From Brevibacillus ruminantium (GTDB lineage Bacteria; Bacillota; Bacilli; Brevibacillales; Brevibacillaceae), in contig NZ_CP098755.1 in assembly GCF_023746555.1 (NCBI RefSeq), positions 4,844,001 through 4,908,000 of the forward strand: 64,000 bases of DNA, read 5' to 3'. Position numbers and translations under genes: made by a program. Below are positions 1 through 64,000 of this stretch, in pieces. How positions within the stretch are numbered: the stretch's first letter is position 1; each line of letters begins with the position of its first letter. The notes under the pieces were generated by a model, which was not told the origin of the DNA, did no database searches, and saw only the letters and a program-made list of their open reading frames with translations.

Positions 1-119
1 ATGGAGTTTGTGGGAAAGCTAGTGTATTCTCCTGTTTTTCCAGTCGCCCATCTCCGCCAGGCTCGTCTCCTCCTCGTCTACCTTGCAGTGGTCGGCTTGC
101 TGGGCGAGTTGGAAACAAA

Positions 120-144
120 AACCCTTCCAGTGGTTGGAAGGGTT
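120..144 (-). terminator. Rho-independent terminator after the deacetylase gene
   Basis: An inverted repeat with nine-base arms and a short loop is followed, on the minus strand, by a T-rich tract. It lies about 50 bases past the stop of the deacetylase gene and so likely ends that transcript. Confidence 0.7.
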
Positions 145-196
145 TCGTATCAGTAGAACTTGTTTGACTCATTCCTGATGAGCAGTGAAAAGATTA

Positions 197-1027
197 TTAT
201 ATGGAATACTTCTGTAGTGTCTCTATCAAGTCTTCCGCCGATTTTCTGTTCGTATTTATCCGGAAAATTTTACGTTGGTTCCTATGGTTAATCCCTTCTT
301 CTACTGTAAAGAACAACTCATAACCTAATTCCGTAGCAACCTCGATTACTGTTTCGTTGTAGGCTCCATATGGATAAGCCAGGAGTCGGGATTGTTCACC
401 TAATTCTTCGAACAGTCTCTTTTCAGCCAATTCAAGATCGGCTTTTATCCGCATTTTATACTCTTCCTGCGATTCAATGCGTTTTTCACTTTCCAAGTAG
501 ATTCTATTGGCTAACATGGGCTTACTGTTTCCGTCCTGAGTTGTTTTCATTTTACGATGATGATCATAGGTATGGCTGTAAAAACTCATACCATTCGCTT
601 TCATCTCCTGTATTTGGTTCCACGTGAGATGTGGAAGTGCCGCAGGGTCGAAAACGTCTATCGATTTCACAACCAGAAAATTGGTAGCCGAAATGCCTCG
701 CTTTTTTAGCTCAGGATAAGTATAGGTATAAAAACTTTCATATCCGTCATCAAACGTCAAAACAACAGCATTTGGAGGTATCTTTTCACCTGTACGAATA
801 AATTTTACGAAGGTTTCCATGCTGATAATGTTATATTGTTTTTGGATAAGAGCGTCTAAATGCTGTGCAAATGTAGATGGAGACAGCGTGGCATCATTTT
901 CAACAAAATCAAGATGGTGATACGTCAGTATGATTGCTTTGTTTTGATAATAGACAGGTTGTTTTGAATAGCTGACAATAAGAAAAGATACTCCGAACAC
1001 GAGTAAGACCAGAAAAAAACGATGCAT
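197..1027 (-). CDS. Secreted/membrane-anchored polysaccharide deacetylase
   Basis: A 276-residue protein of the carbohydrate esterase 4 (NodB-like) family, which removes N-acetyl groups from peptidoglycan or exopolysaccharide using a divalent metal. An N-terminal hydrophobic segment (about residues 3-20) suggests a signal anchor, placing it outside the membrane. Motif 1 is visible as LTFDDGY (around residue 90) and motif 2 as SHTYDHH (around 152); AYPYG (around 217) fits motif 3. Length and motif order match short Bacillales deacetylases. It is single-gene, with its own terminator at 120-144. The exact substrate cannot be told from sequence. Confidence 0.85.
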   Translation of the reverse strand: MHRFFLVLLVFGVSFLIVSYSKQPVYYQNKAIILTYHHLDFVENDATLSPSTFAQHLDALIQKQYNIISMETFVKFIRTGEKIPPNAVVLTFDDGYESFYTYTYPELKKRGISATNFLVVKSIDVFDPAALPHLTWNQIQEMKANGMSFYSHTYDHHRKMKTTQDGNSKPMLANRIYLESEKRIESQEEYKMRIKADLELAEKRLFEELGEQSRLLAYPYGAYNETVIEVATELGYELFFTVEEGINHRNQRKIFRINTNRKSAEDLIETLQKYSI

Positions 1028-1590
1028 AGTATTCCCCTCTACCTTTATTGTGTTTATCCATTAGATCCAGCCCGGTAATTTTTGTGACACAATAAGGCGG
1101 GGTTCACTCTTGATTCCTTGACCAGACAAACATTCGTGTATAGTTGCAAAAGAACGTACTTTTTGAAGTGAACTGTAGAGATGATCGTACATACAGGAGT
1201 AGGCATTAGTTCATCAAAAAAGGAAGGGAAACTACGCCCTTCCTTTCTTAATTATAATTCCGCCTTAGGGTTCGCTTCGCCTTACGCTCTTGACTCTATT
1301 GGTTTCGAAAAAGACGTCCCAATTAGGTGGACGAAACCTTTTCATATATCGGTTGATTGAGTTTATACAAAAATCTTGACAGACCCGACCTTGACTTTCT
1401 ACTTATTGTTTGTTTTGTTTGATCCGCCTTAGTAAGATAACTTGACCACTGTATAGAACGACCAATATCGAACATGATCCAATTAATACAGCTTCAACCA
1501 TTTAGCAGTACATCTCCCTTTCAGAAAGTAAAATGAAGAGATTGAAAAGGGGGGAAACAGCCCAGTTATTTTCGTTTCCACCCAAATAAG
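1028..1590. other. Intergenic region with hairpin and repeat copy A
   Basis: No convincing gene. A strong hairpin (about 1218-1246; AAAGGAAGGG against CCCTTCCTTT) lies here, followed by one copy of a diverged repeat described separately. The hairpin could be a terminator for leftward transcription from the sigma/membrane-peptide cassette. Confidence 0.5.
1258..1372 (+). repeat. Diverged direct repeat, copy A
   Basis: This stretch shares a core, CTTGACTCTATTGG, and scattered flanking matches (GGGTTCGCTT/GGGCTCGCTT, GAAACCTT, GAGTTTA) with 3908-4040 in the same orientation. The two copies flank the split-sigma cassette and the duplicated-domain secreted protein. Origin is unknown; they may be a recombination scar or relics of a small element. 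Confidence 0.5.
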
Positions 1591-1785
1591 TTATGGTGGA
1601 CTATGATCTTCTCCTTCATTATTTTCCTTCTTTTCTTCACATTGCTTATTATCTTTATTTGCTTTTAATTGTAAATCTAAAATATTGTTAATTCGTACCT
1701 GTAGTTCTATATGTTTGTATGTTACAACCAGAACTAAAAAGCAAACGATGAGAGCAAGCGCATTCACCCAGTCAAATGACATCAT
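1591..1785 (-). CDS. Small one-helix membrane protein, possibly holin-like
   Basis: A 64-residue protein with one hydrophobic helix (about residues 6-24) followed by a charged, coiled-coil-prone tail rich in K, E and N. Its start overlaps the stop of the upstream HTH_16-like gene by four bases, so the two are translationally coupled. Architecture recalls UviB/BhlA-type holin-like peptides, which often follow alternative sigma factors, but the sequence match is by layout only. Function is unproven. Confidence 0.6.
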   Translation of the reverse strand: MMSFDWVNALALIVCFLVLVVTYKHIELQVRINNILDLQLKANKDNKQCEEKKENNEGEDHSPP

Positions 1786-2009
1786 GGTTGTATTTCTCCC
1801 CGGCGGATCGCTTCAATCATAGCAGCCTTCATTTCCTGTATTGACTCTTCTCGTGGCAGTTTAATAAAGTTTGCTAGGTATTCCATGTCGGGGTTCAGAA
1901 AATCAATAATTTCCAGCATTGCCCGGTTATCACCTGCCTGGGCGAGTTTAAACGTTATATAAAAGGAAGTATTTTTTCCGCGAGTACACGAAGGTATTTG
2001 TTTTTGCAT
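1782..2009 (-). CDS. RsoA/HTH_16-like partial sigma factor (region 2-like)
   Basis: A 75-residue protein with the helix_turn_helix_16 pattern (KLAQAGDNRAMLEIIDFLNP), the short family that includes Bacillus RsoA, a co-sigma factor supplying the core-binding part for a partner sigma. The chosen start has a GGGAG ribosome site. It overlaps the preceding sigma-region-4-like gene by 55 bases in another frame, and the next gene by four bases. With its neighbour it likely forms a split sigma factor. Family assignment is from remembered pattern, not a search. Confidence 0.65.
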   Translation of the reverse strand: MQKQIPSCTRGKNTSFYITFKLAQAGDNRAMLEIIDFLNPDMEYLANFIKLPREESIQEMKAAMIEAIRRGEIQP

Positions 2010-2293
2010 TTGTTCACTCCCTGTCTCGTTACATTCAATTTTTGGGCTACCTCCTCTTCTGTCATTCCATCGATGACAATGCTATAGATAATAAAACGAG
2101 CTTTTTCTGGTATCTGCAAAAGTACCTCTTCAACATAAAGTTGTGAGATAGTACAGGAAGTAATATCATCTCCATGAATTTCATCAACCAGATAGGTTTC
2201 GCGATGCCCCTTTTTTTTAACAGCGTATTGTAAGCGCCAAGCAATTCGTTTTAGAATTTTTCGACACTTTTCTTTTAGTATTTCATCTCTCAC
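1955..2293 (-). CDS. Sigma-70 family protein, region 4-like
   Basis: A 112-residue protein whose C-terminal third has a region 4 helix-turn-helix (MTEEEVAQKLNVTRQGVNKC). It is too short to hold a complete region 2, which the next gene appears to supply. The start is GTG with an excellent AGGAGGTGA ribosome site. In Bacillus the SigO/RsoA pair works in this divided way; in clostridia UviA-type sigma factors drive bacteriocin release genes. Targets here are unknown. Confidence 0.7.
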   Translation of the reverse strand: MRDEILKEKCRKILKRIAWRLQYAVKKKGHRETYLVDEIHGDDITSCTISQLYVEEVLLQIPEKARFIIYSIVIDGMTEEEVAQKLNVTRQGVNKCKNKYLRVLAEKILPFI

Positions 2294-2587
2294 TTATCTC
2301 ACCTCCTGTTCATATCTCCGAAGTTGATGAAATAATCGTTGTGCTCCTATTCCGCGAACCAGAAAACTTGACCTAAAATTAATGTAATCACCAGCCTTGT
2401 TTTGAACTATCTACTAACTTGGAAAATTCAGTAACCAAAAAGCAACTTAATTTTGGAAAAAACACCAAAGACAACCATTGTATGACAATTATTTGAACGA
2501 TAGTAAATACTGGGAAACTTATTGATTTTATAAACGTCATATATAGAACAAACAATTTTATCAAATGAAGAAAGAGGGAGAAAGCGC

Positions 2588-3811
2588 ATGATTCATAAGC
2601 GAACCGTATTGTTTTTGACCATTCTCTCTATGTTCATGTGGAGTGTGCTGGGCAGTATCCCGTCCACATTTGCTACTGCGCATCTTGAACCGGTCATTGA
2701 GCAAATGGTTACGTTGGTAAAAAGCCCTGGGCAGATACTGGTAAAGGAAAGTTGGTACCATACACAGAGTAAAGATGAGCGCCATGACGAACTCCAATAC
2801 TCCTATGCCGGTAGCGAAGAAATCGAGATGAGAAGAATGTTAGTGAAAGAGCAGGGGAAAAAAGTCTATAAGATGATCCAAAAACAGGGGAAAACTACGG
2901 AGGAAACCGGAACGGGTCCGTATCAAACATCAATACTCCCTGGTAAAACCCTGTTCCAGTCTTTGCTAGATGCTTATCAAACGTCGGAATGGACTTCAAC
3001 AGGTACTGTTGGGCTTGACAGCAAACTTGCTGAGAAAAAGATACGAGTGGTTCGAGAGTCGGCTGCCGTTTATACCGAGGTTGTCTATCTAGAGAAGCAA
3101 ACAGGCCTGCCTATGAAAAAGGAGTATTATCAGGGAAGTGACATATCGAAAGCACCGGAGATTACGGAGGTGTACTTTTTTGAAAAAGTACACGACCCGG
3201 CAGGTGCTGTCTTCACAATTCCGAATTCCCAGACGCATAATACCAATATCGAACATGTTAAAAGGATTTCAATTAGTGGGAGTAGTATCAAGTTTTCAAA
3301 AAACTGGCATAATCCACAAAATGGAGATGAACGGTTTGAATTTTTTGACTACGGATTTAAATCCAACGAAAGTATGAGTAGTCAATGGATTGTTAATCAG
3401 CAAGGAAAAAAGGGAAAGGAATTTTACCAAATGAGAAAGGAACAGGGGGAAATTACTGAAAAAACGGAGAGTAAACCAGGGGAATTTATCCCTCCACGAC
3501 TATCTAGTTTTCAATCTAAAAAGGGGCCAGAGTGGAAACGGACGAAAATTATGAACTTTGACGGGAAGAAGGTACAGGTTTACAAAAGAGTGGATACTGA
3601 GCCGAAAGGATTTAGTACGAAAGTCGCGTTTGTAAATGAGGAAACAGGTCTGCCGATGAAAGAGGAACATTATTGGACATATTTGGATGAAGAATATTAT
3701 GAACAAAATTTTGGAATTGTCCCCGAAAGGGAACCCCAACTCACGAGTATTTATTTTTTTGAAAACGTACAAGATCCAAATGGGATATTATTCAAGATAC
3801 CCCAAAAATGA
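2588..3811 (+). CDS. Secreted protein with two tandem homologous domains
   Basis: A 407-residue protein with a signal peptide (about 1-29). The rest is an internal duplication: each half ends with the same pattern, a TGLPMK(K/E)E segment followed by YFFE(K/N)VxDPxGxxFxIP. Such strand-rich halves resemble LolA/RseB-type folds seen in Bacillales sensor-associated lipoproteins, but that is a guess. A purine-rich AGAAAGAGGGAGAAAGCGC ribosome site precedes the ATG. It is alone on the plus strand between two diverged repeats. Confidence 0.7.
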   Translation: MIHKRTVLFLTILSMFMWSVLGSIPSTFATAHLEPVIEQMVTLVKSPGQILVKESWYHTQSKDERHDELQYSYAGSEEIEMRRMLVKEQGKKVYKMIQKQGKTTEETGTGPYQTSILPGKTLFQSLLDAYQTSEWTSTGTVGLDSKLAEKKIRVVRESAAVYTEVVYLEKQTGLPMKKEYYQGSDISKAPEITEVYFFEKVHDPAGAVFTIPNSQTHNTNIEHVKRISISGSSIKFSKNWHNPQNGDERFEFFDYGFKSNESMSSQWIVNQQGKKGKEFYQMRKEQGEITEKTESKPGEFIPPRLSSFQSKKGPEWKRTKIMNFDGKKVQVYKRVDTEPKGFSTKVAFVNEETGLPMKEEHYWTYLDEEYYEQNFGIVPEREPQLTSIYFFENVQDPNGILFKIPQK

Positions 3812-3907
3812 AACAAGTTCATGTAAAACAAGCGATTTTCTTCGGGGTACCAGTACAACCGTACATCTGCTAAAATGAAGAGCTTCATCTGCTAAGGATT
3901 TTCTCTT

Positions 3908-4040
3908 TCTCGGCCGATGAGTCAAGGGCTCGCTTTGATTGACGCCCTTGACTCTATTGGCTCTAAGAAGGATGTTCCGAACAAGGCGTGAAACCTTGTA
4001 AGGTTTTGGACAGATCGAGTTTACACGGAACTTTCGTCAG
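3908..4040 (+). repeat. Diverged direct repeat, copy B
   Basis: Second copy of the repeat at 1258-1372, sharing CTTGACTCTATTGG exactly and weaker flanks. It lies downstream of the secreted-protein gene. The arm GTCAAGGGC... GCCCTTGAC also makes a local hairpin (about 3920-3950), which may act as a terminator. Confidence 0.5.
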
Positions 4041-4117
4041 ATCGTTAAATTATCAATTACTTCAACTAGCGTAGTATCTTAGGAGTCACAGACTAAATTT
4101 GAGTTAACTTTACTCGC

Positions 4118-5110
4118 CTAAAAATTTTTCCTCTGGTCATAGAAAGCTTTAATTATCCGATCCAAACTACCGCCGGGTTTTTTCTCAAGAACACTTGAAA
4201 GCTGTCCAGCGTAAAAAGTAAAAGGTGTATCTGAACGAGGTTGGAGGAAGCGTGTAAAACGGCGATCATAATAATTGTAACGGTCAGCGTAGTCAGGCTC
4301 AGAAAAGTACTCAACGTTAATTTCCATTACAACTCCAATACTTGCGCTTGCGCTAGCCCTTCGTCCACCAGCTACAGGATTGCCATTTAGATCAACAATT
4401 TCCCCTTCTTGATCCCAGTTTCGATCTGTTACAGAATTTCGAACAGCGTTTACGTTTTCCTTTACTGCTGGCCTGAAGTAATATTGGGGTTGAACCAAAA
4501 TGTGGTCAAAAATATTTGTTCGATTGGCAATAACACCCAAGTTATGAATAATATTACTCTGGTAACTGCCATATCCGTAGTAAGGGCACCACAAGAATTG
4601 ATTACCATACCTCCCCGCTTGGTTATGAATGTGATAAGAAATGTCGTTCATCAACCTGACGCTGGGGGTGGAAGTCGGAGAGGTCTCACTAATCTTTTCT
4701 TGAATGGGTTGCACTGCCTCCATAGAATAGTAAAAACCTCGAACGTCCTCCCAACGCCCAATCGCTTCAAGACGCTCTCTTACGCCATCAATATAATCCC
4801 TGTAGTATCTGTATAAATCTCTCTCCTTGGTGACCGTCCGTTCAGTAAGCTCGTACTGTGGCAAGCCGACCCATACCCAAGGTTGAAAAACGGATTTTGC
4901 ATATTCTCGGAAAAAGGATTCTACTCCGTTAATGCAGAAATCTACAATACTCCGGTTATGTCTATCATCGTCATATCGAAATTTATTGCTCCCTAACCCT
5001 ACTTCTAAAGTAATGTGATTCAAACCCACATCATCAAGTTTATCAAGATCCCGTGCACGAATGGGATCGTATTGTTTCCCAATGTATACCAGTAGATTAC
5101 GCATGGCCAT
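4118..5110 (-). CDS. DUF4855-like protein
   Basis: A 330-residue protein without a signal peptide. Blocks FYYSMEAV, LWCPYYGYG, DHILVQPQYYF and the late VVMEINVEYF resemble the DUF4855 family, whose members look like glycoside-hydrolase-type barrels, with acidic residues at barrel strand ends. No function is established for the family. The ATG follows a GGGGG ribosome site at good distance. It is the only gene in its transcription unit. Confidence 0.55.
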   Translation of the reverse strand: MAMRNLLVYIGKQYDPIRARDLDKLDDVGLNHITLEVGLGSNKFRYDDDRHNRSIVDFCINGVESFFREYAKSVFQPWVWVGLPQYELTERTVTKERDLYRYYRDYIDGVRERLEAIGRWEDVRGFYYSMEAVQPIQEKISETSPTSTPSVRLMNDISYHIHNQAGRYGNQFLWCPYYGYGSYQSNIIHNLGVIANRTNIFDHILVQPQYYFRPAVKENVNAVRNSVTDRNWDQEGEIVDLNGNPVAGGRRASASASIGVVMEINVEYFSEPDYADRYNYYDRRFTRFLQPRSDTPFTFYAGQLSSVLEKKPGGSLDRIIKAFYDQRKNF

Positions 5111-5369
5111 AGTAAGTTCCCCCTTATATTAAAGTTGAAAACGACTGCAGGGACCGGTCCATCTGTCGCTTCAACAAGTAAGGAAATTACGACCATGAAA
5201 AAGCAACCACCCACGTCGGGAATTTTCGTGGTAACAAATTCCGAGAACATCTTATTAGGTAAAGATGAATAGATACTCCTCTCAATAAAAATCCCCAAGA
5301 AAACTCATCTATCCCCAAGCTCCTCCCATGTACACATGACAAGAAACGGTAAGACTTGGGGGGAACAAC

Positions 5370-6624
5370 ATGACAATGGAGGAGCTTCGAGAGCTTGAGC
5401 GTTCGATTGACGAGATCACGGAGATTGCCAAATGCTTCGGCCTTGATTTTTATCCCATACGCTATAAAATCTGCCCGGCGGACATCATTTACACATTTGG
5501 TGCCTACGGGATGCCGACCCGTTTTTCCCTCTGAGGCTTTGGAAAATCCTTTTATAAAATGAAGCTGCAATACGACCTCAACCTGAGCAAAATCTACGAG
5601 CTTGTCATCAACTCCAATCCCTGCTACGCCTTCCTCCTCGACGGCAACAGCCTAATCCAAAACAAGCTGATCGTCGCCCACGTCCTCGCCCACTGCGACT
5701 TTTTCAAAAATAATTCCCGCTTCGCCAATACCAACCGGGATATGGTGGAGAGCATGGCCGCCAGCTCGGAGCGGATTCGCCAATACGAGATCAAATCCGG
5801 CAAGGATGCAGTGGAATCGCTGCTGGATGCCTGTCTCGCTATCCAGGAGTATATTGATCCGAGCTTGTTGCATCCGAAGCTCAGGTGGAAGTAGATCTTG
5901 GAGGATTGGCAGCGCGATGTCCTGACAATCGTCCGGGATGAAATGCTGTATTTCTGGCCGCAGCTGAAGACCAAGATTATGAACGAAGGCTGGGCCTCCT
6001 ACTGGCACATGCGCATTCTACGCGAAAGGGACCTTACCGAAGCTGAGACGATCGAATTTGCCAAGCTGCACTCCTCTGTCATCCAGCCATCGCCGACCAG
6101 CATCAATCCCTATCATCTGGGTTTGAAAATCTTTGAGGATATTGAGCATCGCTGGGATCATCCGACCAAGGAAGAACAGGAGCGCTTCGGCAGAATACCG
6201 GGCCAGGGGCGGGCGAAGCTCTTTGAAGTGCGTGAGCTGGAGTCGGATATCAGCTTTATCCGCAATTATTTGACTAAGGATCTGGTCAGCTAGCTCAATC
6301 TCTACATGTTTGGCAAGCAGGGGAACGATTGGGTGGTGACAGACAAAGCCTGGGAGGATGTCCGGGATGGTCTGGCGATCACGCGCGTCAACGGCGGTTT
6401 TCCATACATCATGGTCCATAATGGCGACCACCTGCGGTCGGGAGAGCTTTACCTGAAGCATCACTACGAGGGACTGGAGCTGGACGTCAAATACGTAGAG
6501 AAAACGATCCCGAATATCTACCAGATGTGGGGCAAGAACATTCATCTGGAATCGGTAATTGACGAGCGGGCTGTCCAGTTTACGTATGATGGGAAAAAAG
6601 TGCATCGACGGTTTTTATTAAGAT
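5370..6624 (+). pseudogene. spoVR: Degraded spoVR (stage V sporulation protein R)
   Basis: Reading one frame from the ATG at 5370 gives a SpoVR sequence: [16 protein letters not shown], then the block with [33 protein letters not shown] and, near the end, FTYDGKKVHRR. The frame is broken by in-frame stops at 5532 (TGA replacing the expected Trp), 5892 (TAG) and 6291 (TAG). Compared with the family, a segment is missing at the second stop, where the sequence jumps to [12 protein letters not shown]. The frame is otherwise kept, so decay came from point changes and an in-frame deletion. The higher GC content fits old host chromosome. Confidence 0.9.
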
Positions 6625-6677
6625 ACTCGATCATGCTGTTTATTAAAGGCAGGCTTCTGCCAGAGGCTGAAAAGACG

Positions 6678-6718
6678 AGAAGGCACCTCCCTGTATCGGA
6701 AGGCGCCTTCTTTCTTAT
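6678..6718 (+). terminator. Terminator of the spoVR locus
   Basis: AGAAGGC and GCCTTCT arms with a GC-rich stem are followed by TTTCTT on the plus strand, as expected for the end of the spoVR transcript. It marks the last host sequence before the island. Confidence 0.6.
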
Positions 6719-6730
6719 TGTAAGCTTTTT

Positions 6731-6763
6731 TTGTTATGTTATGGTGGAGGTGGGGCGCTACAA
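6731..6763. other. Candidate left attachment site of the island
   Basis: The sequence around TGGTGGAGGTGGGGC recurs imperfectly at 42120-42152 (TGGTGGAGGCGGGGC), with matching TGTTATGT to its left and CTACA to its right. The recombinase gene ends inside this site (its last residues are APPPP), a placement typical of serine-recombinase elements. Confidence 0.5.
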
Positions 6764-8544
6764 TCAAATGACATAACATTAGTCAAAAAAAAATCGTTTG
6801 TAAATTGATTTCTTTGACTTTTAATTACCAACTCCGTATCTCCTTCATTATCTTCAACGAAAAACATATTTTCTCCTTCAGCAATTAATTTAGGTTTTAC
6901 TTTTTGAATATCTATGACAGTTTTTAATGTGCGCGAACTTATTTGAAGTTGAATTTCGATTTCAGTTTCTCTATTATTTAGATCCCTTACCGTAATTTGT
7001 TTAATGAGTGTTCCAAGAAATTCTTTTAGAGTTGGTTTATCTAATGTTTTAAAGAATCTAATATCAAACTCTAACTCTCCGGCCAAAGGATACATCGTAT
7101 CGAATTCAAGGGTAAAGTTTTTGTAATCGCTCGCTTCAAGTTCTTTGTTCAGATTTTTTATTTCTTGTGTCAATTCCTTGATTTTCTTGTTATGTTCCCT
7201 TATTAAATCAAAGTCATCCTCTTCATCAATAAGCGCGCGGTACTTTAAAATGTTCCTTTCACATTTTTGAATTTGCTTCGATAGATTTTCTGGACGTTCC
7301 ATTTCTTGTTTCAGTTCTTCAATACACTTCTTCCAATTATCGTTTAATATTTGTAACATCATGTCTTTTGTTAATACTGGTGCAAGCGTGTCAATAATCA
7401 GAGCATCCATCTTTTTCAGATTTAGCCCCCTTTGCTTACAATAAACAGAACTATGTCGTATTTTCCCTGAACATTTATAGTATAAGTTAGTTTTTCCAGT
7501 CCTTTTACTAGTAACATTATGCTTCCCATAATGATTTCCACAGCATCCACACCTAATCAGCCCTGCCAGTAATTCTGCACTAGTACGACTGTGGTTGATG
7601 TTAGGGTTTTTGTTTCCATCTTTGTTACTATTCCTATTCCTTTCTCCCCTCAATTTTTCTACCTGCTGGAAGATCTCCTTTGGAATAATAACTTCATGAT
7701 TATCTGGTTTTATAGCCCAATCCTTTTTATCTTTAAACTTCTTCTTAACCCTTTTCCCTTCATTTCGATTCCAAACAAAGTCCCCAGTATAATTGGGGTT
7801 TAGTAACATTTCACGGACAGTAGAATGGGACCAAGTTTTACCGGGTACCGGATGATTCTCTTGAAGATACTTATTGATTTTCTGTGTTCCGTTCCCTTTT
7901 AAATACATATTAAAAATTAACCTGACTATTTTTGCTTCCGGTTCAAACACAATGTATTTTTTTGTTTGATTATCTACTCGATATCCAAACGGGACTTTAC
8001 CACCCGTGTATTCCCCAAGATCGGCCTTTTTTTGACCGAATTTTTTGGCATCCCTAGAAAGATTTTGAGAATAAAACTCATCAAGTAAATCAAACATTCC
8101 TGTCATTAAAATTTGCTCTGGAGTTTCATCTTCCCCAATTCCCTGTTGAAATAAACAAATGGCCTTTACAGAATGCTTTTTCATTAGTTTTCTCAAAAGG
8201 AGTTTCTCCACATGATCTCTTCCTAGTCGGTCGTTCTTTGTTACTATGACATAATCAATTTTATCACTAGTGATATAATCAATTAACTTAGCGGAACCGA
8301 CTCGATCATACATACCTTTGTTGAACCCACTAACTCCCTCATCTTTGCATATCTCAATTAAATCAAAATTATTATTTAAGCAATGCTGCTTTATACTGTC
8401 CACTTGAAATTCCAAAGACACTCCAAATTCCGCTTGATCTGAAGTTGATACGCGAATATATCCTACTGCTCTTTTCATGTCTTGTTCGTTATCTTGAGCA
8501 TCTACATCCACAGCAAGAATTTTCACATCAGATAAATTTTTCAT
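6739..8544 (-). CDS. Large serine recombinase (integrase)
   Basis: About 601 residues from the ATG at 8544, which has an AGGAGG site at good spacing. The N-terminal resolvase domain shows YIRVSTSDQ with the nucleophile Ser33. It is followed by the recombinase domain (KVPFGYRVD...), a zinc ribbon (CGCCG, later C...C) around residues 335-375, and a coiled coil (about 410-475) used for synapsis control. It catalyses integration and excision by double-strand exchange. The C-terminus runs into the candidate att site. The gene reads outward toward the left end. Confidence 0.9.
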   Translation of the reverse strand: MKNLSDVKILAVDVDAQDNEQDMKRAVGYIRVSTSDQAEFGVSLEFQVDSIKQHCLNNNFDLIEICKDEGVSGFNKGMYDRVGSAKLIDYITSDKIDYVIVTKNDRLGRDHVEKLLLRKLMKKHSVKAICLFQQGIGEDETPEQILMTGMFDLLDEFYSQNLSRDAKKFGQKKADLGEYTGGKVPFGYRVDNQTKKYIVFEPEAKIVRLIFNMYLKGNGTQKINKYLQENHPVPGKTWSHSTVREMLLNPNYTGDFVWNRNEGKRVKKKFKDKKDWAIKPDNHEVIIPKEIFQQVEKLRGERNRNSNKDGNKNPNINHSRTSAELLAGLIRCGCCGNHYGKHNVTSKRTGKTNLYYKCSGKIRHSSVYCKQRGLNLKKMDALIIDTLAPVLTKDMMLQILNDNWKKCIEELKQEMERPENLSKQIQKCERNILKYRALIDEEDDFDLIREHNKKIKELTQEIKNLNKELEASDYKNFTLEFDTMYPLAGELEFDIRFFKTLDKPTLKEFLGTLIKQITVRDLNNRETEIEIQLQISSRTLKTVIDIQKVKPKLIAEGENMFFVEDNEGDTELVIKSQRNQFTNDFFLTNVMSFDCSAPPPP

Positions 8545-8767
8545 AAACATACCTCCTTTATTTGCGCCATAGAGTATGAGTGTTTATTGTAAATTGGTTG
8601 TGCGATCTACTTAATAAACATTTTCATCGACAATAGAATTTTTGTAGTTTGTTTGTACTCTTAGCGTTCCTTAAATGGATGATAACATGACGTTTAAAAG
8701 TCTACAAAAGTATGTTAAAAGATAATTGATAATTTACTATATTTTTTTGGGGATTTTAAAACTAATA

Positions 8768-8792
8768 GGATCACTCAAGTTCTAAGTGATCC
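8768..8792 (-). terminator. Terminator after the tyrosine recombinase
   Basis: GGATCACT and AGTGATCC arms enclose a nine-base loop, with a T-rich tract on the minus strand, 30 bases past the recombinase stop. Confidence 0.65.
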
Positions 8793-8823
8793 CACCCATA
8801 AGAAGTTTAATAAGAAATTCAAT

Positions 8824-9732
8824 TCAGAACTCAATTCCTTCTACAGCATCTTTCAGTTCTCGTAAAGAAGGAGTTACATAAATTCTAGTGGTTTCTATAC
8901 TTGTATGCCCTGCTAGTTCAGATACAATCTCAAGTTTACCTGTCCGATCCGCTAGGTTCTTGCAAAAGGTATGTCGTAATGTGTGCGGGGTTACTTCAAC
9001 TCCTGCCATTTCTCCATATTTTTTCAGTAGATGTTGAACTGCTCTTGTTGTCATTTGTGGCTCTCTTTTTGTCGTCAGTAAATATTCTGAATTACCGGGA
9101 TGAAAATTCAGCCAATGCTCTATTGTCTTTACTGTTGAATTCCCCAATGGTAATCTTCTATATTTATTACCCTTACCGCTTGAAACCGTTAATATATGCG
9201 ATTGTAAATTTACATCCTCAAGTTTCAATGAACACAGTTCATTAACCCGTAAACCACAATTTAATAGAGTAATAAATACTACTCTATCTCTCGCTTTCTT
9301 CGCCTCATTACCTAACTGATTCTCTACTACATGGAGCAAGCGACCTACTTGTTGTCTAGTTAACCATTTCACAAGATTTTGTTTTTGAATACGTTTTACA
9401 CTTAAGTCCTCTGCAATATCCGTTATTACGTAACCATTTCCATTCAAAAATTTAAAGAAGGATTTAACTGCAACTATTCTACGATTAATAGAAGTTGGTG
9501 CAGATGTATTAAGGTTTTTCCAGTTTGAAATCATATCTCTCAAATCAGTTTTTGTTATTTCTTGAACTAAAATGTCTCCATCATTATCACCAATCCATGA
9601 TACATTTAAATGCCTAAGAAAAATATCGAGATCACTTTTGTAACTTTTTACAGTGTTCTCAGACTTCGTTTCACTCAATTTTCTCAAGAATAATCGGATA
9701 CCTTCTGAAACAGTTATTCTTTCTGCGGTCAT
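8824..9732 (-). CDS. Tyrosine recombinase/integrase, XerC/D-like
   Basis: About 302 residues from the ATG at 9732 (weak GAGAG site); a start at 9783 would add 17 basic residues. It has an N-terminal SAM-like core-binding domain (about 1-90) and a C-terminal catalytic domain with the first Arg in LNCGLRVNELCSLK, HTLRHTF holding the second Arg, a later GHTS and the Tyr nucleophile in TRIYVTPS. It cuts and rejoins DNA through a Tyr intermediate. It may resolve multimers or move a cargo part of the island, since a serine integrase is already present. Confidence 0.85.
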   Translation of the reverse strand: MTAERITVSEGIRLFLRKLSETKSENTVKSYKSDLDIFLRHLNVSWIGDNDGDILVQEITKTDLRDMISNWKNLNTSAPTSINRRIVAVKSFFKFLNGNGYVITDIAEDLSVKRIQKQNLVKWLTRQQVGRLLHVVENQLGNEAKKARDRVVFITLLNCGLRVNELCSLKLEDVNLQSHILTVSSGKGNKYRRLPLGNSTVKTIEHWLNFHPGNSEYLLTTKREPQMTTRAVQHLLKKYGEMAGVEVTPHTLRHTFCKNLADRTGKLEIVSELAGHTSIETTRIYVTPSLRELKDAVEGIEF

Positions 9733-10185
9733 TTTATTTACTCTCTTTCTTTTAGTGTTATATGACGAAAAATTCAAGGTCATTTAGCGTATTATCTGAC
9801 GAATCATACTAACCTTTGACTGGTATTCGTCGCATAATTCATATTAAATGCCGAAAAAAACGCATGATTTTAAATAACAGGATTCCAACAAATTTTATCC
9901 CTCTTGCCACTTCCATAATTGTAGTTTCAAATACCCTATCCCCCTTCACTTACATGCTTTCTGGAGTACCTCATCTTCAAATCAAAAAAGACACAGAGCA
10001 GCCTGACCGAAGTTATCGGCCTGTTACTGTCTATGTGCCTTTCCAAATCTGTCTATGTACGCTATGTATTTTTTATTTATACAATCACAGTCAAATCCCT
10101 TTATTTTTCTCTATCTGCTGTTTTTATAGAATCACTTTTCATAGGTTGATATAATTTCTTTATAATCGAACATTGGAGGGTAACT
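9733..10185. promoter_or_regulatory. Intergenic region with a promoter for the DUF3825 gene
   Basis: No gene supported. A TATAAT hexamer near 10160 and TGGAGGG ribosome site precede the rightward DUF3825 gene. A likely promoter for the tyrosine recombinase lies at the left part but is not clear. Confidence 0.4.
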
Positions 10186-11031
10186 ATGACTGTTTCTAAT
10201 CTGTATGAATGGGCAATATGTAAAGGTCAAAATAGGAAATTAAGACAGTTATCTCTTCTAGCACTTGAAGAGGACTGGAGCGGCGGAACAAAACCGGCTC
10301 AAGACGTTGATTCTGAATTCTTCGTCTTGTGGAAATATATACACCACACTTTTCGCTATTTAATAAGAAAAGAATCGCATAAAATCTTTGAAAATAGTGA
10401 TTATGGCTGCTTTAATACTGGACTTGAGGCACGAATTGGGTACGAGGAGATATTTGCACTTTTTCGGAAGAACAAAGACGGGAGGTTAGAGTTAATCGGA
10501 TTTTTTGAAGAGTCTAACAATATTCTTGACCCAGTACGAGGTAATTTACCTGAGCCAGCAAATTACCTACTTGATCCTGCAGACTTTATTTTTGATACAA
10601 ATAAGCCTATGACCTATAAAGTTAAACACATATTTGAACGGCAGCACCGCCTACCAAAGGTAATTGAAACTATACCTCCACAATACAGGGAAGATATAAT
10701 TGAAAATCGTTTACGTCGGGCTCATAAAAGAGTAAAAAGGAATTATAAACTGGCCATACCTCAGTACTCTCCGCGCTTGGATGAAATCCAATTGCTTATT
10801 CCAATCTGTATAGAAGATGAAAATATTGCAGATTGTGCTTTAGCCGTAACTAAGGTCAATAATACCTACAAAGGTAAGACGATACTTACGATGGCTATGG
10901 CATACAACAATGCAAGGCTAATTACTAAACCTGACCCTGCATGGCTAAAACCTTCAAAAGATATAGATGATGTAGAAGATGAAGAGGATGAAGAGGGAAT
11001 CATTATTACCCCGGAGCATGTAGGAGAATAA
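10186..11031 (+). CDS. DUF3825 domain protein
   Basis: A 281-residue protein covering almost entirely a DUF3825 domain, recognised from FNTGLEARIGYEEIFALF, the RNYKLAIPQY block and the NARLITKPDPAWL end. In larger proteins this domain is attached to OST-HTH RNA-binding modules, so an RNA-related role has been suggested for the family; its chemistry is not known. The C-terminus is strongly acidic (a run of D and E around residue 260). It has its own promoter and terminator. Confidence 0.75.
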   Translation: MTVSNLYEWAICKGQNRKLRQLSLLALEEDWSGGTKPAQDVDSEFFVLWKYIHHTFRYLIRKESHKIFENSDYGCFNTGLEARIGYEEIFALFRKNKDGRLELIGFFEESNNILDPVRGNLPEPANYLLDPADFIFDTNKPMTYKVKHIFERQHRLPKVIETIPPQYREDIIENRLRRAHKRVKRNYKLAIPQYSPRLDEIQLLIPICIEDENIADCALAVTKVNNTYKGKTILTMAMAYNNARLITKPDPAWLKPSKDIDDVEDEEDEEGIIITPEHVGE

Positions 11032-11038
11032 TATGGGA

Positions 11039-11077
11039 AAACCCTTTCTGCCAAAAAGCAGTTGGGGTTTTCTTTGT
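11039..11077 (+). terminator. Terminator after the DUF3825 gene
   Basis: AAAACCC and GGGTTTT arms with T-rich tail follow the stop codon directly. Confidence 0.7.
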
Positions 11078-11235
11078 TATTATCCAACTAATTTCAGTTT
11101 TGACTCTTTTTCTTGGAACTTCCTACCCATTCAGAAATTTCAACAATCTCGGAGTAAGAGTTGGAATCCTGTCTAATTTATTCCATAAAGCAGATCAATT
11201 AATTAGAAGCATAAAAATTTTTGTTTCCTAACTTC

Positions 11236-11778
11236 CTAACGTGCTTGTTTTCGCGCTTCTTGCTGGTGCTTCATACACAGCACTTTGTTGAAAGTACGAA
11301 AACTATAATCATGTATTTGTTTTGTGATACCAGCATTGCATTCTGAACATCTATACGGATTGTCAGTCTGTTGTTGCTGCTGTGGAAATTGTGGAGAACT
11401 CTGTTGATTATTCCCTTGTTGCTCTGCTGTGTTTGACGGAGTGTGAAAGATAGCCGGAACATTTAACGCGGCGGCATTCTTACGAATGGAATCACTAGTT
11501 GCTGACTTTAGTGCATCCCCGATGGAGCCGTTGATCGGCGAATTACCGAACGCTTGTTTCACAATTTCATTCCCAATCTTCAATTCACCCAACACAACAA
11601 CTTCATTTTCAAAAATGTACTCTTTAACAACTGTGAAACTCCAATTAAAGTTTAATGCTTGATTTAGCCGTTCAATCACGCTGGTGGCCGGCACATAGTA
11701 ATATGTCATTCCTTTTTTGCCTTGCCGTGATTTAATCTGTTCTCTGGGGAATTGCTTTGTTAACAATTCCAAGTTCAT
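11236..11778 (-). CDS. Rad52/22-type single-strand annealing protein with zinc finger tail
   Basis: About 180 residues from the second of two adjacent ATGs, which has ideal spacing from a GGGGAGGGG ribosome site. Residues 1-115 match the Rad52/Rad22 family of mobile elements (ERLNQALNFNWSFTVV, then GDALKSATSDSIRKNAAALN). These proteins anneal complementary strands in recombination-dependent replication. A Q/N/P-rich linker leads to a C-terminal CxxC...C metal-binding knot (CSECNAG ... CMKHQQ). It likely serves replication or repair of the element together with the primase-helicase. Confidence 0.7.
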   Translation of the reverse strand: MNLELLTKQFPREQIKSRQGKKGMTYYYVPATSVIERLNQALNFNWSFTVVKEYIFENEVVVLGELKIGNEIVKQAFGNSPINGSIGDALKSATSDSIRKNAAALNVPAIFHTPSNTAEQQGNNQQSSPQFPQQQQQTDNPYRCSECNAGITKQIHDYSFRTFNKVLCMKHQQEARKQAR

Positions 11779-11798
11779 CATGACCCCTCCCCATAAGA

Positions 11799-11824
11799 GA
11801 GCCGTTGACTTTTTATGCAACGGC
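11799..11824 (+). terminator. Hairpin upstream of the annealing-protein gene
   Basis: AGCCGTTG and CAACGGCT form a strong stem, with a T-rich tract on the plus strand. It sits in the leader of the leftward annealing-protein gene, so it may act as a leader structure there or block rightward read-through. Confidence 0.45.
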
Positions 11825-11838
11825 TTTGTTTGTGTGAG

Positions 11839-11934
11839 TTACTGCAAATATGAGATTAGAACCACCCCAGCAATGAATGTTGTTAACATTCCGAGGAAGA
11901 CGAAAAATGCCACCTTCACAGACCTGCAGTTCAT
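11839..11934 (-). CDS. 31-residue membrane peptide
   Basis: Short frame with GGAAGG ribosome site seven to eight bases before ATG. It is basic for six residues (MNCRSVK) then one continuous hydrophobic helix to the end (FFVFLGM... YLQ). First of a run of tiny leftward membrane peptides upstream of the annealing protein. Unrecognised; might be a toxin-like or regulatory peptide. Confidence 0.5.
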   Translation of the reverse strand: MNCRSVKVAFFVFLGMLTTFIAGVVLISYLQ

Positions 11935-11974
11935 GTTACCATCCTTCCAGTTTCATAGTTAAGGCTTACCATCA

Positions 11975-12049
11975 TTACCTGCTCAAAAACGAAATGAAAC
12001 TGACTGCTACTGCTAAGTACATTACTGCTCTCATTTTTCCGTATGTCAT
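11975..12049 (-). CDS. 24-residue membrane peptide
   Basis: Starts MTYGKMRAVMYLAVAV and ends FLSR; one helix, with GGGGAGAG upstream of the ATG. Very short, but its ribosome site and its place in a row of similar peptides support it. Function unknown. Confidence 0.4.
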   Translation of the reverse strand: MTYGKMRAVMYLAVAVSFISFLSR

Positions 12050-12099
12050 TTCTACATCTCTCCCCGTTTACTCTGTTTTCTGGCCAGAAGACAAAGATT

Positions 12100-12183
12100 T
12101 TAGGATACAATCACCCAAACCGTTAAAACCACGAATACGATGGCAAAAGCAATTTCTGCGAACCGTTTGAGCAAAACAATCAA
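12100..12183 (-). CDS. 27-residue membrane peptide with TTG start
   Basis: Frame begins at TTG eight bases after AGGAGG. It reads MIVLLKRFAEIAFAIVF and continues hydrophobic to WVIVS. One helix. Function unknown. Confidence 0.4.
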   Translation of the reverse strand: MIVLLKRFAEIAFAIVFVVLTVWVIVS

Positions 12184-12225
12184 ATACTCAACCTCCTCTT
12201 TCTTATGGCTTCTTACTGACTTGGA

Positions 12226-12282
12226 AACAAAAAAGAACACGAAAACAGAGACTTATCCCTAAGCCTTTCTGTCTTCGTGTTC
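12226..12282 (-). terminator. Terminator between small membrane-peptide genes
   Basis: GAACACGAAaACAGA pairs with TCTGTcTTCGTGTTC, followed on the minus strand by TTTTTTGTTT. It ends the transcript of the 46-residue peptide gene and separates it from the three peptides and the annealing protein downstream. Confidence 0.75.
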
Positions 12283-12360
12283 CCAATTTGTTCTGTCTAA
12301 GTAAGTTTATTGTTTATGCTTGTCTCTTTGATACGGAACGGCTGTTCCCTTGTTTTTTGA

Positions 12361-12501
12361 TTAGAACTTTTCCTGAAAATAATGAATCACATACAGGATG
12401 CCAATGAACCAGCAGCCAAGAATCAATCCGTAGTAAGCGCTCCTCATTCCCAAGCCATTTCCAGCATAATCTGTGTGTTCATCTTCATTGTATCTGCCCA
12501 T
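12361..12501 (-). CDS. 46-residue membrane peptide
   Basis: AGGGGG ribosome site six bases before ATG. A polar N-terminus (MGRYNEDEHTDYAGNG) is followed by one helix (YYGLILGCWFIGILYVI) and a short charged tail. It has its own terminator at 12226-12282. Not recognised. Confidence 0.55.
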   Translation of the reverse strand: MGRYNEDEHTDYAGNGLGMRSAYYGLILGCWFIGILYVIHYFQEKF

Positions 12502-13118
12502 ATCCAGCCCCCTAGTTCATTGTCTTATTTCTAATCTAGGCGCGAAATACAGAATGTAGACGTGCATTCGAAAATTTGAGAAGCATAGAAATTCATCGAA
12601 AAGTCGATTTAGACCGATTTTGATTTATTTAATTTTGTTTTAACCTGTTCTAATTAAATGTCGATATAAACTCCATTTTTTTCGCATTCTCAGATTTTTT
12701 CTCTTTTTTTCTTGAATCAATATCCGTTAGTAGGCGATTTTTTTCAGAGATTTTTTTCAGGGACTTACTTGCATATATAACACGTTTCTAATCAGAGGAA
12801 CTTCTACTCATTTTCCCACTTACTATTGTTTACCATACATATTCGTACATAGTCCCATGTTTTTGAAAACATTGAATATGCAAATTATTTTTTTATTATT
12901 TTTTGCTAATAACAAAAATCATTGAATACAAACCAGACTTAATATAACCCAACAAAAAACAGAGACTCTTTCTAAAGAAAAGAATCTCCCTCACATTCCA
13001 TATTGATTATTTCCTTTGTCATTACCTTATGCCTTTTGTAATTACTCTATCAACGTCACTAATTCCTTATCCTTGTTAAAGAGAACTTCCATTATTTTAA
13101 TCTTAATTGGCTCTGGTT
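12502..13118. other. AT-rich intergenic region
   Basis: About 600 bases with no supported gene, apart from the terminator at 12960-12992. It likely holds the promoter for the leftward 46-residue peptide gene. Very T-rich stretches near 12660-12760. Confidence 0.5.
12960..12992 (-). terminator. Terminator after the stalk/zinc-protease gene
   Basis: Hairpin with arms built from GAGACTCTTT and AAAAGAATCTC; the minus strand continues with GTTTTTTGTT. Confidence 0.6.
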
Positions 13119-14684
13119 CTACTTGCCGTACTTGAGATAAACGATTGTGAAAGAACCTATTGCAGAACGAATTTGATAAACACCTTCTTGCTGAAGAGAA
13201 ACTTTTGCTCGGAAGTGATTGTTCTTTGTAGAGACTTCTTGTTCCTCTCTATCTCCGTTAGGTGTAATAATCGTCATTGTAAAATCGTCTTGGGCAGTTC
13301 CACTAAAGGTTATGGAATCCTCATTCGTAGCATAAAGATAAGAAAACCGTTGTTCATTATCTATTTCGACAAAAGGTAGTATTTTTGGATTATTCTCTGT
13401 TGTATCTAAAATCCATTCTCTTAACGAAGATAAAACTTCTTCGTCAGGTTGACCAAATGCCGTTAATGAAGGCATCTGATCTTTATTCGGAGACATGGCT
13501 AAACGAAAATCTTCAGCAAAATTCTCATCAAGGCTACTTCCCCAACTGGAATCATCTAGTCTTTGTTTTTGACGGATAGATAGGTATTTCTTTTCATCGT
13601 GATATAAACCGTCCCAGATATGTCCTAGTTCGTGGTAAAAAGTCCCTGTGTTATCAGCATTGTTTATTCCAGTAACTATGGAAATAGTTGCGGTAGAACG
13701 TGAAGCATAGCCTGCGGCATAAAACTCTGAATTTAACCCTTGTAAAGAATCTATGGGGACATTTAAAATTCGTAATCCTTCATAGATCTTAGTATCAAAT
13801 GGTACTTGTTGTATAGCATGTAGTATTTTTTGGTCAGAAGCGTTTAAATCTCTTTCAATAAAATTACCGTACATAACTTCATTTCCAACGATCCCAGACT
13901 GCCCATCACTTACATATTTATAATTATTTGACTCATATACAAGGAGATATCTTGCCTTTATTGCCCGATTCAATGTATCAATGATACCTACCGTATACGA
14001 AGGGTAAAATTTCATTCCTTTTACTTTCGTATAGTGAGTTTCCCATTTTTCCACCTCGTCTTGAATGACAAGCATTTCCTTAAGAAGGATATCCTTTTGA
14101 TTCTCTGTTAAATTCGTTCCAAAGTTTTGCAGGTAGTCTTGGTCAACTTTTGTCCACGTCCAATAAGGATTTGGTTTTTGATGAATGATAGAGAGCAGTA
14201 CATTGGAAGGAACAGAATTTACGGCTTGTGCTGAATTAAGGGCTTGAGTCAGTGAACCATTCGTTGAAATGTTTACTGTTTTATTGGTTTGATTCCATTC
14301 AATATGATAACCTAGACATTCAATAATAAATCGAAGAGGAACAAGGGTTCTTCCATTTACGATAGAAGGAGGTACATCAAGGTTAAATAGTTTTTGATTT
14401 ACATAAGCATTGTTATTGCCAATCCACAATTCTATTTTGCTATCCGATTGTTCAATCACAATTTTTTGGGTACTTGGATCAAAAGATACTCTGGCGCCCA
14501 TTCGTTGAAATATCTCCCTTATTGGCACTAATATTGATCCCTTTTCTAGAATAGGATTGACGTCTAATTTAAGGGCTTCACCATCTAAGACGATAGTAAT
14601 TTGTTCCTTCTCTGCAGATAACGAAGTATTCGGGAGATTACTGATTAACAAGCATATGAGAATGATACCAATGGTTTTTTTCAC
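13119..14684 (-). CDS. Secreted stalk-domain zinc metalloprotease
   Basis: A 521-residue protein with signal peptide (1-24). Residues about 28-140 hold two copper-amine-oxidase N-terminal-type stalk repeats (GSILVPIREIFQRMGA; GRTLVPLRFIIECLG), common in Paenibacillaceae surface proteins. A zinc protease centre follows: HELGH at 351-355 and a downstream Glu in LDENFAEDF (E387 or E391), with a Tyr-rich YAAGYASRS before the helix, an arrangement like the anthrax lethal factor/Pro-Pro endopeptidase group. It should act outside the cell; substrate unknown. It ends with a strand-rich domain of about 90 residues. Confidence 0.75.
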   Translation of the reverse strand: MKKTIGIILICLLISNLPNTSLSAEKEQITIVLDGEALKLDVNPILEKGSILVPIREIFQRMGARVSFDPSTQKIVIEQSDSKIELWIGNNNAYVNQKLFNLDVPPSIVNGRTLVPLRFIIECLGYHIEWNQTNKTVNISTNGSLTQALNSAQAVNSVPSNVLLSIIHQKPNPYWTWTKVDQDYLQNFGTNLTENQKDILLKEMLVIQDEVEKWETHYTKVKGMKFYPSYTVGIIDTLNRAIKARYLLVYESNNYKYVSDGQSGIVGNEVMYGNFIERDLNASDQKILHAIQQVPFDTKIYEGLRILNVPIDSLQGLNSEFYAAGYASRSTATISIVTGINNADNTGTFYHELGHIWDGLYHDEKKYLSIRQKQRLDDSSWGSSLDENFAEDFRLAMSPNKDQMPSLTAFGQPDEEVLSSLREWILDTTENNPKILPFVEIDNEQRFSYLYATNEDSITFSGTAQDDFTMTIITPNGDREEQEVSTKNNHFRAKVSLQQEGVYQIRSAIGSFTIVYLKYGK

Positions 14685-14741
14685 GAATTTTCACCTATTC
14701 CTTCCTTTTGATCTAAATATTGTTTCAACTAAACCCGAATA

Positions 14742-15488
14742 CTAAAGTGTCAATTTAGATAATAGATCTACTATTCTCTTCGTCTTTTCAACAGACAAAG
14801 TTTCTGCTTCTTGATCCATGACATATCGGATAATCTGATTTGGACCTTCTTCAAAACAAAATACCGGTATTTTTTCGCTATTCACGTTAACTTCGGCATC
14901 AGGATTTGAAAAGTAAACAATTCCTTGCACCCATGTATCTAATGAATATTTTTTTAAATAAGTTGCCAATCGATACACATGAGTTCCCACTTGTTTTACT
15001 GGATTATAAAATGATTTGCTGTATTCGCCTCCACGACGTCCGATTTTATGTTGAACCAACTGATGATCACTTTCACTTCCAACAATTGAACCGTTGAGGT
15101 TTTTCGTTTCGATTACGTAGACGCCTGTTGGTCCTACTACGATATGGTCAATTTGACTACGTTTCCCCTCTACTTCAATTGTTATATCAGATAACACGGC
15201 ATAAGATTCTGGAAGAGACCCTAACAATCTATTTGTATTCTTTTCTCCCTGAAGACCTGCATATATAATTTTTATCTTTGTGTACTGTTTGGCATTTAGT
15301 ATCCCCCAAATAAAGATACCTGCGAAAACACCAAATAAAAAAAGAGTCTGATTACCAAATAAAACTTTTAATAGGATAAGACCGATAAATATAAGCACAG
15401 GAAATCCCAATAAGAAAAAGATTTGTTTTACTATTTGTTGCTTTAGTTGAATACTAAGACTGTTTTTAGAATGAATGACATTGGCCAT
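14742..15488 (-). CDS. NERD-domain (nuclease-related) membrane protein
   Basis: About 248 residues from ATG at 15488 (GTGAGG ribosome site). Two hydrophobic helices (about 25-65) precede a NERD domain with SQIDHIVVGPTGVYVIETKN, the D...E-x-K core of the restriction-endonuclease fold. The domain is predicted to cut or bind nucleic acid, but no activity is established for most members. It lies just upstream of the secreted protease gene on the same strand, 57 bases apart, and could be co-transcribed. Confidence 0.75.
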   Translation of the reverse strand: MANVIHSKNSLSIQLKQQIVKQIFFLLGFPVLIFIGLILLKVLFGNQTLFLFGVFAGIFIWGILNAKQYTKIKIIYAGLQGEKNTNRLLGSLPESYAVLSDITIEVEGKRSQIDHIVVGPTGVYVIETKNLNGSIVGSESDHQLVQHKIGRRGGEYSKSFYNPVKQVGTHVYRLATYLKKYSLDTWVQGIVYFSNPDAEVNVNSEKIPVFCFEEGPNQIIRYVMDQEAETLSVEKTKRIVDLLSKLTL

Positions 15489-15540
15489 AAAAATCCTCAC
15501 TCCTGATCATTTTGCAATTCAGACATCATTACACGAAAAC

Positions 15541-15562
15541 CCACCTGTTGAAGGCGGGCTGT
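15541..15562 (-). terminator. Second hairpin between regulator and NERD gene
   Basis: Minus strand reads GCCCGCC, short loop, AGGTGGG then TTTTCG. A weaker terminator or processing hairpin before the NERD gene. Confidence 0.45.
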
Positions 15563-15670
15563 TCTATTTGCTTTCTCTTCTTTTCTACCACGAATTATCA
15601 CAAACTATTAATTGTAAGCAAAACGATAAAAAAACGACAAGTTGAAGTGAAAATGTTAACAAAACAAAAG

Positions 15671-15693
15671 AAGCCTCAAAATAATGAGGCTCT
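15671..15693 (-). terminator. Terminator after the HTH-TPR regulator
   Basis: AGCCTCA and TGAGGCT arms, then CTTTTGTTTTG on the minus strand, 18 bases past the stop. Confidence 0.7.
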
Positions 15694-15710
15694 CGGAAAC
15701 ACTTTATACT

Positions 15711-16952
15711 TCATAATCCAAGTGGTTTCATTAGATTTAATCCTTTTTCATACATTAGTGCTGCTTCTGAATAACGCCCAACTTGATTGTATAAATCACC
15801 TAACTGTTTATACATTCTTGGCAGAAACGGAGAGTACTCGCCCCAGTTTTCTAGTAGTTTTAATGCTTTTTCAAAATATATTATAGCAGTTTCCAAATCG
15901 TGATTTTCCTTGTGAATTTCCGCTATTATGTACCAAGCGTCTGCTAATGTTTCTGAATGAGGGCAATGTTCAATTACCTCGTAACAAAGTTGTTTTGTTT
16001 CCAAGTATCTTCCCATACACTTATATGTTTTCGCCAATTCAACCTTACTATTAAAGATATCTGGTTTATTATTTATGCTGTTAATTATTTTTATGGCACT
16101 GTTTAATGCCTCAATCGAGCAATTATATTTACCATTTAGCCGGAATACTATACCTAAATTACAATATCTTCTCGCAATAGAGGCATCGTCTCTATTCTTT
16201 CGGGTTTCTCCAAATCTTATTGCCTCCATTAAATAATATTCTGCCTCTTCATACTGCTTTTGAAGGGAAAAAATCGTCCCTATTCCGTTGTATATTATAT
16301 CCATAAGATAACTTGTGCTGTAATCTCTGTTTAACTGTTCGGCTTGACGATAATAACTAAGAGCAGTTTTATAATCGCCTTTCTTGGCATCCAGTATTGC
16401 AAGTAAAGTAAATAATTGTACTTTTAAATAACCTGAGACATTCTGGCTTTTAATTATTTTAAATACTTCGTTTAAATATTTTTCTGCTAGATGTAGTTCA
16501 CGTGAGAACAACTTGCTGTCTGCTATAGACAATAATATTCGAGTTTTTGTTGAAACATCCACAGATTCTAAATCTAAGTCATCCTTATAATATGAAATCG
16601 CCTTGTCAGTATACTTATGGAGGAATTTCTCAACCTCTCCTTTGGCCCAGAACCGTAAAGCATGAAGGTGTGGGGACAAATGAACACCTTCTATGTCCGT
16701 AATATATGTTATTGCCTTCTGAAAATCGCCTTCATCGATACATTCCACTATCTCATTAATTTTCTCTTCATAATTTATTTCAATTATATTCAGTCGGTTA
16801 TATAATTTTTCTAATACATCCCTAGAAGGTACAACGAGCCCCTTTTCTATTTGACTAATATAACTGCGATTGCATATTCCGATAGCGAGTAACTCTTGTG
16901 TCATATTTTGTTTTTTACGCGCTTCTTTTATTAGTTTACCAATACTAACCAT
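15711..16952 (-). CDS. XRE-type HTH-TPR regulator (RRNPP-like)
   Basis: A 413-residue protein: N-terminal XRE helix-turn-helix (MTQELLAIGICNRSYISQIE, about residues 18-37) and then at least eight TPR-type repeats (for example DYKTALSYYRQAEQL, RYSEAALMYEKGL). This is the layout of the RRNPP family (Rap, NprR, PlcR, PrgX), which sense small exported peptides. No cognate peptide gene was seen. It is divergent from another HTH-helical-repeat gene with only 34 bases between starts, so both promoters must overlap. Confidence 0.75.
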   Translation of the reverse strand: MVSIGKLIKEARKKQNMTQELLAIGICNRSYISQIEKGLVVPSRDVLEKLYNRLNIIEINYEEKINEIVECIDEGDFQKAITYITDIEGVHLSPHLHALRFWAKGEVEKFLHKYTDKAISYYKDDLDLESVDVSTKTRILLSIADSKLFSRELHLAEKYLNEVFKIIKSQNVSGYLKVQLFTLLAILDAKKGDYKTALSYYRQAEQLNRDYSTSYLMDIIYNGIGTIFSLQKQYEEAEYYLMEAIRFGETRKNRDDASIARRYCNLGIVFRLNGKYNCSIEALNSAIKIINSINNKPDIFNSKVELAKTYKCMGRYLETKQLCYEVIEHCPHSETLADAWYIIAEIHKENHDLETAIIYFEKALKLLENWGEYSPFLPRMYKQLGDLYNQVGRYSEAALMYEKGLNLMKPLGL

Positions 16953-16986
16953 AATAACCCCTCATTATAAAAGGAATGTTGTACTA

Positions 16987-18321
16987 ATGATTGAGAACAA
17001 ATTTAATAAAGGAATACCCTTGCGAGATGTTATTTTGCTCCTAATGAAGGAACAAAGAATGTCTACTGCAAAATTGACTCAATTAATTCGACCTAGGATT
17101 AAATCTAATTTGACGATGATTTTGAGTGGAAAAAGAAGTTTCACTCTAGATACACTTGATGCTATTACAGAAGCGTTGGGGTATAGAAAAGGGGATCTCT
17201 ACTATTATTATGAACCTGAATGTTATCGTAACAACAAAGCCAATTCCCATTCAAAAGATATATTACTTGGAAAGACGCAGCGCTTTATTCTAGAATGTTG
17301 CAAATTAGGTTTATTTAATTTGATAGAAAATCTGCTACACCAATTGATTATAAAGATTGGCGATGATATGGAACCACTATTTGAGATTGCTAACAAATTA
17401 TATGAATCAGGAAAATATCATGAATCCTTAAGGTTCTATTCAATTGTGGTCCAAGTGAAACAAAGTCAATCCCCTCATGCAGAAGCACTTGCAATTAGTT
17501 TTTATAGAATTCTCATGCTTTCAATAGAAAAGGCAGAATGTAACAAATCCGAAATTGTTGAAGCAGCAATACAACTTTCAACTCATACCAAAAGTCTCCC
17601 CATTACTCTCTATTCCCACAATGCATTGAAAATTAAAGCACATGCCTATTTCCTATTACTATCGATTTTTTCCTTGGAAGGAAAGTGGGAAAAAGTAAAA
17701 TTATTATCTGAAGAACTGTACTTGATCTCTTTAGAAAATCAAAATGATACTTTACAACAATGCGCAAATCTTTTTAAGAACTATATAACTAATACTGTTG
17801 TTATTCAATATTTATCACTACAACTTATTCTCGAAATATTAAGTCCAAATGAAGTAGAGCATAGATTACTACAGTATTACGAAGAGATTAATTCAATTTT
17901 TCACCTAATACACTCAGATACATTTGAATCAATCGCTCAAAGTAGCCAGCCTTTAACCATCAGAAAGTTAATTCTATTGTTATTCATTACTGAATACATC
18001 TATCAACATGACACAATTAATGTTCCGAACACATATATTGAAATCCTAGAAACTTCTCTTGATGAATTTTGTTACAAAAGTCTCCCTAAGAATCCTTGGC
18101 TAAATAGATTACTTTTAAGATTTTGTCTTAGAAAAACACGAAGATATTACGAAAAGGGAAAAATACACTTGGCAAATAATTGCTTAAGGCAAATTATCGA
18201 CAAAACAACTATTCATAGTCTACACACCGACGAAATAGCATCAATGGCAACAATTGTTATTGAATTCAGGGATTACTTGCCAGAGGATTTACTTAAAAGC
18301 ATTTTATTATTAAAACTATAG
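16987..18321 (+). CDS. HTH regulator with helical-repeat domain (RRNPP/AimR-like layout)
   Basis: About 444 residues from the ATG at 16987 (AAAGGA upstream); a longer frame upstream overlaps the divergent gene and is rejected as N-terminus. Residues 1-65 form a lambda-type HTH (STAKLTQLIRPRIKSNLTMI, later LDAITEALGY). The remainder is helical, with weak TPR character (SGKYHESLRFYSIVV). The layout resembles phage arbitrium receptors and other RRNPP proteins, but the sequence gives no firm subfamily. Likely co-regulated with the divergent partner. Confidence 0.65.
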   Translation: MIENKFNKGIPLRDVILLLMKEQRMSTAKLTQLIRPRIKSNLTMILSGKRSFTLDTLDAITEALGYRKGDLYYYYEPECYRNNKANSHSKDILLGKTQRFILECCKLGLFNLIENLLHQLIIKIGDDMEPLFEIANKLYESGKYHESLRFYSIVVQVKQSQSPHAEALAISFYRILMLSIEKAECNKSEIVEAAIQLSTHTKSLPITLYSHNALKIKAHAYFLLLSIFSLEGKWEKVKLLSEELYLISLENQNDTLQQCANLFKNYITNTVVIQYLSLQLILEILSPNEVEHRLLQYYEEINSIFHLIHSDTFESIAQSSQPLTIRKLILLLFITEYIYQHDTINVPNTYIEILETSLDEFCYKSLPKNPWLNRLLLRFCLRKTRRYYEKGKIHLANNCLRQIIDKTTIHSLHTDEIASMATIVIEFRDYLPEDLLKSILLLKL

Positions 18322-18339
18322 AAACAAAACTCAAAAGGC

Positions 18340-18390
18340 CACCGGAACTCTGAGCGTAATGTTTGGAAATCTAGTGGCTATTTTTATTAA
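18340..18390 (+). terminator. Terminator after the rightward HTH regulator
   Basis: GCCAC and GTGGC arms close a long loop, followed by TATTTTTATT. Confidence 0.45.
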
Positions 18391-18526
18391 CATTCCATAC
18401 ATCTATGTCGAAAACTTATCGCATTAGTTACATTATAAAATTTGCGATAATTCATGGTACAACTGCACATATAAATTTTAATGTAAGTTGAATAACTATT
18501 TTGATCCCAACAGTGTAGGTGATACC

Positions 18527-21500
18527 ATGAAATTACTAATAAGAACACTCACATTTTTTTGTTTATTTTTATGTTTCCAATCGATAACCTTCGCTTATTC
18601 GCTTGGAACTAATTACAATGTAAAAATTCGAGGTTCCTATGAAATTGGAAACAATTCTGGCAGGACTATAAATACTCGCCTTCAACCAATTCTCACAAAT
18701 ACCGTTGATTCATTATACAGTATGTTCTTAGACGAAAAGTCTTCAACACCTTTTACCAATATTACTTCCGTTGATAACAAGGGGAATCGTCGTGGAGAGA
18801 CTTATCTTAACAGCATTCCTAACGGTTCGAAGGGTATATTAAATTATGAGTATCTAGTGAGGGCAAGTACAATTGACTATGAGGTTGATCCCGCTAATAT
18901 ATCTGCTGACTACAACTACAAATCAGATTTGTCTATTTATTTGCAACCATCTTTAAAAATCGAATCTGATGATTCTTTCATTAAAAATATAGCCACTCAA
19001 ATCAAAAATTCAGTTCCTTCGAGTGACCGAAACCATCCTTACTTTATAACAAAGGCTGTTTACGATTATGTTCAAACACATATGTACTACACGTTTGATA
19101 ATGGCGTTAGAAATAAGGGAGCATTATTCGCTGCTCATTACAATGTAGGAAACTGCGAAGATTACTCTTCCTTGATGGTCGCTCTTCTTCGCGCAAATAA
19201 CATTCCTGCAAGAACGGTAACTGGCTTTAAAATAAAACCGTCTGATTTGCAAAATGGAGAAGTCAATCTGATTACTGGCGGTGTCTATGCGCGTCACATG
19301 TGGGTTGAGGTATATTTGCCCGGTTACGACTGGGTCGCTTTTGATCCCGTTATCTCCTCTTCTACCTTGCAAACATATGCGGTAAAAGATGAGAATGGTA
19401 TATCTTACCCTTCTACCCCGTCTGTACAGGCTTATCGTCCACTATCTTCACCCGTTTATTCGAGTTTCGGCAAACTTCCCAATTTATATATCAAGGAACG
19501 TTACGATTTTGGAGAGGGGAAAAATCTTGCAAATGTTACATCCTCCCCTGCCTCATTTAATGAGTATTGGTTTGGCCAAATTGTTCCTTACAGTTCTTTT
19601 ACTCCCATTACTTCTATTGCAATAAAAGAAAGGCTTGAGTATTCAACAACGCCTGTCACTTTGTCCGTGGAGGGAATGCAAAGCGATAATACAAAAGTTG
19701 TAATTCCAAGTAACACAATAACTTGGAGTTCCACCAATCCAAACGTAGCGGCTGTGGATTCAAATGGAAAGGTTTCGTTTTCAGGAAAAAATGGCTCTGT
19801 CACTATCACTGCAACTTATGAAGAGATGAGCGATTCTGTTTCAACCACAGTTAACCTTGCGCCTTCACTTACGACAATTGTTATCAATGAGTCGCTGGCT
19901 TACAGCACTTCTCCCGTCCAGTTAACGGCCACTGCCCGCTACTCTGATAATTCAACTCAAGCCTTGAGCAGCGGCGTCACATGGGAGTCCAGTGACCCTG
20001 CCGTTGCGACAGTTGACTCAGGAGGGAACGTCTCTTTTACAGGCAAAAACGGTTCCATCACCATTACCGCTTCGTATCAAGGACAGAGCGATTCCGTTTC
20101 CACTACGGTTAACTTAGTACCAACTTTGTCTGCCATTGCTATCAATGAGTCGCTGGCTTACAGTACTTCCCTTGTCCAGTTAACGGCCACTGCCTACTAC
20201 TCTGATAATTCAACTCAGGTCTTGAGCAGTGGCGTCACTTGGGAGTCTAGTAACTCTACCGTTGCGACAGTCGATTCAAGCGGGAACGTCTCTTTTACTG
20301 GTCAGAATGGTTCTGTCACCATTACCGCTACGTATCAAGGACAGAGCGATTCCGTTTCCACTACGGTTAGCCTAGCACCAAGCCTTTCTGCCATTTCTAT
20401 CAACGAGTCGCTGGCTTACAGTACATATCCTGTCCAGTTAACGGCCACTGCCCGTTACTCTGATAATTCATCTCAAGTCTTGAGCAGCGGCTCTACATGG
20501 GAGTCCAGTAACCCTGCTGTTGCGACAGTCGATTCCAACGGTAAAGTCTCTTTTACAGGTAAGGCTGGTTCTGTAACCATTACCGCTATTTTTCAAGGGA
20601 AGAGTAATTCAGTATCTACTACGGTTAGCCTTACACCAACCTTGACCGACATTACTATCAATGAATCACTGGCATTCAGCACTTCTCCCGTTCAGTTAAC
20701 CGTTACCGCTCTCTATTCGGACAATTCAACTCAAGCCTTGAGTAAGGGCATTACATGGCATTCGAACAATTCTAACGTTGCGACTGTGGACTCCAATGGA
20801 CGAGTTGTTTTTACAGGTGTTACTGGCTCAGTAAAGATTATCGCTTCTTATGATGGATTCTCGAATTCCGTATCAACCACAGTTAATAGAGAGGCAAAAT
20901 TACTTGCCATTGCCATAAACGAATCATTGGCATACAGCAGTTCCCCATTACAACTTAGTGTAAATGGATACTACTCCGATGGGAGTACCAAATCCCTGAA
21001 CGGTAATTCATGGCTCTCTAGCAACCCCAACGTAGCAACAGTTGACTCAAATGGCCGTGTATTATTTTCAGGAATGAATGGCTCCGTTACAATCGCAGTA
21101 ACTTACGATGGTTTATCAAGTTCCGTAACTGCCAATGTAAATCGAACAAGTGGACGTCAACTCATTTCTATAAAAATTAACGAACCTCTAGTTTTCAGCA
21201 AAACACCATTAAAACTTACGGCTATCGGTCATTACTCGGACAATACAGCAGAATTACTCCAAAACGTATCATGGTCATCAACCAATGAAAATGTGGCTGG
21301 TGTCAATAATCAGGGAGAAGTCACCTTTACCGGAAATGAAGGACCTGTGGCGATTGCAGCAAGATATAACGGATTTAAGGACACGGTAAATACAGAAGTT
21401 GTTCTGGAGGTTGAAAAACCAACTTCATTACAAATTATGACTCCCTTGGAATACAGCGAAGAGCCACTCAGATTAAAGGTATATGCAAACTACGCTCCAG

Positions 21501-22627
21501 ACAGGAAAGTACAGGTTAATAATGCGACTTGGGAAACTGATAACTCCAGAATTGCTACTGTTAGTTCAAATGGAACAGTTACTTTTACCGGAAAGAGTGG
21601 AAAAGTCACGATTTCTGTTAATTATCAAGGACTAACCGACTCGGTAAGCACCAAGGTTGAAGAAAACATATTGGAGAGTATTTTTATCAGAGAAGATCTC
21701 GAATACAGCGAGCGTACCGTCGATCTAACTGTTAAGGGAAGATACGCAGACGGTTCCACAAAAATACTGGACAATGTTACATGGAGTTCAAGTAACACCA
21801 AAGTAGCAAAGGTCAGCCAAAAAGGAGTAGTTACCTTCACTGGTAATGCAGGCAAGGTAACGATCACTGCAAGATATAAAGGAAAAACGGATGCTGTAAG
21901 AACAACCGTCTCGCGCAGTTCAAGCAACAATAATCGCAGTTATCGGGACAGTACGTCTGCCATACAGAAAGATTCAACCAACAGGACTCCATTTGCCAAC
22001 AATATCGTTGACTCTGCTGCTGTTGAACGGAATACCGTCATGTTGGCTAAGAATCTTAAGTCTATTCCCGTTACCGATTTTTTGGATACCTCAAATCATT
22101 GGGCGAAAAAAGAGATACGTGTTGCAAGAGCATTGAACCTAACAAAAGGAAATCCCAATGGAACATTCAAACCTGACGATGCAATCACACGTGAAGAATT
22201 TGTTGCATTGGTTAGCCGAGCCTTCCAGATAAACCCGGTAAACGGGAATTCTTTTAAAGACACCCAACACAGTTGGGCAAAAGGCTACATCACTGCACTC
22301 GTAAAAAAAGGGATAGTGATTGGGAATGAAGACGGGACTTTCAAACCTGACAGTAATATTACTCGTGCTGAAATGGTAACGCTCATCTCCCGTTTGATAA
22401 ATTTTGAGGTGATTCCCAATAACGGCAGCAAGTACTTCCCCGATATTCAACAGCATTGGGCAAAAGAGACAATTAACAAAGTTAGTCAGACAGGGCTAAT
22501 CAAAGGCACAGATAACAATCTCTTTGCTCCAGAAGATAATACAACAAGGGCTGAGGCAATTGTAATTCTTCTGAGAACTTTGAGATTAAACTCGAATATT
22601 GATTCAGTGCTGTCTTTTTCACTGTAA
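18527..22627 (+). CDS. Giant SLH-anchored surface protein with transglutaminase-like domain and nine Ig-like repeats
   Basis: About 1,366 residues from ATG at 18527, which follows AGGTGAT. Signal peptide about 1-24. A transglutaminase-like (papain-fold) domain has a complete triad: Cys210 in GNCEDYSSL, His257 in ARHMWVEVY and Asp273 in AFDPV. Next come nine BIG_2-type bacterial Ig-like repeats of about 85 residues (about 364-1128), each with an INESLxYSxxPxxL start and WxSxNxxVATVDSxGxVxFTG core; repeats 2-4 are nearly identical at the DNA level. Three SLH domains (about 1180-1355, HWAKxxIxxA and GTFKPD motifs) should hold it on the cell wall. An unusual cargo for a mobile island. Confidence 0.9.
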   Translation: MKLLIRTLTFFCLFLCFQSITFAYSLGTNYNVKIRGSYEIGNNSGRTINTRLQPILTNTVDSLYSMFLDEKSSTPFTNITSVDNKGNRRGETYLNSIPNGSKGILNYEYLVRASTIDYEVDPANISADYNYKSDLSIYLQPSLKIESDDSFIKNIATQIKNSVPSSDRNHPYFITKAVYDYVQTHMYYTFDNGVRNKGALFAAHYNVGNCEDYSSLMVALLRANNIPARTVTGFKIKPSDLQNGEVNLITGGVYARHMWVEVYLPGYDWVAFDPVISSSTLQTYAVKDENGISYPSTPSVQAYRPLSSPVYSSFGKLPNLYIKERYDFGEGKNLANVTSSPASFNEYWFGQIVPYSSFTPITSIAIKERLEYSTTPVTLSVEGMQSDNTKVVIPSNTITWSSTNPNVAAVDSNGKVSFSGKNGSVTITATYEEMSDSVSTTVNLAPSLTTIVINESLAYSTSPVQLTATARYSDNSTQALSSGVTWESSDPAVATVDSGGNVSFTGKNGSITITASYQGQSDSVSTTVNLVPTLSAIAINESLAYSTSLVQLTATAYYSDNSTQVLSSGVTWESSNSTVATVDSSGNVSFTGQNGSVTITATYQGQSDSVSTTVSLAPSLSAISINESLAYSTYPVQLTATARYSDNSSQVLSSGSTWESSNPAVATVDSNGKVSFTGKAGSVTITAIFQGKSNSVSTTVSLTPTLTDITINESLAFSTSPVQLTVTALYSDNSTQALSKGITWHSNNSNVATVDSNGRVVFTGVTGSVKIIASYDGFSNSVSTTVNREAKLLAIAINESLAYSSSPLQLSVNGYYSDGSTKSLNGNSWLSSNPNVATVDSNGRVLFSGMNGSVTIAVTYDGLSSSVTANVNRTSGRQLISIKINEPLVFSKTPLKLTAIGHYSDNTAELLQNVSWSSTNENVAGVNNQGEVTFTGNEGPVAIAARYNGFKDTVNTEVVLEVEKPTSLQIMTPLEYSEEPLRLKVYANYAPDRKVQVNNATWETDNSRIATVSSNGTVTFTGKSGKVTISVNYQGLTDSVSTKVEENILESIFIREDLEYSERTVDLTVKGRYADGSTKILDNVTWSSSNTKVAKVSQKGVVTFTGNAGKVTITARYKGKTDAVRTTVSRSSSNNNRSYRDSTSAIQKDSTNRTPFANNIVDSAAVERNTVMLAKNLKSIPVTDFLDTSNHWAKKEIRVARALNLTKGNPNGTFKPDDAITREEFVALVSRAFQINPVNGNSFKDTQHSWAKGYITALVKKGIVIGNEDGTFKPDSNITRAEMVTLISRLINFEVIPNNGSKYFPDIQQHWAKETINKVSQTGLIKGTDNNLFAPEDNTTRAEAIVILLRTLRLNSNIDSVLSFSL
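19853..20640 (+). repeat. Near-identical DNA repeats encoding Ig-like domains
   Basis: Three successive units of about 258 bases (starting near 19868, 20126 and 20384) share long exact blocks such as GAGTCGCTGGCTTACAG and GATAATTCA. High DNA identity implies recent duplication or gene conversion, and the copy number could vary by recombination. Confidence 0.8.
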
Positions 22628-22630
22628 TAT

Positions 22631-22667
22631 AAAAACAAGTCCTCTTGTCAGAGGACTTGTTTTTATA
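22631..22667. terminator. Bidirectional terminator after the surface-protein gene
   Basis: Perfect hairpin, ACAAGTCCTC and GAGGACTTGT with six-base loop, flanked by A-run and T-run, so it can end transcripts from both sides. Confidence 0.85.
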
Positions 22668-22692
22668 TTAGTCGTATGTATTTTAAATTGTT

Positions 22693-23145
22693 TCACGTTT
22701 CGGAATTATCCGTTTCCATAGAGAACTGGGTTACATTTTCTATACCCTGTCTAATAAGATTACTTGTCCATTCTTCTCTTTCTTGCAATTTTTTAATGAG
22801 AGTCGGCAACTGATTTGCGATACTAAGAAAAGTGGATAGACTAGCCACAGTTATCAAGCATTTAGAATCTCCATGTAAACAAAATGTTGATTCTGGAGGA
22901 TACCCACACTCTAACACAGCCCCTTTTACGGTGAGCCATTTTTTCGAGCCAACATTTGATGTGAATCGCTTAATGTCCACCGTACCGATGATCGGCATCT
23001 GTATTTGTGTTCCTGCTGGTAGGTTCCCGGCTATTTCATCTAATACACCACAGACGAGGTGCTGTAGATCTTTAATAAGCCTCTCTTTTTCCTCACTTTT
23101 CTCATAAAGTTCTTTCAACATATTTCGCAATAAATCCTTTTTCAT
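22693..23145 (-). CDS. Hypothetical protein
   Basis: About 150 residues from the second ATG, better spaced from the GAGGAG site (the first ATG, at 23154, is too close). An N-terminal coiled coil (about 5-35) is followed by a mixed domain with several Cys (LECGYPPESTFCLHGDSKC) and a helical tail. Not recognised. It shares the bidirectional terminator with the surface-protein gene. Confidence 0.6.
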   Translation of the reverse strand: MKKDLLRNMLKELYEKSEEKERLIKDLQHLVCGVLDEIAGNLPAGTQIQMPIIGTVDIKRFTSNVGSKKWLTVKGAVLECGYPPESTFCLHGDSKCLITVASLSTFLSIANQLPTLIKKLQEREEWTSNLIRQGIENVTQFSMETDNSET

Positions 23146-23154
23146 GCTAAACAT

Positions 23155-23449
23155 CTCTCCTCTCCATAATGGAAAAGGAAGTGGTTTGTTGTATTAGTTT
23201 ATTGTTCTCCTTTTCTTTCAGTTATCCTGATTCTTGTATTATAACTGAAAAATAAAAATACCATATCGATATGAAATAACATTTGCATTCCGGATATTCG
23301 ACATAAAACGACAACCAAACAGATGAAATTTCCTTTGTTTCGAGACCTCTGAGAAAATTACAACAGGCTTGATACAAATAATGCTCGCATTCCCTGATCC
23401 CTTCTGATTTGATTATAATAGCAGTAATGAAAATAAAAGGGTGATTGCC
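23155..23449. other. Divergent intergenic region
   Basis: Nearly 300 bases between divergent genes; it should hold promoters for both. A plausible rightward -10 (TTATAAT) lies near 23415 ahead of the 53-residue gene. Nothing else stands out. Confidence 0.4.
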
Positions 23450-23611
23450 ATGAATAAAAATGCTTATGACCTTAATCGTGAGCGCAAAAAACGCGAAATG
23501 AAGAATTTAGCGAAGCAACATGCTATGCCTGCTCCAGAAAATCTCAGTAACTGGCCTACATCTGTCATTCAGTCAGTAATAAATAGTATTCAAAAAAAGA
23601 CAGGTATGTAG
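23450..23611 (+). CDS. 53-residue basic hypothetical protein
   Basis: Clear AAAGGGTGATT ribosome site before ATG. Very basic N-terminal half (NREREKKR-like run of K/R) and a short C-terminal helix (WPTSVIQSVINSI). Short basic proteins of this kind may bind nucleic acid, but no family was recognised. Confidence 0.5.
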   Translation: MNKNAYDLNRERKKREMKNLAKQHAMPAPENLSNWPTSVIQSVINSIQKKTGM

Positions 23612-23765
23612 TCAAACTTCTAACTACACACCTTCAGGCTAACTAATCAGTATAATTTCTGTTGAAAAAAGAGCCTACATCGCACGAGGGGAAGGACCAA
23701 TTCATGGGATTAAGAGTACGGTGTAATCCTCTTCTTCACAACCCAAAAAAGATAGCAGTACGGCT

Positions 23766-23963
23766 CTATACATACATTGGATATATAAATCTCTTTATCA
23801 GGTATGCAAATGCAATCAAGAATATAAACTCAGTTGTCTCTGCAGTATCAAATACATTCTGTCTGAACAGAAGCAGATCCAAACCGACAGCAGCCAGTCC
23901 CGCTCCACCAGCGAAAAAAGCAACTATGTATAGAACTCTCCAGAATTGCCTCAATAAAATCAC
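23766..23963 (-). CDS. Small membrane protein, two helices
   Basis: 65 residues with two predicted helices (about 8-32 and 45-60). AGAGGTG ribosome site eight bases from ATG supports it. Unknown function. Confidence 0.55.
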   Translation of the reverse strand: MILLRQFWRVLYIVAFFAGGAGLAAVGLDLLLFRQNVFDTAETTEFIFLIAFAYLIKRFIYPMYV

Positions 23964-24057
23964 CTCTGGTTCTACCTTATCCAGATTTGAAATAGTTTAA
24001 TCCCCTTTTGAAGAGTCAAAAATGTATAGTAAAAGTAAAGCAAAAATGGAGGAAAAA

Positions 24058-24255
24058 ATGAAAAAATACTATTTTAAATATTCATTAACTAAAAGAATTA
24101 GGGGGAAAATAACTACTGAATCAGGCAATGTTGCTATAACTGCTGATAGTTTAAAAAAGGCTCGGCAGATGGCCGCATGGAACACTAAGCCTTCAATTAA
24201 TTTTGTTGTAGATTACAAATTAGAATTAATCAGTGAACAAGAAATTGCTGAATAA
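24058..24255 (+). CDS. 65-residue hypothetical protein
   Basis: Start placed at the ATG following GGAGGAAAAA. Reads as a compact alpha/beta protein (KKYYFKYSLTKRIRGKITT, then KKARQMAAWNTKP). It is followed by a hairpin at 24261-24290. No family recognised. Confidence 0.5.
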   Translation: MKKYYFKYSLTKRIRGKITTESGNVAITADSLKKARQMAAWNTKPSINFVVDYKLELISEQEIAE

Positions 24256-24786
24256 TAAAAAGACGGAACTCCGGTTGAAGTGTTCCGCCATTGAAAGAGG
24301 AGGTAAAGTATAATAAAGTTATTCACACTATATATAGAGAACTTGTTAAGCAGTTCGTCCGTTCGGTTTAAAGTTGTCGCCAATGTTATTATCAAGAATG
24401 TGATAGATTCACTCTCCTCCTTCCAGTTCCCTCGTTTGCTGAAGACAATTGCTTGTAGAATACTTTTTTGAATTCATATCAAACATTTAGAAGCGGGACC
24501 GTGTTAGACGCGCTCAGAGCCTCATATTCGCACGGAATAAATCCGTAGTAATCTAAGCCAGTAACCGGGCAGAAGCCCCGTATTGCCTTATAAACAACCC
24601 AGAAGGGTATTTGAAAGCCAATTGCATTTACTGACTATAGAACTGTTATTTCGTGTTAACAAATCTTCACCAATTCCTCTAGGCTGTCAACATAAATCGA
24701 ATGTCGTATCCGTTATTTGGGAGCAAGAAAACCAAATGATTTATATAGTTTTCCCCCTTCTTTCTCTTCTTCAAGAATATTACTAT
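24256..24786. other. Intergenic region with structured stretch
   Basis: No supported gene. A hairpin (GACGGAAC and GTTCCGCC, 24266-24290) lies at the left. The GC-richer part at about 24490-24590 (GAAGCGGGACC... CCGGGCAGAAGCCCCG) differs from the AT-rich surroundings and may be a small RNA or an old gene fragment. Confidence 0.35.
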
Positions 24787-25047
24787 TTAATTTGCCCCTC
24801 CAATTTCTTCCGATCCCCGGTCCCGGTTCACCATAAACCTGATTTTTTTGTAAATTGCAGTCATTTGCTTTTCTACATGCATTTGTCGTTCTGTTTTATC
24901 AAGTAATTCAAGTCCTAAACTACTGGCCGCATCTTTCTCTTTAAACTCGTCAAAAATCCCAGATATTTGTACTTCCAGCAAGTTAAACTCATCTTCATAT
25001 CTAAAATAGACCTTCTCTAGATTTTCAATTTCTTTTCTGTAATCCAT
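24787..25047 (-). CDS. Coiled-coil hypothetical protein
   Basis: About 86 residues starting at the ATG nine bases after AAGGGGG; the GTG one codon before is less likely. Almost wholly helical and charged (ENLEKVYFRYEDEFNLLEVQ). It follows the 53-residue membrane gene by 14 bases and is probably in the same operon. Unknown role. Confidence 0.6.
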   Translation of the reverse strand: MDYRKEIENLEKVYFRYEDEFNLLEVQISGIFDEFKEKDAASSLGLELLDKTERQMHVEKQMTAIYKKIRFMVNRDRGSEEIGGAN

Positions 25048-25061
25048 CACACATTACCCCC

Positions 25062-25223
25062 TTATAGATAACTCTGTAACCAAAAAAAAGTTGCAAATTG
25101 AACAATTGTAGCAAGAAGAATTATAGTATTGCGAACTGGCTTATCTCTTTCTGTAATAAATTCAAAAATAGTAAGAATCAAAAACAGAATAGCCATTCCG
25201 AGTATATACAAACTGATAATCAT
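25062..25223 (-). CDS. 53-residue membrane protein
   Basis: GGAGG ribosome site seven to eight bases before ATG. Two hydrophobic helices (LYILGMAILFLILTIF and TIILLATIVQFATFFW) joined by a charged loop. Upstream partner of the coiled-coil gene. Confidence 0.55.
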   Translation of the reverse strand: MIISLYILGMAILFLILTIFEFITERDKPVRNTIILLATIVQFATFFWLQSYL

Positions 25224-25256
25224 GCGATATTCCTCCTATCGAGTTAGATAACAAAA

Positions 25257-25309
25257 AAGAGCAAACCAACAACACATCTTGCACCCTCTTGTGTGTTGTG
25301 ATTGCTCAT
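25257..25309 (-). terminator. Terminator after the four-helix membrane protein
   Basis: GAGCAA...CAACACA against TGTGTTGT...TTGCTC, and a TTTTTTG tract on the minus strand. Confidence 0.7.
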
Positions 25310-25386
25310 ATCGAGTATTTGCTCAATCATTCATATGCGATTCTCGTACTTATCTCTTAGACAAAAACTTTTTGAATCCCTTGTTT

Positions 25387-25836
25387 TTATTCAGAAATAT
25401 TTCCAAGATTGTTTCTTGCTATTGCATTCCTTGCGGAACTTACTGCATTCAGATACATAAAGCCTCCATTCCCGATCAGAATCGCGGCCACACTAATGAA
25501 CTTGAAGAAATCCACTTGAGGAAAGAATGTGTTAGTAGCATAGAAGTAAGTTCCCGCTGCACATACAAGCGATACGATTGCAAGTAATGCTGCCATAACC
25601 AAACGGTTCTCTAGTCCCCACTCCTCGTCGATATGCCAGAGCATAAACCCTCCGATAATCAGCGATCCCATCGCTAGTATTGCATATCTCCCCATACTGA
25701 TTTCCGTAAGGAAAAGACTCTTTATTGGCAGATACAAAATAATGGACATAATCAAACAATTGAAAAAGAGAATAACACTAGTCAAAAGGGCAGGGAAATT
25801 CGTTTTATCCAGTAAGCGCTCGATTTTATCTAACAT
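25387..25836 (-). CDS. Four-helix integral membrane protein
   Basis: 149 residues with four predicted membrane helices (about 15-38, 48-68, 78-100 and 110-132) and short charged ends. Its own terminator follows. No family recognised. Confidence 0.6.
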   Translation of the reverse strand: MLDKIERLLDKTNFPALLTSVILFFNCLIMSIILYLPIKSLFLTEISMGRYAILAMGSLIIGGFMLWHIDEEWGLENRLVMAALLAIVSLVCAAGTYFYATNTFFPQVDFFKFISVAAILIGNGGFMYLNAVSSARNAIARNNLGNISE

Positions 25837-25868
25837 CCGTCATCACTCCTATATCAGAAACACAGACT

Positions 25869-25884
25869 AGAATGTATGTTCTTA
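25869..25884. promoter_or_regulatory. Weak LexA-box-like site near the broken YolD gene
   Basis: AGAATGTATGTTCT is a good palindrome and agrees with 10 or 11 of 14 positions of the Bacillus LexA consensus (CGAACRNRYGTTYC). It lies between the divergent membrane gene and the yolD remnant, where such a site would be expected. Confidence 0.3.
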
Positions 25885-26012
25885 TACGTATATATCTAGT
25901 ATATCATCCAATCCATATTCTGTCAGGTCCAAACCAAATACCTATTGCATATTTATCGTCGTAAGCAATGAAATGCAAACGCATATTCTTATTCGATTTG
26001 AGTGTAAGCATT

Positions 26013-26374
26013 ATGGAGAAGCGGGACAATTTGTTTGCATCAATGCGAATGATTTTGCCACAGCGACGGGACATCATTCTGGAACTGCAGGAAGAAAAGA
26101 TGTTGATTCAGCAGCCGGTTTTGGAGCAGGGAAAATTAGAGCAGTTCGATTATGCCATCCGCGACTCTGCACGAAATGACTATGTTACTGTTAGTTAGTG
26201 GAAGGATAAAAAGAACGGACTCGGCACTCTCTTCTCATTTTGGGGAGTCGTCAAATATGTAGTTACAAAAAAATCAAAATCGTAAATGTCACTGAAACAG
26301 TGTGGATCGAGTCCCGCTTCATTACGAATGTCATGCCGACTGAAGTAAAAGAAGCGGGATTATCCCGCTCCTAA
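26013..26374 (+). pseudogene. Broken YolD-like gene
   Basis: The frame MEKRDNLFASMRMILPQRRD is typical of the YolD-like family, small SOS-linked proteins often encoded with Y-family polymerases. After ARNDYVTVS a TAG stop replaces the expected aromatic residue, the frame then continues WKDKKNG..., shifts at an A7 run near 26270, and resumes as IVNVTETVWIESRF to a normal end at 26374. So one nonsense change and one slippage have killed it. A related intact gene is at 44841-45176. Confidence 0.75.
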
Positions 26375-26379
26375 GTTGA

Positions 26380-26595
26380 TTACAATTGTTTAAATTGTAT
26401 TGTCCCCTTTTTTATATCAATATCAATTGGATCGACTATGATTTCCATTATGTTTACATTAATATCTTCTCTATAAAATACTACTAACCTAACTGGTTCT
26501 TCTATGTTTTTAGTTCTTTCTCTTCTCACGGTATCGAACCCAAAATGGTCTATAATTTTACGCTCCTGATTTCGTGTAAAAAAATTAAAAAGCAA
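26380..26595 (-). CDS. Doubtful short protein
   Basis: An open frame of 71 codons starting at TTG, but its start lies inside the T-tract of the terminator for the upstream gene, so it would need another promoter or an internal start (for example GTG near residue 23). The C-terminal part (VVFYREDINV ... IDIDIKKGTIQF) looks like a small beta domain. May be a remnant. Confidence 0.25.
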   Translation of the reverse strand: MLFNFFTRNQERKIIDHFGFDTVRRERTKNIEEPVRLVVFYREDINVNIMEIIVDPIDIDIKKGTIQFKQL

Positions 26596-26640
26596 CCAAA
26601 TATGTCCCTGTATCGGAGCGGGACAAATTGTATGGTTGCT
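26591..26640 (-). terminator. Terminator after the 209-residue hypothetical gene
   Basis: Two-part hairpin: AGCAACCA with TGGTTGCT and, inside, GTCCC with GGGAC. The minus strand continues TTTTTAATTTTTTT. Confidence 0.75.
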
Positions 26641-26668
26641 GTGTTGAAAGATTGTTGTTGTTGTAAGT

Positions 26669-27295
26669 TTAGCCTTGCTCGGCTGGTGTTTCTGCCTCTG
26701 TCTCTGTCTGACTTAGCATCAAATCATCAGAAGCATTCTCAATGTCAATCTGATCGAGAATCACCCAGTTGAGTGAGCAGTAGTCCTTGCCACTGGTCTG
26801 TGTCAAAAACAGGTGATACAAACCACTGGTCTGCTCTTTATTCAAGTAGATCCTCTCTGTGGCTCCGTGCGTTTCTCCCTTGCTGTCTGTGAACGAATAG
26901 GACAGCCGTAAATGTGAATTCCCGCTTGGGTACTCAATCACTGTAGCAATACCCTCAGAGGCTTTGATTCCGTCCATCAAGTCGCTTAGTGTCATAGTTT
27001 CTGCTCTCCCTTTGAATTTTTTACTCATTTGCTTTGTTTTGTACATTATCTTGGAGTAATCATCTTGAGTGAAAGAAACATTTTTAAACAGATTGTGTCT
27101 TCTTACTGACTGAATCGTTATAGCCATTTGTTTCTCTATGCTGTCATAACTTGTTTCTTGCGAAAATCTTGGACTGAAAAAGAAAATCTCTGAACAAAGT
27201 TTCTCAGTGTCTCTGTTGAAGAAGAACTTCACAACCACCATAGAGCCATTCTTTACGAATGTCTTCTTGTGAACAATGTACTTGTTCTCTGTCAT
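26669..27295 (-). CDS. Hypothetical protein of the replication module
   Basis: About 209 residues from ATG at 27295, which follows GAGGTG at good spacing; a longer frame to 27376 adds an unlikely S/E-rich lead. Mixed alpha/beta with the segment VIEYPSGNSHLRLSYSF and an acidic end. Not recognised. It follows the primase-helicase gene in the same direction but has separate terminators on both sides. Confidence 0.6.
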   Translation of the reverse strand: MTENKYIVHKKTFVKNGSMVVVKFFFNRDTEKLCSEIFFFSPRFSQETSYDSIEKQMAITIQSVRRHNLFKNVSFTQDDYSKIMYKTKQMSKKFKGRAETMTLSDLMDGIKASEGIATVIEYPSGNSHLRLSYSFTDSKGETHGATERIYLNKEQTSGLYHLFLTQTSGKDYCSLNWVILDQIDIENASDDLMLSQTETEAETPAEQG

Positions 27296-27504
27296 TGTTT
27301 CTTTCACCTCTTCAGAAGAGTTAGAACTATCATTTGTGTGCTCGTTCTGTCGCTGTAAAGATACGATTAAAGACAAAGGGCATTACTTGTATCTTTGACA
27401 AAACTGCTTCAAATCCTGTTATTTTAAGAACGCTTGTTTGTGTTTTTATTATAACGTATCTCGAAGAGGTTGTCGCACCATCAAGGGAAAAACATCCAAG
27501 GAAA

Positions 27505-27532
27505 AAGCAAAAAGTGGAGATTATTCTCCACT
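27505..27532 (-). terminator. Terminator overlapping the end of the primase-helicase gene
   Basis: AGTGGAG and CTCCACT arms; the stop codon sits in the loop and TTTTTGCTTTTT follows on the minus strand. Confidence 0.75.
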
Positions 27533-30292
27533 CGCTTTCAAGTGATCTTGAATTGCAATGCTTTTCTTTAGTTTGTCCAGTTGTTGTTTATTGAAGAATA
27601 CGAACTCTGCTCCTTGGATTGGCAAATTACTTAATACCAGTACGGTTGCCTCTGTGCGAAGAATACGGGCTCTACCTACTGCCTGTAGCAATTCTGATTC
27701 GATTAGATAGAACTGGATTTCCTTCAATAAGTCTTTGTTTGAGTATGTTTGATAGTAGAACTTAAATCCGTTCCGAATCACAGGTTGGTACTCCATCTTA
27801 CTATCATCAAATCCTAATTTTTGACCTAACGCAGCCGAAAAAAGCAGGTATGTAAGTGGGTGTACATTTGGAGTCCCCAGAATGGTTATGTTCTGTCCTT
27901 TCAGATAGTCTACACCGGCCGTTGCTCCGAAAGTTGGTGTTTGTTCTAATGTCTTCATCATGTTTTTGTATGTAATAACTTGGCTATTTGGATTGTATGT
28001 GTTGATTAAATTCTCTGCTAAGTTCAGCATTTCTTCTTTGTTTTCTTTGATTGAATAACGGCTAAAGGATTTACTTGGAATTTGAATGATTTTTCCCTTC
28101 GTTTCGACAAGTCCTAAGTCGTAGAATTTAATCTGCTGTCCGAAAACAATTTTAGATATCCGTTCGTTGATGGTGGCACTCATAATAATCACTTTTTTCG
28201 CAGGGAGTTGTTTTCGACTAATGAAGTTAATGAACTCAATCTCTCCATATGCTTTCACTTTTACATAATAAGTGCAGTTCAGAAAACCGAGGATGTTTGT
28301 ATTCACATCGTCGCTCTTTACAACTTCCTGCTCCATCTCTTCTGCAGTAGACAAGAAGAATGATGCTGCTTCTTGAATTAAACCAATTGGGGCATCCATT
28401 ACTTGCTTTTCAAGACTAGACAGCACATCTATATCCATTTGATTTGATTTCGTTTGTTTGAGTTTTGCAATTGCTAAAGTAAAATCTGCAAGGCTCATGC
28501 TGGACTGTGGAAACAGTGTTGGAATAATATCTTCGTCAACAATAAGTATATCATTGTGGTCTTTTGTATAAATGGCTCTTTGATGAGTAGTAAGTATTGT
28601 TGTATTTTTAACTGTCTTAGCACTTTCGATATCTCTTATGTATTTATCAATAACAATCCCTTGATGAGTGAATTCTTTAGCAAGGTCACGAAGATATACA
28701 TTTGCTGTCTTAAATGCCCCCAAAGAATAAAGATGTTCAAGTTTCTGTCTGACCTCCGTGGTTAAATTATCCGGGAGTTGAGGAACTGTAAAATGTCTGA
28801 CTCCGCTCTCCTTCATTCGATTGCTTACCTCGTCTTTTAGTGCATGAGTTGGTAATGCGATAGTTGCTTTGTGTTGTTTGCAGGCTTGAACATACAGTTC
28901 CGTTTTACCGATACCGGTTGGAGCCTTAATAACATAAATTCCTTCCTCTTCATTTTCAATTATCTGTGTAAAGATATGCTCCAACTCTTTTTCTGCTTGA
29001 GGAAGTGACTTTAAATGTTCTTCTTCTAAAACCTGAACTCTGCCACGAACTAGTTTTCCTTGATCTATTACATTGCGAGCATGTTGGCAAGAATCAGCGA
29101 ACGGGCAGAACGAATCGCAACGACTTGGAGCATAATTGCACTTTGAAATCTGATTAGCCATGACATTCCAAGAATCAATTTTTCGAGCGTATTCCTTACG
29201 GCTATTTAGTATTTGCTGAACTTTTTCCTTCCCGCCTTTAATGTGCAGTAGGTTAGTCATGAGTCCGAACATTTCTTCGTGATACAACCAATAGTCGCCG
29301 CTTAGGGCTTCTCTAAATAGTTGGCAGTTATCTTCTAGTTCATCGAAATTAAAGTTGCGAATGAGAGTAAACTCTTCTTTCGTCTTTTCGATATTAAACT
29401 TAGTATCTTTGCTGCTGTCAGTTTTTAAATAATGTTCTTGCGCGTTATCTTTGCTGAAATACAGTATGTAATTTTGACTAAAAATCGGGCAAATCCTATT
29501 ATATATTATAGGATTTGTCCAGTTTTTAGTCAGTTTCACATGTACATTAGCCCCTACAATCCCTGCTATTTCTGACTCATTCTCAAAAGTTTGTATCTTT
29601 GGATACCCATTCACCATATCTATCCCCACAAAACGGCAATACTTTTCCATATCCCTAGTCGGATTACTTCCAGTACGAATATAGGCACAAACCGAGGTTA
29701 ACAGTCCGGGGACAGTAATTATGTTATCGTAGTTTTCATAAGCGATTTCTTTCCCGCCAAACAGCAATCGAGCCGCATCTTTTGTTGCACGATCCGTTTC
29801 TGGAAAAACAAACATTAACGATTTCTGAACTAAATCCCTTACTCGAATGTCTGTAACCTCTTCATCAAGTAAAAAGATTACACGGAACTTTTCATGCTCT
29901 TTTGTACTTCTGAACGAAGTGTAGATAATTATTGGCATAAGATTAAAGTCATTGCATCGTTCAAGCACTTGTTGAATACTAATGTCTTCATCAATATCTA
30001 GTGCGAAAATCTGCTGACTTACCCAAGTCGCATTAGTTCTTTCTCCACTTTTAAAAATCGATGGAGAAAAAGAACGGGCATTTGGACAAACCACTTCTTT
30101 TGCAAAATCCTGAATTGAAATTTGGCTAGCAGAAATACCAAGTCTTGATGATATTCCTGCTATCTCCTGTTTCTCTGGTTTCCGATTAAATCCTACTTTA
30201 TCAAGACTTACATTTACTTTTAACTGGCGAAAATCGCCTCCTTTACTCGTCATTTTCATCGCCTCCTCTGCTGACGGAGGGATGTACTTCAT
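27521..30292 (-). CDS. Primase-helicase fusion (putative replication protein)
   Basis: A 923-residue protein. The first 200 residues look like an archaeo-eukaryotic primase/PrimPol domain: FALDIDED supplies acidic metal ligands, then FRVIFLLDEEV and AARLLFGGKE. A Cys knot (CNYAPSRCDSFCPFADSC, about 390-410) follows. From about residue 445 it is a superfamily 2 helicase: KAPTGIGKTELY (Walker A), LIVDEDII (Walker B), IIMSATI (motif III) and LLQAVGRARIL (motif VI). Such fusions initiate replication of plasmids and phage-like elements. It is the only replication initiator candidate in the island. Confidence 0.75.
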   Translation of the reverse strand: MKYIPPSAEEAMKMTSKGGDFRQLKVNVSLDKVGFNRKPEKQEIAGISSRLGISASQISIQDFAKEVVCPNARSFSPSIFKSGERTNATWVSQQIFALDIDEDISIQQVLERCNDFNLMPIIIYTSFRSTKEHEKFRVIFLLDEEVTDIRVRDLVQKSLMFVFPETDRATKDAARLLFGGKEIAYENYDNIITVPGLLTSVCAYIRTGSNPTRDMEKYCRFVGIDMVNGYPKIQTFENESEIAGIVGANVHVKLTKNWTNPIIYNRICPIFSQNYILYFSKDNAQEHYLKTDSSKDTKFNIEKTKEEFTLIRNFNFDELEDNCQLFREALSGDYWLYHEEMFGLMTNLLHIKGGKEKVQQILNSRKEYARKIDSWNVMANQISKCNYAPSRCDSFCPFADSCQHARNVIDQGKLVRGRVQVLEEEHLKSLPQAEKELEHIFTQIIENEEEGIYVIKAPTGIGKTELYVQACKQHKATIALPTHALKDEVSNRMKESGVRHFTVPQLPDNLTTEVRQKLEHLYSLGAFKTANVYLRDLAKEFTHQGIVIDKYIRDIESAKTVKNTTILTTHQRAIYTKDHNDILIVDEDIIPTLFPQSSMSLADFTLAIAKLKQTKSNQMDIDVLSSLEKQVMDAPIGLIQEAASFFLSTAEEMEQEVVKSDDVNTNILGFLNCTYYVKVKAYGEIEFINFISRKQLPAKKVIIMSATINERISKIVFGQQIKFYDLGLVETKGKIIQIPSKSFSRYSIKENKEEMLNLAENLINTYNPNSQVITYKNMMKTLEQTPTFGATAGVDYLKGQNITILGTPNVHPLTYLLFSAALGQKLGFDDSKMEYQPVIRNGFKFYYQTYSNKDLLKEIQFYLIESELLQAVGRARILRTEATVLVLSNLPIQGAEFVFFNKQQLDKLKKSIAIQDHLKASGE

Positions 30293-30401
30293 TTGTATTT
30301 TTATTGAAGGGTCTTTTTGTTATTGTTTATCCCTATAAGACTTTATAGCCCTCTTGTAATGTAAAAGTGTTTCTGCACTCCAGAAGGGGCATAACCTCTT
30401 T

Positions 30402-30743
30402 TTACATTTCCAAATACTCATATATCCTGTTCTTGCACTCTTTGAAGCAGTTGTATTTCTCTGATGTTGGATTGTTCGTCTGTTCGTTTCTCCAAAGTTT
30501 GTTGAATTTCGGCATAAATATCTTAGAAAAATCGTCTATGTCAAAATATGAATGTTTCTTACTATTTACAGTGACATCAATACCCACTATTTCTGCAGAG
30601 TATTTGATTTTCTTGAAACTGAAATTTATATCGAACAATTTGAATGAGAGTAAATCACTCTCTCTTTCTCTTTGATAGTTCTCATAATGCCCCGACAGGA
30701 TTTGTTTTATCTCTTCTATTGAAAGAACATAATCTTTATTCAT
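30402..30743 (-). CDS. Hypothetical protein
   Basis: 113 residues, charged, with a central strand-rich part (FKLFDINFSFKKIKYSAEIV). Ends next to the 30745 gene with one base between, so they are in one operon upstream of the primase-helicase. Not recognised. Confidence 0.55.
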   Translation of the reverse strand: MNKDYVLSIEEIKQILSGHYENYQRERESDLLSFKLFDINFSFKKIKYSAEIVGIDVTVNSKKHSYFDIDDFSKIFMPKFNKLWRNEQTNNPTSEKYNCFKECKNRIYEYLEM

Positions 30744-30744
30744 A

Positions 30745-30969
30745 TCAATCCCACTCCCTTTCTATATAGATTTCGTTCGGTTCTCTTAAATCTCTTAGAA
30801 ATCTGAACTCTTCTGCTGTTACATCTTCGTTTACAAAATACTTGTAAGAGTTCCCCTCCGGATCGCATTCAAAAAAGTTCATTTGCAAGTTATATGTATT
30901 GTTCTCTTCATCTAATCTTGCGATTACATAGTTTGCTGCACGATAGTCATTTATTAAGCGATTTGTCAT
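30745..30969 (-). CDS. Acidic hypothetical protein
   Basis: 74 residues from ATG at 30969 behind AGGAGGTG. Overlaps the stop of the upstream gene by four bases (ATGA). Acidic, compact (YVIARLDEENNTYNLQMNFF). Small acidic early proteins in mobile elements often inhibit host functions, but nothing specific can be said here. Confidence 0.55.
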   Translation of the reverse strand: MTNRLINDYRAANYVIARLDEENNTYNLQMNFFECDPEGNSYKYFVNEDVTAEEFRFLRDLREPNEIYIEREWD

Positions 30970-31241
30970 ATCGCAACACCTCCTTTTTGTAATGAACAAT
31001 CTTGGTCTTTAACCAATTCCCACCCCATCAATTTCTTTCTTCTATGAGTATCTTCTTTATTCAAATAATCAACTTGCTTGGTTTTATCAAATTCCCAAGT
31101 ACCGTCTTTTTTCTTACGTCGCCAGATTGCATATGTATAATCGTCATTTGCTATGATTTTAAATTCTTCATCAATAATCTTTCCAAGCATCCTCTTTGTG
31201 AGAACACTTCCGTTTTTTACACTCCCATACAGTATTGCCAT
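30966..31241 (-). CDS. Basic hypothetical protein
   Basis: 91 residues, basic (KKKDGTWEFDKTKQVDYLNK). Translationally coupled to the next gene. Not recognised. Confidence 0.55.
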   Translation of the reverse strand: MAILYGSVKNGSVLTKRMLGKIIDEEFKIIANDDYTYAIWRRKKKDGTWEFDKTKQVDYLNKEDTHRRKKLMGWELVKDQDCSLQKGGVAI

Positions 31242-31321
31242 ACGGCATCACTCTCCTTTCTGAGGTTTAAAGCCCCATTGGTAGCCCCAAGAAATCCTGA
31301 GGCCACTATGGAGTTTTAAAA

Positions 31322-31744
31322 CTATTCCGTTTCCTTCGGATAATATTCTTTGATATATCCCAACAACTTATCTTCATATTTTTCAATTAAATCCGCGTAT
31401 TCTTTGTGAAAGTATTTAACATTGTCTAATCCGTCAAAAATGCATTCTGCATAATATCTTCTTATCAACTCTTGTTGTTCATAATCACAATCAAAGTGAC
31501 TTATATAATCAAATGCAGCAGTGATACTTTCAAGAAATAATTCTATTGCTTCTTCTTTGCTGGTTGTATACGAATATGAACTCATATAATCAACAGCATA
31601 ATACTCTATCACAAATTCCTCTTCGTTTTTGTAAAAAAGGACAATATAATGAGCGTCATCATATCGTTCACCCATCCTAACGCTAAACACTAACTCTACT
31701 TCTTCATTGTTAATCATTTCTTCATAATCTTTTTCCAGTTCCAT
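31322..31744 (-). CDS. Strongly acidic hypothetical protein
   Basis: About 140 residues; the start at 31744 is nine bases after GAGGAGG, better than the ATG that overlaps that site. Very rich in D/E and aromatic residues, all-helical in the second half. First gene after a leader hairpin and a consensus promoter. DNA mimicry is conceivable from its charge but is only a thought. Confidence 0.55.
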   Translation of the reverse strand: MELEKDYEEMINNEEVELVFSVRMGERYDDAHYIVLFYKNEEEFVIEYYAVDYMSSYSYTTSKEEAIELFLESITAAFDYISHFDCDYEQQELIRRYYAECIFDGLDNVKYFHKEYADLIEKYEDKLLGYIKEYYPKETE

Positions 31745-31815
31745 ACATATCATCCTCCTCTTATTAGCCCTCCTGCCGCCCCACCTTTTTGTTTGAAGTG
31801 TTTCGCCTCACTTTG

Positions 31816-31895
31816 TGAAAATAAAAACCACCAGAAAGCACACCTCCAGATTCAAAAAGAACTGGTTTCAGGTGTAATTTGCTTTGTTGGTGGTT
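31816..31895 (-). terminator. Leader terminator/attenuator hairpin
   Basis: AACCACCA pairs with TGGTGGTT, and inner segments (AAGCA/TGCTT, ACACCT/AGGTGT) extend the stem; TTTTTATTTT follows on the minus strand. It lies between a consensus leftward promoter (31974-32002) and the first gene at 31744, so it is either an attenuator of the operon or the end of a small RNA of about 140 bases. Confidence 0.7.
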
Positions 31896-31973
31896 TGTTG
31901 AAAGTGTATTTGTTGTGTGTTGTTTCACTACATTTTATCTACATTCTAGTGTAAAAAAATATCTTATACTTGA

Positions 31974-32002
31974 AGTATATAACAAACATATGTTTGTGTC
32001 AA
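31974..32002 (-). promoter_or_regulatory. Consensus promoter with palindromic operator
   Basis: On the minus strand TTGACA and TATACT are separated by exactly 17 bases. The spacer contains a perfect 16-base palindrome, ACAAACATATGTTTGT (31982-31997). Its core CAAACATATGTTTG differs at two positions from the Bacillus LexA consensus, so SOS control is possible; an element repressor is equally likely. Confidence 0.75.
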
Positions 32003-32173
32003 ATTATAAGAGCATTTTTTGAAATTTTTTATTGACTTTTTTCTATACATTTATATAGTACATTATCGGACGATATCCTTTTTTATTTTAGAAAAAATTT
32101 TATATGAATGAAACTTTTTAAATTATTGCACGTTTAACTATGATACGACATAAAAACAACTGGAGGGATACAA
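32003..32173 (+). promoter_or_regulatory. Rightward promoter region of the 282-residue gene
   Basis: TTGACT near 32033 followed about 17 bases later by TATAGT/ATAGTA gives a plausible promoter; TGGAGGG precedes the ATG at 32174. It is back-to-back with the leftward consensus promoter. Confidence 0.45.
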
Positions 32174-33022
32174 ATGAGAGTTGTAGCATTTATTAACGAA
32201 AAAGCAGATATACATAACCAAAATTCCATCAATAACATTAATGCCGAAGTTAGCAGCCATATTCAAAATAAAAACTGGGACTTGGTTACTATCTATAATC
32301 AAGATAGTTTGTTTTTTAATCACATTGATAAGATGGATAATTACGATATGATTGTTTTCTATTGTCACGAGGACTTAATTTATCTAAAAGAAAGTAAGGT
32401 AAAAAAACTTATAAATGTTGTAGATAGTGAAGAGAAAAAGAAGCGTTTATATTTCGTTTCTAATCAAGCAGAAATAAACTTTTCCGAAATCATTTGGGAT
32501 AGATTTATTAATGCACTTAAATTATTTCATTCAGACAAAGAAAACAATCAAGAAGTATTTAACAATATGATAGAAGCATTGTCCGATGCTGCTATTCATC
32601 CTGATTTGACTGAGGCAGTTTATAACAATCGCTTTTCAAACAACATGTTCGATTCAAATACTAAAAGATGGGTGTATTCAAAAGCAATTTTCTATGTTAA
32701 TACACGTAAGGACTCTTTAGAAGTAATGAAGCAAAAATACTCAAGTATTCTCGATATTTGCTATCATAATAATTATGATTACTCAATATTTCGAGACTAT
32801 AACGATTTTATGCAAGCATTAGAGTTACATAATTATAAACGTGCATATATCTACGACTTCAGTGGATTAAACGAAAATATGTTTAAAAACATAGTAACAA
32901 AGTCGTATGAAAGTGGTGCTTATGTTACTGTATTGGAATCAAACGAATTTTTCCATGAGCCAATTGAAGAAGTGATGCTTAAAGTAGCGGAAGTTTTTCA
33001 AGTTAAACAAGATAAATCGTAA
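32174..33022 (+). CDS. Resolvase-like protein without catalytic serine
   Basis: A 282-residue protein that seems to hold two resolvase N-terminal-like units. The N-terminal one reads MRVVAFINEKADIHNQ; the second, from about residue 165, reads AIFYVNTRKDSLEVMKQKYS and CYHNNYDYSIFRDY. True serine recombinases have Y-x-R-V-S-T at this point, so the nucleophile and its Arg partner are missing. It may bind DNA or a recombinase without cutting. The similarity is by eye and not certain. Confidence 0.5.
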   Translation: MRVVAFINEKADIHNQNSINNINAEVSSHIQNKNWDLVTIYNQDSLFFNHIDKMDNYDMIVFYCHEDLIYLKESKVKKLINVVDSEEKKKRLYFVSNQAEINFSEIIWDRFINALKLFHSDKENNQEVFNNMIEALSDAAIHPDLTEAVYNNRFSNNMFDSNTKRWVYSKAIFYVNTRKDSLEVMKQKYSSILDICYHNNYDYSIFRDYNDFMQALELHNYKRAYIYDFSGLNENMFKNIVTKSYESGAYVTVLESNEFFHEPIEEVMLKVAEVFQVKQDKS

Positions 33023-33035
33023 TATTCTCTCCTAC

Positions 33036-33067
33036 TCATGTTTTTAAGCATGAGTATTTTTCTTTTA
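33036..33067 (+). terminator. Terminator after the 282-residue gene
   Basis: ACTCATG and CATGAGT with an eight-base loop, then ATTTTTCTTTT. Confidence 0.75.
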
Positions 33068-33137
33068 CAAGGCTATTTTTGTCCCAATCAGTCGTGAGAA
33101 TATATATAAATAAAAGTAAATGACTAGGAGTGGTCGT

Positions 33138-33563
33138 ATGAATGTCGTGTCTTACATTAATCAATCGGACGAAGCACTATTCAATGAGCAGTTAGAATCA
33201 GTCAAAGAGTATTGCAACGAACAGAACTGGCGACATGTGATGAACTTCGACACTCTTGAGTTATTGACGAAGTACATGCAATACACTCACATTGTGCTTG
33301 TTAACAACGAAACTGAACTGATTGAAAGTCCATTTAAGCGGCTTGTTGAATTAGTCCAGTGGGCTGCCAAGCACGATGTGGCCTTGATTATCAAGGAAGG
33401 ACAGATTGAAATAAATACACACACTCTATCTGAAGACAGCCTGTTCCTGTCTTTCCCAACGGCTTTTGAGAAGATGGTAGCCGAACGAACAAGAACACAT
33501 GAGGAACTTAAAATGCTAAAGACAGAAATCCTAAAAAGCATAATCTCTCGACATTGCATATAA
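33138..33563 (+). CDS. Short resolvase-like protein without catalytic serine
   Basis: About 141 residues from the ATG following AGGAGTGG. N-terminus MNVVSYINQSDEALFNEQLE and VKEYCNEQNWRHVMNFD have the look of a serine-recombinase catalytic domain, but the active-site R-V-S is replaced (YINQSD). Related in layout to the preceding gene. Ends with a helix (ARTRTHEELKMLKTE-like) similar to the linker helix E of recombinases. Function unknown. Confidence 0.5.
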   Translation: MNVVSYINQSDEALFNEQLESVKEYCNEQNWRHVMNFDTLELLTKYMQYTHIVLVNNETELIESPFKRLVELVQWAAKHDVALIIKEGQIEINTHTLSEDSLFLSFPTAFEKMVAERTRTHEELKMLKTEILKSIISRHCI

Positions 33564-33570
33564 ACGAAGT

Positions 33571-33607
33571 AAGGCAAGCAACAGTTCCCCTGTCACTTGC
33601 CTTTTTT
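33571..33607. terminator. Convergent terminator
   Basis: AAGGCAAG and CTTGCCTT arms followed by T-run on the plus strand; placed between converging genes. Confidence 0.75.
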
Positions 33608-33612
33608 CCATA

Positions 33613-34776
33613 CTAAGCGTATTTCTCCATCAACTGACCGATAAAAGTACTTACGTCAACTAAGTCGGCTCTGTATTCTGTTGGATACATATTATGATAC
33701 GGCTTTGGTACAACTAGAACGACATTTTCTTCTTTCATTTCCTGCAGTTGATTCTTAGTTATTCCCTGTTGCAAGGTCAGGAGATGCTTCACAGGAATCT
33801 TATTAGCCTCATTAAGGATCTGCCGCCAACGGTCCTTACAGGTTGTTTTTGCTCCCAAAAATGTCAGCAGCGATGAATTTGCATCATCCCGCGCATAATA
33901 TTTGTTCGACGGAAATAGAAAATCTGGCTTCTTGTTTCCTTCCGTTTTACCGGGATGGTCAAATGGTAAATCAAATTCTCTAAAGATAAAATCAGCATGA
34001 TGTTCTAGCGATTTACCAGCCCTACTCTTACGACGATTTAGAATAGAGTTTGCAATATCAATAAACTTTTCTACATCACCGATGGCAGTTTCTATATATG
34101 GCTTATATATTGCTTGTTCCAATGCTTTAAATAACGAATACTCAATATCAATCCAATGTAGTAGTGCTAAGTCTGGGCTCCACTCTTTCTTATTCAACTT
34201 AAAATAAAACTCTCTCGCTTTTAGGGCTAATTCAATTGTAGCAGGGAAATCATCTTCATCCGAAAAATCATTTGCATAGCCCTTTATCAATTTGTCGAGT
34301 TTGTTTGGTTTATCATCTTTTTCTAGGCCGTAGACAGCACTTGTATGAACGATAGAAAGGCTAAAGAAATTGATAAACTCTTCAATATCGTCATCCGTTG
34401 ACAATATAAATCCATAAAATTCATGTTTATCTGCTTCAACAAGAATTAGTAAGTCGCCACAATGCTCTGCCTTGTTGTATGGAGACTCCTTCCAAAAACG
34501 TGTAATCCGATATTCTCGTCTTGTTCCTGTCCCGTACCAAATTCCCCTGCTTTCAACTGGTGGAATTCCATCTTCCCAATGGATTCGAATCCATGATTCC
34601 TTGTTTTCACCTTTCTGCCCCGGCTCGTCAAATAAAAATGGCCAAGCCTCAACACTAACAAGGACACCCTCCTGATGCGCTTTTGTTAAGCCAGTATCGT
34701 TAGCACTTAAGAATTTACAAAAGAAACGGCCATATTTCCTAGCCGTTTCTATAGCATTGTCTAAATTACTTTGCAT
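33613..34776 (-). CDS. EcoRII-like type II restriction endonuclease
   Basis: A 387-residue protein, close to the 404 residues of EcoRII. The N-terminal effector-like domain shows [19 protein letters not shown]. The C-terminal catalytic domain has KKPDFLFPS and [18 protein letters not shown], then [10 protein letters not shown] and [10 protein letters not shown], the recognised EcoRII-C pattern (a PD-(D/E)xK fold). The known family cuts at CCWGG and needs two sites; that specificity is inferred. Its start overlaps the methylase end by 16 bases, coupling the pair. Confidence 0.85.
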
Positions 34777-35744
34777 ACAGTATCTTGCCCTTCTATTTCG
34801 ATTCTTCTGTTTGCATCCAATGCCTCAATCATTTTTTCGGCAATTGCAGAGACAACTGGAACAGCGACAGAATTTCCAAATTGTTTGTATGCAGCAGTAT
34901 TCGACACAACAATTTTAAATCCTTCAGGGAAGCCCTGAAGTCTTGCGCATTCTCTTGGAGTTAATCGTCGTGGATTCTTTCCTTCCTGTGGGATTAGTAT
35001 TTCTGAGCCATCTTTATGATAGCGTGCGCTTAGTGTACGAGAGTGTCCGTCTAGATTTGCCAACCCAAAACCAAATCCGTTCCCTTTTTGACGATGTTTT
35101 TCTGCATATGCTTGCAGATACTCCCACAATTTATCAGACAATGTGTATTTATCATCTACATCTTCTTCCAAAATAGACCTTAAAGGTGGTCCTTGCTCTG
35201 GCAGTTTGGGAAACTCAAATTTAATTGGATCTCTGAAGCCAACAATATAAATTCGTTCTCTATGTTGAGGTACCAGACCTTTAGCATCTAGAACTTCATC
35301 GTAAACAGTATAGCCAAGATCTTCTTTCAATACTTTCATGATTGTTTGATAAGTCCTCTTCTTATCATGACTCCGTAGGTTTTTAACATTTTCGAGCAAA
35401 AATGCTCTTGGTCTTTTTGCATGTAAGATATTTGCAATGTTAAAAAATAGTGTTCCTTGGGTTTCGTCAGCAAAACCATGTGCTCTTCCTAGAGAAGCCT
35501 TTTTAGAAACCCCTGCGAGACTGAATGGCTGACAAGGGAAACCTGCCAATAGAATATCATGGTCTGGAATATCTTCTGGTTCAATAGTTCGAATATCTCC
35601 ATGTGGTTTTTCCCCGAAATTCGCTTCATATGTTTCTTGTGCTTTAACATCCCATTCAGAAGTAAATACACAAACGCCTCCCTGCCGTTCGAAGGCCATT
35701 CTAATACCACCGACACCTGCGAATAAATCTATAAAAGCAAACAT
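34761..35744 (-). CDS. DNA (cytosine-5) methyltransferase
   Basis: A 327-residue C5 methylase with all main motifs: [10 protein letters not shown] (I), AGFPCQPFS with Cys71 (IV), LLENVKNL (VI), [10 protein letters not shown] (VIII), [10 protein letters not shown] (IX) and FGNSVAVPV (X). It transfers a methyl group from S-adenosylmethionine to cytosine, protecting host DNA from the partner nuclease, with CCWGG as the likely target by association. The methylase precedes the nuclease, the safe order for establishment in a new host. Confidence 0.92.
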
Positions 35745-36085
35745 TTGATTCCTCCACCCACGTTGCTTACGAACATAGTTTCTTATTCTTATTATATCAT
35801 GTGTATGTCCTGCTTTTTATCCCTCTTTTTAACTACTGGCAAGGGAATGTGCTCCATGTACAACAACCATTGAAACACTACTTTATTTGAAAATAAACGG
35901 CATTTGGTGTATGCCATGAAAAGAAGATCATTCTTATGCTTCTTCTTTGTTCAAAAGCAATGCATGCTATACTCTGTTACCCTTTTCAGTGATAATATGG
36001 AGGGGATATTAAAACAAAAAGGATATTGTTTCCCCTTTAGAGAAATACTATCCTTTGTTAATTTAAGAGGGAGGGGGACAGATCT
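35745..36085. promoter_or_regulatory. Divergent intergenic region
   Basis: Separates the methylase from the rightward winged-helix gene. A TATAAT-like hexamer on the minus strand (near 35800) could serve the methylase. AGAGGGAGGGGGA near 36067 is the ribosome site of the rightward gene. No other gene is convincing here. Confidence 0.4.
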
Positions 36086-36826
36086 TTGGCGATGAGGATA
36101 AGCGATATCACTAATACCTTTGACTCAAAGGAAAGTATACTAATCGACTCTTTTGAAAGTTATCTAAGTCAAAGGTCATCAAAAAGGTATCCAGTAATAA
36201 TTCGTGAAATGGACTGTTGGCAAGGTAGGGCTGATGTGGTGGCTGCTTATTTTAATGATGGGTGGACATTACCTGTAGGTGCCGAAAATATCATGAGTCG
36301 ACTAGGTCCCGCTCAGTTGCTAGCAGTATTGTATCCCAAACGGAAACAAAAATATCCTGATATTGTCTCATTATCAGGATTATCTGAGTCAACAGTACGT
36401 CGAGTCTTGAAGGAACTACTTGAAATAGGACTAATACAAAAATATGAATCAGAGTCATATACATTGCATCCATCAGTTGTGTTACCTAACGTAACATTTC
36501 ATGCTTATGAGGGAAAACTACACAATTGGAAAAGAGCATTATATCAGGCTATTAACTATTTAGGGTTTGCGCAATATTCCTCCATTGTAATGCCTGAACG
36601 ATATGTCAAAGCAGCATTAGATAATATAGAGCATTTTAAAATAAACGGGATTGGGATTATTTCAGTAACCAATCAGAAATATAAAGTTTACCTGAAGCCA
36701 AGGAAAAACCGACCAAGGAAAAGGGCTTTTCACTTAGTCGGCATCGGAAAAACAATTGCAACTATGAATCAATCAGACATTTGCAGCCCCTCTGAAAAGA
36801 CGAATAGCGGAGAGCCAAGTATTTAA
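36086..36826 (+). CDS. Winged-helix protein with possible nuclease-like N-terminus
   Basis: A 246-residue protein. Residues about 40-60 read VIIREMDCWQGRADVVAAYF, reminiscent of the E...G-x-A-D core of restriction-like folds, though no complete PD-(D/E)xK set is visible. Residues about 95-125 form a winged helix (LSGLSESTVRRVLKELLEIG). The C-terminus is basic (KPRKNRPRKR). It converges on, and overlaps by 54 bases, the leftward unknown gene that follows the kinase. It could be a sensor or regulator of that cluster. Confidence 0.6.
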   Translation: MAMRISDITNTFDSKESILIDSFESYLSQRSSKRYPVIIREMDCWQGRADVVAAYFNDGWTLPVGAENIMSRLGPAQLLAVLYPKRKQKYPDIVSLSGLSESTVRRVLKELLEIGLIQKYESESYTLHPSVVLPNVTFHAYEGKLHNWKRALYQAINYLGFAQYSSIVMPERYVKAALDNIEHFKINGIGIISVTNQKYKVYLKPRKNRPRKRAFHLVGIGKTIATMNQSDICSPSEKTNSGEPSI

Positions 36827-37981
36827 ATGCGATTTCGAAGATGCCCTTTCTAATTGGACTGCGTACCTCTCCAAAAGTGTGTACAATGAACTTGCATGTG
36901 AGATGGCCTTCTCCATATTATTCAGGCGTGTAGTAATATCTTTTGTACTTTGGAAAATATCATTAGATGCTTTCTTTATAGCAGACCAATGTTGCTGATG
37001 TGATAACGCTCTACTCCAAGCATCCGATGGGTTTGACCCCGCAAGAATGATTCTATCCTCACTAGTGTTAGAAAGCGTATCTCGGAAAATACTTTGTGGA
37101 GCGTTTGCAGCAATGGAATCCAACTCAGAGACCAGTATTGAGTTAAGTAGCGGGACTGATGTATATCGCTCCCTTGGTAGCCTCCCACCCGTCGAAGGCA
37201 AAATCCTCTGCTGAATAGTGAACTTCCTCGAACTATTGTGCCAACCGGTTCCGATCCCGTATGCGCCTACGCATAAGTAGAGCAACCCAATAATGTCAGC
37301 ATATCCCACAATTACTTTAAATTCGTTTATCTCTGATAGGGAATAAATGAAATAAAGCAAATTAGAAAGCGCAAGATCTGAGTCAAAGTCCTGATTATAG
37401 TCTTTATTATTTCTCGCTACTGTTAGATAAAAACCCTCCATGTCGAAAACAGAAATTTCGTTTAAAAATTCATTAACCCGATCCGTTTCGTTAAGGGCAG
37501 ATTCAGTAAATATGAGTGATGTCAGTAGTGGCTGAGTATAACCCTTGGAAATCATTACATTATTGGACTCTTCCGCTAAACTCAAACAAATCTGGGTCTG
37601 TCTATCACTAAAACTATTTATTAAAAGCGTAGGAGATAAAATATAATGCGCTCCTAAAGACATCTGGAAATCAATTGTATCCTCTGCGTATTTTTGGATA
37701 TCCCGAATGGACCGAAATGACGGCATTGTCAGATGACCCGGATAATACGCATAATTGGGTAAATTTTTAGTAGTTCCGTCTATATAAGTTGTGTAATAAA
37801 ACTGAGGGTCCAATAAAACCTCGGATTTCGAGTAATCATCAAATAGTTCTTTTCTAAATGTTCTTAGGTTATCTTCAGTATCATCCCGTGGACTTAATAT
37901 CACTCCATCAGCCGCACCATTAGAAAGCGCTTGGTGTATTTTTGTTCCCTTTCCATATCCCTGCTGTACAAATAACTTCAC
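36773..37981 (-). CDS. Unknown 402-residue protein linked to a kinase
   Basis: Not recognised with certainty. The start KLFVQQGYGKGTKIHQAL... GAADGVILSPRD and the middle block VGYADIIGLLYLCVGAYGIG, GTGWHN suggest a TIM-barrel protein, perhaps distantly like tRNA-guanine transglycosylase relatives. The last 100 residues are helical. Its first codon overlaps the stop of the kinase gene, so the two are translationally coupled and probably act together. Its tail overlaps the convergent winged-helix gene. Confidence 0.6.
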   Translation of the reverse strand: MKLFVQQGYGKGTKIHQALSNGAADGVILSPRDDTEDNLRTFRKELFDDYSKSEVLLDPQFYYTTYIDGTTKNLPNYAYYPGHLTMPSFRSIRDIQKYAEDTIDFQMSLGAHYILSPTLLINSFSDRQTQICLSLAEESNNVMISKGYTQPLLTSLIFTESALNETDRVNEFLNEISVFDMEGFYLTVARNNKDYNQDFDSDLALSNLLYFIYSLSEINEFKVIVGYADIIGLLYLCVGAYGIGTGWHNSSRKFTIQQRILPSTGGRLPRERYTSVPLLNSILVSELDSIAANAPQSIFRDTLSNTSEDRIILAGSNPSDAWSRALSHQQHWSAIKKASNDIFQSTKDITTRLNNMEKAISHASSLYTLLERYAVQLERASSKSHLNTWLSAIRLFRGAANV

Positions 37982-38919
37982 TAGATTTCCTCCCTTGCTT
38001 GCAATAGTTTATCTATAAGGGATTCACAACTTTTATACCTTAAATGAGGCTCTTTTGCTAAAAGTCGCATTATTACTGTGTTTAGACTATTCGGTAAATC
38101 AGTGCGAAATTTATTAGGTGGCTCAACTTGGTTCGAAACAATATTCGCAACTAACTGCATAGAATTAATTCCCCTTGTAAAGAACGGGTGATTACCGGTT
38201 AACGATTCATAAAGAACTATACCTAATAAGAAAAGATCGGAACGAAAATCGATTCCTCTCCTCACATTCTTTAACTGTTCTGGTGACATATAGATTGGTG
38301 TCCCTACCGTCATGAACGCTGCTGTAAGCGATTCATCAGTTAGATCGAATGCTAAGCCGGTATCGAGCAACACATAACTCCCATTATCACGCCTCATGAT
38401 ATTTTTAGGTTTTACATCTCGATGTACCATTTTAATCTCCCATAAATGCTTAACGGCGGTTGCGATATCAATCCCTAATTGAATTCCTTCTTGAAGTGAT
38501 ATCTGCTTGTCCCGTCTGATTATGGTATGGAGATCATCACCATTTATAAGTTCTTCAGTAAAGTAAAGAAGTTTTTTATTATTGTAATCAACGAATGTCA
38601 TTCCAATTGGACCCAATTTAACTAAAGTCGGTGTTTCACAACGATCCATAATATCGATTTCCCGTTTCGCCCTTGCCAACACATCTTCCCTAATATCCTC
38701 CATAGGAGACACAGTAATCTGTGAGTTCAAACTTAACAAATCTTGTGGGGCTTGTTGATTTTGAATATTTGTTAGATCTAGAAACTTTATTGCAAATTTG
38801 TCTTCATTAATCAGGCAGGAAAAAACGGTTTTTTGCCCACCTTTTCCCACAAACTCAATTTCATTACATTCAGGACAAATCTCTTTCACTTCGTCTACTG
38901 TTAAGTCTGGTGCTCGCAA
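37981..38919 (-). CDS. Ser/Thr protein kinase, eukaryotic-like
   Basis: A 312-residue kinase without membrane helix. Gly-rich loop GKGGQKTVF (25-33), Lys45, Glu87, catalytic loop HRDVKPKN (166-173) and an SPE at 212-214 are all present, so activity is expected. The metal-binding DFG is DTG (186-188), a variation that keeps the Asp. A CPEC pair at 15-18 may bind metal. It heads a two-gene operon; standing beside a restriction-modification pair in a mobile island, a defence role is a fair guess. Confidence 0.85.
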   Translation of the reverse strand: MRAPDLTVDEVKEICPECNEIEFVGKGGQKTVFSCLINEDKFAIKFLDLTNIQNQQAPQDLLSLNSQITVSPMEDIREDVLARAKREIDIMDRCETPTLVKLGPIGMTFVDYNNKKLLYFTEELINGDDLHTIIRRDKQISLQEGIQLGIDIATAVKHLWEIKMVHRDVKPKNIMRRDNGSYVLLDTGLAFDLTDESLTAAFMTVGTPIYMSPEQLKNVRRGIDFRSDLFLLGIVLYESLTGNHPFFTRGINSMQLVANIVSNQVEPPNKFRTDLPNSLNTVIMRLLAKEPHLRYKSCESLIDKLLQAREEI

Positions 38920-38989
38920 GGACCTTCCTCCCCAAAGTAGATATTTCCAATATAGTTCCAGTATACTACTTTTTTCGTCATAATTAACA

Positions 38990-38996
38990 GTCTTAC
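38990..38996 (+). repeat. Target-site duplication, left
   Basis: GTCTTAC directly left of the transposon end, identical to 41997-42003. Confidence 0.85.
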
Positions 38997-39158
38997 TGTT
39001 TACGCTGAAGCATAATGCCCGAAAGCTGACGGTATTGCCTGTCCAGGGATTGACGAATATAATGTCCGTATCACAGAAAAGGAAAAGGATGCCTCCATAT
39101 AGCGTGAGCCTGTTCGCGCAAGCTCACTGGAGACATCCCCTCACAAAACGTATGATCA

Positions 39159-39716
39159 TTGTATCAAATTATGAGCTGGATGAGAAGATCCCCGGCGTTT
39201 TTTGTTAGGTGTGCAGAAATTGTCCCTAGCCCTTGCTGCATTGCGAGTTTAACGGTAATCGGTAGCCGAGGCCGGAAGATTGTTCATGCTACAGGGGAAA
39301 AGAGCGAGTTGGTTATTCGAAGATTGCGTTGTACGGCTTGTCGGAAGATTCATCATGAGTTACCGGATTGCATTGTACCTTACAAGCGTTACGAGTCGGA
39401 ATGTGTGGAAAATGTCATCACGTCTGAACCGTCAGAAGTAGATGTTGCCGCAGACAACTCCACGTTGTACCGTTGGCGGGCTTGGTTTTGCTCCATGGCC
39501 ACCTACTTGCTAGGGTGCTTAGAGTCTATCGCCATTCGCTTTCATCTAGATGTTGTGGAGGAATCGTCCACTCCTTCACAAGCTGCACACCATAGATTCG
39601 GACGTTATGTCGGTGATGCTGACGGATGGCTAGCTAGAGTTGTCCGGCCTGTTGCAAATTCAAACTTTTGGGTTACATACCCGTTCTGCATTCTTGTCCA
39701 AGGCCCTCTGAGATAG
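39159..39716 (+). CDS. DUF6431 transposon protein, probably frameshifted at its start
   Basis: Reads as the DUF6431 family of transposon accessory proteins, with PSPCC, TVIGSRGRK, IRRLRCTACRKIHHELPD and PYKRY; the Cys pairs likely bind zinc. The natural start seems to be the ATG at 39152 (MIIVSNYELDEKIPGV), which is in another frame; the two join at a T6 run near 39206. That is either a programmed -1 shift or a mutation. Function in transposition is unknown. Confidence 0.7.
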   Translation: MYQIMSWMRRSPAFFVRCAEIVPSPCCIASLTVIGSRGRKIVHATGEKSELVIRRLRCTACRKIHHELPDCIVPYKRYESECVENVITSEPSEVDVAADNSTLYRWRAWFCSMATYLLGCLESIAIRFHLDVVEESSTPSQAAHHRFGRYVGDADGWLARVVRPVANSNFWVTYPFCILVQGPLR

Positions 39717-39754
39717 ACTCGTAAACGAATCTATCAGAGGAAAGGTGTAATGGG

Positions 39755-41107
39755 ATGAAAGATCAAAAGAAAGCAGAGCAAATCGCAGCAGACCGTGTGC
39801 AGCTCCTTGCCCCGTTGCTTACGGAAGGGCTCGATCCGGCAAAGGCGAGGGAAATCAAGCAAAGAATTTGCGAGCAAATCGGAATATCGGAGAGAACGCT
39901 GCGGCGGTATCTAGCAGCCTACCGGCAAGATGGCTTTGGCGGATTAAAGCCGAAGAGCAAAGGGAAGCAACCCGCAGCCCCCGCCATTCCGTCGGAGGTC
40001 TTGGAGCAAGCAATCTTGCTGCGGCGAGAGGTACCAAGTCGTAGTGTCACCCAGATCATTCAGATCCTGGAATGGGAAGGCCGCGTTAAGCCAGGTCAAA
40101 TCAAACGGAGCACGCTTCAAGAGAAGCTAACGGAACGTGGTTACAGCACAAGACATATGCGAATGTATGCAAACTCTGGTGTAGCGGCTCGCAGGTTCCA
40201 ACAGCCACACCGCAATCGTCTATGGCACTCGGACTTAAAGTATGGTCCGTACCTGCCCATTGGACCGGATGGAGCGATGAAACAAGTGTTTCTCGTCACC
40301 TTCATCGACGATGCGACGAGATTCGTGCTGCATGGCGAATTTTACCCGGTCATGGATAAGACGATCGTCGAAGACTGTTTCCGAAAGGCCATTCAGAAAT
40401 ACGGTGTTCCGGAGGCGGTGTACTTCGACAATGGGAAGCAGTACCGTACCAAATGGATGACACGGACGTGTTCCAAATTGGGTGTGCGACTTCTTTTTGC
40501 GAAACCGTACTCGCCAGAATCGACCGGTAAGGTTGAGCGATTCAACCGGGTGGTAGATTCTTTCCTTAGCGAAGCAGCACTTGAAAAGCCTAAGACGATC
40601 GACCGACTGAATGAGTTGTTCGAGGTCTGGCTCTCGGAATGCTACCAGAACAAGCCGCATTCGGCATTAGAAAACAAACGAAGCCCTGAAATCGCCTTTC
40701 GAAATGACAAGAAGGCGCTTCGGTTTGTGGAACCGGAGGAACTTGCCAATGCATTCCTTCACTGTGAAACCCGCAAAGTCGACAAAACCGGTTGCATTAG
40801 CTTCTTGGATCGAAAATATGAAGTGGGGCTTCCTTTCATCGGATGTACCGTGGATGTCGTGTATGACCCGTCAGACACCACCGAGTTGACGATTGAGTAT
40901 GAAGGCCACGAACCGTGGAAGGTCAAAGAGCTCGTGATCGGTGAACGCGCCGGAAAGCGTCCTCCGTTGCCAGACCATCTTCAGCCTGTTCCAGTAGAAT
41001 CGTCAAGGCTGCTAAGTGCTGCCGAAGTACAGAGTCATCACCGCCGTTCCGTGCAAGCTCCGGCCGTTAGTTACCGTAGGAAAGGTAAGGTGAATGGCGA
41101 TGTTTGA
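39755..41107 (+). CDS. DDE transposase (rve core, TniA-like)
   Basis: A 450-residue transposase. N-terminal helix-turn-helix (about 25-70; ISERTLRRYLAAYRQDG) and a second DNA-binding part are followed by the RNase H-like core: first Asp in HSDLKYGPY, second in YFDNGKQY, and Glu in ESTGKVERFNR. A Mu-C-like barrel closes the protein (CISFLDRKYEVG). It performs strand transfer together with the ATPase, whose start overlaps its stop by 14 bases. Confidence 0.92.
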   Translation: MKDQKKAEQIAADRVQLLAPLLTEGLDPAKAREIKQRICEQIGISERTLRRYLAAYRQDGFGGLKPKSKGKQPAAPAIPSEVLEQAILLRREVPSRSVTQIIQILEWEGRVKPGQIKRSTLQEKLTERGYSTRHMRMYANSGVAARRFQQPHRNRLWHSDLKYGPYLPIGPDGAMKQVFLVTFIDDATRFVLHGEFYPVMDKTIVEDCFRKAIQKYGVPEAVYFDNGKQYRTKWMTRTCSKLGVRLLFAKPYSPESTGKVERFNRVVDSFLSEAALEKPKTIDRLNELFEVWLSECYQNKPHSALENKRSPEIAFRNDKKALRFVEPEELANAFLHCETRKVDKTGCISFLDRKYEVGLPFIGCTVDVVYDPSDTTELTIEYEGHEPWKVKELVIGERAGKRPPLPDHLQPVPVESSRLLSAAEVQSHHRRSVQAPAVSYRRKGKVNGDV

Positions 41108-41900
41108 GGCATTCTACGAGCTTAGTCGTTCACCGTTCTCCAGAGATGTCCCGCCTAGCGAGCTGTATGAGTCGGTCATTTTGGAAGAGACGCTGGGACG
41201 GTTAGAATATGCGGCAGAGAGGCAATGGTTTGCTGTCGTTACCGGAGACTGCGGAACGGGGAAGACGACAACGATTCGGCGGTTTGCGGAAGAACTGGAT
41301 CCCGCAAAGTTCAAAGTGCTCTATCTGTCAGATTCAAAGCTGACCCCGCGGCATTTCTACAAGGGACTACTGGAACAACTCGGTTGTGAGTCGAAGTTTT
41401 ATCGCGGGGATGCGAAGCGTCAGTTGCATCGGGAGATTGAGCTCATGCGAGGAATTCATGGATTGCAGCCCGTCGTGGTCGTGGATGAAAGTCATCTTTT
41501 GGATCGTGAGATGCTGGAAGAGGTTCGCTTTCTTCTGAATTTTAAGATGGATGCACAAAGCCCAATGGCTCTTATCCTTGTCGGGCAAAGCGAACTCTGG
41601 GATCGCATTAACCTACAAGCTTACGCTGCAATTCGTCAACGCATCGATCTGCAATGCAAACTTCCGCATTACGACCGGGCCCAAACAGGAGCTTACATCG
41701 AGAGACACATGACCTATGCCGGTGCGGAACGGGACATATTCACCGACGGAGCCATTGATGACATCTATCGCTTTTCTAGTGGAGCAGCTAGGCTAATCAA
41801 CAAAGTATGCACCCATTGTTTAATCTATGGGGCCCAGAACAAACACCGCATCATCGATGATCATATGGTTAAACGCGTCATTCAGGGAGAATTATCATAA
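41094..41900 (+). CDS. AAA ATPase, TniB/ExeA-like transposition regulator
   Basis: 268 residues with Walker A GDCGTGKTTT (about 46-55), Walker B VVVVDESHLL and sensor GQSELW. ExeA/TniB-type ATPases choose targets and activate the transposase. Overlaps the transposase gene and uses ATG behind AGGTGAATGGCG. Confidence 0.88.
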   Translation: MAMFEAFYELSRSPFSRDVPPSELYESVILEETLGRLEYAAERQWFAVVTGDCGTGKTTTIRRFAEELDPAKFKVLYLSDSKLTPRHFYKGLLEQLGCESKFYRGDAKRQLHREIELMRGIHGLQPVVVVDESHLLDREMLEEVRFLLNFKMDAQSPMALILVGQSELWDRINLQAYAAIRQRIDLQCKLPHYDRAQTGAYIERHMTYAGAERDIFTDGAIDDIYRFSSGAARLINKVCTHCLIYGAQNKHRIIDDHMVKRVIQGELS

Positions 41901-41996
41901 TTCCCCCTCTCGTATATCCGGATGCGGTCAGATTAACCGTCAATAGCAGGATAACTTACACCATCAATCTCCGGACATTATGCGTTAGCAATAACA

Positions 41997-42003
41997 GTCT
42001 TAC
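41997..42003 (+). repeat. Target-site duplication, right
   Basis: GTCTTAC, identical to the left copy at 38990-38996. Confidence 0.85.
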
Positions 42004-42057
42004 ATCCCTACGGATATAATGCTGGCTTTTATTGCGTTAAACACAAATAATAAAAAT

Positions 42058-42093
42058 CAAAAAAACTGATGCTTCAATAGCATCAGTTTTTTA
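42058..42093. terminator. Bidirectional terminator near the island end
   Basis: AAAAAACTGATGC and GCATCAGTTTTTT form a perfect hairpin with A and T tracts on either side. It may guard the island edge. Confidence 0.8.
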
Positions 42094-42119
42094 AGCGATT
42101 AGAGTATATACATTTCAAT

Positions 42120-42152
42120 GTTATGTATATTGATGGTGGAGGCGGGGCTACA
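42120..42152. other. Candidate right attachment site of the island
   Basis: Imperfect copy of the sequence at 6731-6763: TGTTATGT, then TGGTGGAGGCGGGGC and CTACA. It is followed by an inverted GGGCTACA...TGTAGCCC pair (42146-42186), which could be part of a recombinase-binding site. Confidence 0.5.
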
Positions 42153-42786
42153 CCTGTAAAAAACCTGTCATTTACAACTGTAGCCCGATACGTCAAAAAC
42201 TAGAAAACAAACACAAGTCCCATGAAAATGGCCTATTTTCATCCCGTCAGCTTTTCTAAACGAGCGCACAATTCATGTTGGCATTGAGTATCATTCGTCA
42301 TATGAGCAAGCAACGATAGATTTTTCAGCTTTGCGACCTCCCAGGCTCGGTACGCGGGAGTTTACCCTATCTTTTTGAATCCGAGTCAATCTAAAAAACC
42401 CTTGAATTTCAAGGGTTTTTCTTGTTCGTATCCGTTCATATCCGTCCCCAATCCTACATCGTCCAGAAGTCATCCTGCTTTACATTGGGATCCACTTTCC
42501 GCAGAGCCTCATGAGCTATCACCTCACCCATATCTTGGACAAACATTCAGAAAAGTATACGAGCCGTGTTTAAAAAATGCGTAATATTGGACAATCCCCG
42601 CTGCATCCCATAGTACCAAATCCAATTCGTTTGCTGGTTCGCTCGGCGGTTCGTTTTCGATGCGTACCTCGCGAACGACAAAGCGAACAGGAAAATGCGA
42701 TAGCGGCAACGGCTTCAGTTGATTCAAACAAGTTCGCTTTCGTCACAACTGTTTCTTTCAGAAACAATAGTGAGGTGGTGTGTGAT
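42153..42786. other. Junction region with gene debris and terminators
   Basis: A short minus-strand coding relic (stop at 42239; reads WEVAKLKNLSLLAH and QHELCARLEKLTG) begins beside a hairpin (CTCCC...GGGAG, 42339-42361). A clear terminator, AACCCTTGAA/TTCAAGGGTT, is at 42394-42424. No intact gene. Confidence 0.45.
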
Positions 42787-43359
42787 GTGCTGCTTGAAAT
42801 CGTGTCATCAGCTGTGATGGGAGGTGTGGCTTTGTATGCACATTTGAGGAAATCAGGAATATCGAACGACAGTGAGAAATTAAACAAAATCTTCTCGTTG
42901 ACCGGATTGAACGTTCGTGACGGTGACAAGACCTATACAGCACAGCTCGTTAAAAAGGTCAATTACCCTTGGGGTACAGAATACCGCTACCGTATACCGC
43001 TTGGTCGGAGTTTTGAGGATTACCAAGCGAAGCTCCCCCACATCCAGGACGGACTAAACAACCGCAAGACGATGCTGGTTGTTGGTGATAATACCCGCAT
43101 CACATTATTTACCCATAAACCGTTTCATGAGATGGAGCGTGAAGAGAAAATACACGCATGTTATCTACATGCAAGTTTAAAATACGTCACAAAAGAATAT
43201 ATGACCAACGCAAGCCTCAGACAACGATTTGGTAAAGAAGACAGGGACATCTCAATAATTTCTAGAGTGATTAGAGACGCTCTTAACGAAGGCAAGATAA
43301 AACCATTAGACCCTGATACAGCCCCGAGATATATGAAATATATACCTTTCTGGGCATAA
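42787..43359 (+). pseudogene. Chimeric remnant: FtsK/ConQ-like N-terminus joined to AlbA_2-type C-terminus
   Basis: About 190 codons from a GTG after GAGGTGG. The first 100 residues (VGG-type helix, then YPWGTEYRYRIPLGRSFEDY and DGLNNRK) look like the start of FtsK/SpoIIIE-like ICE coupling ATPases. The rest (HACYLHASLKYVTKEYMTN, LRQRFGKEDRD, RYMKYIPFWA) looks like the C-terminal end of AlbA_2/divergent-AAA proteins. Neither ATPase core is present, so an internal deletion or fusion is likely. Family matches are from memory. Confidence 0.5.
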
Positions 43360-43794
43360 CTGACATGGATCTAATACTTGCCTGTAACTTACAATAACCT
43401 TGCTTATTCGGTTTTACCTCATCATTTAACTTGCTTGTATGTAGTAAAGCACACTTAGACAGACATAATTTCTCCTCGTATTACCAATTAATTTGAATGC
43501 CCTCTCTTAGTTTATTCCGGGGAGGGCTTCACTTTTACAACTTGCTCCCATCCCCATAGAATCATGAGAACAAATATCCTATTACAGAACCAACTGCGCT
43601 GATCCGTGAACGGAACTACGGATCGCACCATCCCACCACCCAGCGTAGCATAAAAACAAGGCCCCTACCCGTTCAGGATGGAGGCCATACTTTTGCCTAA
43701 CGCTCGCTTGCGCCTACGCGCTACACTAGAGCGTATGTAGAGTTTTGGGGATTTATGTATGTTAAGTGTAGTTTTACCTTCATTTTTTTGAACA
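43360..43794. other. Intergenic region
   Basis: No supported gene. Includes the toxin gene terminator at 43660-43690 and a few GC-rich hairpins near 43590-43640. Confidence 0.45.
43660..43690 (-). terminator. Terminator after the toxin-antitoxin pair
   Basis: GGCC-rich arms around a long loop, then TTGTTTTTATG on the minus strand; about 105 bases past the toxin stop. Confidence 0.5.
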
Positions 43795-44229
43795 TTAGGA
43801 CATAGGATAAACCTCATGATTGCGGTCAAACCATATAACGTAAAATACATTTCTTATTCGATACCCGAAAAGCCTTGCCCGCTGTGAAACACGACACTCA
43901 TAAATTGATACATCAGGGGATATATACTCTGGCAAATCCTTGGAAAAGGTTTTGGGGTCTAATATTTTTATTCCGAGCCCTTTTATTTTTAAGGCATCTT
44001 GCCATGTACTATTCCCAAGCTTCTTTAAGGTGTCAACCAGTTGTTTTAATTCAGTCCCCTGCCACTCTTCTAACTGAAAATGATTTGGACAAACATCTTT
44101 AAATGAAAGCACTGGAGGCATGTGATCTGTTGATCCAGTGTCCTCCGGTGCAATTACAGCCTTTTCGGAAAGGCGTTTATCACGAATCTTGTTACTAACC
44201 GCCCTCACTTTTGGTCTTCTTTTACTCAT
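43795..44229 (-). CDS. Putative RelE-fold toxin of a Panacea-type pair
   Basis: About 144 residues from ATG at 44229. A basic lead (MSKRRPKVRAVSNK) is followed by a C-terminal domain ending in SQRARLFGYRIRNVFYVIWFD and HEVYP, the end pattern of RelE-like mRNA-cutting toxins. It overlaps the stop of the antitoxin gene by eight bases. Panacea-domain antitoxins pair with many toxin folds; the RelE call is inferred from this motif. Confidence 0.65.
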   Translation of the reverse strand: MSKRRPKVRAVSNKIRDKRLSEKAVIAPEDTGSTDHMPPVLSFKDVCPNHFQLEEWQGTELKQLVDTLKKLGNSTWQDALKIKGLGIKILDPKTFSKDLPEYISPDVSIYECRVSQRARLFGYRIRNVFYVIWFDRNHEVYPMS

Positions 44230-44683
44230 CCTCAATCATATCCTTATAATAGTTCCTCATAGTGTTTTCATCAATTGGGGTATTACAAGAACGTCCTTCT
44301 GGAAGATCTCCTCTAGCCTCAAGCCACGGGTCTTCCTGGTGAGTAAGGTTTTCCAAATAGCGCGCTGAGTACTTTCCATATACATCCCAAATCTCGTCCA
44401 GGAATTCACGAATTGGTTTCGGGATTGATTTTATCTCGAAATCCTCCGGATAAGGAATTGGATCCCAGCCATAACCTCGATATTCGTACCACAGACCCGG
44501 ATTAACTGGTCCATGTGCCCAAGCTTCGAAATGAGCTTCAAACAAAGGTTCATCTTCAATTGCAAGATGCCATGCCTGAGCATAATAGCATATTTTTTGG
44601 AGTTTTAGATGCGTAATATTGTCGCCAGAATCTCGATCGACTTTTGTTAAGAAATAGTTCGCTACATCGTTTATTGTAGTCAA
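44222..44683 (-). CDS. Panacea/SocA-like (DUF4065) antitoxin
   Basis: 153 residues of the DUF4065 family: THLKLQKICYYAQAWHLA, EAHFEAWAHGPVNPGLW and the later LENLTHQEDPW are the family marks. These proteins neutralise diverse toxins; SocA also works as a ClpXP adaptor for its toxin. It comes first in the operon, as usual for antitoxins. Confidence 0.85.
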   Translation of the reverse strand: MTTINDVANYFLTKVDRDSGDNITHLKLQKICYYAQAWHLAIEDEPLFEAHFEAWAHGPVNPGLWYEYRGYGWDPIPYPEDFEIKSIPKPIREFLDEIWDVYGKYSARYLENLTHQEDPWLEARGDLPEGRSCNTPIDENTMRNYYKDMIEDE

Positions 44684-44840
44684 TTACTATCCCCCTTTCC
44701 GCTTAGTTCATGACAGAGGGCATTAAAACATACTTGGTACTGTTTCGAGTTCATTTTATCACAGATTATGAAAATGACATCAGTCAAAAAGCGCGTTATT
44801 CGACAAAATTCTACATGTAATCATGTTATGGTTTGTTCTA

Positions 44841-45176
44841 TTATGTCCGTATATCCACTATTTGATCCATCTGGATCCACTGGATTTCCTCGTCGTTCAT
44901 CAGCTTGATACGTCGTCCCTGCTGATCAATCCATTTTACAATTCCCCACATGCTGCAGGTATTGCCCAGCTCTTCTCTGAACTGTTGCCACCAGATAATG
45001 GTGATTGCGTAGTCCAGTTGCAAAGATTCCTGAAGAATGCGGTTGATCTCGGCCTTTTCGTCCTCCTCCAGTTCTGGTTTTTCGACCAGTGTTTTTTCAA
45101 AGTAGTAATCGGATAACGCTTGGCCATGTTCCGGCAAAACCCATCGCATTGCAAACAAATCGTCCATCTTGCCCAT
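44841..45176 (-). CDS. YolD-like protein, SOS-linked
   Basis: 111 residues with the family pattern: MRWVLPEHGQALSDYYFEK, then the acidic KPELEEDEKAEINRILQES and a small beta domain (MWGIVKWIDQQGRRIKLMN). YolD-like genes normally sit with a Y-family DNA polymerase gene; none is here, so it is an orphan copy. GAGGTGAGAT ribosome site. Upstream is a promoter (TTGCAT, 18 bases, TATAAT) with a LexA-box-like palindrome. Confidence 0.75.
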   Translation of the reverse strand: MGKMDDLFAMRWVLPEHGQALSDYYFEKTLVEKPELEEDEKAEINRILQESLQLDYAITIIWWQQFREELGNTCSMWGIVKWIDQQGRRIKLMNDEEIQWIQMDQIVDIRT

Positions 45177-45192
45177 TATCTCACCTCATACA

Positions 45193-45206
45193 CGAACGTT
45201 TGTTTG
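45193..45206. promoter_or_regulatory. Candidate LexA box of the YolD-like gene
   Basis: CGAACGTTTGTTTG agrees with 12 of 14 positions of the Bacillus LexA consensus and overlaps the start of the leftward transcript. Supports damage-inducible expression. Confidence 0.55.
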
Positions 45207-45241
45207 TATTATATGCGAACAACATGCGAACATGCAAATAA

Positions 45242-45263
45242 AAATGCCTCGTTAATACGAGGC
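45242..45263 (-). terminator. Terminator after the SDH-family protease
   Basis: TGCCTCG and CGAGGCA arms with ATTTTTATTT on the minus strand. Confidence 0.8.
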
Positions 45264-45289
45264 AAAAGAAAAATTATAATTTCTCTTTG

Positions 45290-46180
45290 CTATACAGATA
45301 CTGAGTTCTTACTTCCTTCAAACACTTTCGCTAGCCCTTGAGTTTGCATATCCGTTAAGTAAATAGACATCAATCTCCAGTAAGCTTCCCAAACCGTATC
45401 ATTAATCTGATAATAACGAACTTTCAGTCCTAATGATTCTGCTTCAGACCAGTTGATTACAGATCCGTGATTCGGGTATTTTTCAATATCCAATAACTGA
45501 TCCGCGATGTCTCTCGCTTTTTGAGCATCACCTATACACATCGATCTCAATAACCAACGTTCTGCAATGTTCCTTGCATGATCTTCAGCCTGTCTACAAA
45601 ACTGAATGAAAGCTGCATCAACACTCTGCAATATTGGGAAGTACGTAGGGTTCAAGTTGCCATTATTCTTAATTACCTCAGCTTGAATAGCTTCGAGTCC
45701 CTTTAAGAACGCTTTTGCAGGACGATAAGTCATGATCCCTTGCATGTTACGAATTGGTACCTGTGGATCAATTGGCCCTAGTTCAGATGAGTCTCCCATC
45801 ACAATTTCGTCAGCAAATAAAGAAATCATAGTGCCCGCACTTTTGGCAGTTAGCGGTACTACGACACGAAGATGCTTTATCTTAGGTAACAGTGTGTTTA
45901 CTAGTTGTTCAGCAGCATTTGGATCTCCGCCCGGTGTATGAAGTAAGAAATCCACTTCACTATCGTCTTCCAAATCATGTATCAATTCACTGAAAGGCAA
46001 TACATCGTCTCTACTAATAGAACTGTTACTGTGATGAAAATTAGAAACGTAAACAATGATGCGACGACCAGTTAACTTTTCAATGTCTTTGATCCATTCT
46101 TGTCGATAGTAACGATTTCTATTGGCTGCAAAATATAACGGTGTTTGTTTAGGGAAATTAAACTCACCGGTTGAAGACAA
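45290..46180 (-). CDS. SDH/SppA-like Clp-fold serine protease
   Basis: A 296-residue soluble protein of the serine dehydrogenase proteinase (SDH_sah) family. VDFLLHTPGGDPNAAEQL forms the oxyanion part, and TAKSAGTMISLFADEIVMG has the nucleophile Ser; the Lys-like partner is less clear. The TTG start has GAGGTGAAG upstream. It follows the small 61-residue gene by 15 bases. In prophages such proteases may be lysogenic conversion genes; the substrate is unknown. Confidence 0.8.
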   Translation of the reverse strand: MSSTGEFNFPKQTPLYFAANRNRYYRQEWIKDIEKLTGRRIIVYVSNFHHSNSSISRDDVLPFSELIHDLEDDSEVDFLLHTPGGDPNAAEQLVNTLLPKIKHLRVVVPLTAKSAGTMISLFADEIVMGDSSELGPIDPQVPIRNMQGIMTYRPAKAFLKGLEAIQAEVIKNNGNLNPTYFPILQSVDAAFIQFCRQAEDHARNIAERWLLRSMCIGDAQKARDIADQLLDIEKYPNHGSVINWSEAESLGLKVRYYQINDTVWEAYWRLMSIYLTDMQTQGLAKVFEGSKNSVSV

Positions 46181-46195
46181 GATACTTCACCTCAA

Positions 46196-46381
46196 CTAAA
46201 ATTTGTAATATTGCTTTTGAGTGGATTTTTCATGGGGATTTTGTTGTGGTGACTCTTGGATGCTTTTTTGATAACGAGAATAATCAGTCAAAAATGTTTC
46301 ATATTTCTGCTCCAACGATTTCCCATTTGCATCAGTTTTGATCTTCTGTTCTTCAATAGACTTTAATAACATATCCAACAT
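46196..46381 (-). CDS. Small hypothetical partner of the SDH protease
   Basis: 61 residues, hydrophilic, helical then Q/N/S-rich. GAGGTGATAAA ribosome site. Operon with the protease. Confidence 0.55.
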   Translation of the reverse strand: MLDMLLKSIEEQKIKTDANGKSLEQKYETFLTDYSRYQKSIQESPQQNPHEKSTQKQYYKF

Positions 46382-46612
46382 TTTATCACCTCAGCGAATT
46401 GGATAATGTAACACAGATTTCACTTACTGTCATTTTTTCATTCAACGATACCATACTTGGAATTAACTCTCAATACACCAAGCAAAATTGTAATCAAACT
46501 TTTACTGTATTGAACACCTTAATATACCCTAAAAAGATAAAAAACATCCTTCTTTGGACATCTCCAAGAGATTTGTACTTTGGTAAATACATCCAAACAT
46601 TTACAGTGTGTT

Positions 46613-46665
46613 CGTGTTTGTTCCCCTATACACAATGGTATAGGTTTGATAAAATAAAGACATAA
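46613..46665 (+). promoter_or_regulatory. Promoter-like motif shared with 48075-48120 (copy 1)
   Basis: TTGTTCCCCTATAC, about 20 bases, then TGATAAAATAAAGA and AACA...AAGGG. Same arrangement precedes the 48164 gene. It lies directly upstream of the 46689 gene. Confidence 0.55.
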
Positions 46666-46688
46666 CAAGGACAAGGGGGCGAACCATT

Positions 46689-47036
46689 ATGAAAAACGTA
46701 ATGACGAGAGCATGGGAAATCGCAAAGCTCGCTGCGAACAAATTCGGTGGAAAAGTTAAGGAATTTTTCGCTCAATCCCTTCGTCTCGCTTGGTACGAGG
46801 TCAAATCCATGACTGCCGCAACTGAAAAGGTCATCGTCGAAGCAAACCACGATACAAAACTCATTAATGTGTACGGCGAGCGCAATGGAAAAGTGTTTTT
46901 CAAACGTGAAAACCTGAATGTATCTGACTACCGTGAAGCTTATGGGTACCTGGTAGTAGGCAAAGGCATCAGTACCGCTGTATTTTACACCATCGTCAAT
47001 GACGCTAAACAACTCAACGGCGTTAAAGTCCACTGA
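46689..47036 (+). CDS. Phage hypothetical protein
   Basis: 115 residues. Amphipathic N-terminal helix (KNVMTRAWEIAKLAANKFGG) and then a strand-rich domain. AAGGGGG ribosome site. Read toward the lysis genes, opposite to the late operon. No known function. Confidence 0.55.
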   Translation: MKNVMTRAWEIAKLAANKFGGKVKEFFAQSLRLAWYEVKSMTAATEKVIVEANHDTKLINVYGERNGKVFFKRENLNVSDYREAYGYLVVGKGISTAVFYTIVNDAKQLNGVKVH

Positions 47037-47134
47037 TAAATAGGTAAATGCCGGCGAGTGTTTGGCGGTCAAGTGTCGGTGGTTGACAATCAACGGTATT
47101 AACGGCAGCAGCAGCCTAAAGAGAGGTGTATTGC

Positions 47135-47809
47135 ATGAAGCACGAGTTGATTCCAGGTCAGCGTTTCAATCGGCTAGAGGTTATCCGTGAGGTCGATAAG
47201 AAAAACAATCGCCGGCAGGTATTGTGTAAGTGTGATTGCGGAAACGAAAAAGTCGTAAACCTATACAAACTGCTTGACGGACTCACACGATCATGCGGTT
47301 GCCTAAACCGAGAGGCGATAGCGAGGTCACGTTTTAAAGATTTGACAAACCACAAATTTGGAAGACTCCGGGTGATAGGTACTGATGGAAACATGCGGCA
47401 CAACAGAAGCGTGATGTGGGAGTGTGAGTGTGAGTGTGGCGAAATCGTTCCAGTTTCATCGAGAGATCTAACAAGCGGAAATAAAAAGTCATGTGGATGT
47501 CTTATCCCTGATCATACATCCACTTTAAAAGAGCATAACGAAAAGCACCATACCGTAGATGGAGTTTTTGTGCCACTCCTTAAACAAAAATTGCAGAAAA
47601 ACAGTACGACCGGCGCAAAGGGCGTGTCTATTCAACGAAAAAAGGATGGGAGCATTAAATACGTTGCGAACATAACCATCAAAGGTAAGAGGCATTATTT
47701 AGGGATATTCGACGAAAAAGAGGATGCTATTGCCGCGAGAGCTGCAGCGGAAGAAAAATATCACAAACCGTATTTGGAGGGCAGCAATGATGGAAACAGC
47801 AAAAATTAA
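47135..47809 (+). CDS. AP2-domain phage protein with zinc knuckles
   Basis: About 224 residues from ATG behind GAGAGGTG. Two zinc-binding repeats (CKCDCG...SCGCL and CECECG...SCGCL) are followed by an AP2 DNA-binding domain (GAKGVSIQRKKDGSIKY, KRHYLGIFDEKEDAIAARAA). Proteins like this are usually DNA-binding, often related to HNH homing enzymes, but no HNH centre is seen here. Confidence 0.75.
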   Translation: MKHELIPGQRFNRLEVIREVDKKNNRRQVLCKCDCGNEKVVNLYKLLDGLTRSCGCLNREAIARSRFKDLTNHKFGRLRVIGTDGNMRHNRSVMWECECECGEIVPVSSRDLTSGNKKSCGCLIPDHTSTLKEHNEKHHTVDGVFVPLLKQKLQKNSTTGAKGVSIQRKKDGSIKYVANITIKGKRHYLGIFDEKEDAIAARAAAEEKYHKPYLEGSNDGNSKN

Positions 47810-48053
47810 GTGGACAGGAACGGGTACATGGGATGGTTGGCGAATCGTTGAGGATACTCTTATAAGTCCATCCGGGCGCAGGTATCTCCCCGTAGACCTC
47901 GAACCAAAGGTGTACTCACAGGCTGATCTTGCAAAGGCCCTAGGTGTAACACGTGGCGCAATTGCGGATAGAGTCAGGCGAGGGACTCTGCCGCCCTTTG
48001 ATGAGGGCAAGACGTGGCGAGCTGAGACAATCAGATATCTTTTCGATAAGTAA
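47787..48053 (+). CDS. HTH DNA-binding phage protein
   Basis: 88 residues from ATG behind GGAGGGCAGC; overlaps the AP2 gene stop by 23 bases. Helix-turn-helix in YSQADLAKALGVTRGAIADR, then a wing (GTLPPFDEGKTW). Likely a small regulator. Confidence 0.65.
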   Translation: MMETAKIKWTGTGTWDGWRIVEDTLISPSGRRYLPVDLEPKVYSQADLAKALGVTRGAIADRVRRGTLPPFDEGKTWRAETIRYLFDK

Positions 48054-48074
48054 AGTTAACAATTTGTTCGCTTG

Positions 48075-48121
48075 TGTTCCCCTATACAATTACGTGTAGT
48101 GATTGTATAATAAAGATAACA
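48075..48121 (+). promoter_or_regulatory. Promoter-like motif shared with 46613-46665 (copy 2)
   Basis: GTGTTCCCCTATAC, about 20 bases, TGTATAATAAAGATAACA, then AAGGG. It includes a consensus-like TATAAT. Confidence 0.6.
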
Positions 48122-48163
48122 GCAAGGGACGACGGTTAAAACAAGCCAAAGGAGCGATGAAAG

Positions 48164-48427
48164 GTGTCAAACTATGGAACAGTAAATTTTGAGGGCAAAA
48201 CGTACAAACTCACAGGCGAAGCTGATTTTACGAACCGGTTGTTGGAGGGACGCTACAAAAATTACACAGATGCGAGCGAGGGAGACAAGTACGACGCGGA
48301 GTTCTCTGCCCCAGCTGTAGACAACGAAGGCAACGAAGTTACAGTTTACTGGATGTTTGAGTTTGTCAAAGGCGATGAGCCTGAGTTGGACTCGCTGAAT
48401 TGGAAAGATGTTGCTCGTATTGTATAG
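48164..48427 (+). CDS. Hypothetical phage protein
   Basis: 87 residues starting at GTG after GGAGCGATGAAAG. Acidic beta-rich protein (NFEGKTYKLTGEADF, VYWMFEFVKGDEPE). Behind the shared promoter motif. Unknown. Confidence 0.55.
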   Translation: MSNYGTVNFEGKTYKLTGEADFTNRLLEGRYKNYTDASEGDKYDAEFSAPAVDNEGNEVTVYWMFEFVKGDEPELDSLNWKDVARIV

Positions 48428-48436
48428 GCCATAATA

Positions 48437-48476
48437 AAAAATGCCCTCCTTCCGGGATAAGCGGTGGAGGGCATTT
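48437..48476. terminator. Convergent terminator at the end of the late operon
   Basis: ATGCCCTCC and GGAGGGCAT arms; T tracts on both sides. Ends the rightward gene and the leftward lysis genes. Confidence 0.8.
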
Positions 48477-48479
48477 TCA

Positions 48480-49115
48480 TCAATTGAAGTGATTCGGGTA
48501 TTGGTCCGTGAGCGAATTGTTTCGTGGTATACCTACCTCATCGCGCAGTGCGTTTGCTGCATAATGAGCTGCTGCCTGTACTTGCTTATCCGAGCTTGCC
48601 GTCCAGAGTGCGCCAAGTACCGCTATCACTTTTTCCGCAGCATCTTTATCTACACATTGTTTAACATTATCCACAGTTTTTCTCTCCTTCTCGTAGTAGT
48701 CATCTACGTATTTAACCGGATGAATATGGTTCCCATACCCAAAACTCTTTCCGTTTTCTCTCACCTCAAAATGTAGATGCTGCCCTGTTGATTTGCCAGT
48801 GCTGCCTTGCTTCCCAATCACTTGCCCTTCTGCTACCTTTTGCCCCACAGTTACGCAAGCCTCTGAAAGATGAGCATACAACTGCAGGTGGTTATATTTA
48901 TCTTGGATAATTACCGTAATGCCGAATCCACCCACACCCGTTCCTGTCTGCCCCATTTTGGCATGCATCACCGTGCCTGGAATAAATGCTTTGATTTCAG
49001 AGTTTGGCGCCTTCACAAGGTCAATGCCGGTGTGGAATTCATTTCCTCCGGTTATGGGGCTTCTCCGTGGACCGTAAGGACTGGTCACGCGATATTCCTG
49101 CATGAGAGCGATCAT
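48480..49115 (-). CDS. M23 peptidase endolysin
   Basis: A 211-residue protein. Zinc ligands of the M23 (lysostaphin-type) fold are visible: H28 and D32 in FHTGIDL, and HLHFEV near residue 113. Such enzymes cut peptide cross-bridges. No signal peptide, as expected for a holin-dependent lysin. A helical C-terminal tail (about 140-211) may bind cell wall. Its start overlaps the holin stop by four bases. Confidence 0.88.
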   Translation of the reverse strand: MIALMQEYRVTSPYGPRRSPITGGNEFHTGIDLVKAPNSEIKAFIPGTVMHAKMGQTGTGVGGFGITVIIQDKYNHLQLYAHLSEACVTVGQKVAEGQVIGKQGSTGKSTGQHLHFEVRENGKSFGYGNHIHPVKYVDDYYEKERKTVDNVKQCVDKDAAEKVIAVLGALWTASSDKQVQAAAHYAANALRDEVGIPRNNSLTDQYPNHFN

Positions 49116-49507
49116 TTCGCAGCACCCTTTCCTTTCAACACTTCCACCGCACGTTTGATAGGCTCCGGGACCATCAGACCGGCCCGGCCTGCATTTTCAA
49201 TGATGGACAGCAGTTCGTTGGCCAGATAGAAAAAAATTGTCGCGTCCCGTAAAAAGTGTTGGTCCCCAAGTGCAGTGTCGACGAGATGAGCAATGCCAAC
49301 CATTGCAAAGATCAGCACCTTTCGGGCGATCCCAATCAAACCTACCTTGCTTTTGAGTTTCCCTTCCATACCCGAGGCTATAACTCCGCTTACATAGTCG
49401 ATGATGTTAAAAGCAAGCAAAATGCCCAGCAACGGGGACCATCCCCCAAATAGATAGGTTACCGCAGCCCCGCCAAATGCGACTACCCATTTATAAGTCA
49501 TTTCCAT
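49112..49507 (-). CDS. Phage holin (TcdE/holin_4 family)
   Basis: 131 residues with three or four hydrophobic segments and the family segment LAFNIIDYVSGVIASGMEGKL, SKVGLIGIARKVLIF. Forms membrane pores that release the endolysin. Confidence 0.85.
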   Translation of the reverse strand: MEMTYKWVVAFGGAAVTYLFGGWSPLLGILLAFNIIDYVSGVIASGMEGKLKSKVGLIGIARKVLIFAMVGIAHLVDTALGDQHFLRDATIFFYLANELLSIIENAGRAGLMVPEPIKRAVEVLKGKGAAK

Positions 49508-49545
49508 GAGATATCTTCCTCTCTTCCCTCTTGGGGCAAAAAATT

Positions 49546-49570
49546 AGGGAGCCACATAAGCAGCTCCCCA
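49546..49570 (-). terminator. Terminator at the end of the tail operon
   Basis: GGGAGC and GCTCCC arms followed by ATTTTTTG on the minus strand; sits between the last structural gene and the holin. Confidence 0.65.
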
Positions 49571-49597
49571 TGAAAAAAACGCCCTTCCTACGGAGCG

Positions 49598-49732
49598 TTA
49601 CGCCAATGGCTTGCCGTCTGTGCCCAAACCCATAGCCTCCAGGTCAGCTTTAACAGCGTCTTGGAGGTTCAACGGGATTTGTTCAAAGGTGCGGCGGCCA
49701 TTGACAATCAGGCTTACGCATACAGTTACCAT
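49598..49732 (-). CDS. CD1375-like small phage protein
   Basis: 44 residues from the ATG behind GGAGGTGAAC. Pattern [20 protein letters not shown] fits the CD1375 family found before holin genes. An in-frame upstream ATG at 49792 also has a strong AGGAGGGAG site and would add a hydrophobic 20-residue leader, so two forms may be made. Confidence 0.7.
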
Positions 49733-49814
49733 AGTGTGTTCACCTCCTTCCAAGAACAAAAAAATAAGCCATATCCATAGTCGCTGAAGCATTCCGGCTC
49801 CCTCCTATGCTGGC

Positions 49815-50138
49815 TTATTTTCCTGTGATCATTTCGTATAGTTCTAAAATTGCCTCTTGGGCGTCCAGGTTTGATTTCTTTAATTCAGCATTTTCCTTTT
49901 CTAATCGATCAATTCTTTCCTGGTCTGGATTGATAATATCTGCATACTCGTACCACAGTTCGCTCGTTTCCGGATTGATGTACAGATCAGCACGTTTTCC
50001 CGGTACTCGCTCAGGCTCTGGGAGAGAATCAACAAGTACCCCAGCAGCAATCAAATCTTCAGGAAGTTCTGAGGGAAAATCGTGAATCAAAACAACTCTT
50101 GCTTTTGTATCGCTTTCCTTTCTATATCCGAGATACAT
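49815..50138 (-). CDS. Phage tail-fibre-associated hypothetical protein
   Basis: About 107 residues from ATG behind AAGGGTG. A globular N-terminus ends with ADLYINPETSELWYEYAD and is followed by a coiled coil (RIDRLEKENAELKKS). This layout is common just after tail-fibre genes in Bacillales phages. Confidence 0.6.
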   Translation of the reverse strand: MYLGYRKESDTKARVVLIHDFPSELPEDLIAAGVLVDSLPEPERVPGKRADLYINPETSELWYEYADIINPDQERIDRLEKENAELKKSNLDAQEAILELYEMITGK

Positions 50139-50153
50139 TCTTAACACCCTTTC

Positions 50154-51143
50154 TTAAAGTATTTTGTAAGAAAATTTCACTCGACGTAACCCTTTAGCAG
50201 GGAGTGAGTAGAAAGTTGAGTCTGAAAGCACACCCTTCAAAGGGGCCGTCGAATCGCGGTACAAGCCGAATAGATACAAATCAGAAAGTCTTAGCTTAAA
50301 TCCATAACTTCCAACTGCAGCATATACGGCATCTTTTATGACCCGCAGACGCGGCATCCTCCCTGCCCTAGAGTCGTCGCTAGTCGGAATTTCTTGTCTA
50401 TTTTTTATAACAGGATCGGAAGACCCAGAAACATCAACTCTAATGACATACACGAAACTACTACCGATCGGAGAACTAACAGAGAGTAGACATTTTGCGT
50501 CTAAGGGATCAGGAATTACAGATCGGAGCGATATATTGCTATTTACCCAAACTAGGCTACCATTTGATGTAAGTTTATAGACAGCGCCACCTTGGTGCGA
50601 ATATATATGAGACTCAAAGAAAATGATCCCATAGTAACTGATAGAATATGCAGTTCCTATTTCATGTCTCCAAACCATACTCCCAGTCGGAGATAGTTTT
50701 GCTATGATCTCTTTTGAATTATAAGTTCCTCCTACATAGATATCACCCGACTTATCGACTGTACCTTGACCAATCGAGAAAGGATAAGAAAATGAAAATA
50801 CAATCTCTGTTTGAGCCCCTGTTGTCCGGTTGATTTTAAGGCACTTTGTTTCTCCAAACACATAATAAAAACCATCTTGCCCAATACATGTAGATGTTAC
50901 TACGAAGTTAAGCGGAACTGTCCAAACAACTGATCCATCATTAGGACTAAATTTTTTTGTCCATTTTTGGCTATAGGTCATGTAGAAGGAATTGTCATCG
51001 TCAACCTCAGGGAACACAGTTGTGCTCCCCGTATCGAGACCGTTTACTTCCCACATAGTCTCTATGCTTTCTTTCAGGTCTTTTGGCAATGCTACACTTT
51101 TTCCAGCCAGCCCATGCGCTGCAAGAACATCCATTACATTCAT
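50154..51143 (-). CDS. Tail protein with beta-propeller-like repeats
   Basis: 329 residues. Repeats such as DGSVVWTVPL, TGSMVWRHEI and NGSLVWVNSN resemble PQQ-type propeller blades. The first 30 residues are helical and probably link it to the tail. Placed after the collar-fibre gene, so likely a receptor-binding tip or adhesion protein. The C-terminal part fits no known family. Confidence 0.6.
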   Translation of the reverse strand: MNVMDVLAAHGLAGKSVALPKDLKESIETMWEVNGLDTGSTTVFPEVDDDNSFYMTYSQKWTKKFSPNDGSVVWTVPLNFVVTSTCIGQDGFYYVFGETKCLKINRTTGAQTEIVFSFSYPFSIGQGTVDKSGDIYVGGTYNSKEIIAKLSPTGSMVWRHEIGTAYSISYYGIIFFESHIYSHQGGAVYKLTSNGSLVWVNSNISLRSVIPDPLDAKCLLSVSSPIGSSFVYVIRVDVSGSSDPVIKNRQEIPTSDDSRAGRMPRLRVIKDAVYAAVGSYGFKLRLSDLYLFGLYRDSTAPLKGVLSDSTFYSLPAKGLRRVKFSYKIL

Positions 51144-51159
51144 CGTGATCCCCTCCTTT

Positions 51160-52101
51160 CTAAGTCACGCTGATAATATTGCCATCGGCATCATAAGCAA
51201 TGGTCCACGTTACTGTTTCTACTACGGATGTCCCAGCAGCATTGTAGATGCTCCAAGTGTCTGTTCGGTAATTGCCGTTGCTATCCGGATTGCTCAGAAC
51301 AGACTTTAAAAAGAGAGTATTGTCTTTTTTTCTGCGCCATTCTGCTGTGACAAATTTCCCGTTTGAGTCCAAGCCACTCCTTGAAAATCGTAGTCGAACA
51401 GTTAAACCGGCGTCTATCTTGACATCGCCTGTAAAGGTATCACCAGACTTTTTAGCATACAAGGAATCAGCCGTGGTCTGATTAATTGCCCCACTCTGTA
51501 TCCCTGCTAGCTTTGAAAAATCTGAAGGACTCATAAAACCCGCTGTTGTTTGCGTGGCATTCGGGTGTGTGTGGTTCTTAGCCGCAGCTCCAACTTGATC
51601 CGCTGTCACCTTGTGAGGATTGGAGTAATTCTTGGTATGATCTTCAAACTCCTCATGAGTTACAAAACCGCTTGGCGAAATAACTGCCGTTACCTCACTG
51701 GCACTTCCGACTGCAATATTGACCTGAAACTCACGAGAAAATGGACCTGCTGAAATCGGTGGGATGTTGTCCCCTTTTGTTCCCGCATTTGTATACCCAT
51801 ACAAGATTTCTCCTAGATCAGGATCTTCGGCATATATTCCGAGTTCGCAAGAATAAACTGCCTGTTTGACATTTGTGTTTTCAAAGAGACCCTTGACATG
51901 TGCTGTACTACCAGTACGACTAATTCCAAAGATAGTGACCCAGTCAATCGGCTGAACAAGATCTGTCAGAACTGCCGGGTCGCCATTATACGATCCGGAG
52001 CCAATTCGCATTCGTGTATAAGTGATGGCGGTGCCTGACTGCGCTTTTGCATAAAGATTTTTCCCCAACTCTGTGATTGTCATTTTAGGGTAAATCGCCA
52101 A
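51160..52101 (-). CDS. Tail fibre (tail-collar fibre N-terminal domain)
   Basis: About 313 residues from a TTG behind AGGAGGGG. N-terminus MTITELGKNLYAKAQSG and the IGSGSYNGD segment match the DUF3751/tail-collar fibre domain. HxxNPHKVTADQVGAA and the CTD are typical fibre shaft sequences. It links the baseplate to the receptor-binding protein. Confidence 0.8.
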   Translation of the reverse strand: MAIYPKMTITELGKNLYAKAQSGTAITYTRMRIGSGSYNGDPAVLTDLVQPIDWVTIFGISRTGSTAHVKGLFENTNVKQAVYSCELGIYAEDPDLGEILYGYTNAGTKGDNIPPISAGPFSREFQVNIAVGSASEVTAVISPSGFVTHEEFEDHTKNYSNPHKVTADQVGAAAKNHTHPNATQTTAGFMSPSDFSKLAGIQSGAINQTTADSLYAKKSGDTFTGDVKIDAGLTVRLRFSRSGLDSNGKFVTAEWRRKKDNTLFLKSVLSNPDSNGNYRTDTWSIYNAAGTSVVETVTWTIAYDADGNIISVT

Positions 52102-52115
52102 TTCATTTCCCCTCC

Positions 52116-52775
52116 TTATAATGCCTCTGAAGAAATCGTGATTCGGTCGCAACCACTTACAATAACTCCGAGATAGTCCTTTCTATTAGCCTCTGACATC
52201 CACCACTCTTGCGGCATCTCAGATTCAATTGTGATTGTGTCTCTGCCACTCACCAGCATTCCAACATAATCCATTCGGTCTATTTCCGATTCCCAGGCGA
52301 TGTTGATACGTACACCTGATGGTTTAGGGATGATGTAGCCCAGTGTGACAAGCAAAACGCTGTGTAGACCCAGATCCCCCCGGATTTTGGCTTTCATCGT
52401 CATGTCTTGGTTATCGAACAGCCTCAACCTTGCGCTCGGGAAGAGATCATCCCACAGTTTATAAATCTGAGGTATAGTCCCATCCCATTGGTTCTGCGCG
52501 ATTTTTGCCTTGAGAGCGATACGGTAATTGTCATCGTCCAGCACCGGGGATGACCCGTCAGCCAATTGAAAAGGCAGGTACCTTGACCTGCCTACTAAAT
52601 CGCCCACTGTATCAAGTTGTACCCCGACCGCTTTGTTGACATCAAAAGCTTCGGGTATTCTGCTGACGACCGTTACCGCTGCGTCCCCTCTTTCTAGGAC
52701 TACAGTAAGCCAACTCATGAATTTGTCTTTATTACAGTGCTGGGAAGTGATCAAATCGAGATATTGTTGTATCAT
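52116..52775 (-). CDS. Baseplate protein, DUF2612
   Basis: 219 residues. GVQLDTVGDLVGRSRYLPF and DDDNYRIALKAKIAQNQWDG identify DUF2612, a protein in the place of gpI in contractile tails. It probably connects the J wedge to the fibres. Confidence 0.8.
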   Translation of the reverse strand: MIQQYLDLITSQHCNKDKFMSWLTVVLERGDAAVTVVSRIPEAFDVNKAVGVQLDTVGDLVGRSRYLPFQLADGSSPVLDDDNYRIALKAKIAQNQWDGTIPQIYKLWDDLFPSARLRLFDNQDMTMKAKIRGDLGLHSVLLVTLGYIIPKPSGVRINIAWESEIDRMDYVGMLVSGRDTITIESEMPQEWWMSEANRKDYLGVIVSGCDRITISSEAL

Positions 52776-52779
52776 CTAC

Positions 52780-53961
52780 TCACCCCACAACATTCACGGT
52801 GACGTTTTCTTTAGAGCCACGCGCCGCCTCGTCAAATGCAAGGGGTATATCTGCGGTTGATTGCTTTTCACCTTGTCTTGCTGCTGTTAGTCCGACAATT
52901 GAAAAAGAGGGACTCGTCAGAACCCGGTTTGCTTGCAGCGCGGCACCCCATAGGCTTGATATGACCAAACTCGTGTTCCCGAACGCAAGGCTGTTAATAT
53001 AATCAGCAACGTAGCTGGCGATATCATCGGCTGTTTGAGTCGTAAATCCACTCAATCGCTTAACCTGCACGACAGCGGAAATATCCACATAGGCCGGACG
53101 GAAAAACCGAATTGGAGTAGGCTCGCCGTAGATATCGGTGACGTCCCTTGTTGTGGTCCCGTTTGTGTAGCAGCCCGGCGTTTTGTGCTTCGCGATTGTC
53201 TCGGCTATTTCCTGATCATCTCCGCCCTCCACAACGGCTGTGATCGAGTGGGGCGGGTGTCCCAGTTCATTTACCTCACCCGTATCATTTTCGTATACCT
53301 CGTGCCTTGTAACGCCACTGACTGCTGCGATTGCTCCTTTGATTCCCTCCAACACCGTACGGCTTGGATTGGCTGTACTGATCGCTTGACGGGCACGGAG
53401 CTGAGGATCTTGTTCTGTGTTTCTGCCAGCCAGTGCTGGTTCATGATTTGTTACGCTTGTCCAGCCCAACGTCGGGGTGACAATGCCGGTAATCGTGCCG
53501 GCTTCCGCTTGAATCGGTCCCGGCACCTGGCAGGTTGCCGTTGTTTCGTACGTCCCATCGACTCCAATTGTGACGGATGCTGGCAAAGACCAGTTGTTTC
53601 CGGCTTTATCAGAGACAATCCCATTTTGGATGAGTGTCCCGGGGGTGCCGGTTAGCCAGACAGGAGCTTTGGAGTACGTGTCCTGCAGCCGCTTGATCCC
53701 GTTTACACCGACGACTACATCCAGACCGGTACCAATTGCTGTTGCGGGCCCCCGGCTGTTGTAGACAGCCTGACAGGTGAGATAGGAGTCATAGAGCATA
53801 CTGGCAAAGGCCGAGATAAACTGGTAGTCTTGGCTATCGTTGCCCAGGTAGATGTCTTGTCCAAATATCTGCTTTGCTTTGCTGATTAACTCGTCCCGGA
53901 TGTCATTGTAACTGGGCATATGATATCCGGTTTCATCGATATAAGGTGCGAAATAAGCCAT
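52780..53961 (-). CDS. Baseplate J-like protein (gp47/wedge)
   Basis: About 393 residues from ATG behind AAGGTGGG. Typical J features: N-terminal FAPYIDETGYHMPSYNDIRD, GIKRLQDTYSKAPVWLTGTPGT, and the EQDPQLRARQAISTANPSRT block. It makes the baseplate wedge periphery. Confidence 0.9.
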   Translation of the reverse strand: MAYFAPYIDETGYHMPSYNDIRDELISKAKQIFGQDIYLGNDSQDYQFISAFASMLYDSYLTCQAVYNSRGPATAIGTGLDVVVGVNGIKRLQDTYSKAPVWLTGTPGTLIQNGIVSDKAGNNWSLPASVTIGVDGTYETTATCQVPGPIQAEAGTITGIVTPTLGWTSVTNHEPALAGRNTEQDPQLRARQAISTANPSRTVLEGIKGAIAAVSGVTRHEVYENDTGEVNELGHPPHSITAVVEGGDDQEIAETIAKHKTPGCYTNGTTTRDVTDIYGEPTPIRFFRPAYVDISAVVQVKRLSGFTTQTADDIASYVADYINSLAFGNTSLVISSLWGAALQANRVLTSPSFSIVGLTAARQGEKQSTADIPLAFDEAARGSKENVTVNVVG

Positions 53962-53962
53962 T

Positions 53963-54322
53963 CTATTCCCACCTTCCAAAATTCATTGTTATGGGAATTG
54001 TTTCGTCAAAGTCGGTCTCCACATTACATTGAAATGAGTAGGTCCGGTTATCATAGGAGCTGCGGAAGTCTGTAATTTGGGATACATGCGGTGTTTCGAT
54101 GATCCTAGCTTGTACCAAAAGATCAACTTGCTTCAGGTTGTCAGGATGGCCCATTGTACTCAAGATGTTTTGGAAGAGAGGTAAACCATCGTCCAACTGC
54201 TCCCACCACTCTTCCATGAGCAATTTAAGGCGCGTGTAGATCGCTTGCCCTACGGCAGCAGCTTTGGTCAAAAACGGCCTGCCCATGCTGTAGTCACCGC
54301 CGACCATCTCTCTGTACCTCAT
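53963..54322 (-). CDS. Baseplate W-like/wedge protein
   Basis: About 119 residues from ATG behind GGTGGACAC; overlaps the spike gene's end by four bases. Between spike and J genes, the position of gp25/W-type wedge proteins. The sequence (YSFQCNVETDFDETIPITM) supports the role weakly. Confidence 0.6.
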   Translation of the reverse strand: MRYREMVGGDYSMGRPFLTKAAAVGQAIYTRLKLLMEEWWEQLDDGLPLFQNILSTMGHPDNLKQVDLLVQARIIETPHVSQITDFRSSYDNRTYSFQCNVETDFDETIPITMNFGRWE

Positions 54323-54918
54323 GTGTCCACCTTCCCTCCCCCATGGATCCATTCGTCATATCTCTCGCGGGTTGTCATGTTTACACCGTTAACCCGTACC
54401 GCAGGCGCTACAAGATCAATTGCGCCTGGTTTGATGCGAATGAATTCATTCCTGTCCTCACTACGCAGCTCGACGTGCTTGGTAGAGTAGTCTTTCAGCT
54501 TTTTCGGCTGCGACCACAGACCTGGAATCGCGATGGCGTCGGACAGATCATGCCGGCGCTTTTCGATTTGGTTTTGAATATCTCCCAAGGAAAACCAAGC
54601 GTCAATGCACATGTCAGAGAATACGATCAGGCACTCATCGCCCTCTTTAATTGGGAAAGTGAGTACATAGCCGCCTCCCCGCGGGAAGACGACAGGGACA
54701 TCCAAAAGAGGATCAATTTCCATCCACTTATAGTCCATATTCTCCTGCCTTACATGCTCACGCAGCGCTATCTGTACCTCTGCCGTCTGTGTCTCTGGAT
54801 CAAATTTTTTAATGATTCCCGGAACACTCACCCGGAGAGTATTGAAAATCTTGTCGGCAACGATATTGAATAGTTCAGTGTCGTTGTTGTTGATGCGTTC
54901 GTATATAGAGACGCCCAC
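54319..54918 (-). CDS. Gp138-type membrane-puncturing spike
   Basis: 199 residues. The OB-fold N-terminus (VSVPGIIKKFDPETQTAEVQ, then VPVVFPRGGGYVLTFPIKEG and CIDAWFSLG) matches the Gp138_N family; the C-terminal strands form the needle. It pierces the cell envelope on tail contraction. Confidence 0.85.
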   Translation of the reverse strand: MGVSIYERINNNDTELFNIVADKIFNTLRVSVPGIIKKFDPETQTAEVQIALREHVRQENMDYKWMEIDPLLDVPVVFPRGGGYVLTFPIKEGDECLIVFSDMCIDAWFSLGDIQNQIEKRRHDLSDAIAIPGLWSQPKKLKDYSTKHVELRSEDRNEFIRIKPGAIDLVAPAVRVNGVNMTTRERYDEWIHGGGKVDT

Positions 54919-54936
54919 ATTATCCCTCCATTCACG

Positions 54937-56400
54937 CTACCAAGGATTCACGGTTGTAGAAACCATTAAGCCCGGAATAATTCCTCCAGCTTGTGACACG
55001 CACTCACATTCTGTATACCAGTTGTCTCCACGAGTATCACCGATATGCCGCATGCCAACGATCAGGTAAATACCGGATGCATCCAACCCACGCGGAACTT
55101 GTCCGAACTGAAATGTCTGTGCCTGGATCAAACTGTTATTAATTCGAACGAGTGAGTTGATTTTTAGACGTGGGTTAAGGAGACATTTGAAATTTACTCC
55201 AAAATCTGTCTGCATCGGCGTCTCGATCAACCCGGATTCTGGCGCTAAATCGACGATCTCGTTCGGAGGGTAATCTTTGGCGGTGATAACGTTTACTTTC
55301 CCGTCTTCCAAATAAAATGTTGCTGCATTTGACTGAGCAAGTTGACGTAAATAGTCTTTTGCCGCGCCAAAAAAAACTTTTCCGCGTGTAAGTTGCGCGG
55401 CCTGCAGGTTGTTCGATATAGTCCCAAGTTGTGATGGGATTCGGGCTCGAGAAGCTACTTCCCCGATTTGAGTACGAGCAGTTTGGCCTTTGGACACGGA
55501 AAAGGCGACAAATCCCGAATTCATGAATCTGTCGCCATCCAGTGAATTTATCGTTAGTTTGTACGTTACACCGTCATCTTTTCCGCGAATGGGCTGTACT
55601 ACATCCCCACGGAAAATCAGTCCGTACTGCTCTCCCTCATAGCCTGCCTCAACAATGATGGAATCTCCTTCGTTTATGACTTGATTTTCTGTTTCGGTAT
55701 TGAGGTTGTAGACGGTTACTGTCGAAAAATTCGGCTGCGGTATCAGTGTTTTGCGAATATCAAATGTACATCGCAAGTCGGATACATCTAAAGCTGTTCC
55801 TTTTGAATTTGCCACAAAGACACGATATCGGCGCCCATACAAAACGTTTCCATTCCTCTGACTGTTGGCAACTACCCCGTAATTGGTTGAGGGTAGTTCT
55901 ATGTCACTGATTAACCCGGACGATTGGCTTCCGCCGCCACCCCCACCTGTTGAGTCTCTGACAGAGGGATAGGGTGCAGCCGAAGCTCCCGCACCTCCCC
56001 CTGCATACTTTTGATATATCTTTAAACGGCGTTGATAATCCCAGTCCGGAATTTTTTTTCCGACATATATCAAAGAGAACTCCCGGAAGTTTTGTTTAGA
56101 TGCACGCCATGTCTTGCCGATTACTCGTACAGCTACAGCAGTTGCGAATTGATCATTGTTAAGAACAAGTTTCGTCTGCTCTTGTAATGTGGATGGCCAA
56201 TTAAGCCGAAACCGATTTGCTGCCCAAATGAAATCATCGTTGTGCCAGCGAGGTTGCACTTGACCAGGGCCAAGAGATTTTCCTTGGTCACCTGTTTTAT
56301 TAGTAAAATTTGTTTCCGCTTCAATGGTAGCCAAAACAATATTTACATCTACTCCCTGCATTTGCGCCTCATATATTGCAAGGCTTTTAATGTCCGACAC
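54937..56400 (-). CDS. Lytic transglycosylase-baseplate hub fusion
   Basis: 487 residues from GTG at 56400, which follows GGAGGGG; the longer frame up to 56481 spans the terminator of the preceding gene and is rejected. Residues 1-130 are SLT-like (VLATIEAETNFTN with the catalytic Glu, LGPGQVQPR). A Gly-rich linker leads to the baseplate hub (gpD-like; TFDIRKTLIPQPN, EAGYEGEQYGLIFRGDV). It should digest peptidoglycan locally during injection. Confidence 0.8.
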   Translation of the reverse strand: MSDIKSLAIYEAQMQGVDVNIVLATIEAETNFTNKTGDQGKSLGPGQVQPRWHNDDFIWAANRFRLNWPSTLQEQTKLVLNNDQFATAVAVRVIGKTWRASKQNFREFSLIYVGKKIPDWDYQRRLKIYQKYAGGGAGASAAPYPSVRDSTGGGGGGSQSSGLISDIELPSTNYGVVANSQRNGNVLYGRRYRVFVANSKGTALDVSDLRCTFDIRKTLIPQPNFSTVTVYNLNTETENQVINEGDSIIVEAGYEGEQYGLIFRGDVVQPIRGKDDGVTYKLTINSLDGDRFMNSGFVAFSVSKGQTARTQIGEVASRARIPSQLGTISNNLQAAQLTRGKVFFGAAKDYLRQLAQSNAATFYLEDGKVNVITAKDYPPNEIVDLAPESGLIETPMQTDFGVNFKCLLNPRLKINSLVRINNSLIQAQTFQFGQVPRGLDASGIYLIVGMRHIGDTRGDNWYTECECVSQAGGIIPGLMVSTTVNPW

Positions 56401-56429
56401 ATCAACCCCTCCATTCGGAACAGGCGAAA

Positions 56430-56461
56430 AGAAAAGCGCCCCTAAAAGGAGCGCCTTCACC
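56430..56461 (-). terminator. Terminator of the moron gene
   Basis: GGCGCTCC and GGGGCGC(C) arms, then TTTTCTTTT on the minus strand. Sits inside the tail operon, as expected for an independently expressed gene. Confidence 0.8.
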
Positions 56462-56477
56462 AAGCCTATACAGTTTA

Positions 56478-57149
56478 TCATTGTTTTGCGATTCCCACGT
56501 CAGTGTGATCTTTACCGTCGTATACCCTTAAATTTACATTTTGCTCTGAAGTAGTTGGGAATACATAAAATACCGCGTTTAGTCGAACTTCGTTATTTGG
56601 TGGGAGTTTGAAATTTCCAAGTACATTCCCTTTTGCGCTGTCCATAATGTATTCAGGTTCAATAGCTAGCACTTCCAATTCTTTTCCTTCAGGAATGCTT
56701 TTAGGAACCAACGCAAAATTTTCTTTGCTGATTTCTAATGTTTGGTCACTATTGTTCGTGATAGAAAATGGAACAACCCAAATTTTAACTTCTTTAACTC
56801 CATAATCGTGAGTGACTTTAACTAGACCGTCGCTTCTAGTAGGTGTATTAGTTTCTGCATACAACCTATATGTGAATCCATAATCAATAAGATTTGGACT
56901 CAATTTAAGAATTACTTGCTTGTTACTTTTCATGTAATCTAAGATGTCATTGTCTGTTTTAATGATACCTTTGGACCGCAAATACTTCACTAATTCATCG
57001 AGAGTTTTTATGTTATCGGGTATTTGCACTTGATTTTGATAATTGGAGACAGGACTGGTTGCTACAGGTGATGCCGCACTTACTGCCCCTACAAACATCA
57101 TAACAACAGTAAGAAACGTCAAATAAGAAACGACCCATTTACACCTCAT
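56478..57149 (-). CDS. Secreted moron protein in the tail operon
   Basis: A 223-residue protein with signal peptide (1-25). The mature part has a helix-rich start (LDELVKYLRSKGIIKTDNDILDY) and an Ig/DUF4352-like strand domain (WVVPFSITNNSDQTLEI). No structural tail role is likely for an exported protein. It has its own extended -10 promoter and terminator, the mark of a moron: a gene expressed from the prophage that may alter the host surface. Function unknown. Confidence 0.7.
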   Translation of the reverse strand: MRCKWVVSYLTFLTVVMMFVGAVSAASPVATSPVSNYQNQVQIPDNIKTLDELVKYLRSKGIIKTDNDILDYMKSNKQVILKLSPNLIDYGFTYRLYAETNTPTRSDGLVKVTHDYGVKEVKIWVVPFSITNNSDQTLEISKENFALVPKSIPEGKELEVLAIEPEYIMDSAKGNVLGNFKLPPNNEVRLNAVFYVFPTTSEQNVNLRVYDGKDHTDVGIAKQ

Positions 57150-57182
57150 AATCTCACCACCAAGTTTTTAATTGCCAGAGTC

Positions 57183-57191
57183 ATAATACCA
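57183..57191 (-). promoter_or_regulatory. Extended -10 promoter of the moron
   Basis: On the minus strand TGGTATTAT fits an extended -10; no good -35 (TCGACA is 21 bases away). It lies 33 bases upstream of the ATG. Confidence 0.4.
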
Positions 57192-57250
57192 CAGGTGAAA
57201 TATATTTTTTGTCGAAATTTGGCGAACATAAGAATCTTTGTTATTTCGAG

Positions 57251-57589
57251 TCAGGGATTATCTCCCCAGGCAATCAAATGTTCACGTCCGAGTGATTCAA
57301 ATGTGGGCATCGAATCGTCACCTGAAACAGAAATTAGCACTGCACTACCTATGCCAAGGTAGCTAAACTGACTTAACATATTAGCCGCAGGATACTCTCC
57401 AGGCAGCAAAGGGAGGGAGTCAATTAACAATGCCCCTGTTTCGTGATCTTTTATCGACATAAACCAATAACCAGCTGGTGAATTATATGTCAGAGAAAAG
57501 TCCAAAGTGATATTCCGTGAATCCACAGGAAGCGTACATGTAAATTCTTGGTTCATCCTAGGGGTAATAGGTAATATTGTATTCGCCAT
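57251..57589 (-). CDS. Baseplate plug protein (Pam3 gp18-like)
   Basis: 112 residues, beta-rich: NITLDFSLTYNSPAGYWFMSI, GALLIDSLPLLPGEYPAAN. This pattern and place (between Dit-like and hub genes) match the small plug proteins of simple contractile tails. Identified by memory of the family. Confidence 0.65.
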   Translation of the reverse strand: MANTILPITPRMNQEFTCTLPVDSRNITLDFSLTYNSPAGYWFMSIKDHETGALLIDSLPLLPGEYPAANMLSQFSYLGIGSAVLISVSGDDSMPTFESLGREHLIAWGDNP

Positions 57590-57597
57590 ACTTCACC

Positions 57598-58170
57598 CTA
57601 ACCTCCTGACACTTTCCTACGAATTTGTTCTAAAGTACTCACATCTACACTTTTGGGCTCTTGCTTTCCTCGATTAATCTGATCCGTTACCGCCGGTTTG
57701 CTGCTGATCTTTACGGTTCTAACCTGTGCTACCATAATTTCACGTAGAGTTACTGTGCAGCGTAAGCCGTACAGGGTTGTGTAATCGTCAGGGGCGTTGA
57801 TCTCTTCGATCAGCATGTTTTGGTATAGTCCAAGCCTCGTATGGACCTGGAGGGGTACCCGTAATGCTTGTAGCTCCTGAAGTACCTTAAAAGCCTGCAC
57901 AGATCGGCTCCAGCCTCCCGTAAACTGACCGGGGATAAGACTAGCAGCTGTATCTGACATGCCGATTTCCATCGTCAACTCTTTCGGTTGCAGGAATGCG
58001 TGGTCTGTCAGTGCTGCCCCGGTCTGCACAGGATGTTCTGTAATATTTAATCGGCTGGCATGAGTGGAACGTAGGTACGCGTCGAAGAAATATCCGCCCA
58101 CATTCGTCTTGAGATATACGAGGGATGCAATTGGCTGTGAGTTAAGGTCCAATATTGGATTTCCGGCCAT
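57598..58170 (-). CDS. Dit-like distal tail/baseplate protein
   Basis: 190 residues from ATG behind AGGAGG. KTNVGGYFFDAYLRSTHASR, TDHAFLQPKELTMEIGMSD and RVPLQVHTRLGLYQNMLIEE match the Dit-like family of myoviruses, which joins tube to hub. Confidence 0.75.
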   Translation of the reverse strand: MAGNPILDLNSQPIASLVYLKTNVGGYFFDAYLRSTHASRLNITEHPVQTGAALTDHAFLQPKELTMEIGMSDTAASLIPGQFTGGWSRSVQAFKVLQELQALRVPLQVHTRLGLYQNMLIEEINAPDDYTTLYGLRCTVTLREIMVAQVRTVKISSKPAVTDQINRGKQEPKSVDVSTLEQIRRKVSGG

Positions 58171-58186
58171 CAACATTACCTCCTAC

Positions 58187-60064
58187 CTAAAAAAGTGGAC
58201 GCATATTACGAATGTTAATCCCTGACCAAGTTTGCTCCACTTCCCTTGCAACACCTTTCGGATCATTACTGGTGATATGGTAAACCGGTCTATTGTCATT
58301 GCTGATAAATGTCTGGTTTGAAGTCGCATTAGATGAATACATATAGCTGCCTGGATACCCTCCGGAAGCCATCGTCTGGTAATATTGGAGAACGTCAGGG
58401 TTGATTGCTGCCGCCAGGAGTTTGAAACCACTGTTAAGGTCCTGATTAAACCCACGAATTCCTTTTACTAACTCCGACTCATTCAGCGCCTTTTTGAACG
58501 ACGGCTCCAAGTTCCGGGGCAAGCTGTTCACGCTGTTTTCCAGCCTTGTATCTTGTGGACCTGGTGAGGTTGGGGCACTCCCTTCCCGTACCCGTCGCAA
58601 ATCATCTTTGGACATATTTTTCATGCCGCCTGAAGGTTTCTGGTCATCATAAGCCTCTCCAAAAAACTCCCGATTTGCCTCTTCCTGCAACGCTTCATCG
58701 CCCGTGAGTAAAGCCCGTAGTGATTTCAACGAGAAAATCACAGTTTGTATGGTGTCGTTAATAGACTCAAGCGCGAACAACAAATATCCTTCAAGGTAGT
58801 CGCCAATAATCTGAAAGACTTGCTTTGTCTCTTCCGTTTCATAAAGTTTGTCAATCAATTTGGATACTGCCTTGTAATCCTCGGAGATTTCTTTGCCCAA
58901 GCTGACAAACGATGCTTCCAGCCCAGACAGAACCCCTTCCTCATTTAGGCGGTCGAAAACATCCGAAACCCAACCGCCAAAATCCTGTACTACTTGCTTG
59001 GCAACACTGAAATTCGATTGGACACCTTCTTTGAAGTTTTCCAGAGAGCCGTTATCCTCAAATTTTTGGTACAGCCGGACAAGCCAATCCCATGAGTTCT
59101 TGAACCAGGCTTCAGCTTTTCGCATGCCGCGCTCAAAGTCATCAGCGAATCGCTTTATGACACCAGTATCTTTTAGGAGGTCATAAAAGCCCTTAAGCTT
59201 TTTCCACATTGGCTCAAGCGCACTCTCGCCGCCCTCCATGTACGTGTAAAAGTCATCAAGCAGCAGCAGTATGCCGGTTAAGACAGCGGTTATTAACCCG
59301 AACGGTCCTGTTTTGAGGATGAAAGCGAGCCCGAGTAAAGCAGCACCAATAAGTTTGATCGAACGCGGTATACGCTCTCCAAGCTCGGAAAAAATCCTGT
59401 AACCATCAGCCCCGGCCTTTACCAGGGTTGCGCCAAGGCGACCAATCCAGCTCATTGCCTGAGCTACCTTCTTGGTCCAATTCGGCATGTCTTTTACAAC
59501 ATGCTTGTTGATCCCTTGCAAAGTGGTCTTTACCCGAGTTAGCGGACCTTCCATGTATTTGAACAAGTGATAACCGATCCACTGGAGCGAGTATGTTGCG
59601 CTCAGGCGGAGCTGCTGGAATTCAAACTGTACGGAGCGGACAAATTTCATCTGCTCTTTGAAGTCGGTCGGCGGGCGCATGTCCTTTATGGACGCACGAA
59701 GCCGATGAAAGTCCTGCATAAGCTCCGGGCTGAGGTAGAGGTCTTCTATTGTGGCGCCCATCACTTTGAGCGTATTGGTCAGTTCTTCGGCAGCGTTTTT
59801 CGAGATGCCCATGCTGCGGGCAAACTTTTCGTTTTCCAGGTCAGCGGTTGCCAGACGGCCAAGGAAGGCGTAAAGACCGACGTTAGCAGACGCCAGCGCT
59901 GAAACAATCGCGGTGCCCGCAAGAGCAAACCCTTTGATCGTTGATCCGGCAAAGTCCTTTACCCCTTTTTCTACCTTCTGGATGGTCTGCTGGGCGTCGT
60001 TAAAAGACTTCTTGTCCACCTGCATGCCGAGCGAGACCAAATATTCTTTGATAACGTCGATCAT
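58187..60064 (-). CDS. Tail tape measure protein
   Basis: 626 residues. Start at the ATG overlapping the frameshifted chaperone stop (TGATG), behind AAGGGGG. N-terminal coiled coil, hydrophobic helices in the middle (about 225-275) and helical C-terminal half; no lytic domain here. It sets tail length and enters the membrane on infection. Its size predicts a tail of about 90-95 nm. Confidence 0.8.
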   Translation of the reverse strand: MIDVIKEYLVSLGMQVDKKSFNDAQQTIQKVEKGVKDFAGSTIKGFALAGTAIVSALASANVGLYAFLGRLATADLENEKFARSMGISKNAAEELTNTLKVMGATIEDLYLSPELMQDFHRLRASIKDMRPPTDFKEQMKFVRSVQFEFQQLRLSATYSLQWIGYHLFKYMEGPLTRVKTTLQGINKHVVKDMPNWTKKVAQAMSWIGRLGATLVKAGADGYRIFSELGERIPRSIKLIGAALLGLAFILKTGPFGLITAVLTGILLLLDDFYTYMEGGESALEPMWKKLKGFYDLLKDTGVIKRFADDFERGMRKAEAWFKNSWDWLVRLYQKFEDNGSLENFKEGVQSNFSVAKQVVQDFGGWVSDVFDRLNEEGVLSGLEASFVSLGKEISEDYKAVSKLIDKLYETEETKQVFQIIGDYLEGYLLFALESINDTIQTVIFSLKSLRALLTGDEALQEEANREFFGEAYDDQKPSGGMKNMSKDDLRRVREGSAPTSPGPQDTRLENSVNSLPRNLEPSFKKALNESELVKGIRGFNQDLNSGFKLLAAAINPDVLQYYQTMASGGYPGSYMYSSNATSNQTFISNDNRPVYHITSNDPKGVAREVEQTWSGINIRNMRPLF

Positions 60065-60270
60065 CACATCATCCCCCTTTCCCGCAGTCTGGCAGCCTCT
60101 TCTGCCCTTCTCCTGTTTTCTTCTCTCACCTCAAGGATCTCATGGGCATCCAGCAAGTCATCGATGTCAAATACATCACGAACCACCTCGCTGTGAGTCC
60201 AAAGCCCTCCAAGGACAGGTGCGAAAAGAAATTCATCCACGTTTTCTAATCTTGCCGGGATGAAATCAAG
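60064..60270 (-). CDS. Frameshift extension of the tail assembly chaperone
   Basis: In the -1 frame after the slippery site, 68 codons stay open and end at a TGA that overlaps the tape measure start. It reads LDFIPARLENVDEFLFAP, then DIDDLLDAHEILEVREENRR. It has no start of its own, and is the counterpart of the T part of lambda gpGT, which binds tape measure during assembly. The joined product would have about 216 residues. Confidence 0.85.
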   Translation of the reverse strand, partial: LDFIPARLENVDEFLFAPVLGGLWTHSEVVRDVFDIDDLLDAHEILEVREENRRRAEEAARLRERGMM

Positions 60271-60713
60271 CCCCCCACCAGGCCACCGAGTCCGCTGCCT
60301 TGAAAAAAACTTGTCAGATTAAACCCCAAAGCATGAGCAGTAAGAGTCATGATTGTCACAGTATCGTCCTCTAAGTCAGACACACCAAACGAACCGTTAT
60401 CGTCTAGCACCTGCGCCGGGCCGGCGGGCAATAGTTCATAGCAAACTCGAAGCGCCTGGTCTTGAATATAGGCAAAGTCCTTCTCGGGGATGTTGCCAAG
60501 ATGCCCCACAATCCCTGCAATCTCAGTGACGTCGATATCTTCCAAATCGACATCCTCTGTTGATATGGCTTTGAGATTGGGCTTTAGCGCCGCAATCATT
60601 GGAGCCAAGATTGCAGTCAGTTTCACCACCATGAATGAACCTACCCGGGCCGAAAATTTCTTGATCCGAAACTTTCGCCCATTCACTTCGACATCTTTAA
60701 AACGTGGTTGCAT
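60246..60713 (-). CDS. Tail assembly chaperone (TAC)
   Basis: 155 residues. FKDVEVNGRKFRIKKFSARV at the start and YIQDQALRVCYELLPAG fit tail assembly chaperones. Its end (GGLVGGLISSRQD) includes the slippery site; most ribosomes end here and a share shift to give the longer form. Confidence 0.8.
   Translation of the reverse strand: MQPRFKDVEVNGRKFRIKKFSARVGSFMVVKLTAILAPMIAALKPNLKAISTEDVDLEDIDVTEIAGIVGHLGNIPEKDFAYIQDQALRVCYELLPAGPAQVLDDNGSFGVSDLEDDTVTIMTLTAHALGFNLTSFFQGSGLGGLVGGLISSRQD
60270..60276 (-). promoter_or_regulatory. -1 ribosomal slippery site G GGG GGC
   Basis: In the chaperone frame the codons are GTG GGG GGC, giving the X XXY YYZ heptamer G GGG GGC. A slip of one base joins the 60246-60713 frame to the open -1 frame ending at 60064. 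Confidence 0.85.
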
Positions 60714-60766
60714 GAATTTTTCCCTCCAAAATAAAAATAGAGCCCCATTGGCTCATTCAGCTTGTA

Positions 60767-61204
60767 TTAGGCTACGGCTTGGTCGATATCTGCTGCCATC
60801 AGCACCCAAGACACTTGTTGGCCCTGTGCCTGGTACGGTCTGTCCGGAAGTTTTTGGATAGCTGCTCCCGTTGCTCGGATAAGGTCCTGCATAGTGGAAG
60901 AGCGAACATTAACGTTTATCCCTGCCCACTCTGAGGTTGGCGCTTGTTCCAGGTAGTTGTATAGCTTTAAAAGCCACTTGTTGAGATCAGACGTCTGCTG
61001 AGCAGAGATTGTAAGACTGCCGTTTCGTCCTAGAACTTTTGATACCATGACAGACCCGTCTGCCGAAACATCATGTGTGGTACGATCGGTTGTCATCGAT
61101 ACAGAAATGCTACCTAGGCCTGCTCCGGTTGCTACATACTGCCCTACTGCTGGGTGAGAAATGACCATTGATACATCCGCAAAGCTATACGTTGTATGAG
61201 ACAT
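60767..61204 (-). CDS. Tail tube protein (DUF3277-like)
   Basis: 145 residues: YSFADVSMVISHPAVGQYV, DRTTHDVSADGSVMVSKVLG and GSLTISAQQTSDLNKWLL match DUF3277 tube proteins. Forms the inner tube of the contractile tail. Confidence 0.85.
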   Translation of the reverse strand: MSHTTYSFADVSMVISHPAVGQYVATGAGLGSISVSMTTDRTTHDVSADGSVMVSKVLGRNGSLTISAQQTSDLNKWLLKLYNYLEQAPTSEWAGINVNVRSSTMQDLIRATGAAIQKLPDRPYQAQGQQVSWVLMAADIDQAVA

Positions 61205-61221
61205 CCATGACTCCTCCTTCC

Positions 61222-62322
61222 CTAGCGATTTACCGTTACGTTAATAACGACATGTTCGATTGCGCCAGCCATTTTCACTGGTACGTAAATGGGCGGTGCA
61301 AGTCGGGCATCTCGTTCCTCTTGTGTCTGGTCCTCAATTCTTCCTGCGAGGACAAGGTATCCTTTGGACAACGTATCTCCTCTTTGCAACGTTAAAATTG
61401 GAGGACCTTTCCACACGCCCGGAGCAATCGCGCCCCGTGTAACAGATTTCTGACACTGTTCCGCAATTGCACTCATCAGTAAGGACAAACCATCCTCTGC
61501 TTGCGGGATTTTCTGCGCCATAACGAGGGCATTGACTGCGCCGATCTGGATCTCTGCTTGGAGCATGTCAAGGTTCAGCACCTCGTCGAAATGCACTCCG
61601 CTCGCTACCTTCCCTTGTACAAGCAGTTTGAACTTGGATCCATAATTTGTGTAAACATTGCCATTGAGTTCGAGGATTTTTTGTACTTCGGTTGTTGAAA
61701 GAGGCTCAGGTGCGACACCAACCAAGGTTTTATAAGCCATGGTATACGCCGAATTTGCACCCCCGGTGTTAGCCCCCATCGCATATCCCATCGCGGCTGC
61801 AGCAGCGTGCGGAGTCGTGCTGTATTGACCAAAGCTCCGTTTGTACCCCTTGTTTTTCAACGTTTCCATGATGTTACCAGTAGCGCCTGTTTTCACGTCC
61901 TCGTCGCTTGTTGTATAGAAGAACACAGACGCTGGTTCCATCGCTTCAACTGCCGCAGCAGTCACCTCGATATCGTCTTTCGTAGCGTTTGTCACATAGC
62001 AGGCGTACCAATCGCCATTAGCAGCACGACAAGCTGCAACTGCTTCCGAGGACGTCTCTCCTTCATCCCATCTACCAATTACAATTTTTGAAGGCGTAGG
62101 AGTCTGGCTGTAGTAAAGTGTGGCTGCTGCATATTCGGGGTCAGATTCTTTCCAGCCCCCCGCCTTCATGTCGGTGAGACTTGAATAAATTCTTACACGT
62201 TCTGAATCCGGGATCACTTTCGATTTCCCAACGATTAGACCAATGTCGAATGTCCCAGCACTTTGTGCCATGGGTGACACTATGACATTAACCTTGACAA
62301 TTTCATCAAGAGATTGTGCCAA
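61222..62322 (-). CDS. Tail sheath protein (DUF3383)
   Basis: About 366 residues from a TTG eight bases after AAGGCAGG. VKVNVIVSPMAQSAGTFDIG, AATLYYSQTPTPSKIVIGRW and the C-terminal IEHVVINVTVNR fit DUF3383, the sheath of this tail type. Confirms a contractile tail. Confidence 0.85.
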   Translation of the reverse strand: MAQSLDEIVKVNVIVSPMAQSAGTFDIGLIVGKSKVIPDSERVRIYSSLTDMKAGGWKESDPEYAAATLYYSQTPTPSKIVIGRWDEGETSSEAVAACRAANGDWYACYVTNATKDDIEVTAAAVEAMEPASVFFYTTSDEDVKTGATGNIMETLKNKGYKRSFGQYSTTPHAAAAAMGYAMGANTGGANSAYTMAYKTLVGVAPEPLSTTEVQKILELNGNVYTNYGSKFKLLVQGKVASGVHFDEVLNLDMLQAEIQIGAVNALVMAQKIPQAEDGLSLLMSAIAEQCQKSVTRGAIAPGVWKGPPILTLQRGDTLSKGYLVLAGRIEDQTQEERDARLAPPIYVPVKMAGAIEHVVINVTVNR

Positions 62323-62340
62323 GAAAAACACCTGCCTTTA

Positions 62341-62877
62341 TTATCTATTTGGGATGACCTGTACTTCGGCCGATTCGATGTAGTTGACTTTGGTGGATCG
62401 GGTTACTTTCTCATTGAAACGAGCCACCAATGTGCTCCTTTCCCACCATTGCCCCTCGAAAAGCTCCGGTAGCCGGTACGGAGTAGGGGCGTCTGTGACA
62501 AGATACATCGGCGCGAATAGCAAAGGATTCAAAAACAATCCCGCCCTCACTTTGTCAGCATCGTCGTAGCTACTGGGGCCATAGAAAGTCCATGAAACTT
62601 GAATGAACCGGGTATAGCTGGCTATCCGATCCGCTACCGTTTCGTTGTCCCTGTTGTAGCTGATCTCAACCGGCTGTGCGTATGGGTCGTTTTCAAAGGA
62701 GACAAGAATAAACCCGACATTCTCAGTTCGCTTCCAAGCTGGAGCGCCTTCTGCCGGGTATCCGATGCGTATTCGTTTTTGTGTTGCTTTAGCCGCTGGG
62801 TCAAGGCCAAGATTCTTTACAGTACATTCCCAAAAAATATCTTCTATCTCAGACATCTGCAGCGCTGAATCTGCCAT
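62341..62877 (-). CDS. Neck/tail terminator protein (gp12-like)
   Basis: 178 residues; ARSxIRIGYPAEGAPAW-like core, YTRFIQVSWTFYGPSSYDDA. Matches phage neck terminator proteins. Immediately follows the 117-residue gene. Confidence 0.65.
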   Translation of the reverse strand: MADSALQMSEIEDIFWECTVKNLGLDPAAKATQKRIRIGYPAEGAPAWKRTENVGFILVSFENDPYAQPVEISYNRDNETVADRIASYTRFIQVSWTFYGPSSYDDADKVRAGLFLNPLLFAPMYLVTDAPTPYRLPELFEGQWWERSTLVARFNEKVTRSTKVNYIESAEVQVIPNR

Positions 62878-63231
62878 CTAATCACCCTCCATCCTCTGGG
62901 CAACTGCTTTCCAGTAACCATAGTCACCATACGGAAAGACTTGCTTCACACGGTACCTTTCCCCGCGCCACTCGATTTGATCGGAAGTACCTTCTTCGCG
63001 GGTTTGGAACAATTCCTGAGTGGCATAAAAACACATCAGTCCGGTAACTCGATCCCCTTCAGGTAGTTGCTCCAGCGTTTTGGCATCAGCGACGGTTATG
63101 ACCCCTGTCACTCTGATTTGTTTCTCCGCAGACGCCTCCCAATCTCCCCTCACCCACTCACCAGATTGACGGTAAACCACATATGTCTGGGCAAAATCGG
63201 GATCGGTAATCACTTCGCTAACATCGATCAC
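62878..63231 (-). CDS. Head closure/neck protein
   Basis: 117 residues. Beta-barrel-like, with QIRVTGVITVADAKTLEQLP and DQIEWRGERYRVKQVF, the usual pattern of head-closure proteins that report on a stop of DNA leakage. The stop abuts the next gene. Confidence 0.65.
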   Translation of the reverse strand: MIDVSEVITDPDFAQTYVVYRQSGEWVRGDWEASAEKQIRVTGVITVADAKTLEQLPEGDRVTGLMCFYATQELFQTREEGTSDQIEWRGERYRVKQVFPYGDYGYWKAVAQRMEGD

Positions 63232-63244
63232 ATAATCATCCTCC

Positions 63245-63859
63245 CTACTTCACGACATACGTGATAGCTTTGCGGAGTTCGCCAGTATTAATGAGCGGCT
63301 TGTTGCTGCCTTTCCCCTTGATAAACTGGTTCCCATCTTCATCTGGCTTACTTCCATTGATCGTGATGGGAGAGTTAGGGGGCCATCCATTTTCTGGATT
63401 CGTAAACCAGTCACGAGCGAAGTTTTGCCCCATTAATCCTGCTTTGTGCAACTCCGGCTCTGGATCCCCACCATCCAAGGCAACCTCAGATACCTTTCTC
63501 AATTGTTTCGCAAGCGCCTCTTTGTTGTGTTCAAGCGCGGGCTCAATCACCGGTCGGGGTGGAGTATGCCATAGTGGCGATCCGTGCGTTTGAAGCCATA
63601 ACTGATAGGCTTGGCTGTACGTCATTTCGCCACTCTCAACTTTGGGGTTCATCTCTTTTCTCATCGCTGACTTACGAACACCATGTGTTTGGACATACAG
63701 CAACTGAGCATTGTCAATGGGCTGGCCCTTTTCTTCTGGCCGTTCCCCACCTTCGGGGATACCCACATAGACCTGTTTTTTTGCCAATCTGTCGAGAATC
63801 TTTTTGATTTCGTCCGTTTTATCAATGCCTGTTGTAACTTTGGCGATAGCGCTGAACAA
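63245..63859 (-). CDS. Neck protein, HK97 gp10/virion morphogenesis-like
   Basis: 204 residues. KKQVYVGIPEGGERP, an aligned PPRPVIEPAL motif (R-P-F/V-I-x-P-A) and a final INTGELRKAITYVV are typical of this head-tail joining family. Confidence 0.75.
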   Translation of the reverse strand: MFSAIAKVTTGIDKTDEIKKILDRLAKKQVYVGIPEGGERPEEKGQPIDNAQLLYVQTHGVRKSAMRKEMNPKVESGEMTYSQAYQLWLQTHGSPLWHTPPRPVIEPALEHNKEALAKQLRKVSEVALDGGDPEPELHKAGLMGQNFARDWFTNPENGWPPNSPITINGSKPDEDGNQFIKGKGSNKPLINTGELRKAITYVVK

Positions 63860-63873
63860 GGGTAGTCACCCCC

Positions 63874-64000
63874 TCAGTAAACATACATGCCGCCTTTTCC
63901 GACCAGCCGGCCAATCGTCGCCAGCTGCTGGCCGTAGATCGTTAGCTTCCAAGCGGCCCATCCGTCCAAGTCCTGCGCAATCAGGGAGTAATCAATGCTT
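63874..64000 (-). CDS. Phage protein, C-terminal end only
   Basis: The last 41 residues of a leftward gene cut by the window edge ([20 protein letters not shown], ending MYVY). The position fits a head-tail connector or adaptor. Identity cannot be fixed. Confidence 0.7.

Follow-up and report, generated by a model that had tools for sequence, protein, structure and literature searches.

The window, by which we mean the whole stretch of 64,000 nucleotides of Brevibacillus ruminantium DNA analysed here, carries three adjoining genes that raise the question of whether they act together, and to what end. They encode a Ser/Thr kinase, a 402-residue protein and, on the opposite strand, a 246-residue protein. 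A preliminary description had called them a candidate undescribed defence cluster. The survey below supports that proposal, since the homologues co-occur and the 402-residue protein is not an ordinary tRNA-guanine transglycosylase (TGT); judged from sequence comparison, the genes look like an undescribed three-gene anti-phage module. The host genome comprises 5.6 Mb in two contigs, and the locus is laid out as follows.

33613..35744, minus strand: neighbouring EcoRII-like endonuclease and cytosine-5 methyltransferase (Pfam/PADLOC)
36086..36826, plus strand: NUC, a PD-(D/E)XK-type nuclease of 246 aa, start TTG, with residues E16, E41, D50, E142-x-K144 and Q154
36281..36466, plus strand: winged-helix insert, residues about 66–127, between D50 and E142 of the nuclease core (AF2 model, wHTH matches, absence from some homologues)
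36773..36826, unstranded: convergent 54-bp overlap of the NUC and BARREL 3' ends, of equal length in L063 (sequence comparison)
36773..37981, minus strand: BARREL, a predicted TGT-fold TIM barrel and putative pseudo-TGT of 402 aa, start GTG, with D58-P59 invariant
37981..37981, minus strand: 1-nt overlap of kinase stop and barrel start, TAGTG (sequence)
37981..38919, minus strand: KIN, a Hanks-type Ser/Thr kinase of 312 aa, start TTG (Pfam Pkinase, catalytic residues, GGQK loop, HRDVKPKN, DTG)
39159..41900, plus strand: neighbours on the opposite side, a DUF6431 gene, an rve transposase and a TniB/AAA-type gene (Pfam)

The three reading frames first proposed match the sequence exactly. The barrel GTG shares one base with the kinase stop codon TAG and is preceded by a GGGAGG-type ribosome site, in agreement with the suggested translational coupling, and both Pfam and PADLOC recognise the adjoining EcoRII-like pair that had been named. 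The 54-base overlap of the convergent genes, also described before, was found again in Paenibacillus oceani (L063), which shares all three genes and their layout. Between the two loci dN/dS is 0.07 for the nuclease, 0.04 for the kinase and 0.03 for the barrel, rough values at a dS of 2–3, near saturation; within that roughness, amino-acid changes appear to be under strong purifying selection. The shared arrangement and overlap, together with the low dN/dS, indicate that the grouping in the window is more than chance.

Further off in the window, a 923-aa protein (27521-30292) has weak likeness to a Cas3-type helicase (PADLOC E 2.7e-6) and lies beside small genes of unknown function. Genes of 282 and 147 aa (32174-33563) stand beside the EcoRII pair; the shorter has a resolvase N-terminal match below cut-off, and the two are possibly a decayed recombinase.

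Folds and conserved residues

The kinase matches Pfam Pkinase (E 6.6e-35) and contains the Hanks-type HRDxKPxN, DxG and catalytic Lys, with catalytic residues conserved across homologues. The DTG in place of DFG that had been noted in this eukaryotic-like kinase is real, yet normal in its clade: DTG is present in the kinases of the window, L063, L069 and L074, and DFG, DVG or DLG in the remaining 17 of 21. The usual glycine loop is replaced by GGQK or TGQK in 12 of 17 non-fused kinases and reads SGQK in L029; the four kinases fused to a barrel keep the usual loop. The top PADLOC match is PD-T4-6, and a PknB-type model scores alike.

The 246-residue protein is modelled by AF2 with an alpha-beta-beta-beta-alpha-beta core bearing D...ExK, as in PD-(D/E)XK nucleases. 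Its fold resembles PaqCI and 3dnx, which we take to be a member of that superfamily, and D50, E142 and K144 are invariant in 18 sequences. By Foldseek alone there was no match under E 0.001, and no Pfam, NCBIfam or PADLOC model reached its cut-off or covered the protein; a weak match to NCBIfam sce7726 scored 24.6 bits, where the cut-off is 70. The protein had been described as a winged-helix protein with a nuclease-like stretch. The nuclease-like part stands, with the quoted motif REMDCWQGRADVV present at residue 40; the winged helix, supported by the AF2 model and by wHTH matches, is an insert inside the nuclease core rather than the whole fold. This stretch is missing from the nuclease homologues L009, L029 and L033.

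The 402-residue protein, previously guessed to be a possible TIM barrel, has a TGT-type (beta/alpha)8 fold according to its predicted structure, which places it in the tRNA-guanine transglycosylase superfamily. Both quoted motifs are present, GAADGVILSPRD at residue 22 and GTGWHN at residue 244. We take the nucleophile of Z. mobilis TGT to be D280, at the end of strand 8, and the general acid/base to be D102, after strand 3. With correspondence drawn by strand order rather than by residue-level superposition, D58, followed by P59 in all 28 barrels compared, matches the general acid/base place in 28/28; aligned in the same way, without residue-level superposition, the nucleophile place at the end of strand 8 (residues 243-246 in the window barrel) has no Asp in any of the 28. 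The zinc site CxCxxC...H is absent from the window barrel, and CxCxxC is found in 7 of the 28.

Profile searches gave little. None of 14 barrel members scanned matched PF01702, and across Pfam, PHROGs and NCBIfam the same 14 gave only scattered single-member matches (best E 0.013), one of them to archaeosine synthase alpha (E 0.018). For the window barrel, PADLOC provided no identification, and no Pfam, NCBIfam or PADLOC model reached its cut-off or covered the protein. Comparison with TGT by hhalign yielded non-significant probabilities of 0.1% and 0.7%, with a TGT profile of only four close sequences. PDB sequences gave no match in one search and two chance-level matches in another. The single match under E 0.001 in a viral structure library was to an uncharacterised phage protein; at rank 11 stood a putative queuine tRNA-ribosyltransferase. 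The barrel is thus not an ordinary TGT: it has the TGT fold in its model, but neither a significant profile match nor the nucleophile Asp, and seems to be related to a tRNA-modifying enzyme while having lost the key catalytic residue.

Linkage of the genes and exchange of the kinase

Barrel homologues were found in 3 of 26 genus genomes, 4 of 39 family genomes, 10 of 398 phylum-sample genomes and 8 of 398 class-sample genomes, the own genome being included in each count; further barrels came from plasmids, genome contigs and viral contigs. Gene neighbours were inspected at 28 distinct loci whose barrel is complete or almost so. Left out were a degenerate fragment without partners (G116), a truncated barrel beside kinase and nuclease (G295/L033), a near copy of L071 (L072) and the repeat fetches L070, L073, L065, L066, L007, L008 and L012. 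Among the named hosts are Bacillota, Polaromonas and the haloarchaeon Natribaculum, and one of the barrels lies on an archaeal plasmid.

The gene-neighbourhood survey showed that the homologues do co-occur, in different phyla and in both bacteria and archaea. A nuclease adjoins the barrel in 27 of the 28 loci, although in L030 the contig end leaves only a fragment of it (12.3 bits); the Gordonia plasmid L099 alone has none. A kinase adjoins or is fused to the barrel in 22. In most linked loci the barrel is only 17-25% identical to that of the window. Four arrangements were seen: the operon nuclease-kinase-barrel; the operon kinase-barrel-nuclease (L029, L030); kinase-barrel with a convergent nuclease, as in the window clade; and a kinase-barrel fusion with a convergent nuclease. 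The fusions (L035/L008, L011, L036/L012 and L044) make the link between kinase and barrel a physical one. Distances between kinases and barrels are correlated (Spearman 0.68 over 21 loci), and those of the nuclease less so (0.32 with the kinase, 0.34 with the barrel); none of 2000 permutations was as high in each case. Among far pairs the kinase-barrel correlation holds at 0.56 and the nuclease values fall to 0.07 and 0.09, so that the nuclease tracks the other two only among close pairs.

The linkage was also examined in reverse. At E 0.001 the nuclease profile matches 128 of 398 phylum-sample genomes, 11 of them above 40 bits; the uncounted matches, among those listed, score below 30 bits and lie mostly on the winged-helix part. 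A barrel is present in 10 of the 11. Eight of these were already barrel-positive (truncated in G295), and G250 and G200 have a barrel with SIR2; in the remaining genome, G263, the contig breaks off after kinase and nuclease.

Six of the 28 loci have no kinase. In two of them, L096 and L097, nuclease and barrel are followed immediately by a SIR2-like gene; PF13289 (SIR2_2) matches at 24.9 bits in L096, above the cut-off of 24.5, and at 20.7 in L097, below it. These are the only SIR2 loci found and belong to one family (f21). In the tree their barrels belong to the half in which all seven zinc-motif members are found, their exact place being unsure on account of long branches. A constant nuclease and barrel with a swappable third gene is what a sensing core with interchangeable effectors would look like. 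Upstream of both SIR2-type modules (L096:6470-7111, L097:3289-3906) is a mutually similar gene of 213 or 205 aa, with weak Abi_alpha and Panacea matches in L096 and none in L097.

The other four kinase-less loci differ in setting. L064 begins just downstream of its contig edge, with an apparent transposase fragment; its kinase looks lost, as L064 nests within the window clade beside L069. In L031 the barrel itself begins at the contig edge. At L047 (6876-8841) neither a kinase nor a SIR2 gene accompanies nuclease and barrel; a large serine recombinase, identified by eye, is close by, and the locus may carry an unrecognised effector. On the Gordonia plasmid (L099:4819-7095) the barrel, with no nuclease or kinase nearby, lies beside an annotated Xre/ParS antitoxin and an apparent RES toxin gene, the latter recognised by eye.

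Several loci lie in mobile DNA. In two IMG/VR contigs (L069, L074) the module is flanked by an ImmA-like (Peptidase_M78) gene on one side and an integrase on the other, a prophage position. In L069 there are also genes belonging to phage families of regulators and anti-repressors, and the L074 regulator was identified by eye. An M78 gene follows the nuclease in L064, L068 is near baseplate and tail genes, and L071 is beside a tape-measure-like gene. A PP2C-like phosphatase gene directly adjoins the module in the viral contig L068 (4990-5733), as if to oppose the kinase. Searches with the barrel in phage records, with the SIR2-type barrel in plasmids and with the DNA of the window region in plasmids returned nothing, and viral scans with barrels of the fusion, L029/L030 and Polaromonas types gave no relative. 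Defence-type neighbours, chosen by eye as examples and not as an enrichment estimate, are HmaB/HmaC-like (L026), LmuB-like and PDC-M62-like (L032), type III RM-like (L036) and a type IIG/DrmMI-like methylase (L010). No defence gene was recognised near several loci, L034, L044, L045 and L063 among them.

Candidate functions

From this genomic context and the SIR2 swap we infer a role in phage defence, possibly by abortive infection. The reading we prefer is that of a mobile anti-phage module of three genes, in which nuclease and barrel form a sensing core that triggers an exchangeable effector; we give it an even chance of being correct. The conserved core, perhaps acting as a complex, would detect infection through a nucleic-acid cue; tRNA or a 7-deazaguanine-type base is the likeliest, these being what known TGTs bind. 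The barrel would be a sensor or adaptor and not a base-exchange enzyme, because the fold and an invariant acidic residue are kept and the nucleophile is missing. Once triggered, the core would activate the co-encoded effector, here the Ser/Thr kinase, which would phosphorylate host targets so that growth stops, and in other loci a SIR2-like NADase. The exchangeable third gene and the precedent of kinase toxicity in the kinase-kinase-phosphatase module (KKP) are what suggest the kinase as effector and the barrel as pseudo-enzyme sensor. Counting against this reading are the kinase-less L047 and the isolated barrel of L099, the small number of SIR2 loci, the choice by eye of the defence neighbours, the non-significant profile comparison with TGT and the behaviour of nuclease distances among far pairs. 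The most specific form, in which a retired TGT and a PD-(D/E)XK nuclease sense a tRNA or 7-deazaguanine-type phage cue and, as a novel type of bacterial and archaeal immunity, fire a Hanks-type kinase in the majority of lineages or a SIR2 NADase in the rest, is offered tentatively and is rather doubtful as a whole.

The strongest competitor, unlikely in our estimate, is a toxin-antitoxin or lysogeny-control function on mobile elements. The kinase would be a toxin restrained by the barrel and the nuclease protein, the winged helix would regulate the module's own or prophage promoters, and defence would be a by-product. The prophage position beside ImmA-like genes and an integrase, the winged helix and the PP2C-like gene beside L068 all fit, and KKP is reported to serve both lysogeny control and defence (PMC11341870). 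However, three nucleases lack the winged helix, which is therefore not part of the core, the nuclease residues are invariant, and the kinase is replaceable or missing.

Somewhat less probable still is a restriction-modification-like scheme, in which the TGT-fold protein would put 7-deazaguanine or some other base into DNA or tRNA to mark self, in a Dpd-like manner; nucleic acid without the mark would be cut by the nuclease, and the kinase would regulate both proteins. The TGT fold, D58 in 28/28, the zinc-type CxCxxC in 7/28 and the conserved nuclease residues would suit it, as would the reported function of TGT homologues in Dpd defence (PMC12839542). It is opposed by the absence of Asp at the strand-8 end in 28/28, and no preQ0-pathway, DpdB or DpdC genes were recognised in the loci examined, part of whose neighbours were scanned by profile; an exchange of kinase for SIR2 is also unfit for a modification regulator.

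We consider it improbable that the barrel acts as effector in its own right, as an N-glycosidase that employs D58 to remove or exchange a tRNA or DNA base under control of kinase and nuclease. D58-P59 is invariant in 28 and, by strand order, occupies the TGT general acid/base place, but it is kinase and SIR2 that vary and the barrel that persists, as is usual for effectors and sensors respectively. Three neighbours without a joint function, for which the convergent nuclease of the window might speak, can hardly be reconciled with linkage in 27/28 and 22/28 loci, mostly at 17-25% barrel identity, in four arrangements and with fusions.

Were the sensing-core reading true, a tRNA-modification fold would have been recruited as an immune sensor, with protein phosphorylation and NAD loss as interchangeable outputs of one core. 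It would offer a concrete cue, namely a tRNA state or deazaguanine-modified phages. The results also point to protein families missed by the searched libraries, in bacterial chromosomes, plasmids and prophages and on an archaeal plasmid.

Comparison with known systems

Among known systems, KKP is a prophage module for which kinase toxicity is reported to be the anti-phage mechanism (PMC11341870). Both have a Ser/Thr kinase on prophages; the present module has one kinase and no phosphatase (the PP2C-like gene of L068 adjoins it), plus a nuclease and the TGT-fold barrel. PD-T4-6 and Stk2 are likewise Hanks-type but stand-alone kinases, unlike a kinase that adjoins or is fused to the barrel in 22/28 loci, and the similarity of the module kinase to PD-T4-6 is that of kinases in general. 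CapK/CapS and vapKSC, where kinase control is reported for an immune operon or for a toxin that is a nuclease (PMC13373217), were rejected as relatives: they are GHKL kinases with STAS proteins, another family and not a Hanks kinase with a TGT fold.

The Dpd system with DpdA and the TGT family (PF01702) share the TGT fold and a partner nuclease, whereas the module barrel has no nucleophile Asp or significant profile match and is partnered by a kinase or SIR2. No DpdB, DpdC or preQ0 supply gene was recognised beside the module of the window, part of whose neighbours were scanned by profile. HerA/FtsK BREX-related systems are reported to have a TGT in a defence-type operon with six other components (PMC12839542); the TGT-fold protein is common to both, and those six are absent from the three-gene module.

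In sce7726/sce7725/RES operons (NF033832/NF033831) a nuclease-like protein, a second unknown and a RES-domain protein stand together. L048, L049 and L050 hold an sce7726-like nuclease, sce7725 and a RES-domain-type protein as a conserved three-gene operon; sce7725 occurs in 3 of 149 genomes, and RES is confirmed by Pfam in L048. This operon is a parallel nuclease/unknown/NAD-toxin triad. The idea that the module is a divergent sce7725/sce7726 pair was dropped, since neither barrel nor nuclease was significantly similar by profile, with hhalign probabilities of 0.06% and 0.5% against reference profiles of three sequences only.

Among the matches listed from open-licence literature, a body with few subscription papers and no preprints, no title or abstract describes the triad of the window. 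No named system that could be tested has its defining features reproduced in the module; the kind to which the module belongs, a modular, mobile defence operon with an exchangeable effector, we rate as already known.
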